From contig JADGBZ010000028.1 in assembly GCA_015231175.1 (NCBI GenBank), positions 1 to 40,725 on the forward strand: 40,725 nucleotides of DNA, written 5' to 3'. Source of the DNA: Magnetococcales bacterium. GTDB taxonomy: Bacteria > Pseudomonadota > Magnetococcia > Magnetococcales > DC0425bin3. Positions within the stretch are counted from its first letter, which is position 1; every line of letters starts with the position of its first letter. Position numbers and translations under genes: made by a program. Below the pieces are notes generated by a model, which made no database searches, had not been told where the DNA came from, and saw only the letters and a program-made list of their open reading frames with translations. Below are positions 1 to 40,725 of the stretch, in pieces.

Positions 1-38
1 GCAGGTTTTAAAAAATTGGGTCAGCAGCATGCCATTTT

Positions 39-54
39 AAATGCGATTGCCCTG
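39..54 (+). repeat. 16-bp direct repeat, left copy
   Basis: The sequence AAATGCGATTGCCCTG occurs here and again, identical, at 862-877. The two copies bracket the whole decayed toxin/transposase block. The spacing suggests a recombination or insertion scar. At 16 bp it is longer than the target duplications I would expect for an IS1634-like element, so its origin is open. Confidence 0.6.
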
Positions 55-97
55 CTTTCTTCTGGCCATACATAACGCGGTGCGTTATCACTGGCCG

Positions 98-297
98 ATG
101 ACCGAGAGCTTTCGCTGCAAGGTCACCGAGAGAGTGTTTCATGGGCAGGCCGCGAAGCGGTTTCCCCATGACCTCCTGAAGCGGGCCAGGATGCGCCTGG
201 ACCGGATCGACGCGGCATCCACGCTCGACGACCTGCGCGTCGCGGCATCCACGCTCGACGACCTGCGCGTCCCTCCCTCGCACCATCTGGAGGCTTT
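98..297 (+). pseudogene. truncated HigB-like toxin (RelE superfamily)
   Basis: Translation from the ATG at 98 gives a protein whose first ~65 residues match the HigB 'killer' toxin pattern: SFRCKVTERVFHG near the N-terminus and LDDLRVPPSHHLEAL near the end. HigB toxins are ribosome-dependent mRNA endonucleases of about 92 residues. Here the conserved C-terminal part (usually a segment like SIRINDQWRICF) is missing. The frame runs straight into transposase sequence at about 300. A 10-residue segment, AASTLDDLRV, is also duplicated. No HigA antitoxin gene follows. I read it as a dead toxin gene cut by a mobile element. Family assignment is by motif memory only. Confidence 0.6.
211..270 (+). repeat. 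30-bp perfect tandem duplication
   Basis: Bases 211-240 and 241-270 are identical and in frame. They duplicate ten residues of the HigB remnant. Similar in-frame duplications occur in cysE and cas9 in this window. Confidence 0.85.
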
Positions 298-299
298 GG

Positions 300-745
300 A
301 GGTTTTTCAAGGCAACACCGCCGACCCGTCCACGTTGGGCACCCAAATCGCCAAACTCAAGGAGCGGTTTGAATGGCAAAACGTGATCGTGGGGGATGGT
401 CTCTTTCCAGCGCAACACCGCCTCCATTGCCGAGGAGATCGCCCTGGATGGCCTCTGTTGTGATCCGCGGCGACATCCCTGCTGAAAACCTGGAAGCCGC
501 CGACGTGGTGCAGCAATACAAGAACCTGGGCAAGGTGGAGAAAGCGTTCCGGCACGCGACGCTCTCGGAGCGGCTTCACCCTGCACAGCTTCCAGACTTT
601 GCTCCAGAATTTGGAATCCCTGGCCCGCAACCGTTGTCAGATGCTGCCAGACCCCAAACACCCTGTCACCTTCTTCAAATTTGCCCAGCCCACCCCTTTC
701 CAAACGGAGGCCTTCCAACTCCTCGGAATCCCCTGTACCCGGTAA
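300..745 (+). pseudogene. IS1634-like transposase remnant
   Basis: Three blocks resemble the C-terminal half of IS1634/IS4-group transposases. Block 1 (about 300-402) reads GNTADPSTLGTQIAKLKERF then VGDG, the region around a conserved aspartate. Block 2 (about 448-565, shifted frame) reads VIRGDIPAENLEAADVVQQY then KNLGKVEKAFR, typical of the YxxL...VE.AFR signature. Block 3 (575-745, back in the first frame) ends with FQTEAFQLLGIPCTR and a TAA. About 200 residues between blocks 1 and 2 are missing and two frame changes are needed, so it cannot be active. No terminal inverted repeats were identified. Confidence 0.65.
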
Positions 746-798
746 ACGCCCCGACATTATTGAAACAATAGTTCAATATCAATATGTTGCACAGCAAG

Positions 799-845
799 GG
801 CGCTGCCCTGGACCCACCAGGGAGCCAGCCCCCTGGATCCCGAGT
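799..845 (-). repeat. dispersed GC-rich repeat, copy 1
   Basis: Read on the minus strand, this segment contains GGGGGCTGGCTCCCTGG followed by a GGGTCCAGGGC-type tail. Almost the same sequence occurs on the plus strand at 16644-16712, and a shorter relative lies at 38816-38840. It can fold on itself because CCAGGGGGCTGG and CCCTGG parts are partly self-complementary. It is noncoding in all three places and looks like a genome-wide intergenic repeat. Confidence 0.6.
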
Positions 846-861
846 CCTTTCCGTGTGTTCC

Positions 862-877
862 AAATGCGATTGCCCTG
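862..877 (+). repeat. 16-bp direct repeat, right copy
   Basis: Identical to 39-54. It lies just downstream of the transposase remnant and of dispersed repeat copy 1, and just before the end of the UPF0016 gene. Confidence 0.6.
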
Positions 878-887
878 ACCCCTCATA

Positions 888-1157
888 TCACTTCCAAATC
901 GTCCACACCCCGATCACGATAAACCCGACCCCTGCCACCAGTTTCAATGTTTCCGGTGATACGAAGCGGGCGATGGCTCCGCCGGCCAGGACGCCTAAGG
1001 CGGATGTGGCGACCAGGGCCAGGGAGGCGCCGAGGAAGACCACCCAGCGGCTGCTTTTGCCGTCGGCGGCGAACAGCAGGGTGGCCAGTTGGGTCTTGTC
1101 GCCCAGTTCCGCGAGGAAAACGGTGGTAAAAACGGTCAACAGGAGCTTGCTGTCCAT
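888..1157 (-). CDS. UPF0016 (GDT1/TMEM165-type) membrane protein, half-size
   Basis: The 89-residue protein has the family signature E-x-G-D-K-T (AELGDKTQLA, residues 16-25). Three hydrophobic stretches are visible at about 3-18, 34-58 and 71-88. UPF0016/GDT1 proteins are secondary cation exporters, with manganese or calcium exchange reported for several members. Most have two such repeats (about 200 residues). Single-repeat forms of about 90 residues are known and are thought to pair. The start at 1157 is supported by GGAGG eight bases upstream; the longer open frame upstream of it is not protein-like. No second half is next to it. I looked for a manganese riboswitch upstream and could not support one. 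Confidence 0.8.
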   Translation of the reverse strand: MDSKLLLTVFTTVFLAELGDKTQLATLLFAADGKSSRWVVFLGASLALVATSALGVLAGGAIARFVSPETLKLVAGVGFIVIGVWTIWK

Positions 1158-1398
1158 CGAACAATCCTCCGGGAGTGATTGAAAGGCCGGGGCAGAGGCG
1201 GGAGGAGCGATTGCGCCTTTCCGCTGCACCAGACAGGTTTGCCACCCTACCCGACTCCACAAGGACAAACAACAGGATCCGTGCAAGTCGGTAGAGGGAG
1301 TGGTAGCCTGAACGGCGCAGGGGGTGTGGGAGGTTGGATCTGTTGCGGGTGGTCGATTCTGTGTCGGATCGGCGGGAAAGAAAGGAAGGGGAGGGGTC

Positions 1399-2502
1399 AT
1401 GCTGGGGAAGAGGAGTTGGGAGAAGTGGGCCTGGCTGCGCATTTGGGCTTGTCTGGGGCAGTGCGTTCTCGGGTGTGGCCTGGGATTGCTGTTGTGTGTT
1501 GCCCCATCACTGGCTGGCCCGGCTGAGGAACTGGTCCTGCTCAACTGGGCCGAGTACATGGACAAGAGCCTCCTGGCCCAATTCGAGCAGGAGACGGGGG
1601 TTCACATACGCGAGGTCTTTTTTCAGACCGAAGACGAACGTGATGGCCTTCTCGCCCAAACCAGTGGGGTGGGGTTTGATGTCGTTGTTGTTCAGGCCAA
1701 GGATATCGAGGCTTATGCACGGTCCGGGTGGCTGGCGCCTATCGAGGAGGAAAAGATTCCCAACCTGGCGCATATACCCAACAAATGGCGCACGACCTAC
1801 CCGGAGACAGACCGTTATGCCGTTCCCTGGCAATGGGGGACATTTGGCATCGGTTATCGCAAGGATTTGTTGAAGAAAGAAATCACGAGTTGGATGGATT
1901 TTTTCCGCCCGATACCGGAAGCCAAAGGGCGTCTGCTCATGCTCAGTGATGCCATGGTGATGCGGACCCTGGCCATGAAGGCGACAGGGCGCTCCATGAA
2001 CGATTTTACCGACCCAAGCCTCAAGGAGGCGGCGGGACTCCTGCGGGAACAGAAACCGTTTGTTCACACCTATGGCTATCTCGGGTTGGGAGAGCAGTCG
2101 CCCTTGATCACCGGGCAGTATTGGATGGCGCTGTTGTTCAACGGCGATGCCGTCACCCTGGCCAAACAAAATGCCAACATTGGTTTCGTGATACCCAAGG
2201 AAGGCACCCTGTTGTGGGAAGATTGCTTCGCCATCCTGGCGGCATCCAAAAGGAAGGATCTTGCCGCAAGGTTCATCCATTTTTTACACCAGCCACAAAA
2301 CGCCGCCCGGTTGGCTGAATTCACCAACTATGCCTCGGTCAACGATGGCGTCAACCCCTTTCTCTCGGCGCAACATCGAGGTAACATGACCATTTACCCC
2401 CCGCAGGAGGTTCTTGATCGTTCGGAGTTTCCCAAAAATCCGCCGCCCAAAGTGACGCGATTTTTCAAAAACCTCCAGGTGCAGTTGATGCGCAAGGAGT
2501 AA
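1399..2502 (+). CDS. periplasmic extracellular solute-binding protein, PotD/PotF-like
   Basis: 367 residues. A signal peptide covers about residues 1-40 (hydrophobic core [19 protein letters not shown]). The mature part opens with [19 protein letters not shown], the typical start of polyamine-type (SBP_bac) binding proteins, and keeps [16 protein letters not shown] in the hinge region. The ATG at 1399 has GAGGGG just upstream. No ABC permease or ATPase gene is nearby. Instead a sensor kinase starts 64 bp downstream on the same strand. This suggests that the protein presents a ligand to the kinase rather than feeding a transporter. The ligand cannot be read from the sequence, and polyamine binding is only the family default. 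Confidence 0.8.
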
Positions 2503-2566
2503 CCTGTTTTTCAATCGTTTTTTGGGTGGGTGCTGGACGGTTGTCCCGGATAGAGGATGGCTCATC

Positions 2567-5500
2567 GTGAAATTGCGTTGGCAGTTGGCGCTCACTCTGC
2601 TGCCCATGGTGATTGTGCCGCTTGTCGTCCTGGGATGGGTGGCTGTGTCGTATACCGTGGACACGCGCAGACAGATCGCCATTGCGGAGATCGACAACCT
2701 CCTGCAACAGATCGAGATCAACTCCAAGAACCATCTTGCCACCATTCGTTCCAATCTTTCCCTGTTTGCGCGGGCCAAAACGCTCACCAACTACATTGCT
2801 GTTGAGGATGCGGCGACTCGCTATGCCGTGTTGCAGGAGCCCCTGTTGCAGACGTTTGCCGATTATGCAGACGCCTTTCCGGAATATGAGGAAATTCGCC
2901 TCATCGATCCCCATGGCGTGGAAGAGGCGCGTTTTGCCGCCAGCGATGTGATGAATGATAGCGACAATGAAAGTCACATGCCTTACTTCAAGGGGTTGAA
3001 AGAGGCGGGGGAGAAGATTCATGTCGAGTTTTATATCAATCCTGACAACAATCGACCTGCCCTGTTTGCTGCCAAACTGGTCAAGGCGACGAGCTTTGAA
3101 AGGAGCGGTGTGGGAAAACCTCCCCTTGCTGCCTATCTGGCCCTGACCGTCCGGCCCGACTTCTTGACATCCCAGGTCAACAATCTGCGTGTGGGCAGGA
3201 ACGGATTTGCTTTTTTTACCAACGAAGAGGGGCGGGTCTACGCAGGGCCGACCTGGCGTTCCCTGCCGGAGGTCATTCCTCCAGATGTCTGGGCCGTTCT
3301 GCATCCCTTGGCCGAGAGCAAGGATTTTGGCTACGTCGATTGGAATCTGACACGCTATCTGATCAAGGGGGTATCACTTGCCCATAACATCCACTTGTTC
3401 ATTGCGCTTGACGAGAAGATTCTCACGGAAGGGAGCCGGGATCTCTACGTCTCCATCGTGGGTATCATGATCGTCGCCATCTTTTTTCTTCTTTTGTCTA
3501 TTTATGTTGTTTTGCAACACCAGATTGTCACACCCCTTGTTCGACTCTCGCGGGTCAGCCAGGAGATAGGCCGTGGCAACCTGGACGTTGCGCTTCCCGT
3601 GTCACGGCAAAAAAACGAGTTGGGACTTTTGGTCATGGCCTTCCACAAAATGGTGGAGGATCTTCGCGACCTGCACCGGGAGATGCGGGATCATACCCTG
3701 CATCTGGAGGGGAAGGTGGCCGAACGCACGGAAGAGTTGAGCGTGATCAACAAGGAGCTGCAACGCTCCATGGATGACCTGGTCCTTGCCAAGCAGGCCG
3801 CCGAGTCAGCAAGCCGCGGCAAAAGCGAATTTTTGGCCAACATGAGCCATGAAATCCGCACCCCCATGAATGCCATCATCGGCCTTTCCCAACTCGCTCT
3901 GCAAACCCGGTTGCATCCACAGGCCCATGACTATCTGACCAAGATAACCCGTGCGTCCCAATCCCTCTTGCATATCATCAACGATATTTTGGACTTTTCC
4001 AAAATAGAGGCCGGAAAGTTGGATCTGGAGTCCCATCATTTTTTGCTGCGCGAGGTTCTGGAACATGTCGTGGATCTTTTCCGGGCCAAGGTTGCCGAAA
4101 AAAATATTGAATGGATCATTCGGACTGCCGGTGCATGTCATGATGCACTCGTAGGTGATTCATTGCGACTGGAGCAGGTTTTGTTGAACCTGATCAGCAA
4201 TGCCGTCAAGTTTACGGCCCGGGGTGAAATCGAGCTGCGCGTGCAAACCGTGCAGGAAGGGGTCGGGGATGTCACCTTGGAATTTTCCGTCCGTGACTCC
4301 GGAATCGGCATGACTGCGGAGCAGACCTCCAAGCTGTTCGCCCCCTTTTCGCAAGCCGACTCCTCCACCACGCGCAAGTTTGGGGGCACAGGGTTGGGTT
4401 TGGTTATTTCCAGACGTCTGGTGGCCATGATGGGGGGGAACATCTGGGTGGAGAGCCATTTTGGCGAGGGGAGCACCTTTCGTTTTACGGCCAGTTTTTT
4501 GCGCCAGCCTGAACCTGTCACTGGTGACATGGTTCTTCCTGCGGAGTTTGTTTCTCATCGAATCCTGGTCGTTGATGATACGGCAGCTGTTCGGGAATCC
4601 CTGCTGGAGATGCTGACACTGTTTGGGTTGACTGCCCATGCCGTGGGATCTGGCGAGGAAGCGGTCTCTATGGTGCAGCGGGATGTTGTGTCAGGGTCTG
4701 CCTGGCATGTGTTCCTGATCGATGGGGCGATGCCGGGCCTGGATGGTGCCGCCACGCTACGACAACTGATGGAGTTGTTCCCTGCCGGGCAACGTCCAAA
4801 GTCGATTCTGATGGTCCCCTCTGGGCAGGAGGAGAAGATCCGCCTTGAGGCACGCTCGGTCGGTGTCGATGCCATGTTGACCAAACCTGCCGATTGTTCG
4901 ACCTTGTTTGATACGATTGTGGGTGTCTTGGGACAACAGGTGGTCAAGCCTCAGCGCCAGCAAGCTGACTTCATCGATCTCCAGGAAGTCACCAGGTCGA
5001 TCGGCGGGGCCCGGGTGTTGCTGGTGGAAGACAACGAGATCAACCAACAGGTGGCCAGGGAGATATTGAGTCTGGCCGAGCTGCACGTGGAGACGGCTGC
5101 CAACGGTTTGGAAGCATTACAAAAGGTCACTGCCACGGATTACGCTGCCATTTTGATGGATATTCAGATGCCGGAAATGGATGGTTATGAAGCGACTCGC
5201 CGCATGCGCCACAATCCGCGCCATGCACAGACCCCCATCATTGCCATGACCGCGCATGCCATGTCCGGTGACCGGGAAAAATGTCTCGCCGCCGGCATGA
5301 ATGACCATGTGACCAAGCCGATTGACCGCAAGCAGCTTTTTACGACCCTGGTACGTTGGATCGATCCGGGTAAGTGTAGCGGGCCGGTTGTCAGACCTGC
5401 TGCGACGCCCCTCCCGACTGGCCAAACTCAACTTCCCGCCACCCTTGCCGGGATCGACCTGGATTCCGTCCTGGAACGCATCAACCATAACCACGCCATT

Positions 5501-6076
5501 CTGAGTTCCATCCTGCTGGAGTTTCACCGTGATTTTTCCCACACCGTGGCAACGATCCGTGAAAACCTGCGCTCGGAAAACCCGGAGTTGTGGCAGCAGG
5601 CCAGACGCCTGGCGCACTCTGTCAAAGGGGTTGCAGGGAACCTCTCGGCGCAGGATTTGTTTCATGCGGCGCGGGATCTGGAACTTGGCATCCGCGACAA
5701 CCAACAGCAACGATGGCCCCAGTTGCTGGAGGTTTACGACAAGGCGCACACGACGGTTTTGCACGCGATCGGTGCATGGGTGGATGAGGCGAGGGTCGAT
5801 CTTGCGCAGAAGGAAGATCCTCCTTCTTTGACCAAAGTTGTCGATGCACAAGTCATCACGCCTCTTTTACGCAACCTCGACACCCTGATCCAGGGTGCGG
5901 ATGCCGAATCACAAAGCGTTTTCGATGCCCTCAAGCCGTTATTGCAGGGCTCCGAGGGCCTGCGGGATGTTTTTGCACGTCTGGAGGAGGCGCTCGGGAA
6001 CTTTGACTTCCCTGCTGCACACGTTGCTCTGCACGATCTTGCCCAGAGGCTTGGCGTGCCTGTTTCGTCCGATTGA
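2567..6076 (+). CDS. hybrid sensor histidine kinase (TM-Cache-like-TM-HAMP-HisKA-HATPase-REC-REC-HPt)
   Basis: 1169 residues from a GTG preceded by GAGGATGG. Domains in order: TM1 (~8-30); a periplasmic sensor region of ~260 residues, probably Cache-like; TM2 (~300-325); HAMP; coiled coil; HisKA with [12 protein letters not shown] (phospho-His 428); HATPase with [13 protein letters not shown] and FGGTGLGL; receiver 1 (Asp 719); receiver 2 ([11 protein letters not shown], Asp 865); C-terminal HPt ([12 protein letters not shown], His 1017). It is a complete His-Asp-His-Asp style phosphorelay in one membrane protein. The last receiver or HPt would pass phosphate to an output regulator not encoded here. 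The upstream binding protein may deliver its signal. The periplasmic domain class is uncertain. Confidence 0.92.
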
Positions 6077-6158
6077 TTTGTCTGGCCTGATTGCGGTGAT
6101 GACTTACCTATTCCCTTCTTCATCGAGTTCGAGTATGTTCGCTGGCAGCGAATTTTTC

Positions 6159-6187
6159 TTGCGATCAGAGAGTCACCCTGATATAGT
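6159..6187 (+). promoter_or_regulatory. sigma70-like promoter of the retron locus
   Basis: TTGCGA at 6159-6164 and TATAGT at 6182-6187 are separated by 17 bp. A start near 6194 would give a leader of about 135 nt before the predicted a1 arm of the retron RNA. The leader can fold: GGTAGGG at 6200-6206 pairs with CCCTACC at 6258-6264, and there is a GGGGC-TTCG-GCCCC hairpin at 6247-6260. Confidence 0.5.
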
Positions 6188-6328
6188 TATGTCATGCTTG
6201 GTAGGGAAGATGTCGCATTTCCATGGAATCGCTTAAGCGGTTCGCGGGGGCTTCGGCCCCTACCTTGACCACCCCCGGCACTGTGACTCTGTGTCGATGG
6301 CTGCACGCGAGTGTTGCCGTTGCGCGGT

Positions 6329-6499
6329 ACGGAGTATCGGGAAAGGGTTTAATCAAAGCCGTCGAGATGCGGCTTTGATCGAAATCGGTTAGGAGTAAAC
6401 CCTCGTCTGACTTCCATCTCTGAATGTTCGCGACGCTCTGCGCAATCCTGCACAGGGTGCATTCAGGGAGATGAGATATGAACAGGTCAGATACTCCGT
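6329..6499 (+). ncRNA. retron msr-msd RNA (predicted)
   Basis: The order of paired elements fits a retron RNA. Arm a1 ACGGAGTATC (6329-6338) is fully complementary to a2 GATACTCCGT (6490-6499). Inside lies an msr-type hairpin, ATCAAAGCCG (6352-6361) with CGGCTTTGAT (6370-6379), enclosed by GGGTTTA/TAAACCC (6345-6351/6396-6402). Then comes a long msd-type hairpin, CATCTCTGAATG (6415-6426) against CATTCA-GG-GAGATG (6460-6473). The first G after a1 (6339) is the natural candidate for the branching guanosine. A competing 9-bp helix, CCTCGTCTG (6401-6409) with CAGACGAGG (6507-6515), cannot coexist with a1/a2 without a pseudoknot. The RNA is upstream of the HTH and reverse transcriptase genes, as in known retrons. 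Exact ends are inferred. Confidence 0.72.
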
Positions 6500-6651
6500 C
6501 AAGCAACAGACGAGGGGAGCCGGGCAGGCGTGCATTACGGTGGATTGGCCGGGCCTTGGTTAGGCCGCACGTACTGATGGCTGTGATCAGGGTAGCGATG
6601 GCTATCGTCAAGTTGATTGCATACATTCGGGAACTGTTCGGTGACTCCTGA
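6478..6651 (+). CDS. small retron-overlapping ORF, candidate toxic effector (57 aa)
   Basis: ATG at 6478 has a good Shine-Dalgarno, GGGAG at 6466-6470, seven bases upstream. An in-frame TGA at 6472 excludes any longer start. The product has an arginine-rich first half (R3, 11, 12, 17, 18, 21, 25, 29) and then a hydrophobic segment, HVLMAVIRVAMAIVKLIAYI, at residues 31-50. R38, K45 and R51 recur about every seven residues, giving an amphipathic or membrane-seeking helix. The stop at 6651 is 17 bp before the HTH gene. The Shine-Dalgarno lies inside the 3' arm of the msd hairpin, and the start codon lies before a2, within the part expected to be reverse transcribed. I infer a toxin or effector repressed by msDNA synthesis. 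It could be a chance ORF, but its signals and hydrophobicity argue against that. Confidence 0.6.
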   Translation: MNRSDTPSSNRRGEPGRRALRWIGRALVRPHVLMAVIRVAMAIVKLIAYIRELFGDS

Positions 6652-6668
6652 CCAACTTTCACATAAGA

Positions 6669-7001
6669 ATGAGTCCTATGCTCAACGAAGCTCTAAAGAT
6701 GGTTCGGCTATTCCACCGCCAGAACCAAGTCCAGGTTTCCCAGGGAACCGGCCTCTCGAAGTCGTATATCTCCGAAATTGAGTCAGGTCGTAAAAAGGTC
6801 TCCATGGACGTACTGGAGAAGTATGCTTCCTACTTCAGCATGCCCCTCTCGTCTCTTCTCTTTTTTGCCGAGCAATCAGCGAATCAAAAAGCAGGTGACG
6901 ACATTCGGGAAGTTGTCGCAGAAAAGGTCATCAAAATGTTGGACTGGTTGGTCTCGGTTTCTGAGTTTGATAAGACGGTAGATGGGAGAGGAAAGAGGTG
7001 A
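6669..7001 (+). CDS. XRE/Cro-CI family HTH protein (retron accessory)
   Basis: 110 residues. Residues ~5-60 form a Cro/CI helix-turn-helix: QVQVSQGTGLSKSYISEIES is followed by GRKKVSMDVLEKYASYF, with the recognition helix at SKSYISEIESG. A short C-terminal helical tail follows. It overlaps the reverse transcriptase gene by 4 bp (GTGA), so the two are co-translated. Retrons with an HTH partner form a recognised type (type VI in the published typology, as I recall). The protein may repress the locus or act as part of the retron complex. The start could also be the second ATG at 6678; neither has a strong ribosome-binding site. Confidence 0.82.
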   Translation: MSPMLNEALKMVRLFHRQNQVQVSQGTGLSKSYISEIESGRKKVSMDVLEKYASYFSMPLSSLLFFAEQSANQKAGDDIREVVAEKVIKMLDWLVSVSEFDKTVDGRGKR

Positions 7002-7936
7002 ATCGTCATCCCCTGAACCAGTCACCTTTCTTCAAACTCAGATCCAGAAAGAAGCTTGCTAATATTCTGGGATTGGGACTCAAGGATCTGGAGGTGTTTG
7101 CCCAAAATGAGGCTGATGAGAACTATAGACTGTTCGAGATCAGGAGGGGAGGCAAGGCTCGACCTATCCAATGGCCAATACCATGCCTACAGCGTATTCA
7201 TAAACGCGTTTGCGACCTTCTTGCTCGGATAGAGACGCCTAATTATCTGCACTCAGCCATCAAAGGTCGGTCGTATCTGTCTAATGCCAAAGCTCATTCG
7301 GGCGATACGGCACTGGTGAAGGTGGACATCAGGAAGTTTTTTCCATCTGTCACGGTACAGTCCGTCAAAAGCTTTTTCCTCAAAACAATGGGGTGTAGCC
7401 CTGATGTCGCGGCTGTGCTGTCCAAGGTTCTCACAGTGTACGGTCACCTGCCGACTGGAAGCAGTGTCAGTCCGATTTTGTCATTTTATGCCCACCTGGA
7501 CATGTTTGGGGAAATCGAACAGTTGGCCAGGAAGCGTGGGGCAGTGATGACCTGCTATGTGGATGACATGTGCTTTTCTGGGAGGAGTGTAACGCGCAAA
7601 TTTTTATACGAGGTGAGGCTGATCATTCATCGGCATGGATTGAAGACCCACAAGATCCATTGTTTTGCTCCTGGGGTACCAAGAATTGTTACTGGTGTCG
7701 TAGTTACCGGTGATGGGATGAAGCTACCTAACAAACGGCACCAGGCAATTGCTGAGGATTTTGCGAAATTCCAATCCAGCTTGGATGAAAAGCAGAAATT
7801 GAAAATCTTTCAGTCTCTACTCGGAAGGGTCAATGAGGCATCACAAATTGAGCCAAGGTGGAAGAACAAGGCAACTTCTTTGTGTCAAGAAGTGAATAAA
7901 ATGTTATATTGTGGCAGACAAAATGACGGATGTTGA
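6998..7936 (+). CDS. retron reverse transcriptase
   Basis: 312 residues, normal for retron RTs. Visible motifs: SNAKAH (96-100 gives the retron NAxxH signature), VDIRKFFPS with catalytic Asp 110, LPTGSSVSP (151-159), the catalytic YVDD box (187-190, with Asp 189/190) and IVTG (VTG signature at 231-233), which contacts the msr RNA in retrons. NAxxH and VTG together separate retron RTs from group II intron and DGR enzymes. The GTG start at 6998 follows a purine-rich GAGAGGAAAGAG stretch and overlaps the HTH stop. The enzyme should prime from the 2'-OH of a guanosine in the upstream RNA and copy the msd to make msDNA. No fused effector domain is present. Confidence 0.93.
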   Translation: MNRHPLNQSPFFKLRSRKKLANILGLGLKDLEVFAQNEADENYRLFEIRRGGKARPIQWPIPCLQRIHKRVCDLLARIETPNYLHSAIKGRSYLSNAKAHSGDTALVKVDIRKFFPSVTVQSVKSFFLKTMGCSPDVAAVLSKVLTVYGHLPTGSSVSPILSFYAHLDMFGEIEQLARKRGAVMTCYVDDMCFSGRSVTRKFLYEVRLIIHRHGLKTHKIHCFAPGVPRIVTGVVVTGDGMKLPNKRHQAIAEDFAKFQSSLDEKQKLKIFQSLLGRVNEASQIEPRWKNKATSLCQEVNKMLYCGRQNDGC

Positions 7937-7974
7937 AATAGAAGCGCATCTGCAAAGTATTTTGGAGTTGAATT

Positions 7975-8298
7975 ATGGTAAACGAATATACCATTTCCGA
8001 AGCCGTAAACCGGTTGGTCAATATAGCCAAACCGGCCAAGGTGATCCTGTTCGGTTCCTATGCCACCGGCGAGGCTACCGACGATTCCGACTTGGACTTC
8101 ATGATTATTGAACCGAACTCCACCATGACAAGCCAAGATCGAGTTGCGCTCCGAGACGCGGTGGGGGATATTGGGACCGGCGTGGACGTGTTGATATTCA
8201 CCGAGGAAGAAGCCAATCGGCGGGGCCAGGTTCCCGGAACGGTCATCTATTGGGCGCTCAGGGAAGGGCGGGTGATGTATGAATCTACCGCACATTGA
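7975..8298 (+). CDS. MNT-type minimal nucleotidyltransferase (antitoxin-like)
   Basis: 107 residues with the nucleotidyltransferase core GS-x10-D-x-D: FGSYATGEATDDSDLDFMI, residues ~26-44. MNT proteins pair with HEPN proteins; in characterised pairs the MNT protein adenylylates the HEPN toxin. The start at 7975 has GGAG eight bases upstream. The gene begins 38 bp after the retron RT stop, and its 3' end overlaps the next gene by 20 bp, so the pair is translationally coupled. It may ride on the retron transcript. Confidence 0.85.
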   Translation: MVNEYTISEAVNRLVNIAKPAKVILFGSYATGEATDDSDLDFMIIEPNSTMTSQDRVALRDAVGDIGTGVDVLIFTEEEANRRGQVPGTVIYWALREGRVMYESTAH

Positions 8299-8665
8299 GG
8301 AAGCCCTGCGGTCTCTTCGGTTGGCGGACCGGGATATCGCCGCTTTCGAGACTTTGCGGGATGCTCCTCGGTCCTCCCTCGTATCTGCCTGTTTTCACGC
8401 CCAACAGGCCGTGGAGAAGTGCCTCAAGGCTGTTCTGTTCCAAAATCGCATCGAATTCCGACGCACCCATGATCTTACGGTATTGACGCGCCTCTTGCGC
8501 GATAATGGCGTCACTCTGCCCGTTTTGGATGAGCGTTTGGCCGTATTGAATCCTTGCGCCGTGGATTTCCGTTACGACGAGGAAACCGCCGACCTTCCCG
8601 ATCGTGAGTCGATAACTGCCTTGGTGACGACGTTGAGGGAGTGGTCTGGAACATTGGTGGGGTAA
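8279..8665 (+). CDS. HEPN domain protein (PF05168-like), partner of MNT
   Basis: 128 residues, mostly helical. It has the HEPN pattern FHAQQAVEKCLKAVLFQN (residues ~37-54) and the family's THDLTVLTRLL element (~62-72). The canonical RNase motif R-x4-6-H is not obvious: the histidine of RRTHDL is preceded by arginines only two to three positions away. It may therefore be a binding partner, or a toxin with a variant site. Gene order MNT-then-HEPN with overlap is standard for these two-gene modules. It converges on iscX 52 bp away. Confidence 0.8.
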   Translation: MNLPHIEEALRSLRLADRDIAAFETLRDAPRSSLVSACFHAQQAVEKCLKAVLFQNRIEFRRTHDLTVLTRLLRDNGVTLPVLDERLAVLNPCAVDFRYDEETADLPDRESITALVTTLREWSGTLVG

Positions 8666-8717
8666 AGCGCAAGAGATGCCACCACCGAAACGAAAGGCGG
8701 CACAACATAGCTTTCCC

Positions 8718-8924
8718 TCACGCCCTCTCATCCAACCACGCCATCTGGATGGCTTCGAGGATTTTCTCGTTGCACCGCTCCGGCGGGTCGGAAAAACCGG
8801 GCAACGCCAACACCCACTGCATGAGATCGGTAAAACGCACCGAGAGGGGATCCACATCCGGCTTGCTGTCGGCCAGGGCGAGGGCGATGTCGGAGACATC
8901 GGTCCACTTCAGTTGCATGGGCAT
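8718..8924 (-). CDS. iscX: Fe-S assembly protein IscX
   Basis: 68 residues. The features KWTDVSDIALALAD at the start, DPLSVRFTDLMQWVLALPGF in the middle and EKILEAIQMAWLDE at the end define IscX (YfhJ). This small acidic protein binds IscS and iron and tunes cluster assembly. It is the last gene of the isc operon, starting one base after the fdx stop (TGA-g-ATG). An AAGGA-type ribosome-binding site overlaps the end of fdx. Confidence 0.93.
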   Translation of the reverse strand: MPMQLKWTDVSDIALALADSKPDVDPLSVRFTDLMQWVLALPGFSDPPERCNEKILEAIQMAWLDERA

Positions 8925-8925
8925 C

Positions 8926-9267
8926 TCATGTTCCTTTTTTGTTTTTGTCCACACTGATGTTGACGGTGTAGGTCGGGATGGTGACCCGCAACCCGTCCAG
9001 GGCATCGCTGATCGTCACCTGACAGGCCAGGCGGCTGGTGGGGGTCAATCCGAAAGCCTCGTCCAGCACATCTTCTTCCTCCTCGGAAGCCTCCTCCAAA
9101 CGGTCGAACCACTCCGGGTCAACGATCACATGGCAGGTCGAGCAGGCCAGGGAACCCTCGCAGGCCCCCTCCAGGGGGAGGTTGTGTTCGTGGGCGGCCT
9201 CCAGGAGGGAGATACCGGCCTCCACCTCCACGGTTTGTTGCATGGGCAGAAAGGTGATCCTGGGCAT
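8926..9267 (-). CDS. fdx: ISC-type [2Fe-2S] ferredoxin
   Basis: 113 residues. The cluster ligands are visible as C-x5-C-x2-C (CEGSLACSTC, ~36-45) and a fourth cysteine in SRLACQV (~82). The acidic stretch EEASEEEEDVLDEAFGL matches the docking surface of ISC ferredoxins. It donates electrons for cluster assembly on IscU. It lies 12 bp after hscA and is coupled to iscX. Confidence 0.95.
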   Translation of the reverse strand: MPRITFLPMQQTVEVEAGISLLEAAHEHNLPLEGACEGSLACSTCHVIVDPEWFDRLEEASEEEEDVLDEAFGLTPTSRLACQVTISDALDGLRVTIPTYTVNISVDKNKKGT

Positions 9268-9279
9268 GGTTGGATAGTC

Positions 9280-11154
9280 CTATTCAAAGTCAGTCAGTTG
9301 GCGACCGGTCATGACAGCTTTTATGTTGTGATCCATGCGCCGCTGGGCGAAGAAGGTTGTGGCCCGATCCAAATCCTGGATGCGATCCAGGATGGCATGA
9401 TGATTCTCCTGCCCGATGGCTGCACGCAGAGCCAGCATGCTGGCCTCGATGGGTTGCCATTCGGCGTCGGTCAACAGGTGCCGGTCGGTGGCCAGGGCGG
9501 CCTGGAGGGCGACCAGAACTCGTTCGGCATCGACCCGTGCCTCCTGGAGATGGCGGCGTTGCAAATCCTCTTCGCCATGTTCCAGGGCCTCCCGCAACAT
9601 GCGTTCAATCTCGCCGTCACCCAAACCATAGGAGGGTTTGACGGCCACGGATTGTTCCACCCCGGTGGTTTGTTCCCGGGCGGATACGGTCAGGAGGCCA
9701 TCGGCATCGACCTGAAAGGTGACCCGGATGCGCGCCGCCCCGGCCACCATCGGGGGAATGCCCCGCAACTCAAACCGGGCCAGAGATCGGCACTGCTCGA
9801 CCGTTTCCCGTTCCCCCTGCACCACATGGATGGCCATGGCCCCCTGTCCATCCTTGAAGGTGGTGAACTCCTGCGCCCGGGCGGTCGGGATGGGACTGTT
9901 GCGCGGCACCACCTTTTCCACCAGGCCGCCCATGGTTTCCAGCCCCAGGGAGAGGGGGGTCACATCCAGCAGCAGCACATCCGAACGTTGTCGGCCTGCC
10001 AGCAGGTCAGCCTGGATGGCTGCTCCCAGGGCGACGATCTGGTCGGGGTCCAGATCGACCAGCGGCTCCTGTTTGAACAGGTCGGCCACAAAATCCCGAA
10101 TGGTCGGCATGCGGGTGGAGCCGCCGACCAGGACCACCCCCTGGAGATCTTCCGGGGTGACTCCGGCGTCCTTCAGGGCGCGCCGACAGGGCACACCGGT
10201 GGCGCGCACGTACTCCTGGGTCAGGGCGGCAAATTCGGCGCGTCCCACCTCCCGGCGATAGGAACGCCCATCGGGAAAAGCCAGATTCGCCTCAACCATG
10301 GCTGCCGTGGTCAGGGCCTCTTTGACCCGCCGGGCTTCCTGAAACGCGCCATGCAGTTGTCCCGGAGTGGGGGAGGTCAGCTCCATTTCCTGCAAAAACA
10401 ACATGCCCAGGCGACGATCAAAATCATCTCCCCCCAACGCCGAGTTGCCCCCGGTGGCCATCACCTGAAAGACCCCCTGGGTCAGTTTCAGGATGGAAAT
10501 ATCGAAGGTGCCGCCCCCCAGGTCGTAGATGGCGTACACCCCCTCCCGGTTTTGGTCCAGGCCATAGGCCAGCGCGGCGGCGGTGGGTTCGTTGACCAAG
10601 CGCAGCACCTCCAGGCCGGCCAGGCGGCAGGCATCTTTGGTGGCTTGCCGCTGGGCATCATCGAAATAGGCCGGAACCGTGACCACCGCACCATACAACG
10701 GCCCACCCAGGGTGGCTTCGGCGCGTTTTTTTAAATTTTCCAATATTTTTGCTGAGATTTCCACCGGCGACCACCCACGCCCACCGGCATGAAACCTGAC
10801 CATGCCACCCGCGCCGGCCTCCAGGCGATAGCCACCTGCCGGCACATCCGCCAACCCCCGGCCCATGAACCGCTTGACCGAAACGATGGTCTCTTCCGGA
10901 TGGGTGATGGCCAGTGGATGCGCCTCCCGGCCCACCAGGACGTTGCCGTCGGCCCCCAGGTGGACGATCGAAGGGAGGGAGAGATGACCCGCACCATCGG
11001 GGATACAGGCCGGCGCCCCTTGCAGGTTCATGGCTGCCACCAGGGAGAAGGTCGTGCCCAGATCGATGCCCACCACGCGGCGCGGCTCGATGGGACGTGC
11101 GTCGTGTGGTTTTGGGGCGGCGCCGGGTTCGGCGATATCCATCAACACATCCAT
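9280..11154 (-). CDS. hscA: Hsp70-family chaperone HscA
   Basis: 624 residues, close to the usual ~620. The nucleotide-binding domain shows [13 protein letters not shown] (phosphate 1), [13 protein letters not shown] (phosphate 2) and [13 protein letters not shown] (adenosine). The substrate-binding domain (~400-520) has [14 protein letters not shown], followed by the helical lid. HscA receives IscU-bound clusters from HscB and drives their transfer with ATP. The ATG at 11154 has GAGGGA five bases upstream. A longer frame exists upstream but is not protein-like. It is the longest gene of the operon and is separated from hscB by a small RHH gene. Confidence 0.95.
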
Positions 11155-11176
11155 ATTTTCCCTCGATTCCGTAGCG

Positions 11177-11416
11177 TCAAGGAGAACACTTTTCACGCAA
11201 CCTGACCTTGATCTTCTCCGAGACATCCCTTGATGCATCCGGGTCGCCCATGGGGGTGTTGCTGCGTACAGCGCTCAACAGGTCAGCCGGACTTTTGAGG
11301 CCAAGGGTCCGTTCCAGGGTGTCAGTGACGAAGGTCGACTCAGTCAGGCCAAGCCGTTTTGCCTCTTGTGCCATACGCGCTTCCAAAGCTGAGTCCAATC
11401 GAATCGACATGGTCAT
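11177..11416 (-). CDS. small ribbon-helix-helix (CopG/antitoxin-like) protein inside the isc operon
   Basis: 79 residues from the ATG at 11416 (GGAG six bases upstream). The pattern [20 protein letters not shown] then [13 protein letters not shown] is a ribbon-helix-helix DNA-binding fold: a beta strand with alternating polar residues, then two helices. The C-terminal ~35 residues ([12 protein letters not shown] then charged) resemble toxin-binding tails of RHH antitoxins. No toxin gene is adjacent: hscB ends 24 bp upstream and hscA starts 22 bp downstream. It is not a standard isc gene. It could be an orphan antitoxin or a local regulator. Confidence 0.72.
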
Positions 11417-11440
11417 GTTGTTCTCCGGTATGTCACACAC

Positions 11441-12091
11441 TCAAATGGCTTGTTCCTCCAAACGATCCACCTCTTCCATGAAGCGCAGATGGTAACGCAA
11501 ACGGTTCAGATGCTGCCCGGCGGTTGCCCACGCTGAAGGGGCGGGCGCCGCTGCCAAAGCGGTGGCAAAAACGGCATCCAGGGTGGTTATCTCGGCCTTG
11601 ATGCGTTGTTCAACATCCAGGCGGAGTTTGGCCAGTCGTTGACCGCCTGGGTCGCTTGCCGGGTCGATTGTGGCCAACTCTTCCCGCATCTCCATGACCT
11701 CCATGAGAAATTCAGGATCGCCAGCCATGTTGTCACCTCTTTTGGCCGGATCTGGAGAGGGTGATCCACCCAGGGTTTGCAACAGGTATTCGCCCCGTTG
11801 CAGGGGGTCGCGCAGGGTGCGCCAGGCATCGTTCAGTTGGGTCACCTGCTCCAGGGAGTAACGCCGTTCCTGGGCGGAGCGCAGCGCAAAACGGTCGGGG
11901 TGGAGTTGCTGCTGCTTCTCCCGATAGATTTGTTCCGCCCGGCTGCGCTCCACCTGGAAAGAGCGTGGCACCTCCAGCAGGGCAAAGTAGTCCGCACCCG
12001 GATCCGGGGGCTGGATGGCCCGGCAACCGGGACAAAACGGTTCCAGAGCCACCGTCGCCCCACAAGACCAGCAACTCCTGAGGTGTGTCAT
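11441..12091 (-). CDS. hscB: J-domain co-chaperone HscB with N-terminal tetracysteine motif
   Basis: 216 residues. Residues 7-23 carry two CxxC pairs (CWSC and CPGC), a zinc-ribbon-like knuckle. The J domain follows (~33-105), with the HPD triad in LHPDRFALRS. The C-terminal three-helix domain that binds IscU is at ~125-210 (EFLMEVMEMREEL). HscB recruits IscU to HscA and stimulates its ATPase. E. coli HscB is ~171 residues and lacks the cysteines; the N-terminal tetracysteine is better known from eukaryotic Hsc20/HSCB. The order is conserved between iscA and hscA apart from the RHH insertion. Confidence 0.93.
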   Translation of the reverse strand: MTHLRSCWSCGATVALEPFCPGCRAIQPPDPGADYFALLEVPRSFQVERSRAEQIYREKQQQLHPDRFALRSAQERRYSLEQVTQLNDAWRTLRDPLQRGEYLLQTLGGSPSPDPAKRGDNMAGDPEFLMEVMEMREELATIDPASDPGGQRLAKLRLDVEQRIKAEITTLDAVFATALAAAPAPSAWATAGQHLNRLRYHLRFMEEVDRLEEQAI

Positions 12092-12109
12092 GGATCACCC
12101 ATCCGTTTG

Positions 12110-12451
12110 TCACACTTTGAACGATTCCCCACACCCGCACCGTTCTTTTTCCAGAGGATTGACAAACTTGAATCCAGAGCGAAACTGCGCTGTCTCGAAA
12201 TCGACGATGGTCCCATTCAGGACCAGCAGGGATTTGTCATCCACCACGACACGCACGCCCCGGCAGTCAAATTCGTGATCCTCCGTGGCCACGGTGTCGC
12301 AAAACTCCAATTTATAGGACATGCCCGAGCAACCGGAGGTGGTCACGCCGATGCGGATGGCTCCATTCGGGGTGCCACGCTTGGCGAGCATCTGTTTGGC
12401 CTTGTCGGCAGCCTGTTCGGACATGGTGATCGAGCGGGCTGGATCGCTCAT
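12110..12451 (-). CDS. iscA: A-type Fe-S carrier IscA
   Basis: 113 residues. The three conserved cysteines are present: one in TTSGCSGMSYKLEF and the C-terminal pair in ERCGCGESF. IscA-type proteins carry iron or [4Fe-4S] clusters to client apoproteins. The start ATG overlaps the iscU stop by 4 bp (ATGA), which fixes it despite an open frame further upstream. Confidence 0.94.
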   Translation of the reverse strand: MSDPARSITMSEQAADKAKQMLAKRGTPNGAIRIGVTTSGCSGMSYKLEFCDTVATEDHEFDCRGVRVVVDDKSLLVLNGTIVDFETAQFRSGFKFVNPLEKERCGCGESFKV

Positions 12452-12846
12452 GTTTTTGACTCCTTGTTCTGTTGTTTTTGGCGAAAATCCTGGATGGCGG
12501 ACTTGATGGCGTCTTCTGCCAGGACCGAGCAGTGGATTTTGACCGGCGGCAGGGCCAACTCTTCGGCGACCTGGGTATTTTTGATGGCCAGAGCCTCGTC
12601 GAGGGTTTTGCCTTTGATCCATTCGGTCACCAGCGACGAGGAGGCGATGGCCGAGCCGCAGCCAAAGGTCTTGAACTTGGCGTCGTCGATGACGCCTTGT
12701 TCGTTGACCTTGATTTGCAGGCGCATGACATCACCGCAGGCCGGGGCGCCGACCATGCCGGTGCCGACGTTGCTGGCATTTTTATCCAACGCCCCGACGT
12801 TGCGGGGATTTTCGTAGTGGTCGAGCACTTTTTCGTTATAGGACAT
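12448..12846 (-). CDS. iscU: Fe-S cluster scaffold IscU
   Basis: 132 residues. Ligand cysteines lie in ACGDVM (Cys 37, with the conserved Asp 39), TFGCGSAIASSS (~Cys 63) and KIHCSVLAEDA (~Cys 106). The LPPVK motif recognised by HscA is intact. IscU receives sulfur from IscS and iron to build [2Fe-2S] clusters. GGAG lies seven bases before the ATG. It follows iscS after 15 bp. Confidence 0.96.
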   Translation of the reverse strand: MSYNEKVLDHYENPRNVGALDKNASNVGTGMVGAPACGDVMRLQIKVNEQGVIDDAKFKTFGCGSAIASSSLVTEWIKGKTLDEALAIKNTQVAEELALPPVKIHCSVLAEDAIKSAIQDFRQKQQNKESKT

Positions 12847-12861
12847 CTCTGTTCTCCTGTT

Positions 12862-14076
12862 TCAATGTCCACTCCATTGGACCGTACTGGGATCGATCCC
12901 TTCCTGCACCATATCCCACAGGGGGGACATTTCCCGCAATTTTTCGACAGCCGTGACGACCTTGTTGATCACAAAATCCACCTCTTCGGTCGAGGTTTGG
13001 CGGCCCAGGCCGAAGCGGATGGAGGTATGGGCCATATCTTCGCCGATCCCCATGGCGCGCAGCACATAGGAGGGCTCCAGCGAGGCGGATGTGCAGGCTG
13101 ATCCCGAGGAGACCGCCACATCCTTGATGGCCATCATCATGGACTCCCCTTCGACATAGCCGAAGGAGATGTTGAGATTGCCGGGAACGCGGTGTTCCAT
13201 GTCGCCGTTGGTTTCCACGTGGGTTAGGCGTGCGGTGATGCCGTCGTAGAGTCGTTGCCGCAGGGCGAGCAGGCGGTGGCTCTCTTCCGGCATCTCCTGC
13301 TGGCTGATGGCGCAGGCGGCGCCCAAACCGACGATCAGGGGCGTGGAGAGGGTGCCGGAACGCATGCCCCGTTCGTGGCCGCCACCGTGGATGATGGCCT
13401 TCAACCGCACCCGGGGACGCCGCCGCACATAGAGGGCGCCGATCCCCTTGGGACCATAGATTTTGTGGCCCGAGATCGAGAGCAGGTCGATCTGCATCGT
13501 CTCGACATTCAGGGGGATCTTGCCCACCCCCTGGGCGGCGTCGCAGTGAAAATGGACCTTGCGGGAGCGGCACAGGGCGCCGATCTCCGCCAGGGGTTGG
13601 ATCACCCCCACCTCGTTGTTGACCGCCATGATCGAGACCAGAATGGTCTGGTCGGTGATGGCGTCGGCCAAGGTTTTCAGGTTGACCAGGCCATTGCGTT
13701 CCACCGGCAGGTAGGTCACCTGGAATCCTTCATCCGCTTCCAGGTGGCGGCAGGTATCGAGGACCGCCTTGTGTTCGGTCACCAGGGTGATGATGTGGTT
13801 CCCTCGTTCCCGATTGAAACGGGCCACGCCGGTGATGGCCAGATTGTCCGATTCGGTTGCCCCGGAGGTGAAGACAATCTCCCGGGGGTCGGCGCCGATG
13901 AGGTTTGCCACCTGCTCGCGGGCCGCCTCGACGGCTTTGTCCGCTTCCCAGCCATAGGGGTGCGAACGCGACGCCGGGTTGCCAAATTTTTCGGTAAACC
14001 AGGGGAGCATGCTCGCCAAAACCCGGGGATCCACCGGAGTGGTGGCCTGATAATCCAGATAGATGGGCAATTTCAC
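12862..14076 (-). CDS. iscS: cysteine desulfurase IscS
   Basis: 404 residues, the standard IscS length. PLP-dependent desulfurase features: [14 protein letters not shown] at the N-terminus, [30 protein letters not shown], the PLP-lysine in [12 protein letters not shown], and the active-site cysteine loop [14 protein letters not shown]. It ends with the IscS-type extended tail. It supplies persulfide sulfur to IscU and other acceptors. The start is a GTG with AGGAG nine bases upstream. A second, NifS-like desulfurase gene lies immediately upstream. Confidence 0.95.
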
Positions 14077-14091
14077 TGTTGTTATCTCCTT

Positions 14092-15252
14092 TCAACCACC
14101 GGTTGCCGGCAAGGCCCCTGACATGGTGCGCAGACGCCTCACCACCCGGGCAAAACTTTGAATGAATCGATCCACTTCCGCCAATTGGCTGTTCCAACCC
14201 AGGGAGATGCGCACAGCGCCTCGTCCCAGGGTTTCCGGCACCCCCATGGCGCGCAACACAGGCGAAAAAGCCACCCTGCCCGAGGAACAGGCCGAACCCC
14301 CACTCACCGCAAAGCCGGCCAGATCCATGTTCATGACCAGGGTTTCGCCCTCCAGTCCCTCCAGTCCCAGCAGGGTGGTGTTGGGCAGGCGGGCCGTTTT
14401 CCGACCGAAGAGGATACCCTCGGGAATTTCGGCCAGCAGCCCATCTTCGAGATGGGCGCGCAACTGTTGCAACCGTTGGGCCTCGGCCTCCAGGCCGGGC
14501 GAGAGGGCAGTGACGGCGGCGCCAAAACCGACGATTCCCGGAACATTTTCCGTGCCCGAGCGTCGTCCCGACTCCTGGCCTCCGCCCCGCAACAGGGGTT
14601 CCATGGGGCGGCGTTTATCCACGATCAGGGCTCCGATCCCTTGGGGGCCGCCCAGTTTGTGGGCCGATACGGTCAAAAAATCAACAGGCAGATGTTCCAG
14701 GTCCACGACAACCTTGCCCACGGTCTGGGTGGCATCCACATGCAGGGGGACACCCCGGGCGCGGCATGCCGCTCCTATCGCCGCGACAGGTTGCATGACG
14801 CCGGTTTCGTTGTTGGCATGCATCACCGATACCAGAAACGTCTCCGGTCGCAGGGCTGATGTGATCCAATCGGCATCCACCACGCCCTGGCCATCGACGG
14901 GGGCGACCAGGAGCCTGATGCCGCGCCGGGCCAGGGCCTGGCAGGGCTCCAGGATCGAGGGGTGCTCCACGGCTGAAACGATGATCTCGCCGGCGTGGTC
15001 GTTGGCCGCCGCCAAACCGGTCAGGAGCGTATTGTTGGCCTCGGTGCCGCCGCTGGTGAAGAGCACCTGGCTGGCATGGGTACGCAACAAGCCGGCCAGG
15101 GCGCGCCGGGCATGTTCCACCGCCTGACGGGCCATGCGACCAGGGGTATGGATCGAGGAGGGGGATCCCCACCGCTCGCCCAGCCAGGGGAGCATGGCCT
15201 CCCGGACTGCCGGTCGCAGGGGCGCCGTGGCGTTGTAATCGAGATAGATCAT
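14092..15252 (-). CDS. second cysteine desulfurase, NifS/IscS-like
   Basis: 386 residues. It has the same fold signatures as IscS but is clearly divergent: [54 protein letters not shown]-lysine in SAHKLGGPQGIG and the cysteine loop SGGSACSSGRVAFS. Loop length and the C-terminus are closer to NifS-type proteins. It overlaps iscR by 4 bp and precedes iscS by 15 bp, so both desulfurases are made from one transcript. It may be an older duplicate with a specialised acceptor; its role relative to IscS cannot be told from sequence. Confidence 0.9.
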   Translation of the reverse strand: MIYLDYNATAPLRPAVREAMLPWLGERWGSPSSIHTPGRMARQAVEHARRALAGLLRTHASQVLFTSGGTEANNTLLTGLAAANDHAGEIIVSAVEHPSILEPCQALARRGIRLLVAPVDGQGVVDADWITSALRPETFLVSVMHANNETGVMQPVAAIGAACRARGVPLHVDATQTVGKVVVDLEHLPVDFLTVSAHKLGGPQGIGALIVDKRRPMEPLLRGGGQESGRRSGTENVPGIVGFGAAVTALSPGLEAEAQRLQQLRAHLEDGLLAEIPEGILFGRKTARLPNTTLLGLEGLEGETLVMNMDLAGFAVSGGSACSSGRVAFSPVLRAMGVPETLGRGAVRISLGWNSQLAEVDRFIQSFARVVRRLRTMSGALPATGG

Positions 15253-15710
15253 CCCAGGAGTTCCAGGGGGTTGTGGTCGGGCCGGGACCGTTTGTTCCGA
15301 TACGCTTCCGCCAGGCCGTCCAGTCTGACCGATTCCAGATATTCATGGATTTTTTCGCCCAACTCCACCCAGAGGTTGTGGGCGATACAGCGGCTGGAGC
15401 GAACGCACCCATGACCCTCTGCGTCGGCGGCATCGCAGGCGGTGGTGCGGATGGATTCGTCCACCGCATGGATGATATCCGCCACGCTGATGGTGGCGGG
15501 CGACCCCGCCAGAAGGTAACCGCCTCCCGGTCCCCGCACACTGCGTACCAGGCCCCCGCGCCGCAGTTTGGCAAAGAGTTGCTCCAGGTAGGAGAGGGAG
15601 ATCTCCTGGCGTTCGGCGATCTCCGCGAGCGAGGCCGGTCCGTGGGTTGTATGACAGGCCAGATCCAGCATGGCCGAGACGGCATAACGTCCCTTGGTGG
15701 TCAATTTCAT
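15249..15710 (-). CDS. iscR: Rrf2-family Fe-S regulator IscR
   Basis: 153 residues from the ATG at 15710. The winged HTH spans ~1-80 ([41 protein letters not shown]). Cluster ligands follow as C-x9-C-x5-C-x2-H (from [12 protein letters not shown] to SRCIAH). The E. coli spacing is C-x5-C-x5-C-x2-H, so the first loop is four residues longer here. IscR with a [2Fe-2S] cluster represses its own operon. It overlaps both the cysE stop and the following desulfurase by 4 bp. An IscR-like site lies upstream of cysE. Confidence 0.93.
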
Positions 15711-16594
15711 GGTCCGCACCCTCCCTGCATCTCACCGGGTTGCGCTGGATTTGGCCTGGCGACGCCTTGCAGGCAATCGGGCATCTCCCCTTTCGCCGGG
15801 GTTGCCTGGTTCGACCTGGCAACGCCTTGCAGGCAATCGGGCACGCCTCCCTTCGCCGGGGTTCCGGCAGGTGATTTTTTCATCTTTCCTTCGGGAAAGT
15901 CGTTATGTTTTTCCAAGGCATGCGCTGTGTTTTCCTTCATCTCTTCCAGGGTCTGGATACGGTCATCCAGGTGGTGCATCTGCTCCAGCACGCAGGTGAT
16001 GGCCCGGACGACCGGATCGGGCATGCTTTCCATCTGGCCATAGGCGGGAAACAGGGCGTCGGCCTTCTCCTTCGCCCCCCGACTGCTGACGATGACCCGG
16101 CCCGGAATGCCGACCACGGTGGTATTCCTGGGGACATTGTTGACCACCACGGCGTTGGAGCCGACCCGGGCGTTGCTGCCGATGGTCACCGGTCCCAATA
16201 TTTTCGCCCCGGCCCCGACGATGACATTCTCTTCCAGGGTGGGGTGACGTTTCCCTTTCTGCCAGGTGGTTCCTCCCAGGGTGACGCCGTGATAGATGGT
16301 CACGTTGTCGCCGATTTCGGTTGTTTCGCCGATGACCACCCCCATGCCGTGATCAATGAAAAAGCCCTGGCCGATCCGGGCTCCGGGGTGGATTTCGATC
16401 CCCGTCAACATCCGTCCCAGATAGGAGACCATCCGGGCGGCAAGTTTGAGATGGTGCGTCCACAACCAGTGGGCCAGGCGATAGGCCAGCATGGCGTGAA
16501 CGCCCGGGTAGCACAGCAGCACCTCCAGGACATGGCGCGCCGCCGGATCCCGTGCAAACACCACCCGAATATCATTGCGAATGCGTGCAAACAT
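15707..16594 (-). CDS. cysE: serine O-acetyltransferase CysE (EpsC-type), first gene of the isc operon
   Basis: 295 residues from the ATG at 16594 (GGGAGA about nine bases upstream). The left-handed beta-helix hexapeptide region is clear: [54 protein letters not shown]. It includes the catalytic His of IDHGMG. The enzyme acetylates serine for cysteine synthesis, so it supplies the substrate of the desulfurases in the same operon. The C-terminal ~45 residues are unusual: a 20-residue unit, TPAKG-x2[13 protein letters not shown], occurs twice in tandem and is rich in Pro, Gly and one Cys per unit. This tail is not part of the catalytic fold. Confidence 0.93.
15750..15866 (-). repeat. 60-bp imperfect tandem duplication in the cysE 3' end
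   Basis: Two units with an exact 60-bp period (the shared CGCCTTGCAGGCAATCGGGC recurs 60 bp later). A weaker partial third unit runs toward the cysE stop. The units are in frame and encode two 20-residue repeats differing at four positions (GV/EM, S/P and Q/P). Confidence 0.8.
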
Positions 16595-16643
16595 GCTGAC
16601 CGGGTCTCCCTTTCTTGGCAACTATTCACCACACGGCATCTCA

Positions 16644-16712
16644 TCGGGGTCCAGGGGGCTGGCTCCCTGGCAGGTCCAGGACAGAGTCCTGGTGGGTTCG
16701 GGGCGAAGCCCT
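16644..16712 (+). repeat. dispersed GC-rich repeat, copy 2
   Basis: Contains GGTCCAGGGGGCTGGCTCCC followed by a GTCCAGGACAGAGTCCTGGTG segment and a GGGGCGAAGCCCTGAC end. It is near-identical over its first ~45 bp to the minus strand of 799-845. GGACAGAGTCC and GGGGCGAAGCCC can form small hairpins. Here it lies in the predicted 5' leader of the cysE-isc operon. Confidence 0.6.
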
Positions 16713-16776
16713 GACAAAGGCTTTCACATCCAACAACACCCCTCCCGCCTGAACCGAGCCATGTGGAGAGGATCCA

Positions 16777-16801
16777 ATGTCCTAGGTAAATAGTCAAGTA
16801 T
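16777..16801 (-). promoter_or_regulatory. IscR type-1-like operator upstream of the cysE-isc operon
   Basis: On the minus strand the site begins ATACTTGACTATTT, which fits every position of the left half of the E. coli IscR type-1 consensus (ATASYYGACTRWWW). The right half is only weakly matched. TTGACT within it could double as a -35 element; no convincing -10 was found. It is about 180 bp upstream of cysE, with the dispersed repeat in between. Confidence 0.5.
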
Positions 16802-16863
16802 TATTGTGCACGCCCGCAGCAGTGCGCGTTGATCGAGGGAGCGTCACCTGAACCCCGTTCCCT

Positions 16864-16997
16864 GGCGCTTGAAACGCCAAACCCCTCTCATGGAGGGGTT
16901 TGGGGGGCGGTGTTGCGTTCGTTGGGGCGCCCAGCCCGCGCAGAGTGAACGCTGTATTTTGCCTGCGACAAGCGAACAACCCTGGATCTACTACACA
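16864..16997 (-). ncRNA. tracrRNA (predicted)
   Basis: Complement 16962-16997 is a degenerate full-length copy of the CRISPR repeat: 27 of 36 positions match the array repeat as written on the plus strand. It is therefore an anti-repeat to crRNAs transcribed from the minus strand. Pairing with the 5' part of the crRNA repeat gives CUGCG paired to CGCAG, an internal bulge of U-U mismatches, and then a 7-bp GCGGACA helix. Downstream come a GCAAAATACAGCG...CTCTGCG nexus-like segment, a 9-bp hairpin AAACCCCTC/GAGGGGTTT (16879-16901) and a GGCG/CGCC hairpin (16864-16878). No long U-run was found, so the 3' end is uncertain. It is divergent from cas9. Confidence 0.75.
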
Positions 16998-17002
16998 GGG
17001 TA

Positions 17003-17031
17003 ATCATATCCTGATGTCATGTATCATGCAA
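17003..17031 (-). promoter_or_regulatory. tracrRNA promoter
   Basis: On the minus strand TTGCAT (17026-17031) and TATGAT (17003-17008) are 17 bp apart. The expected start, around 16996, coincides with the first base of the anti-repeat. This agrees with a tracrRNA made in this direction. Confidence 0.65.
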
Positions 17032-17053
17032 ATCTTTTTTTTTGGAGTCATCC

Positions 17054-20000
17054 ATGGAACGTATTCTGGGGTTGGATCTGGGCACGACATCACTTGGCTG
17101 GGCGGTGATCGATCAGGATGCGGGAGGGGAGGCAGGCCGGGTTGTCGCGATGGGTGTGCGCATTTTTCCCGAAGGGTTGGAGGAGAAAACCCACCTTCCA
17201 CGCAACCAGACCCGGCGCCTGGAGCGTATGGCCAGGCGGCAGCGGCAGCGGCGGCGAAACAGACGGAAGAATTTGGGCAAGGCCCTGACAAAGTTGGGGC
17301 TGTTGCCGGACTTTCATGATGCCGCCGGCTGGCGTGAGGTGATGGGGGTGGAACCTTATGGGTTGCGCGCCCGGGCCGTGGTGGAGCCTCTGCCCCCGCA
17401 CCATCTGGGCCGTGCCTTGTATCATCTTGCCAAGTTGCGCGGTTTTTCCAGTTCCCGGTTGGTCAGTGGTGAGCCAACTGCGGAGGACAAGGAGAAAAAG
17501 GAGAAAGAAGAGGGGAAGGTCAAGCAGGCGATTGAAACCCTGAACAAGGAGTTGGCGGGGCAGACGCTGGGGACATTTCTGGCCGGACAGGAACAAAAAC
17601 GGCGGCGCAGGCTGGGCCGTGAGATGGTGGTGGAGGAGTTTGAACGTATCTGGGCGGCCCAGGCTCCCCACCATCCGACAATATTGACCGAAGCGAATCG
17701 GGACGAGATTCACCGGATCATTTTTCATCAACGCCCGGTTTTTTGGCGGGTCAACACCTTGGGGAGGTGTGATCTGGAGCCGGAGGCGCCCCTTTGTGCG
17801 CGGGGATCCTGGCTTGGCCAACGTTTTGTCCTGTTGCAGAATTTGAACAGTCTGCGTTTGGCAAAGCCGGAAATTCGGGAGCTGGACGCTGAAGAGAGGC
17901 TTGTTCTCCTGGAGCATTTGAGTAACCAGGGGGAGAGCAGTTTTGGCGGGTTGCGCAAGGCCCTTGCCGGCCTCTGGAAGGCGAAGGATCACCCAATCAA
18001 GGGGGTGGTCTTCAATTTTGAAGAAGGCAAGGCCAAAAAGATGCCTGGCAATCGGGTGGAAGCCAAAATACGAGAGGCCCTGGGGGAGGCGTGGGCAACA
18101 CATCCGCATGTATCGATGATCCGCGATGAATTGTATCCAAAACTGGAAAAGATTCATTACCACCGTGTTGGCGGGCGGCGCATGGAAATCCGAACTTTGT
18201 TGGGGGTTGCGGAAGAGCGAAACCGCTTTGTGCAGGAGGCCATGGACCCATGGGCGTTGACCCGGGAGCAGGCTGAAATTTTGGGAAAATTCGAGCCGCC
18301 GCCGGGTTGGTTGCGCCATTCGGAAAAGGCCATTCGCCGGATGCTTCCCCTGATGGAGGAGGGCAGGCGGTACGACGAGGCGAAGGAGGCGTGTTATCCA
18401 GCGGGCTCGGATGGGGAGGGGGAGCGCTGTTCGCTGTTGCCGGCCCACCCCCGGAAGCAGCCGGAGACGCGCAACCCGGCGGTGCGGCGGGCATTGAACG
18501 AAACCCGCAAGGTGGTGAACAACCTGTTGGTCGTCCATGGGCCTTTGCAGCGGATACGCATTGAATTGGCCAGGGAATTGAAATTATCTCCTGCGCAGAG
18601 GTTGGAGTATCAAAAGACGCAGAAGAAAAGGGAGGGGGAGAGAGAAGAGGCGCGCAAGGAGCTGGAAAGCAACGGTATTGCTTCACCAGGTCGGGACGAC
18701 ATCGAAAAATGGCTGCTGTGGAAGGAGTGTCAGGAGGTGTGCCCCTACACGGGGCAGCCTATCGGCTTCGACGCCCTGTTTGGGCAAGACCGGTTTCAGG
18801 TCGAGCATATGCGTCCACTCTCCCGCTCCCTGGATAACGGTTTTGGCAACAAAACCCTGTGTGACACCGAGGAGAATCTGCGCAAGAGCAACCGCACACC
18901 ATGGGAACTTTATCATGGCGATACAAAGCGTTGGGAGGAGATCAAACAGCGGGTGACAAAGAGCCTGCCCCCGGCCAAGGCGAGGCGCTTTCTGGATGAG
19001 ACCTTCTCGGAAATCGGTTCTGACGCATGGGCCGACCGCCAGTTGCAGGACACGCGGTATGCCGCACGGGAGGTGCGGGATTTTCTGGCTCGGCTGGGTT
19101 TGCCGGTCGAGACGCGCAATGGGGCGATGGTGGCCCAGTTGCCGGTCGAGACGCGCAATGGGGCCATGACGGCCCAGTTGCGCCATTTCTGGGGTCTGGA
19201 AAGGGTGCTGCCCCCGAGTGCATCGGGCCGGAAAAATCGGGATGACCATCGGCACCATGCCGTGGATGCCCTGGTTGTGGCCTTGACCTCGACGACGGCT
19301 GTACAGGCCTTGAGTCGCCTGCATGCCCGCGAACAGAAGGCCCGATCCGGGGCTTTTCCGCTTCCCTGGGCTGGCTTGCGCGAGGAGGCCAGGGCGATTT
19401 TGGGGCAACTGGTCGTGTCGCACCGGGTGCGGCGCAAAATCTCCGGTCCCCTGCATAAGCAAACCAACTATGGGGATACGGGGAGCAGTGCTGGAAAAAA
19501 GGGTGAGTATGCGATGTTCGTCTTTCGCAAACCTCTGGAGGCGGTCAGCAAGGCGGCGATTGACGATATCCGGGATGCCCGGGTTCGCGCTATCGTGACT
19601 CAACATGCCGAGCGTTTTGGCGGTGATTTGAAAAAGGCCCTCAAACAAGGTTATCCGGTGATCCCGGGTCGCGATGGCAAACCGGACCGGGAGATTCGCA
19701 AAGTTCGTCTGTTTTTAAAGCAACAAAAGCGTCTCATGGCACGGTTGGGAGGGGGACGTTCCTGGGCTGATTCGGGTGAAAACCATCACATGGCCATCTA
19801 CAAAAATGCGGCGGGAAAGGTTTGCCATGAGGTGGTCAGTTTGCTTGAGGCGGCACGGCGAAAATCGTGCGGGGAGCCGGTGGTGCGACGTGACCTCGGA
19901 GAGGGGTGGCGGTTTGTCTTCTCTCTGGGCAAGGGGGAGATGCTGGCTTCGATCGGGCAGGATGGATCGCGTTCGTTCTGGGTGGTGACCAGCGTTTGGT

Positions 20001-20194
20001 CAGATGGTGTGATCGTGCATGTTTCTCACACGACTGCTGGAAATGATGTGAAGAAAAACAAGGGGAATGGTGTGGATGAAGGTGTAGAGAAAGATGCGGG
20101 GGTGCGTTATAAAAAACCCGAACCACTCTTGCAGGCTGGTTACGACAAGATCAGCGTCGATCCCATCGGGCGGGTAAGGAAAGCCCATGATTAA
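17054..20194 (+). CDS. cas9: type II-C Cas9 endonuclease
   Basis: 1046 residues, in the compact II-C range. RuvC-I is ILGLDLGTTSLGWAVID (Asp 8), followed by an arginine-rich bridge helix (RRLERMARRQRQRRRNRRK). RuvC-II is RIRIELAREL (Glu 504). HNH starts with CPYTGQPIG, then QVEHMRPLSRSLDNGFGNKT (His 585); the acidic partner is Glu 584 instead of the common Asp. RuvC-III is HRHHAVDALVVA (His 735, Asp 738). A PAM-interacting C-terminal domain follows. The ATG at 17054 has GGAG six bases upstream. Residues ~683-708 contain a tandem 13-residue duplication (LPVETRNGAM-x-AQ twice) before the conserved LRHFWGLE. It is guided by crRNA plus the tracrRNA predicted upstream. It overlaps cas1 by 8 bp. 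Confidence 0.96.
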   Translation: MERILGLDLGTTSLGWAVIDQDAGGEAGRVVAMGVRIFPEGLEEKTHLPRNQTRRLERMARRQRQRRRNRRKNLGKALTKLGLLPDFHDAAGWREVMGVEPYGLRARAVVEPLPPHHLGRALYHLAKLRGFSSSRLVSGEPTAEDKEKKEKEEGKVKQAIETLNKELAGQTLGTFLAGQEQKRRRRLGREMVVEEFERIWAAQAPHHPTILTEANRDEIHRIIFHQRPVFWRVNTLGRCDLEPEAPLCARGSWLGQRFVLLQNLNSLRLAKPEIRELDAEERLVLLEHLSNQGESSFGGLRKALAGLWKAKDHPIKGVVFNFEEGKAKKMPGNRVEAKIREALGEAWATHPHVSMIRDELYPKLEKIHYHRVGGRRMEIRTLLGVAEERNRFVQEAMDPWALTREQAEILGKFEPPPGWLRHSEKAIRRMLPLMEEGRRYDEAKEACYPAGSDGEGERCSLLPAHPRKQPETRNPAVRRALNETRKVVNNLLVVHGPLQRIRIELARELKLSPAQRLEYQKTQKKREGEREEARKELESNGIASPGRDDIEKWLLWKECQEVCPYTGQPIGFDALFGQDRFQVEHMRPLSRSLDNGFGNKTLCDTEENLRKSNRTPWELYHGDTKRWEEIKQRVTKSLPPAKARRFLDETFSEIGSDAWADRQLQDTRYAAREVRDFLARLGLPVETRNGAMVAQLPVETRNGAMTAQLRHFWGLERVLPPSASGRKNRDDHRHHAVDALVVALTSTTAVQALSRLHAREQKARSGAFPLPWAGLREEARAILGQLVVSHRVRRKISGPLHKQTNYGDTGSSAGKKGEYAMFVFRKPLEAVSKAAIDDIRDARVRAIVTQHAERFGGDLKKALKQGYPVIPGRDGKPDREIRKVRLFLKQQKRLMARLGGGRSWADSGENHHMAIYKNAAGKVCHEVVSLLEAARRKSCGEPVVRRDLGEGWRFVFSLGKGEMLASIGQDGSRSFWVVTSVWSDGVIVHVSHTTAGNDVKKNKGNGVDEGVEKDAGVRYKKPEPLLQAGYDKISVDPIGRVRKAHD
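19100..19177 (+). repeat. 39-bp tandem duplication inside cas9
   Basis: Units 19100-19138 and 19139-19177 differ at only a few bases. Each encodes a 13-residue unit that starts LPVETRNGAM. The duplication is in frame and lies between HNH and RuvC-III. Confidence 0.85.
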
Positions 20195-21116
20195 AAAAGT
20201 GGTGGAGGTGGCCTCTCCGGCGCGCCTCTCCGTGCGCCACCAACAGCTGCTGATCGAGCGCGGGGATGATGAGGCGGCCTCGATCCCTTGCGAAGATATC
20301 GGGATTTTGCTCGTCGAGCACCCGGCGGTGACCTACACCCATGGCGTGTTTGTCACGCTGAACGCTTTTGGGGCGGTCATCATTTTTTGTGGGCCGGATC
20401 ATTTGCCGGCGGGGATTGTTCTCCCTGCGGCAGGACATCATGAATCAGCGGCCCGGATTGGCACGCAGGTGGAGGCGTCCCTGCCCTTGAAGAAAGGGAT
20501 CTGGAAGACCACGATCAGGGCCAAACTGTGCCAGCAGGCGGCGCTTCTGGCCGAGCGCGGGGAGGAGGGTGGCGCCTTGCTGGCGATGGCGGGCCGGGTG
20601 CGCTCCGGGGATTCGGAAAATCTGGAGGCGCAGGCGGCGCGGCGTTATTGGCCCCTTTTGATGGGGCCGGATTTTCGTCGTGAGCGGGGGGGCGCGCCGC
20701 CCAATCATCTGCTCAACTATGGCTACATGGTTTTTCGCGCCGCCATGGCGCGCGCCTTGACCGCAGCAGGTTTGTTGCCCGCCCTCGGGGTCAACCATCA
20801 TGCCAAACGTAACACCTTTGCCTTGGCCGACGATCTGGGAGAGCCCTATCGGCCATTGGTGGATTGGCGCGTGCGGCAGATGGTGGATGCCGGGGAGGGG
20901 CTCGACCCTGCACTCAACCGGCCACAACGAGCGGCCTTGTTGGCCCTGTTCAACGAGACGGTCCGTTTCGACGGGGAGCGTCTTCCCCTATTGGCGGCCA
21001 TGGGGAGGACGGCGGTATCCCTGGTGCGCTGTTTCGCAGAGAAACGGACCGATCCCATCTTTCCGGAGGGTATGCCGTTGCCTCCGGACGGAGCGACCGA
21101 CGATGCGGATACTTGA
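20187..21116 (+). CDS. cas1: CRISPR integrase Cas1 (type II)
   Basis: 309 residues. The metal-binding residues appear in SGDSENLEAQAARRYWP (Glu ~149), LGVNHHAKRNTFALADDLGE (His ~208) and EPYRPLVDW (Glu/Asp ~222-229). Together with Cas2 it integrates new spacers. Its start overlaps the end of cas9 and its end overlaps cas2, so cas9-cas1-cas2 form one operon. Confidence 0.95.
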   Translation: MIKKVVEVASPARLSVRHQQLLIERGDDEAASIPCEDIGILLVEHPAVTYTHGVFVTLNAFGAVIIFCGPDHLPAGIVLPAAGHHESAARIGTQVEASLPLKKGIWKTTIRAKLCQQAALLAERGEEGGALLAMAGRVRSGDSENLEAQAARRYWPLLMGPDFRRERGGAPPNHLLNYGYMVFRAAMARALTAAGLLPALGVNHHAKRNTFALADDLGEPYRPLVDWRVRQMVDAGEGLDPALNRPQRAALLALFNETVRFDGERLPLLAAMGRTAVSLVRCFAEKRTDPIFPEGMPLPPDGATDDADT

Positions 21117-21444
21117 CATACCTTTCGGGATGCGCACCATGTGGGTTATCGCCTTGTTTGATCTGCCAACGGAAACCAAACGACAACGCCGGGCCTACAC
21201 CCTTTTTCGCAGGGCGTTGCTCAAGGATGGTTTTGGCATGATGCAATATTCCGTCTACCGGCGGCATTGCGCCAGTCATGAAAACGCCCAGTCGCACATC
21301 AGGCGGATGGGGGGGCAGGTGCCTGCCGAGGGGGAGGTGCGTTTCCTGGTGATCACCGATAAACAATTTTCTCGTATGGAGATTTTTTGGGGTGGGGCGC
21401 AAAAAAAATCGCCCCCGACTCCGGTACAACTGATGCTGTTCTGA
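21103..21444 (+). CDS. cas2: Cas2 adaptation protein
   Basis: 113 residues from the ATG at 21103 (CGGAG nine bases upstream, overlapping cas1 by 14 bp). The ferredoxin-like fold is evident: MWVIALFDLPTETKRQRRAY, FRRALLKDGFGMMQYSVYRR and EGEVRFLVITDKQF. The first 12 residues before MWVIALFD are longer than usual, so translation may start at the ATG at 21130 or 21139 instead. No csn2 or cas4 is present, which makes the locus subtype II-C. Confidence 0.92.
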   Translation: MRILDIPFGMRTMWVIALFDLPTETKRQRRAYTLFRRALLKDGFGMMQYSVYRRHCASHENAQSHIRRMGGQVPAEGEVRFLVITDKQFSRMEIFWGGAQKKSPPTPVQLMLF

Positions 21445-21458
21445 TGGTTTTTTCAGTC

Positions 21459-21505
21459 GAAAAAACGCAGAAGCCCGCCTGACATCAATGTGTTAGGCGG
21501 GCTTC
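21459..21505 (-). terminator. rho-independent terminator at the cas2 end of the array
   Basis: A 15-bp stem, GAAGCCCGCCTGACA (21470-21484) with TGTTAGGCGGGCTTC (21491-21505), includes one G-T wobble. It is followed on the minus strand by a run of six Ts. On the plus strand no T-run follows, so it is suited to stopping leftward array transcription. It touches the first repeat at 21507. A smaller GTTTTTTC/GAAAAAAC stem lies beside it. Confidence 0.75.
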
Positions 21506-21506
21506 G

Positions 21507-22067
21507 AGTGTAGCAGATCCGGGGGTGTCCGCAAGCCGCAGCCAGTCTAGACCGTGGGAGGTGGCCAGCCACAGTGTAGCAGATCCGGGGGTGTCCGCAA
21601 GCCGCAGCGTTGAACACGTCTGGAAGCCGGTCCCCCATAGTGTAGCAGATCCGGGGGTGTCCGCAAGCCGCAGCGTGACTAGCCGTGTCCAGGACTATAT
21701 CTATAGTGTAGCAGATCCGGGGGTGTCCGCAAGCCGCAGCAGAGTCACAGACGCTGACGACAACCTGGTAGTGTAGCAGATCCGGGGGTGTCCGCAAGCC
21801 GCAGCATAAAGAGCTTGTTCTTGCGGACTCAAAGAGTGTAGCAGATCCGGGGGTGTCCGCAAGCCGCAGCTGCGAAACCGTGCGGACGGTTGGGCGGATC
21901 AGTGTAGCAGATCCGGGGGTGTCCGCAAGCCGCAGCGCAGGGTTGCGTCTTCAACGAACGGATGGAGTGTAGCAGATCCGGGGGTGTCCGCAAGCCGCAG
22001 CTACTACGATTTTGCCGCGCAGAAGTTCAAAAGTGTAGCAGATCCGGGGGTGTCCGCAAGCCGCAGG
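21507..22067 (-). CRISPR. type II-C CRISPR array, 9 repeats and 8 spacers
   Basis: The 36-bp repeat starts on the plus strand with AGTGTAGCAGATCCGGGGG and ends with CGCAAGCCGCAGC. Repeat starts: 21507, 21573, 21639, 21705, 21770, 21835, 21901, 21966, 22032. Spacers are 29 or 30 bp and all different. All repeats look identical except the last base of the right-most copy (G for C). In the minus sense each repeat contains TTGCGG, 16 bp, and an extended -10 TGCTACACT at its very end, so each repeat could start transcription of the adjacent spacer, as in Neisseria II-C arrays. The terminator at 21459-21505 and the anti-repeat both support minus-strand crRNAs. Confidence 0.97.
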
Positions 22068-22165
22068 GGAAACCTGAATTCCTCCATGCTGACGTGCTGG
22101 TAGCCAAGCGTTTGCAGTTTGGCGAGCAGAATTCTTTCCACTTTGGCTACGGAGAGGGACGCCAT
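22004..22165 (-). CDS. small ORF that runs into the CRISPR array, probably a truncated gene
   Basis: 53 residues. Its ATG (22165) overlaps the stop of the upstream 307-aa gene by one base (TGATG), a strong coupling signal. Residues 1-33 look like a genuine helical domain (SVAKVERILLAKLQTLGYQH then MEEFRFP). Residues ~34-45 are encoded by the right-most CRISPR repeat and ~46-53 by spacer 8, with the stop inside that spacer. I read it as the front of a real third gene of the operon, cut by the array. No family was recognised. Whether the shortened protein is made is unknown. Confidence 0.5.
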   Translation of the reverse strand: MASLSVAKVERILLAKLQTLGYQHVSMEEFRFPLRLADTPGSATLLNFCAAKS

Positions 22166-23088
22166 CAGCCTTCATTTCCTGATTGCAAATCAACCAACGA
22201 CATGAGGGTGAAACGAGGCCGACCCTGACCGACTTGCATCACATTGAATTTAGCAGTCAATGGTTTGTGAAGCCATTGACGGTTGAGGATGTCCGGATCT
22301 TCTATCGCTGGATCGACTTTCCCCCTGATCAATCCATTCTGATCGGAGAGCTTGAATTCAAAAGTCCTTCCTGCCGGAAGCACCCCTTGAAACTCTCCCA
22401 GGAACTCTTCTTGATGCTCCCGAATGTTGTCATCCTTCAAACGTTCGCAGGATGTCGTGAGCTGTTTATGGCTTGAATATCGGAAAAAATGGTCGGCGAA
22501 CTCCAGTCCGCACCAAGCCTGTTGCTGAACCAGAACATCCAGAAATTCATAGATCTTTCTGACGGCGCGAGGATGGATCTCTTCGATAATTTCCGCCATC
22601 TCGTCATCGCTGCCTTCGGCAGTCAGTCTGAGCAGGGTTTGGAGCTTGACCATGGCGTTCCGGGGATCCTCATCGGGAAACAGCGATGGTTGCTGCGGTG
22701 AAGGAAGTTCAAATTCAAACCCGAACGAACTGATGGCGGTTCCAGTGATTAATAACTGTTTCCTGTCCCGGTTGGGTATCGGCCCCATGGCGCGCAGTCC
22801 CTCACTCAATCCGGCGACCACAACAACAAAGGCGTCGGAGAAGGCGCCAGCGGCTTTGGTTGCGAAATCCGCAGCAATGCCATGGCTGCCGGATACGGGT
22901 TTGCCGCGAAAAGTCAATCGGGCCTTTTCCGGGGGACTTTGCCGGGATAGCGTCGCCATCTCCTCCCTGGCGACTTCAAGTCTTGCTTCAAAACTCATCC
23001 GATCAATGACATCATCCTCGGGAATGCTGGCCAGAATGGCTTCCAGTTCCTTGATTTCAGACGCGATGGAAAGATGCTCGTTACTCAT
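22165..23088 (-). CDS. unrecognised 307-aa protein, partner of a DUF6932-like protein
   Basis: The start at 23088 has GAGGAG six bases upstream and overlaps the preceding gene by 8 bp. Residues ~5-55 are an acidic, probably coiled-coil helix (EIKELEAILASIPEDDVIDR). The middle has a conserved-looking core, FRGKPVSGSHGIAADFATKA then GAFSDAFVVVVAGLSEGLR and RDRKQLLITGTAISSFGFEF. The C-terminal third contains a beta-rich stretch ending in RFTLMSLVDLQ. No catalytic motif I can name is present. Tight coupling to a nucleotidyltransferase-fold gene upstream and a small gene downstream suggests one functional unit, perhaps defence or toxin-antitoxin; that is inference. Confidence 0.7.
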   Translation of the reverse strand: MSNEHLSIASEIKELEAILASIPEDDVIDRMSFEARLEVAREEMATLSRQSPPEKARLTFRGKPVSGSHGIAADFATKAAGAFSDAFVVVVAGLSEGLRAMGPIPNRDRKQLLITGTAISSFGFEFELPSPQQPSLFPDEDPRNAMVKLQTLLRLTAEGSDDEMAEIIEEIHPRAVRKIYEFLDVLVQQQAWCGLEFADHFFRYSSHKQLTTSCERLKDDNIREHQEEFLGEFQGVLPAGRTFEFKLSDQNGLIRGKVDPAIEDPDILNRQWLHKPLTAKFNVMQVGQGRPRFTLMSLVDLQSGNEG

Positions 23089-23668
23089 GGTTGACTCCTC
23101 CATCGGGGTTCAGGATCGCACGCGCGGCATCGTCCCGTGCGGGATCGAGATCGACCTGGACGAATCCTTTCCACAGGCCGTCGCGGCGATGGGACCACAT
23201 GCTGTACCAGTAGGAGATCTCTTTGACCCTGTTGACATCCGTAGGTTTGCCCAATGAGATAAAGTAGGTATCCACCTTATGCGAGGTCTTCCACGCATGA
23301 CGATCAAACAGGCTGGGATTTCTTTCCGAAAATGATCGTTGATTATGTCCATCGGGAAGGAGATAGAAAGTTACCACATCCATATCACGCGGAGGGCGAC
23401 TCTCAAGCATCTCGACATGTTCCAGAAAGCTGCCGTCCAGCCACTGAAACCCGTTGACGATCCCTGCCCGATGCAGGGCTGCACGAAACCGCAGCAGACC
23501 CTTCAAAATGGCGATTCGTTCGGGAGTGGAGGAAAAGTGGTCCACCAGTCCAGGCAGTTTGACAGCATAGGGGGAGCGATCTGGACTGTTGCCCAATGCA
23601 TTCGTCATGATTGGCGGCAACACGCCGACATGGTTCCATGCGGGAACGGCGCCAGGGAGAGTGGTCAT
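23081..23668 (-). CDS. DUF6932-like nucleotidyltransferase-fold protein
   Basis: 195 residues. The centre reads GFQWLDGSFLEHVEMLESRP then PRDMDVVTFY: a GS followed after 14 residues by D-x-D, a spaced-out version of the polymerase-beta nucleotidyltransferase site. The preceding SSTPERIAILKGLLRFRAAL helix and the W-L-D-G-S-F signature match my memory of DUF6932 proteins, often found next to toxin-antitoxin genes. It overlaps the 307-aa gene by 8 bp and follows mntA by 6 bp. Adenylylation of a partner is a reasonable guess, not shown by sequence. Confidence 0.65.
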   Translation of the reverse strand: MTTLPGAVPAWNHVGVLPPIMTNALGNSPDRSPYAVKLPGLVDHFSSTPERIAILKGLLRFRAALHRAGIVNGFQWLDGSFLEHVEMLESRPPRDMDVVTFYLLPDGHNQRSFSERNPSLFDRHAWKTSHKVDTYFISLGKPTDVNRVKEISYWYSMWSHRRDGLWKGFVQVDLDPARDDAARAILNPDGGVNHE

Positions 23669-23674
23669 GACTGG

Positions 23675-24016
23675 TTACCTTGCCCCTCTAAACCCCTCCG
23701 AGGCCTTTTCGTTTTCCCCCTGGACCACGACATACTTCTCCTCGATAGTGCGCTGGAACCTCTCTGGCAATTCACTCCAGACCAGCACGTCCACCAGGAA
23801 GGGCAGGTTGCTTTCGTCCAGGGCCTCCTTGAGTTCTGAAATCAGGGGGCGTTGGCCGGGGTGGGTGAAAACCACGAGGTCAAGATCGGAGTAGGGCCGG
23901 GCACTTCCTTTGACACGGGAACCATGGGCCCATACCGTCACACCGGGAATGAAATGGCGCAACAGCGCAAGAAGCATGGCGCGCTGCTGTGGCGTGATGT
24001 CCAGGGTGTCGGTCAT
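23675..24016 (-). CDS. MntA-like nucleotidyltransferase antitoxin
   Basis: 113 residues with GS-x10-D-x-D (HGSRVKGSARPYSDLDLVVF, residues ~31-50), the MntA/MNT catalytic core. Its start overlaps the upstream hepT-like stop by 4 bp (ATGA). In characterised HepT-MntA systems the MNT protein attaches AMP to a tyrosine of the HEPN toxin and silences it. That tyrosine motif is present in the partner here. Confidence 0.88.
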   Translation of the reverse strand: MTDTLDITPQQRAMLLALLRHFIPGVTVWAHGSRVKGSARPYSDLDLVVFTHPGQRPLISELKEALDESNLPFLVDVLVWSELPERFQRTIEEKYVVVQGENEKASEGFRGAR

Positions 24017-24435
24017 GCCCAGAGTGTTCCCGTCATCGTTCGATAAAGGCTGACAGCATCCGCGATGAACTCACCGACAATCAACAGGGGCTCTGCTGCC
24101 TTGTCTTCGCTGTAGTCATGAGTGGTGTTGGTTCGGGCTTCTGCATATTTCAGCCACTGCTCCACGGGGGAAGGCAGCACATCGTTCTGACCCGCCAGTT
24201 TGAAAATGGGCCTGGGGCTGTTGGGCACATCCGGCAGTCCCAGGAGTTCCACCAGGTAACGTTTGAGATTTTTCCACAAGGTGTCGTAGCAGGTCTCGAA
24301 CCGCTGGATCACCGACTCGGCGATGGCCTCACGGTCCAACCCGGTCAGTTCGGGCCGCTCCAGTGCCCGCTGATGGTTGGCGTATTGGACCTCCAGATGC
24401 CAAAGCGATTTTTTCAGCTTATCGTGGTCGATCAT
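24013..24435 (-). CDS. HepT-like HEPN RNase toxin (HI0074 family)
   Basis: 140 residues, all-helical. The HEPN active-site motif R-x4-H-x-Y is intact as RTNTTHDYSE (residues ~101-110). The body SVIQRFETCYDTLWKNLKRY is typical of nucleotidyltransferase substrate-binding (HI0074) proteins. HEPN toxins cut RNA; HepT is inactivated by MntA through AMP on the motif tyrosine. It is first of the pair, with the antitoxin downstream and overlapping. It starts 3 bp after the stop of the PIN remnant's operon. Confidence 0.87.
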   Translation of the reverse strand: MIDHDKLKKSLWHLEVQYANHQRALERPELTGLDREAIAESVIQRFETCYDTLWKNLKRYLVELLGLPDVPNSPRPIFKLAGQNDVLPSPVEQWLKYAEARTNTTHDYSEDKAAEPLLIVGEFIADAVSLYRTMTGTLWA

Positions 24436-24438
24436 GCT

Positions 24439-24666
24439 TTATTCGTCCTTCGCCAGAGGATGGACGCCACCCAGACGCAGGGTCACGACTTTCCCCAATG
24501 CGCGGGACATGCCATGGTCCAGCGTCAGCAGTTGGGCGTTCGGCATCAACGCCGTGGCGGCAATAATGGCGTCTTTCTGTTCCTCGGCGAGCGCCATGGC
24601 GGCATCGTGTCCCTTGAGCAGGCCGATCACCAGGTTGGTGTCGAGCAACCAATCAATCCCACTCAT
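24439..24666 (-). pseudogene. VapC-like PIN toxin with internal deletion
   Basis: 75 residues, against ~130 for VapC. The first strand and catalytic Asp (WLLDTNLVIGLLKG) are present, as is the late part DAIIAATALMPNAQLLTLDH with two acidic residues. The middle ~50 residues, which normally carry the conserved Glu, are gone, with the join near LAEEQ-KDAII. The frame is kept, so a shortened protein could be made, but the PIN active site should be broken. It overlaps its antitoxin gene by 14 bp. Confidence 0.68.
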
Positions 24667-24901
24667 CGCGTAGCGCCTTCTGGATGGAGACGGGATCAGC
24701 GTTGAAATGGGGCGATTCCTTCATGACCCCGGCAAAGTGCCGCCAATCGGGGGAAGATTCCATGGCGTCGCTGGCGATTGCATCGGATTCCAGTGGCTCC
24801 AGCACGGTCAGTACGGCCCGATGGCGTCCCCGCAACACCATCGGTTCCCGCAACCGAACCTGTCCGTCCGCACTGACTTCCGCTTCGCAGGAGCGCATCA
24901 T
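24653..24901 (-). CDS. VapB-like antitoxin
   Basis: 82 residues from the ATG at 24901 (GGAG six bases upstream). The N-terminus (AEVSADGQVRLREPMVLRGR) resembles a small beta-rich DNA-binding domain. The C-terminus (SSPDWRHFAGVMKESPHFNA then KALRDEWD) is the typical toxin-wrapping tail of antitoxins paired with PIN toxins, including the terminal DEW. It precedes and overlaps the damaged PIN gene. Confidence 0.72.
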   Translation of the reverse strand: MMRSCEAEVSADGQVRLREPMVLRGRHRAVLTVLEPLESDAIASDAMESSPDWRHFAGVMKESPHFNADPVSIQKALRDEWD

Positions 24902-25041
24902 GACTTTCTCTCCGCTTTCATGGGGGGGGGAATTACCAGCCGCCCCATCCTTTCCCGAATCCGTTTCTCCAGTGCGCACCCCTCGGCGAAGCGCTTTTCC
25001 AGCGCCCATCTTCACGGGTCTTTCGGACTGTTGCAAGCGAC

Positions 25042-26229
25042 TCAATCCACCCGGCAGATCAATCCCTTGAGATACTCCCCTTCCGGAAAGGCCAGGTTGA
25101 CGGGGTGGTCGGCATCGGCGCCCAGACGCTCCAAAACCACGGCCTGCCGCCCGGCATCCAGGGCGGCATCGGCGACGATCTTGCGGAACAGATCTGTTGT
25201 CAAATGTCCGGAGCAGGAGAAGGTGCAGAGGAGTCCACCGGGCCGCAACAGTTGACAGCCGAGAAGGTTGACATCCTTGTAGGCCCGGGAGGCTTTGGGG
25301 AGATGGGCCGCTGTCTCGGCAAACTTGGGCGGATCCAGCACGACCATGTCATATCGGGCGGCCTGATCGCGCAGACGCCGCAAAATGTCAAAGGCGTTGC
25401 CGGTGACATGTTCCGCCCGGGTGGCCTCGTGGCCATTCAGGGCAAGATTCTGGCGGGCCAGGGCGAGGGCTGGTTCTGAGGCATCCACCTGGGTGACCCG
25501 GGCGGCTCCCTGGGCCAGGCTGGCAAGACCAAATCCGCCGGAATAGGCAAAGACATTAAGCAGGTCACCCTCTGCGGCGTGTGCTCCCACCCGTGCCCGG
25601 TTGTGTCGCTGATCCAGATAAAACCCGGTCTTTTGCCCCTGTGTCAGGTCAACCAGAAAACGTACCGCCCCTTCGTGAATCTCGACCAGGGGCGGGGGTT
25701 CCCGGCCCGAGAGGAGACCAGTCCGGGGTTGCAACCCCTCCTTGCGGCGCACTTCCAGGTCAGAGCGTTCCCAGATGCCGGCGTTAAGCACGTTGTCGTT
25801 CAGGAGATCGACCAGGGTAGCCCGCCACAGCTCCGGACCTGCCGCCGAAATCTGTACCACAAGAAAATCGCCGTAGCGGTCCACGATCAATCCCGGCAAG
25901 CCGTCCGATTCGGCATTGACCAGGCGCATGGCGTTGGTCTGACGCAGGGCGGGCAGGTCGTGCCGTCTGCCCAATGCTGCTGCCAGACGCTGGTGGAAAA
26001 ACGCTGGATCGATGTGTTCCCCGGGATTGAACGACCAGATCCGCACCGGAATGCCGGAAGTGGGGGAGTAGGCGCCCCACCCCAAGGTCTCTCCCCGCGA
26101 GGAGAGGAGAGCCACCGTGTCACCCGGCTTGGGGTCGTTACGCACCTCGGCGATGGCACCACTGAAAATCCAGGGGTGTCGGCGGAGCAAGGCTTTGTCG
26201 CGACCGGCTTTCAGGACTACAGAGGGCAT
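25042..26229 (-). CDS. class I SAM-dependent rRNA methyltransferase, RlmI-like
   Basis: 395 residues. An N-terminal PUA domain (~1-80: VVLKAGRDKALLRRHPWIFS, GDTVALLSSRGETLGWGAY) and central EEHxDxR-like fold lead into a Rossmann methyltransferase. The latter has FAYSGGFGLASLAQGAARVT for SAM binding and VVLDPPKFAE as the catalytic/RNA-binding motif. RlmI methylates a cytosine (C5) of 23S rRNA in E. coli. The family is broad (RlmI/RlmK), so the exact site is unproven. The start MPSVVLK at 26229 fits the family; the ribosome-binding site is weak. It is divergent from the tetR gene. Confidence 0.88.
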   Translation of the reverse strand: MPSVVLKAGRDKALLRRHPWIFSGAIAEVRNDPKPGDTVALLSSRGETLGWGAYSPTSGIPVRIWSFNPGEHIDPAFFHQRLAAALGRRHDLPALRQTNAMRLVNAESDGLPGLIVDRYGDFLVVQISAAGPELWRATLVDLLNDNVLNAGIWERSDLEVRRKEGLQPRTGLLSGREPPPLVEIHEGAVRFLVDLTQGQKTGFYLDQRHNRARVGAHAAEGDLLNVFAYSGGFGLASLAQGAARVTQVDASEPALALARQNLALNGHEATRAEHVTGNAFDILRRLRDQAARYDMVVLDPPKFAETAAHLPKASRAYKDVNLLGCQLLRPGGLLCTFSCSGHLTTDLFRKIVADAALDAGRQAVVLERLGADADHPVNLAFPEGEYLKGLICRVD

Positions 26230-26409
26230 GATCGAGAGTCCAAAATCAAAGGGTGTGGGTTGGTGCAGGAGAACCATGCGCCGGCAGTGTGCCCGCATTT
26301 TCCGGCCATCTCAAGGCCGGACAGGATTGCAGGGGAGATGGGTGCGCCTCTCCCCCTTCCGGTCGTCAGGCGCATCGTCCTGGTGACATCTCCGCGCTGG
26401 AATTGTTGT

Positions 26410-26438
26410 TTGACAGGCATGAGGGGGCGGCGTAAACT
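26410..26438 (+). promoter_or_regulatory. promoter of the tetR-RND operon
   Basis: TTGACA (26410-26415), 17 bp, TAAACT (26433-26438). The expected transcript start (about 26445) coincides with the first unit of the GTACA repeat, so the repeat forms the first ~85 nt of the message. Confidence 0.6.
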
Positions 26439-26444
26439 GAAACT

Positions 26445-26529
26445 GTACAGTACAGTACAGTACAGTACAGTACAGTACAGTACAGTACAGTACTGTACAG
26501 TACGGTACTGTACAGTACGGTACAGTACA
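26445..26529 (+). repeat. 17-unit GTACA-type pentanucleotide repeat
   Basis: Nine perfect GTACA units (26445-26489) are followed by eight units whose last base varies: GTACT, GTACA, GTACG, GTACT, GTACA, GTACG, GTACA, GTACA. Because GTAC is its own reverse complement, the tract is strongly self-pairing and also resembles overlapping TGTAC/GTACA operator half-sites. It lies between the predicted promoter and the TetR start (26557). Confidence 0.97.
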
Positions 26530-26556
26530 TCTTGCAATGGGCCATGGGATCATCTG

Positions 26557-27168
26557 ATGAGAACGAAAAACACCCGGAAAAGACAGGCCATTCTTGATGT
26601 CGCTACCCAGGCGTTTCGTGAATTGGGTTACGAGCGGACTTCCATGTCCGAAATTTGTGCCCGTGTCGGGGGCTCGAAGGCGACGCTTTACAACCATTTC
26701 GTCTCGAAGGAGGAGCTTTTTTTCGAGGTCATATTCATGGCCAATGAAATAGAGTTTCATGCGACCAACGCCTGTCTTGATCCGAAAACGGAGGACGTTT
26801 CAGCAGCCTTGCTTGCCTTTGGCGAGCATTTTTTGCGCTTGCTCTATGCGCCGGAGATGTTGCCCATACGGCGCCTGGTCATTGCCGAGTCAGGGCGATC
26901 CAATCTTGGACGCATCTGTTATGAAAGGGGATTGAAACGCATCCACGACCTGTTGGCCGCTTTTCTCCACAGCGTGATGACCCGCGACGTATCAGGCCTG
27001 ACAGATCCAGCCGTGGCAGCCTGGCATTTGCTTGGACTGCTGGAGGCGGAACTTTTTCCACGTTGCATGCTTTGCGTGCAGGAAGTGACCAGCGAAGAGG
27101 AGATCAGGGGTTGTACACAACGCGCCGTTGGCGCCTTCATGACTGCATATGGCAGGAGTCTTCCATGA
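26557..27168 (+). CDS. TetR/AcrR-family regulator of the efflux operon
   Basis: 203 residues. The N-terminal HTH reads RQAILDVATQAFRELGYERT and then MSEICARVGGSKATLYNHFV, the classic TetR pattern. The C-terminal ligand domain resembles the AcrR/AefR type. Its stop overlaps the adaptor gene by 4 bp (ATGA), so it is translated with the pump it presumably represses. The ATG at 26557 is the first in-frame start that keeps the HTH whole; a much longer frame upstream reads through the repeat and is not real. Confidence 0.92.
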   Translation: MRTKNTRKRQAILDVATQAFRELGYERTSMSEICARVGGSKATLYNHFVSKEELFFEVIFMANEIEFHATNACLDPKTEDVSAALLAFGEHFLRLLYAPEMLPIRRLVIAESGRSNLGRICYERGLKRIHDLLAAFLHSVMTRDVSGLTDPAVAAWHLLGLLEAELFPRCMLCVQEVTSEEEIRGCTQRAVGAFMTAYGRSLP

Positions 27169-28310
27169 ACAAGGTCTCTGTCTCTTCCCTATTCATTCTG
27201 TTTTTGTCGGTTGTTTGCGGCGCGGGTGGGCCATGGGAGGTCGCTGTGGCTGGTGGCGCCATGCCGCCACCGGAAGTTGACGTTTTCACAGTGCGTGCGG
27301 GGGAGGTGACGCTAACCCGGGATTTGCCGGGCCGCCTGCAAGCCTGGCGCACGGCTGAGGTGCGGGCGCGGGTGGAAGGGATTATTGAAAAACGTCTCTT
27401 CGCGGAAGGGTCCGATGTCCGGGTCGGGGAGACTTTGTTCCAGATCGACGCACGCGCCTACCAGGCAGCCTATGAAGCCGCCACCGCCGACGTGGAGGCG
27501 GCGCGTCTGGTGGTGGAGCGCCACAAATCGCTTCTGGGTATCAAGGCGGTCAGCAGACAGGAGTTCGACGCTGCCCAGGCCAGACTTAAACAGACGCAGG
27601 CAGCGCTCACCCGCGCCAAACTTGACCTGGAGAATACCCGGGTTCCGGCGCCGATTGCCGGTCGTGTCGGGCGCACGCTGGTGACCGAGGGGGCCTTGGT
27701 CGGTCGGGGTGAGGCGACCCATCTGGCAACCATTGAACAGCTTGACCCGATCTACGCCAACTTTTCCCAACCTGGTGCGGAGATGCAGCTCCTGCGGGCC
27801 GCCAGCAAAGCGGGCCAGTCCGGAGAGACCCAGGCAGCCAAAGTGGAGCTGTTGCTCGGCGATGGCGGTCTTCATGAACAAGCGGGCCAGGTTGTCTTTG
27901 CGGACATGGCGGTTGATCCCTCTACGGGTGCGGTGTCGTTGCGTGCCCGCTTTCCCAACCCGGAACGTACCCTGTTGCCCGGCATGTTTGTGCGCGTGCG
28001 TTTAGTCACCTCTTTCACCCATGTCATCCGGGTGCCGCAACGCGCTGTGCAGGGCGGGCAGCAGGGCCAGTCCGTGCGGATCGTCAGCGCTGACGGCAAG
28101 GTTGCGCCACAGCCCGTCAAGACCCGTGGCATGGTCGATGGGGATTTTATCATCAGCGAAGGGTTGAAGGGTGGTGAACAAGTGATCGTCAACGGCTGGC
28201 AGAAGGCCCCCCCGGGCACGACGGTCAAGCCCGTGTCCTGGCCCCCCGAGATGGCTTCCGGCTTTTCACCCCCTTCGGTGACGACGCCCACCCCCAAGAC
28301 GGGAGAGTGA
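27165..28310 (+). CDS. RND efflux periplasmic adaptor (AcrA/MexA-like)
   Basis: 381 residues. Signal peptide ~1-30 (hydrophobic SSLFILFLSVVCGAG). Then come a lipoyl/barrel-sandwich half (RARVEGIIEKRLFAEGSDVR), a long alpha-hairpin (~95-165), the second lipoyl half (NTRVPAPIAGRVGRTLVTEG), a beta-barrel (MAVDPSTGAVSLRARFPNPE) and a membrane-proximal domain (VPQRAVQGG). It bridges the inner membrane pump and outer membrane channel encoded next. No lipobox cysteine is at the cleavage site. Confidence 0.94.
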   Translation: MNKVSVSSLFILFLSVVCGAGGPWEVAVAGGAMPPPEVDVFTVRAGEVTLTRDLPGRLQAWRTAEVRARVEGIIEKRLFAEGSDVRVGETLFQIDARAYQAAYEAATADVEAARLVVERHKSLLGIKAVSRQEFDAAQARLKQTQAALTRAKLDLENTRVPAPIAGRVGRTLVTEGALVGRGEATHLATIEQLDPIYANFSQPGAEMQLLRAASKAGQSGETQAAKVELLLGDGGLHEQAGQVVFADMAVDPSTGAVSLRARFPNPERTLLPGMFVRVRLVTSFTHVIRVPQRAVQGGQQGQSVRIVSADGKVAPQPVKTRGMVDGDFIISEGLKGGEQVIVNGWQKAPPGTTVKPVSWPPEMASGFSPPSVTTPTPKTGE

Positions 28311-28313
28311 CCC

Positions 28314-31300
28314 ATGTTCTCCAGGTTTTTTATTGATCGACCGGTGTTTGCCTGGGTGATTGCACTCATCATTCTGCTGGGCGGGACGTTGGCATTCAAT
28401 CATCTGCCAGTGGCGCAATATCCATCCGTAGCCCCCCCGGCCCTTGCCATTACCGTCATCTATCCCGGGGCCTCGGCCCAGGTGGTCGAGGAGACGGCAT
28501 CGGCCCTGATCGAGCAGGAGATGAATGGCATCGACAACCTGCTTTACATGGAGTCCGCTTCGGAGATCGGCACCGGCACGGTGACACTGACCTTTGCCAC
28601 CGGCACTGACCTCAACCATGCCTCGGTGGAGGCGCAAAACCGCATCAAACGGGTCGAGGCGCGCCTGCCGGACGATGTGCGCCGCTTGGGCGTGACGGTG
28701 AACAAGACGGTACGCAACTATGTCATGTTCGTCGCCATCTTCTCGCCCGACAAGAGCAAGGATTTTATTGCCCTGGGCAGCTACGCCGCAGCCAACGTGT
28801 TGGAACCGATCCGGCGTGTTCCCGGTGTGGGCGAGGCGCTGCTGTTCGGCACCGAATACGCCATGCGCATCTGGCTGCAACCGGACAAATTGCAGGGCTA
28901 TCGGCTCGCGCCCGCCGATGTGGCCAAGGCCGTGCGTGCCCAGAACGTTCAGGTCGCCTCCGGTGAGTTGGGTCAATTGCCGGCCTCGCAAGGGCAGGAA
29001 CTCAACGCGGTGATCGTCACCAAAAGCCGCCTCTCTTCGCCTGAAGAGTTTGGCAACATCGTCGTGCGCACCCAGCCGGATGGTTCCACGCTTCGCGTCA
29101 AGGACGTGGCGCGGGTGGAGTTGGGGGCGCAGGATTACAGCGTTTCTGCCCGCCTCGATGGTCAACCCACCGCCGCCGTTGCGATCCGTTTGTCCCCCGG
29201 GGCCAATGCCATCGATACGGTGCGGGCGGTCAACGCCAGGATGACCGAACTGGCAAAGTTTTTCCCGCCGGGCATTGCCTGGATCGTTCCTTACGACACT
29301 TCGGAATTTGTCAAGATTTCCATTCGCGAGGTGGGTAAAACTCTGGTGGAGGCCGTGTTTCTGGTGTTTTTGGTCATGTATCTTTTCCTGGGCAACCTGC
29401 GCGCCACCCTGATCCCGATCATCGTTGTGCCGGTGGCCCTGGTGGGTGGCATGGTGGGATTGTATATATTTGGTTATTCGATCAATGTTCTGACGCTGTT
29501 TGCCATGGTGCTGGCCATTGGCATCGTTGTGGACGATGCCATCGTTGTGGTGGAGAATGTCGAACGCATCATGTTCAGCGAAGGATTATCCCCCCGGGAC
29601 GCCACCCGCAAGGCGATGGATCAAATCGTTGCGCCCATCGTTGCCATCACGCTGGTCTTGTCGGCGGTGTTTGTGCCGATGGCTTTTTTCAGCGGGGCGA
29701 CCGGGGCCATCTATCGCCAATTTTCCGTTACCCTGATCCTGACCATCCTTTTTTCGGCCCTGATGGCCCTGACACTGACACCGGCGCTCTGTGCCAAACT
29801 GCTCCGCCATCGACCAGGCCATGCCATCCCATCGTCGCCGGAAGCGTCCGGTCGGTTCAACCATATGTTCAGCCGATTCACCCACGGCTATGCCTCCTGG
29901 GTGGGGCGGGCCATGCGCACCGCTGGGCGTTATCTGTTCATTTATGCCGCGATCATGGCCGCCACCGGTTGGTTGTTCACCCGGTTGCCGGGCAGCTTTT
30001 TGCCGGAAGAGGACCAGGGCTACTTTCTCAACATGGTCCAGTTGCCGCCGGGCGCGACCCAGGAACGAACCTTGGCCGTGCTGTCCGCCATGGAGAGGCA
30101 TTACCTCAAACAACCAGAGGTTGAGCATGTTATTGGTGTTGCAGGTTTTTCCTTCTTCGGACGCGGCCAGAACGCCGCCCTGGCCTTTGTCCGCCTCAAG
30201 GACTGGCAGGGCCGACCAGGCGAGACGAGCAGTGCCAGGGCATTGGTACACAAGGCCAACATGGCTTTTTTTGGCATCAAGGAGGCTATGGTTTTCGCCA
30301 TCAATCCGCCATCGATTCCGGAGCTGGCAGCGACGGGCGGTTTTGATTTTCGTCTCCAGGATCGTGGTGGTCAGGGACGCGAAAAACTCCTGGAGGCACG
30401 CAACATGATGCTGGGCATGGCCGCAAAGGATGCCCGTCTGAACGGAGTCCGTCCGGAAGGCCAGGATGCTGCGCCGCAACTGTTCCTCGATATCGACCGC
30501 ATCAAGGCCCAAACCCTTGGGGTCGCCATGGCCGACCTCAACGATACCATGCAATCGGCTTTGGGTGTGGCCTATATCAACGATTTTGTACGTCAGGGGC
30601 GCATTCTGCGGGTCCAGATGCAGGCCGATTCCGACACCCGCCGCAGTATCGAAGAGATTTTGCGGCTGCCGATACGCAACGACAAGGGTGGGATGGTGCA
30701 ACTGTCCGAACTTGCGACGCCGAGTTGGGTGGTGGGTGCGCCCAAGCTGGATCGCTACAATGGTCTGCCGGCGATGAAAATCGCTGGTGCTCCCGCTCCG
30801 GGACGCAGCACCGGGGAAGCGATGGCTGCCATGGAGGAGATTGCCCAAAAATTGCCTTCCGGGCTTGGTTATGAATGGTCGGCGACCTCCTATGAAGAGC
30901 GTCTTTCCGGCGCCCAGGCCCCCTTGTTGTACGGCATTTCGCTCCTGGTGGTGTTTCTTGTTCTGGCCGCTCTGTTCGAGAGTTGGTCGATCCCGTTTGC
31001 CGTCATGCTTGTGGTGCCGCTGGGGGTGTTTGGCGTCGCGGTTGCCGTCGCGTTGCGGGGGTTGCCCAACGATGTTTATCTCAAGGTCGGTTTGATCGCC
31101 ATCATCGGTCTTGCTACCAAAAATGCCATCCTGATCGTCGAATTTGCGGAAAAGCTCCAGGAGCAGGGCAGGGATCTTCTCGATGCCACCCGTGCCGCTT
31201 GTTCCTTGCGTTTCCGGCCCATTCTCATGACCTCCATTGCCTTTGTGGCCGGGGTCACCCCCCTGGCCATTTCGACCGGGGCCGGGGCCGAAAGCCGCCA

Positions 31301-31439
31301 CGCCATCGGTACAGGCGTGGTGGGCGGCATGATCGCCGCAACCGTATTGGCCGTATTTCTGGTTCCGGTATTTTACATCGTCGTGCGGCGTATCTTTCCT
31401 GCCCGCGCCAAGCCTGCCATGGGGAGCGACCATGCATAA
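28314..31439 (+). CDS. RND multidrug efflux transporter (HAE1, AcrB/MexB-like)
   Basis: 1041 residues, normal for HAE1 pumps, with 12 TM helices in two halves and two large periplasmic loops. It begins FSRFFIDRPVFAWVIALIIL. The proton-relay aspartates lie in TM4, AIGIVVDDAIVVVENVER. The second-half TM motif GLATKNAILIVEFAEKL is present. It exports hydrophobic or amphiphilic compounds with proton antiport. It sits 3 bp after the adaptor stop and overlaps the outer membrane gene by 8 bp. Confidence 0.96.
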   Translation: MFSRFFIDRPVFAWVIALIILLGGTLAFNHLPVAQYPSVAPPALAITVIYPGASAQVVEETASALIEQEMNGIDNLLYMESASEIGTGTVTLTFATGTDLNHASVEAQNRIKRVEARLPDDVRRLGVTVNKTVRNYVMFVAIFSPDKSKDFIALGSYAAANVLEPIRRVPGVGEALLFGTEYAMRIWLQPDKLQGYRLAPADVAKAVRAQNVQVASGELGQLPASQGQELNAVIVTKSRLSSPEEFGNIVVRTQPDGSTLRVKDVARVELGAQDYSVSARLDGQPTAAVAIRLSPGANAIDTVRAVNARMTELAKFFPPGIAWIVPYDTSEFVKISIREVGKTLVEAVFLVFLVMYLFLGNLRATLIPIIVVPVALVGGMVGLYIFGYSINVLTLFAMVLAIGIVVDDAIVVVENVERIMFSEGLSPRDATRKAMDQIVAPIVAITLVLSAVFVPMAFFSGATGAIYRQFSVTLILTILFSALMALTLTPALCAKLLRHRPGHAIPSSPEASGRFNHMFSRFTHGYASWVGRAMRTAGRYLFIYAAIMAATGWLFTRLPGSFLPEEDQGYFLNMVQLPPGATQERTLAVLSAMERHYLKQPEVEHVIGVAGFSFFGRGQNAALAFVRLKDWQGRPGETSSARALVHKANMAFFGIKEAMVFAINPPSIPELAATGGFDFRLQDRGGQGREKLLEARNMMLGMAAKDARLNGVRPEGQDAAPQLFLDIDRIKAQTLGVAMADLNDTMQSALGVAYINDFVRQGRILRVQMQADSDTRRSIEEILRLPIRNDKGGMVQLSELATPSWVVGAPKLDRYNGLPAMKIAGAPAPGRSTGEAMAAMEEIAQKLPSGLGYEWSATSYEERLSGAQAPLLYGISLLVVFLVLAALFESWSIPFAVMLVVPLGVFGVAVAVALRGLPNDVYLKVGLIAIIGLATKNAILIVEFAEKLQEQGRDLLDATRAACSLRFRPILMTSIAFVAGVTPLAISTGAGAESRHAIGTGVVGGMIAATVLAVFLVPVFYIVVRRIFPARAKPAMGSDHA

Positions 31440-32853
31440 ACTTGTCCTGCGAACCCTGCCGACGGTAGCCCTGTTGCTTGCCGGATGCTCCTTCATGCCG
31501 GTTTACGAGAGGCCCGTCGCCCCCATTGCCACAGAGTGGCCAGAGGGAGCCAGAGCCGAGGGAAGGCAGACCATGGTTGGTCTCTCCTGGCGTCAGATGT
31601 TGCCTGATCCAGGCCTGCGGATCCTCATTGAACTGGCCCTGGAACACAACCGGGATTGGCACGCGGCCATCGCCCGCGTCGAGGAGGCTCGCGCCCTCCA
31701 TGGCATCACCCACGCCGATCGACTGCCCGGCGTGAGTCTCAACGCCTCCCAGGCGGCGCTCCTCACCCCTGCCGATTTTTTTCCCGCAGCACGGGCGCAA
31801 ACCAGCAAACGTTACGATGTCGCCGCAAGCGTGACAGCCTTCGAACTTGATTTCTGGGGACGGGTGAAGAGTCTGGACACAGCGGCCCGGGCCGGTTTTC
31901 TTGCCACGGAACAGGCGCGGGAGGCCTTCCGCCTGGTTCTTATCGCCGATGTTGCCTCGGCCTTTTTCACCCGGCAGGAGGCGCATGAACAACTTCTTCT
32001 GGCCCGTGCCACGCTGGACAACCGCCACAATTTTCTGACCCTGATGCAAAAGCGCAACGAGGCGGGGCTGGCCAATGAACTCGATGTGCGCGTTGCCGAG
32101 GCTGCCTACGCCGCCGTGCGCGCCCAGATCGCTGCGTTGGAACAGAGCCGGGCCCAAGCGGAGAACGCCCTTGTCCTGCTGGTCGGGCAACCGGTGCCGG
32201 ATCTGCCTGCCGGTCGGCGACTGGCCGAGCAAAATCAGCCGCTCGATCTCGCAGTGGCGCTTCCTTCCGCCGTATTGACGAACCGCCCCGACGTGTGCGC
32301 TGCCGAGGGGCGCCTCATCGCAGCCAACGCCAACATCGGTGTCGCTCGCGCTGCTTTTTTGCCGCGCATCAGCCTGAGTCTTGCGTTTGGCACGGCAAGC
32401 AACACCTTTTCCGGGTTGTTTGCCTCTGGCAGCGGTGCGTGGAATTTTGCTCCCAACCTCACCCAGCCTTTGTTTGATGCCGGACGTAACCAGGCTGGGG
32501 TCGATCTGGCGGAGGCGCGCAAGGTCGTGGCGGTCGCCGAATACGAAAAGGCCATTCAACTGGCCTTTCGCGAAGTGGCCGATCTTCTGGTCGCTCGTGA
32601 CCGGCTTGCCGAACAACTCCGTGCCCAGGAGGATGCGGAACGGTTTCAAGAGGATCGTTTGCGTCTGGTCGAGGCCCGTTCCCTGTCCGGGGCCATCAAC
32701 CACCTTGACGTTCTGGATGCCCAACGCGAAACCTTCGCCGTCGCCCAGGACACGATCCGCATCCGCAAGGCCCTGCTCAGCACCGCTGCCCAGCTTTACA
32801 AGGCGCTGGGTGGCGGCGATGAGAGGAGGACGGAAAACCTGTCCAGTTTATGA
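31432..32853 (+). CDS. outer membrane efflux lipoprotein (NodT/OprM-like)
   Basis: 473 residues. A lipoprotein signal ends in LLLAGC (Cys 19). Two internal repeats of the TolC/OEP fold are seen ([20 protein letters not shown], then [20 protein letters not shown] and [20 protein letters not shown]). It forms the trimeric exit duct of the pump. Its 3' end overlaps the end of the convergent kinase gene by 6 bp. Confidence 0.94.
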
Positions 32854-35595
32854 CGCCCCTTCCGTTTGTTCTCCCATCTCCCCGACCGTCGCTTCCCACA
32901 CCTCCCCCTCCCGGACGATATCAGGAATCTGATTGGAGCGGCGGGAAAAAACAGCCTGGCGAACCCGTTCCGCAATATCCACCAGAGGGGAGGCGTAGGG
33001 CTCGCACATTTCCATGACGGCATCGCAGCGCACGACGATGGAGCGGGATTGGTAGGGGGGTAATTGGGTGATGGCGCGCAACTCGGCCATGGCGGTTTTA
33101 CGCAATTCTGCCGGGAGGGGTGGTTGGGTTGGGCTGGCAGGCGGTTCTGACCGCTGCTGGAGCAGGCGCGCCATGACAGGCATCAAACGGCACAGATCCA
33201 CGGGCTTGGTCAAGAACTCCGTCATGCCGGCTTCTTTGGCCTCGTTTTGTTTCTCCAGAAAGGCATCTGCCGAGATGCCTACGATGGGAATTTCCCGGTC
33301 CAGATGCATGCTGCGAATGCGCCGTGTCGCTGTCAGGCCGTCCATGACGGGCATGTGGAGATCCATGATGATCAAGTCTGGATCCACCTGTGACAACATT
33401 TCCAGGCACTGTGCGCCATTTTCGGCCACGGTGGGGACCAGGCCGACTTCGTGCAGGGCCGACAGGAGCATTTCCCGGCTCAAGGGATTGTCCTCCACGA
33501 GCAACAGACGGACGTGGGTTGGGAATTGGTAGGCGTTCCAGGCTGGCTGGGTTTGGGTGGTCTCTTTGTTGTCGGGCTCGATCAGGGGGAGTCGCACGGT
33601 GAAGGTGGCGCCCTGGCCTTCGGCGCTCTTGACGGACACATCCCCTCCCAGCAGCGAGGCCAGGCTCTTGACGATCGACAACCCCAGGCCGGTGCCGCCG
33701 TAGAGGCGGGTGGTGGAACCGTCGGCCTGTTCAAAGGGCTGGAAAATCATTGTCTGTTTGTCCAGGGGAATGCCAATGCCCTGATCCGCCACCATGAGAA
33801 GAATTTTATCGGCATCGCGAAAAATGCCCACCTCGACGCGGCGTCCCAGGGGGGTAAACTTGATGGCATTTTCCAGAAGGTTGGTCAGAATCTGGTTGAT
33901 CCGGGTTCGATCCGAGCGCACCAGACGGGGAATATCGGGCCCCAGGCCATAGCTCATCTGGACCCCTTTGCGGATGGCCTGCTCCTTATGGACGTGAAAA
34001 ATACTCTGCAACAGCAGGCGCAGGTCGATGTCCTCCATGTCCACATGCAGCTTGCCTGCCTCAATTTTGGCGAGATCCAGGACATTGTTGATAATTTCGA
34101 CCAGGTTTTCTCCACTGACGAGAATATTTTCCAGGTGTTGGCGGAAACGGAGGGGAAACTGCTCACGATTTTTGATCAAAATCTGGGAAAATCCCAGGAT
34201 GGCGTTCAACGGGGTGCGAATTTCATGACTGACATTGGCCAGAAAACGGGTTTTGGCCTGATTGGCAGCCTCGGCGGCATCTTTCGCCTGTTGCAACGCC
34301 TCGTCCACCCGTTTACGTTCGATGAGACCGGCCAAGGTCTGTGCCACGGTACGCAGAAACTCTTCTTCATCGGCTTGTTGTGCATGACCGGGGGCGAGGT
34401 AGAGATTGAGAACGCCTAGTATCCCCTTGGAGGAGCCAATCGGGACGCAATAGTGTCCATGATCGGGCATGCCATCAAAGCACACTTCATGCTCCGGGGT
34501 GAGATTGGAGCAAAAGACAATCTCATCTCCCAGGCTGGCGCGCCCACAAAGGCAGTATCCAGAAGGTACGCGGCGGCAGGTGGACAAGATGGGTTCGTCG
34601 AGACCGCGTTGGGCAATCATGACCAGTTCATGGGTCGTTTCGTCCACGAGAAACAAAGAGCCTTTGGACTCGATGGAGAGCCACGGGGCCGATAGCACCA
34701 TATCCAGAGCCACCTTCAACTGCTCTGCCAGGGAGAGGGGTACGAGGGCGGTACGGAGCAGCGCACTGATGGTCAAGCGTGATTGCAGGTTGCGTCGGTT
34801 GCGCTCCTCAACCTGCAACCGTTCCGTGGCATCACGAAAAATGTATTGTAGAAAGGGCTCCTCGCCATGGGTGAACCTGCCCACGCCGACATCCACAGGG
34901 ACAGATTTTCCGTGCCCGTTCACAAGGTACAGGGGCTTGCCCGGATCTGTTGCGGCATGATTGGGGTCGTCTGGGTTTGTTGTCAGCCCGTTATGGCCTG
35001 TTGGACCGGGTTGCATGAGGTCATGCAACTTCGTGTGCAACAACGCATCCCGATTTCTGGCCATCAAGTGGCAGGCCGCAGGATTGCAGTCCTTGATCTG
35101 GCCCAATTTTTCGTCAACCAGAAAGATGGCGTCCAGGGAGTGTTCAAAAAGGTTTCTGTAGCGGGCCTCGGCATGGTGCAACTGAACCCGGGCCTCATGG
35201 ATGGTTAAATGGCGTTTTAACCTGGCAAGAAGTTCTTCTGATTCAATTGGCTTTACGAGATAATCGTCTGCTCCCAGGGAGAACGCCCGAGCTTTGCCCA
35301 GGACACTGCGTCGCCAGGATAACACAATGACAGGCAGATCCCGTATGAACCGATGCTCCGAAAATTGGGTCAACACCTGGAACCCGTCACCACCGACTGT
35401 CATCAATTCGATCAGGATCAGGTTTGGCAGATAGGATTCCACAGTCTCCACGGCCTGCTCCAGATGCTGCACCACATGCAGGTCGAATCCTGGTTGCCCA
35501 ACCAGGGTTTTGCGTACCAGGTGTTCGACCCACGGATCATCGTCGATCAAGATGATCCGGAACCTGTCCGGCGAGACTCCATTCATGCGCTGCAC
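32848..35595 (-). CDS. soluble hybrid histidine kinase (REC-PAS-GAF-HisKA-HATPase-REC)
   Basis: 915 residues from a GTG at 35595 (GGGGTG upstream); an ATG at 35586 is an alternative. Domains: receiver 1 (~12-130), PAS (~150-265), GAF (~285-430), HisKA ([14 protein letters not shown], phospho-His 457), HATPase ([25 protein letters not shown]), receiver 2 ([30 protein letters not shown]) and a C-terminal extension (~85 residues). There are no membrane segments. In receiver 1 the phospho-acceptor position is Glu 63 ([13 protein letters not shown]) where Asp is expected, suggesting a constitutive or structural receiver. It starts 18 bp after the GH57-like gene and is probably co-transcribed. Confidence 0.9.
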
Positions 35596-35613
35596 GATAC
35601 ACCCCGATTTTGG

Positions 35614-38600
35614 TCAATCCTCTCCCACAAGCATGCGATAGGCAAAAGCCCCTCCCTGTGGGGCCTCGATTTCAATGCAATCCGTCAAGACCCGGTGCAG
35701 GCGGCGATTCTCTTCGCCCTCCTGGGAATCCGGGGTCAGGGCGCACCCTTCCAACAATTCCAGACGCACACACTTTTTTTGCCCCTGCAAAAATTCTGCT
35801 GTGTGGTCATCGATCCAGTGCAACGGGTGGTGCAAAGTCTGCCGTATGGCTTCGTTGAGATCGACACAAAATTCGTTGGCAACCCGGTGCCCAGGTTGCA
35901 CATCGATATAGCGGATGGTCAGGGTACGGTCTTGCAGGGTGATCCGTTTTGAAAAGGGTGGATCCTGGTGAAAGACCACCCCTTCGCGGCCATGCAGGCG
36001 CGCTTCCCGATCCATGGCCAGATGGTTGCGAAACAACTCCAGGGTCCAGGTCGGTGCCGGGGTGGTTCTTTGGTAAGACCACTCCACGGTATGGGGATGG
36101 ATGGGGGTCATGCGATAGGAGTTGAAATGGTCTGGGTAATGCCACGTCACATCGTTGCCTGTTCCACTCCGGGGGGCAGCCTTTTTACCGGATGTTCCAC
36201 GGCTTTGGTGCACGTCACAAGCGATGTAGGCGTGATTGGGCGTGTAGACGGTATTTTGCATGACCTCGCCGGAACACATGCGTGTGTTGCCGTGTTGAGG
36301 ATCATCGGCCAAAAACGGATAGCCTTTGAAGGTGCCGCTGACGCAACAGGGTATGCCTCCCAGCATGGTGAACAGATGGGTGATACGTCCTCCATTTTCG
36401 TCCATCACTACCAGAACCTTGCGGTTGTACAGGATGGCATTGGGGGCCATGTCCCGATCCCAGTGCAGGGGGGACTCCAGGATGGGACGATCCCGGAATC
36501 TTTCGGTGCGCCACTTCAAGTTACGGTAGCGCATGAAACGCAACTGCTCGATGACGGGCCCCTGGTTGAGAAATGTTGCCGGATCTTCGCTGGTGGCGGC
36601 CCATGTGGCCCAGACCGCTGCATTCAGGTAGACCTGGGCGTTGCGGGATTGAAGAATCGCGGCGATGGCGGCATCGTCGGGTTCATCGACATCCCGGCGT
36701 TGATTGACATCCAGGCCGCCACGGATGCCGAGAGGTTGTTTGTTCCAGATGGCTCGGTGCAGAGAAAAGCCGTATGCCATGCGCGCCAGGTCATACAGGC
36801 GGTTGTGATAGGCCGGCGGCCAATCGAGTATGGCAAACTCCATGCTTTGGGAGATCTCTTCCAGGGTTTGCCCCAGCCAGAATGAGGGAAATATTTTCCA
36901 ATTGTCATACCAGGCATCCAGGTGAAACTCTTTGCCATAGACGTCGCGGGTGGTGACGCCGCCCGGATCCAGCTCGGGAGAGATGGACGACTGCATGTTG
37001 ATGGTTCCAACACACTCGCTGTCCAGATTGAGTTGTGCCGAGGTCATCGCCTGGATCCAGGGGTGAGCCGCGATCCACTCCAGGGCGCTTTCAAAAGCCA
37101 GACGACGGTTGATGGCACAGGCTGCGCCGGGTTCGGTCACCCAACTGTTGCCTGAGACCCGGCTGGCCGATTCGCCGTGAATCAACAAGTGGTGCCGGCG
37201 CGACGCCAGGTTGGCGGCAAAATAGAAAAGTTTGCGCCGCAGGTCGCGATGAAGTTTGCCGCGCTGTTGTTCCCGGACGGAAGCGGTCAACATTTTTTCC
37301 CGCAACTCGTCGTCGATGAACAACAGGTAGAGACCTGTCTCCCGATCTTGCCACACATAGTGTTCGTCGAGGTGAATCCCATGGGTATGGCTGCCTGGCT
37401 GTATCGATTCCCGATAGGGCCAGAATCCTGTAGAGCCGTCCACGACGAGAAAACGGACCTGTTCGGCCCGCTGCAAAGCGCGAGTTACATTGGGGATTTG
37501 CCGATAGAAGCGTCCTTCCGGCACGAACACATCGTTGCATTTTCCCAGCACGCTTTGAATCAGTTCGATGCCGGATTGGATGGTGTGACGGTTGGTCTCT
37601 TCCTGGAAATAGGGCAGAAAGTGCCCGCCATTTCCGGCGATGGTGGGTTCCAGGCTTCCGTTCGCCACGGCTTTCTTCAAGGCTTGCAACGCTTGCGGGT
37701 ACTCCCGAGCCAAAAGGGTCAAGATCCCTCCATTGAAGGACCACAGGTGTGGTAGACCGAGGCGTTGGAAGGTCTCCAGAGTCAGCAGATAACCGCTCCC
37801 GATCTCTCCTTCGGCGCTGTTGGGATGGCTGCTGCCGAGGGCGCGTTCGTCCCGCATGGCCATCTGGGCATGGGTACGGGGTGGAGTGTAACCAGCGTGG
37901 GGGAATTCAAACAGATCATCCAGCCCGTGCCGACAATCCTGGATGAACATGATCCTGGCCCTTCCGGACCGGTGCCTGTTTTCCAGGTCGAAGCGCTCTC
38001 CTCGCCACCAGATGTGGTCGATCTGACCGACATCTTGACGCGGGATCGATATGACGACGGTATCATTGAAGGGATTGATCAACGGGAGGGTGGGGAGCTG
38101 GCTGAGGTCAAACCCCTTCTGGGTCAGGTCGTACCAGTAGTGGCCGACGGCCAATTGAAAATGGCATCGTGATGTCTTGATCTCGACCAGGTCGGCGCGC
38201 AGGTGATGGAAATGTTCATCTTTCTTGTAGTAAAGGGCAAAGGCCTCGTCCATGGCGCCGTCGCTAGCCGCGATGACCAGAATGTCCTCATCGACAAACT
38301 TCGGCAGCGAACTGTACAGGGTGAATGGCCCCAGCCGATGGGAAGACTCTCCACGATGTTGGATGCGGATGTCGTATTGGACCTTTGTGTTGATCGGGAT
38401 ATCATACAGGATCGCCTCGTAGTAGCGATTGCCCTTCCGTTGCAGATTTTCCTCCATATCCAGGTACCAACGAGCCGTCTGCCTTTTGGCGACGCGCTCC
38501 ACCGCGATGTCGTCTCGCGTGATGCCCCGAATGTGTCCGAGAGGGTTGTCCAGGTCAAACCCGATGTGGAAAGGCGTGGCATCGTTCAGGGATATTTCGA

Positions 38601-38742
38601 TCACGACATCGACAGGCAGCGGGGGATCGGACCATACGCCGAACGGGAGGCAAAGGGTCACGTGTCCCTCTTCCACCTCCTCGGCTGACTCCCGGAAGTG
38701 TGGCAGAGTGTCTATCTCGAAATGCCAACAAACCAAGCTCAT
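35614..38742 (-). CDS. GH57-like glycoside hydrolase, large
   Basis: 1042 residues; ATG at 38742 with GAGGAGGG about six bases upstream. Residues ~1-250 look beta-rich and may bind carbohydrate. The central region has the GH57 layout: MFIQDCRHGLDDLFEFPH, GSGYLLTLETFQRLGLPHLW, SLEPTIAGNGGHFLPYFQEE, a VFVPEGRFYRQIPNVTRAL lid and VRFLVVDGSTGFWP. GH57 enzymes are retaining amylases, branching enzymes or amylopullulanases acting on alpha-glucans. The C-terminal ~350 residues are unassigned. Catalytic residues were not assigned with certainty, so substrate is unknown. No signal peptide is evident, pointing to a cytoplasmic role such as glycogen metabolism. The kinase gene downstream may regulate it. 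Confidence 0.68.
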   Translation of the reverse strand: MSLVCWHFEIDTLPHFRESAEEVEEGHVTLCLPFGVWSDPPLPVDVVIEISLNDATPFHIGFDLDNPLGHIRGITRDDIAVERVAKRQTARWYLDMEENLQRKGNRYYEAILYDIPINTKVQYDIRIQHRGESSHRLGPFTLYSSLPKFVDEDILVIAASDGAMDEAFALYYKKDEHFHHLRADLVEIKTSRCHFQLAVGHYWYDLTQKGFDLSQLPTLPLINPFNDTVVISIPRQDVGQIDHIWWRGERFDLENRHRSGRARIMFIQDCRHGLDDLFEFPHAGYTPPRTHAQMAMRDERALGSSHPNSAEGEIGSGYLLTLETFQRLGLPHLWSFNGGILTLLAREYPQALQALKKAVANGSLEPTIAGNGGHFLPYFQEETNRHTIQSGIELIQSVLGKCNDVFVPEGRFYRQIPNVTRALQRAEQVRFLVVDGSTGFWPYRESIQPGSHTHGIHLDEHYVWQDRETGLYLLFIDDELREKMLTASVREQQRGKLHRDLRRKLFYFAANLASRRHHLLIHGESASRVSGNSWVTEPGAACAINRRLAFESALEWIAAHPWIQAMTSAQLNLDSECVGTINMQSSISPELDPGGVTTRDVYGKEFHLDAWYDNWKIFPSFWLGQTLEEISQSMEFAILDWPPAYHNRLYDLARMAYGFSLHRAIWNKQPLGIRGGLDVNQRRDVDEPDDAAIAAILQSRNAQVYLNAAVWATWAATSEDPATFLNQGPVIEQLRFMRYRNLKWRTERFRDRPILESPLHWDRDMAPNAILYNRKVLVVMDENGGRITHLFTMLGGIPCCVSGTFKGYPFLADDPQHGNTRMCSGEVMQNTVYTPNHAYIACDVHQSRGTSGKKAAPRSGTGNDVTWHYPDHFNSYRMTPIHPHTVEWSYQRTTPAPTWTLELFRNHLAMDREARLHGREGVVFHQDPPFSKRITLQDRTLTIRYIDVQPGHRVANEFCVDLNEAIRQTLHHPLHWIDDHTAEFLQGQKKCVRLELLEGCALTPDSQEGEENRRLHRVLTDCIEIEAPQGGAFAYRMLVGED

Positions 38743-38815
38743 GCATCCCTCCTCGGCAACTAGCTCCGAATCTCCCACGCCATTCTGCACCCGACCACGC
38801 ATGAATGCCAGATGA

Positions 38816-38840
38816 ATCGGGGTCCAGGGGACCGGTTCCC
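38816..38840 (+). repeat. dispersed GC-rich repeat, short copy 3
   Basis: AATCGGGGTCCAGGGGACCG resembles the beginning of dispersed repeat copy 2 (TCGGGGTCCAGGGGGCTGG). Only the first ~25 bp are recognisable. It lies in the 270-bp gene-free stretch between the GH57-like gene and the tRNA, in which I saw nothing else I can support. Confidence 0.4.
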
Positions 38841-39014
38841 AATGGGCAATGGGTACGTTATACCACGCAGGGCATTGACCCGTCGTTGTGACCAGAGAGG
38901 AAAATTCAGCCTGATGCGTTTCAAGGGTTTTCCTTACGATTTTTTTTTGCTAAGATGCGCGATTCCGGTGAACGGGATCTTGTCAACACGACAGATTGCA
39001 GACCGGGCTTTGAT

Positions 39015-39090
39015 GGGCCGTTAGCTCAGTCGGTAGAGCAACAGACTTTTAATCTGTGGGTCGCTGGTTCGACTCCAGCACGGCTCACCA
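39015..39090 (+). tRNA. tRNA-Lys (anticodon UUU)
   Basis: 76 nt including an encoded CCA. Acceptor GGGCCGT pairs with ACGGCTC (one G-U). The D arm has TAGCTCAGTCGGTAGAGCA. The anticodon stem CAGA/TCTG holds loop CTTTTAA with anticodon TTT. The T arm has GGTTCGACTCC. A terminator follows 16 bp later. Confidence 0.97.
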
Positions 39091-39106
39091 AATAAAACAA
39101 ACAGTT

Positions 39107-39133
39107 AAGGCCACTTACAAGGTGGCCTTTTTT
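39107..39133 (+). terminator. rho-independent terminator after tRNA-Lys
   Basis: AAGGCCAC (39107-39114), loop TTACAAG, GTGGCCTT (39122-39129), followed by a T-run to 39133. A stem of eight pairs with a U-tail is a textbook intrinsic terminator for the tRNA transcript. Confidence 0.88.
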
Positions 39134-39263
39134 GTTTGGGGTTACGCCGGGGTTACGGAGTTGGTGCCACCCCACCTGTAAAGCGCTATTTTCCTTGGCA
39201 CCGGTGTTCGCGCAGGTTGGCACCGATTTTTGATATTTTACTGCCGTCCTGAGACAGTTGAGC

Positions 39264-39704
39264 ATGTTGGCACTCCCCCCCCCACACACCCTTTTCGACT
39301 CTTTCCGTGCCCAGCGTGGGCGGGGGCTTCCAGAGTGGCCGGCCTGGTGCTACTGCCCCATGGCCGGGGCCTATGCGGTGGTGTCCCGGGGCGATCCGTG
39401 TCCCATCACCGACCTCGGTGCCATGCTGGATGTCAGTGCCCTGTCGGCGATGGCAGCCTGGAGGATGACCAAGGGGATCTACCGCTACGACCCCGATATC
39501 TACCAGGCACTCATCACCACGCCCTTGTCTGGTGACCTGCCGTCCGAGGTGCTGTACCGCCTCCCCGAGTGGTGCCTGTACCTGGAGACACCCGGCCCGC
39601 CTTTTTTGGAGGAGACCATTCAGGGTGCATGGGTCCACCTGGAGTGGGACATGAATACCGCTCGCCACGAGCTGCGTATAGACCTGCAAAAGGTCACCCT
39701 CTGA
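39264..39704 (+). CDS. short AcrVA2-like protein
   Basis: 146 residues from the ATG at 39264. The segment AAWRMTKGIYRYDPDIYQAL then VLYRLPEWCLYLETPGPPF matches the conserved N-terminal core shared with AcrVA2 (AWRNTLGIYQLD... LPDWCVYV). The protein ends about where a longer homologue would continue: AcrVA2 and its chromosomal relatives are ~300 residues or more, so this is a shortened form. AcrVA2 blocks Cas12a biogenesis, but chromosomal relatives are widespread and need not be anti-CRISPR. It sits just downstream of a tRNA, a usual island entry site. The assignment is from motif memory. Confidence 0.55.
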   Translation: MLALPPPHTLFDSFRAQRGRGLPEWPAWCYCPMAGAYAVVSRGDPCPITDLGAMLDVSALSAMAAWRMTKGIYRYDPDIYQALITTPLSGDLPSEVLYRLPEWCLYLETPGPPFLEETIQGAWVHLEWDMNTARHELRIDLQKVTL

Positions 39705-39779
39705 CCCACTCGGGATGCCCGGCATAAGAAATGGTACTGGATCAAAATCAAAATTGCGCAAAAAATGCATAAAAAATTC

Positions 39780-39817
39780 TTGACTCGCCGTACTCGATTT
39801 GCGTATACTATGCGCAA
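39780..39817 (+). promoter_or_regulatory. hicAB promoter with overlapping palindromic operator
   Basis: TTGACT (39780-39785), 18 bp, TATACT (39804-39809). A 19-bp palindrome with only two mismatched pairs, TTGCGTATACTATGCGCAA (39799-39817), covers the -10 box. It is well placed for repression by the HicB RHH domain. Confidence 0.72.
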
Positions 39818-39838
39818 CAGGAACAACAGCAGGAGCCG

Positions 39839-40045
39839 ATGAAGATGGTCAAGAGCTTGAGCAGCCGGGAAGTGATCGAAGCCTTGAAGAAAGCAGGCTG
39901 GGAGCTTGATTCGATCAAGGGAGATCATCACCACTTCAAGCACACGACCTTGCTGGGGAAGGTCACGGTCCGGCATCCTGTAAAAGACCTGTCGCTCATG
40001 GAGATCAAATCCATCGAAAGGCAATCCGCTCAGAAGATCAGGTGA
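39839..40045 (+). CDS. hicA: HicA-type mRNA interferase toxin
   Basis: 68 residues with a double-stranded RNA-binding-like fold: SREVIEALKKAGWELDSIKG, then the catalytic His region DHHHFKH and VTVRHPVKDLSLMEIKSI. HicA cuts mRNA unless held by HicB. The ATG at 39839 is only three bases from AGGAG; the ATG at 39845 has better spacing (nine) and may be the true start. hicB follows after 12 bp. Confidence 0.92.
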   Translation: MKMVKSLSSREVIEALKKAGWELDSIKGDHHHFKHTTLLGKVTVRHPVKDLSLMEIKSIERQSAQKIR

Positions 40046-40057
40046 GGAGGAGAGAAA

Positions 40058-40471
40058 ATGGAAATCAGACACTACGCAGCAGTGGTGTACCGTGGGAGTG
40101 ATGGGTACGGCGTAGTTTTTCCCGACATTCCTGGATGCACCACACATGGGTATTCCATTCATGACGCGGCCATGCACGCTGAAGAGGCTTTGACCGGTCA
40201 TATCGAGTTGATGGTCCGTGATGGAGATCCATTGCCGGATCCGACCACGCTGGATCGGTTGGATGAGGTGTTGCCTGAGTCGGAACCAGACGACGAACCA
40301 GAAATCACCCGCTTCCTGGTCCGTGCGGAAATTCCGGCGCGTTGGATTCGCGTCAACCTCTCCATGGCGGAAAACCTGGTAACCCAGATTGACCAGGCGG
40401 CCAAGCAGATCGGCATGACCCGCTCCGGATACATGGCAGAGGGTGCCAGGCGCATGTTGGCAGGGCAGTGA
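40058..40471 (+). CDS. hicB: HicB antitoxin
   Basis: 137 residues. The N-terminal HicB fold is clear: YAAVVYRGSDGYGVVFPDIP then GCTTHGYSIHDAAMHAEEAL. An acidic linker (~75-90) follows, and a C-terminal ribbon-helix-helix (RVNLSMAENLVTQIDQAAKQ then IGMTRSGYMAEGARRML). The RHH part should bind the palindrome over the hicA promoter. GGAGGAG precedes the ATG by about six bases. Confidence 0.92.
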   Translation: MEIRHYAAVVYRGSDGYGVVFPDIPGCTTHGYSIHDAAMHAEEALTGHIELMVRDGDPLPDPTTLDRLDEVLPESEPDDEPEITRFLVRAEIPARWIRVNLSMAENLVTQIDQAAKQIGMTRSGYMAEGARRMLAGQ

Positions 40472-40530
40472 TATCGCATCTTACCCAACGAGAGGCTCAC
40501 CACTCTGGGACAGGATGCGGGGGAGAAACA

Positions 40531-40725
40531 TCAAGCTGCCATGACCCAGGGAGGGTGCCCGGCATAGCGATGTAAACCCGATAAATCGGTTGGCCGGTTC
40601 CCCTGATCATCCAGATCCTCAAGATACAACAACATGGAGTCGGGCGCCGGCCTGGGACAGATCGTTTGGTCGTCAGGACCGGGAAGGGCGCCCTGCATGG
40701 CCACCACCAGCCAATCCAGATTATT
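40531..40725 (-). CDS. 3' end of an unidentified gene entering from the right edge
   Basis: An open frame of 64 codons runs from the window edge to a TGA at 40531-40533. It reads like protein (LDWLVVAMQGALPGPDDQTI, then SMLLYLEDLDDQG and HRYAGHPPWVM). No start is visible and no family is recognised. The frame is convergent with hicB. It could still be chance. Confidence 0.35.
   Translation of the reverse strand, partial: NNLDWLVVAMQGALPGPDDQTICPRPAPDSMLLYLEDLDDQGNRPTDLSGLHRYAGHPPWVMAA

Follow-up and report, generated by a model that had tools for sequence, protein, structure and literature searches.

The window, a 40,725-nucleotide contig from a Magnetococcales bacterium (GenBank assembly GCA_015231175.1, contig JADGBZ010000028.1), carries at 6138–7936 a locus that, judged by its genes and motifs, is a type VI retron, a type reportedly defined by Mestre et al. 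2020. It encodes a helix-turn-helix (HTH) protein and a reverse transcriptase (RT), which match the PADLOC type VI models HTH_VI and RT_VI best and whose genes are adjacent, the arrangement by which type VI is recognised (Table 1). Retron RTs bear the hallmark motifs NAxxH, VTG and YxDD; the window RT reads NAKAH, VTG and YVDD, and across the family NAxxH is present in 49/49, VTG (counted with a lax pattern) in 49/49 and YxDD in 48/49 RTs. The PDB relatives of the window RT are likewise retron RTs, with Ec67 as the best match (4.5e-17). These results agree with the first-pass annotation, which had called a retron here and had seen no obvious killer domain in the HTH-RT pair: a Pfam search of the two window proteins returned no domain beyond HTH and RT. 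Neither protein shows any further recognisable domain across the type VI loci covered here.

Table 1. Features of the retron locus, with positions in the window.
Feature	Position	Strand	Basis
Palindromic operator TTCGCT-N3-AGCGAA, perfect here	6138..6152	+	Conserved motif
Promoter-like -35 TTGCGA, -10 TATAGT, spacer 17	6159..6187	+	Place after operator
a1, 5' arm of a1/a2 helix, TGCTTGGT	6195..6202	+	Same sequence and place in L001; family z 9.9; weak in the window alone
msr-side stem-loop, 10 perfect pairs, loop 8	6352..6379	+	Inverted repeat I7
X1, 5' arm of third helix, CCCTCGTCTG	6400..6409	+	Family z; compensatory changes in relatives
Inferred reverse-transcription template (predicted msd), 5' limit approximate	6410..6497	+	a2 position and known retron RT start
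msd hairpin, arms 6417-6427 and 6459-6469	6417..6469	+	RNA fold; family z 13.7
Shine-Dalgarno GGGAG of small ORF	6466..6470	+	Read in sequence
Small ORF encoding a candidate effector of 57 aa with a basic N half and a hydrophobic helix near 30-55	6478..6651	+	Conservation, dN/dS, helix model
a2, GTCAAGCA, within small ORF	6498..6505	+	Pairing kept in L001; window scan
X2, CAGACGAGGG, within small ORF	6507..6516	+	Inverted repeat; family helix; fold
HTH protein, 110 aa, PADLOC HTH_VI	6669..7001	+	PADLOC best match 9e-31; Pfam HTH_3
Retron reverse transcriptase, 312 aa, PADLOC RT_VI	6998..7936	+	PADLOC best match 1.6e-90

A genome search found a single retron copy in the genome of the window, and a related HTH occurred in 2/48 genomes of the same order, the window's own among the two, a patchy presence that suits a mobile unit. 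The HTH-RT locus was also found on phages and plasmids, and the phage-borne P2_2H1 locus was matched in 99/5426 complete E. coli genomes, with a query cover of at least 80% in 98; in H110 (20% query cover), inspection showed the ORF, HTH and RT all present. A hybrid sensor kinase gene flanks the retron on the left. To the right of the RT, at 7975–8665, overlapping nucleotidyltransferase (NTP_transf_2) and HEPN genes assigned by Pfam likely form a separate MNT/HEPN toxin-antitoxin pair, and beside these defence genes the minus strand carries Fe-S assembly genes (8721–11238; PF04384, 2Fe-2S ferredoxin, Hsp70). At the gathering score, Rfam reported a single tRNA in the whole window (39015–39087).

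A small ORF overlaps the end of the predicted retron RNA and precedes the HTH gene. It starts with an ATG at 6478 and ends with a TGA at 6649–6651, and the nearest in-frame stop 5' of the ATG is a TGA at 6472; the Shine-Dalgarno sequence, start, upstream stop and length of 57 codons are all as the first-pass annotation had read them. The predicted product also has the described layout of a basic half followed by a hydrophobic helix, with a net charge of +5 in its N half and a 19-residue hydrophobicity peak at residues 32–50 (mean Kyte-Doolittle 2.30). AlphaFold placed helices at residues 15–26 and 30–55, the second of them confidently, with a pTM of 0.35. The window's small protein had no family match at E 0.001 in PADLOC, Pfam (best E 0.11), NCBIfam or PHROGs; a copy from a Klebsiella phage matched phrog_15287 and phrog_5826, both of unknown function.

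Upstream of the ORF we found a palindromic operator, which recurs with at most 2 mismatches in 39/42 loci, 15 of them perfect, compared with about 3% of plain shuffles, the motif having been derived from the same 42 loci before counting. It was absent in L049, L059 and L065, and its place or fit was doubtful in L033, L062 and L016, exceptions suggesting that part of the enterobacterial clade may differ. From its conservation and position, the operator is probably bound by the HTH protein. The promoter-like element that follows would begin a transcript just before a1, and such a match is no rarer than chance (2 sites found vs 2.2 expected).

To follow the small ORF through relatives, we assembled 131 loci, many of them overlapping, from genome contigs, viral scans, tblastn against phages and plasmids, E. 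coli, genomes and 20 annotated regions; a viral scan using the window RT by itself yielded one weak locus. In 112/131 loci an HTH either preceded an RT or stood close to a locus end, and 69 of these loci are distinct by sequence. The count excludes loci that lack an HTH-RT pair, among them L043, in which no HTH was found, and L009 and L010, which in addition have only a partial RT. An ORF of 35–85 codons with a basic N half and a hydrophobic or amphipathic C half preceded the HTH in 64/69 distinct HTH-RT loci and corresponds to the small auxiliary gene reported as a type VI feature in the relevant sections of PMC8541194. Because the ORF was chosen by a score favouring hydrophobic and basic products, composition counts lean that way; when the choice was repeated by ATG and Shine-Dalgarno alone, the same ORF emerged in 48/49 loci. 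Elsewhere, L017, L018 and L020, the last from the same genus as the window, have instead a 68–82-codon ORF just before the HTH, with a start that is not basic and a hydrophobic end. L077 has a 31-codon ORF with a Shine-Dalgarno sequence, under the 35-codon limit, and L100 has no small ORF and an HTH that is only distantly related. Loss of the frame with HTH and RT kept, which the first-pass annotation had named as grounds for refutation, was seen in 1/64 loci: L003, counted among the 64, has an in-frame TAG at codon 39 and open HTH and RT frames, and a frameshift was ruled out as its lesion. In L011 (Bradyrhizobium), the RT frame is split in two and the small ORF is open.

Thinning at 88% identity over at least 250 bases left 50 non-redundant loci, or 49 without L003. 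Among these 49, the start codon is ATG in 48 and GTG in one (L081), a Shine-Dalgarno sequence of at least 4 bases precedes the ORF in 48, and the distance to the HTH is 25–86 nt. The C half of the product exceeds the N half in hydrophobicity in 49/49, and the median N-half charge is +5. A 19-residue window above 1.6, plainly transmembrane-like, occurs in 20/49 products and is missing from the other 29. Gammaproteobacterial products are amphipathic and do not look plainly transmembrane. An ATG ORF of 35–85 codons with a Shine-Dalgarno sequence of at least 4 bases stands at this position in 47/49 loci, compared with 69/980 dinucleotide shuffles (7%) and 6/49 reverse strands by the same criterion.

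The small ORF is a conserved coding gene under purifying selection, as judged from substitution patterns. Pairwise dN/dS was 0.42 for the window and L001, 0.46 for L002 and L004, and 0.21 for L035 and L070; pooled values were 0.28 for 11 gammaproteobacterial and 0.45 for 6 alphaproteobacterial sequences. Among equal-length pairs, to which the frame comparison was confined, in-frame values of 0.28 and 0.42 rose out of frame to 1.04 and 0.85, or 1.38 and 0.76. Within codons 1–15, dN/dS was 0.77 (window vs L001), 0.94 (L002 vs L004) and 0.17 (gammaproteobacterial set); the first two values imply little constraint on the protein in this stretch, or constraint that is obscured where the RNA is paired. 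From codon 16 onward it was 0.32 and 0.47 in two clades.

RNA folding and a family-wide helix test placed three helices around the ORF start, a signal that is strong on the family average and not decisive locus by locus. The test took the best ungapped helix in each of 50 loci, and its null paired each locus's own upstream region with the ORF of another locus. The z-scores, which overstate independence because clade-mates are related and which come from windows chosen after inspecting an earlier scan of largely the same loci, were 14.5 for helix X (X1 region, -115 to -48, with +8 to +48; 24/50 loci above the null 95%), 9.9 for a1/a2 (a1 region, -330 to -200, with +4 to +40; 12/50) and 13.7 for the msd hairpin (5' arm with the Shine-Dalgarno arm; 24/50). 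Four control windows gave z 0.4, -0.3, -0.1 and 1.5. Helix X was not evident in L002, L003, L004 and L082 (scores 15.6–17.0). In a scan of 24-nt windows against the same kind of null, the a1 region paired with +0 to +39 (z 5.8, 7.3) and with nothing from -150 to +9, and the X1 region paired with the Shine-Dalgarno arm (z 10.1) and with +15 to +39 (z 17.8). The same scan showed the a1 region to be complementary, less strongly, to ORF +90 to +129 as well (z 3.8, 2.6). Rfam had no match in 6100–6700 even at E 1.

In the window itself, the minimum-energy fold of 6193–6520 (z -4.75) contained all ten X pairs and the hairpin and lacked a1/a2; a minimum-energy fold is unable to show a pseudoknot. The a1/a2 pair 6195–6202/6498–6505 scored 16.6 there vs a null mean of 16.4, so the window's a1 rests on homology. 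An earlier assignment of a1 to 6329–6338 did not hold: its 10-bp pairing with 6490–6499 exists (a perfect helix of at least 10 bp arose in 20/2000 shuffles), but the nearest relative, L001, lacks it and pairs this region over 6 bp at best. This excludes it as the conserved a1/a2; 6195–6202 is the better candidate. The a1/a2 repeats flanking msr and msd that characterise a retron ncRNA are found at the family level (z 9.9 and covariation) and are weak in the window alone. Covariation was assessed on plain MAFFT alignments using for each the structure of a single row, a choice that gives this structure an advantage over slid versions: in 10 alphaproteobacterial sequences, 92.7% of cells pair and 15/27 pairs show two-sided change (2–4 when slid), and in 14 gammaproteobacterial sequences the values are 97.4% and 9/30 (0–5 when slid). 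Within the latter alignment (A4; 11 of 13 rows in the clade list plus L113–L115, several near-identical), helix X varies at 1/8 pairs and a1/a2 shows two-sided change at 1/7.

The order a1, X1, a2, X2 means that a1/a2 and X1/X2 would form a pseudoknot, and a2 and X2 fall within about the first 13 codons of the small ORF. As first described, the Shine-Dalgarno sequence lies in the 3' arm of the msd hairpin, which occupies 4/5 of its bases in the fold, and the ATG lies between hairpin and a2, whether a2 is placed at 6490–6499 as before or at 6498–6505. Shine-Dalgarno and ATG thus sit between the hairpin and a2, inside what would be the RT template.

We propose, with about evenly balanced confidence, that in the type VI operon (msr-msd, small ORF, HTH, RT) the small ORF is the effector and that RT copying through its ribosome-binding site shuts its translation. 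The product would probably be a cationic peptide that acts on membranes or arrests growth in another way, with the retron RNA as the 5' leader of its ORF. In other retrons, RT-catalysed DNA synthesis begins next to a2. Synthesis from a2 would here run back across the ATG and then the Shine-Dalgarno sequence, and on a copied transcript both would be held in a hybrid or taken away by RNase H. With the start site in the predicted template, it can be deduced that copying a transcript could only reduce its translation, whether or not RNase H acts. RT copying would keep the peptide off; msDNA, whose sequence complements the start site, may act on further transcripts as well; and the HTH may use the conserved operator to repress the promoter. 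Release of the peptide and growth arrest would follow when a phage blocks the RT, degrades msDNA or lifts repression. The fuller form of this proposal is tentative, and we place it somewhat below an even chance: msDNA synthesis would itself be the antitoxin, with the RT copying and RNase H removing the effector's ribosome-binding site, msDNA silencing further transcripts, and phage attack on RT, RNase H or single-stranded DNA turning the peptide on. The open HTH and RT of L003 beside its interrupted ORF fit a tolerated loss of toxin; the intact ORF of L011 beside a broken RT argues against a strict model in which the RT is the antitoxin, unless it reflects a sequencing error. In addition, the hairpin already hides the Shine-Dalgarno sequence, so the RT may be redundant for repression, and the RNA may in its default state be translated poorly, as described for tisB in the relevant part of PMC7708055. 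The share of plainly transmembrane-like products, 20/49, counts against the proposal. So do the helix counts taken locus by locus, the four loci in which helix X is not evident and the a1/a2 score at the null mean in the window. In two plasmid loci, a TIR-domain gene directly follows the RT (L045:2962–3921 and L046:2887–3852); it is possibly an extra effector there, which counts against the small ORF as effector in those two.

A conventional tripartite retron is the first alternative, and we consider it rather unlikely: the small toxin would always be made and held inactive by the HTH, the RT or the RT-msDNA complex, and the RNA overlap would serve compaction and co-expression. It accords with the general retron scheme outlined in PMC12548924, in which RT, ncRNA and RT-DNA sequester a toxic effector, and with the adjoining positions of ORF and HTH in the 64 loci, but it does not account for the family-wide placement of a2 and X2 within the ORF and of the start site within the template, or for the hidden Shine-Dalgarno sequence. 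There is a smaller chance that the protein is not a toxin, either serving as an accessory (e.g. an RNA/DNA-binding or membrane-tethering RT partner) or being encoded by a leader that tunes folding of the retron RNA. The basic N half, the 29/49 products that are not plainly transmembrane, the structurally closed ribosome-binding site and the retention of the ORF in L011 despite its broken RT would all suit such a role, but selection on codons 16 onward would be needless for a mere leader, and L003 lost the ORF and retained HTH and RT. A chance ORF within a non-coding RNA is most improbable: the frame is short and the window copy lacks a family match in the databases searched, but its conservation, its excess over shuffles, its purifying selection and its annotation as a gene in the 40 listed of 99 E. 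coli matches rule it out.

The retrons Ec86, Ec67, Kva2 and others share RT homology and the a1/a2-msr-msd plan with the window locus. In these retrons the RT-msDNA complex holds the effector, which is a separate or fused protein and is not known to be encoded by an ORF that begins within the msd, as the one here would. The general scheme of an effector held in this way is given in the relevant part of PMC12548924. In size and composition the small ORF product fits a type I toxin peptide, its toxicity being predicted, and tisB-istR1, as treated in the relevant part of PMC7708055, shares a small hydrophobic peptide, a structured leader, a sequestered ribosome-binding site, a pseudoknot and translational control. 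The pseudoknot here, in contrast, pairs with the coding region, and the antitoxin proposed here is DNA produced in cis by reverse transcription rather than the product of an antisense RNA gene; since it would be DNA, we do not claim membership of type I. DRT2, in which phage triggers reverse transcription of a toxic repetitive gene according to the relevant part of PMC12039810, likewise links reverse transcription to the output of a toxic reading frame, but it is not a retron, and its copying creates the gene (an on switch), whereas copying here would silence one (an off switch).

A near-constant small ORF that starts in the predicted RT template offers a candidate effector and a testable logic in which RT activity equals translational repression, and the overlap points to DNA synthesis as what may hold a self-poisoning peptide in check until viral interference. 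If true, this would be a use of retron DNA that needs no protein sequestration, and type VI retrons would be toxin-antitoxin systems with reverse transcription itself as the antitoxin. Occurrence on phages, plasmids and in 99/5426 E. coli genomes makes the proposal testable in laboratory strains.

The first-pass annotation had called the ORF hidden, which is only partly apt. Many records annotate the gene as a hypothetical protein, including each of the 40 listed of the 99 E. coli matches, and small auxiliary proteins of type VI retrons are already in print: PMC8541194, in the parts bearing on this type, names type VI retrons and cites Mestre 2020 for these proteins. Our literature search, with Mestre 2020 and most preprints outside it, found no description of a2 or the RT template on the small gene's start, of the pseudoknot, of the operator or of translational control, nor do the relevant sections of PMC8934634, PMC12548924 and PMC13405049 mention the overlap or the mechanism. 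The same parts of PMC8541194 point to short upstream genes in two phages and, for a Shewanella phage, discuss p31. In Shewanella phage MuM16-1 (L034), p31 lies on the opposite strand, and the ORF before the HTH is another gene, an unannotated 48-codon frame of the kind described here, with a Shine-Dalgarno sequence, located between 931 and 1661.
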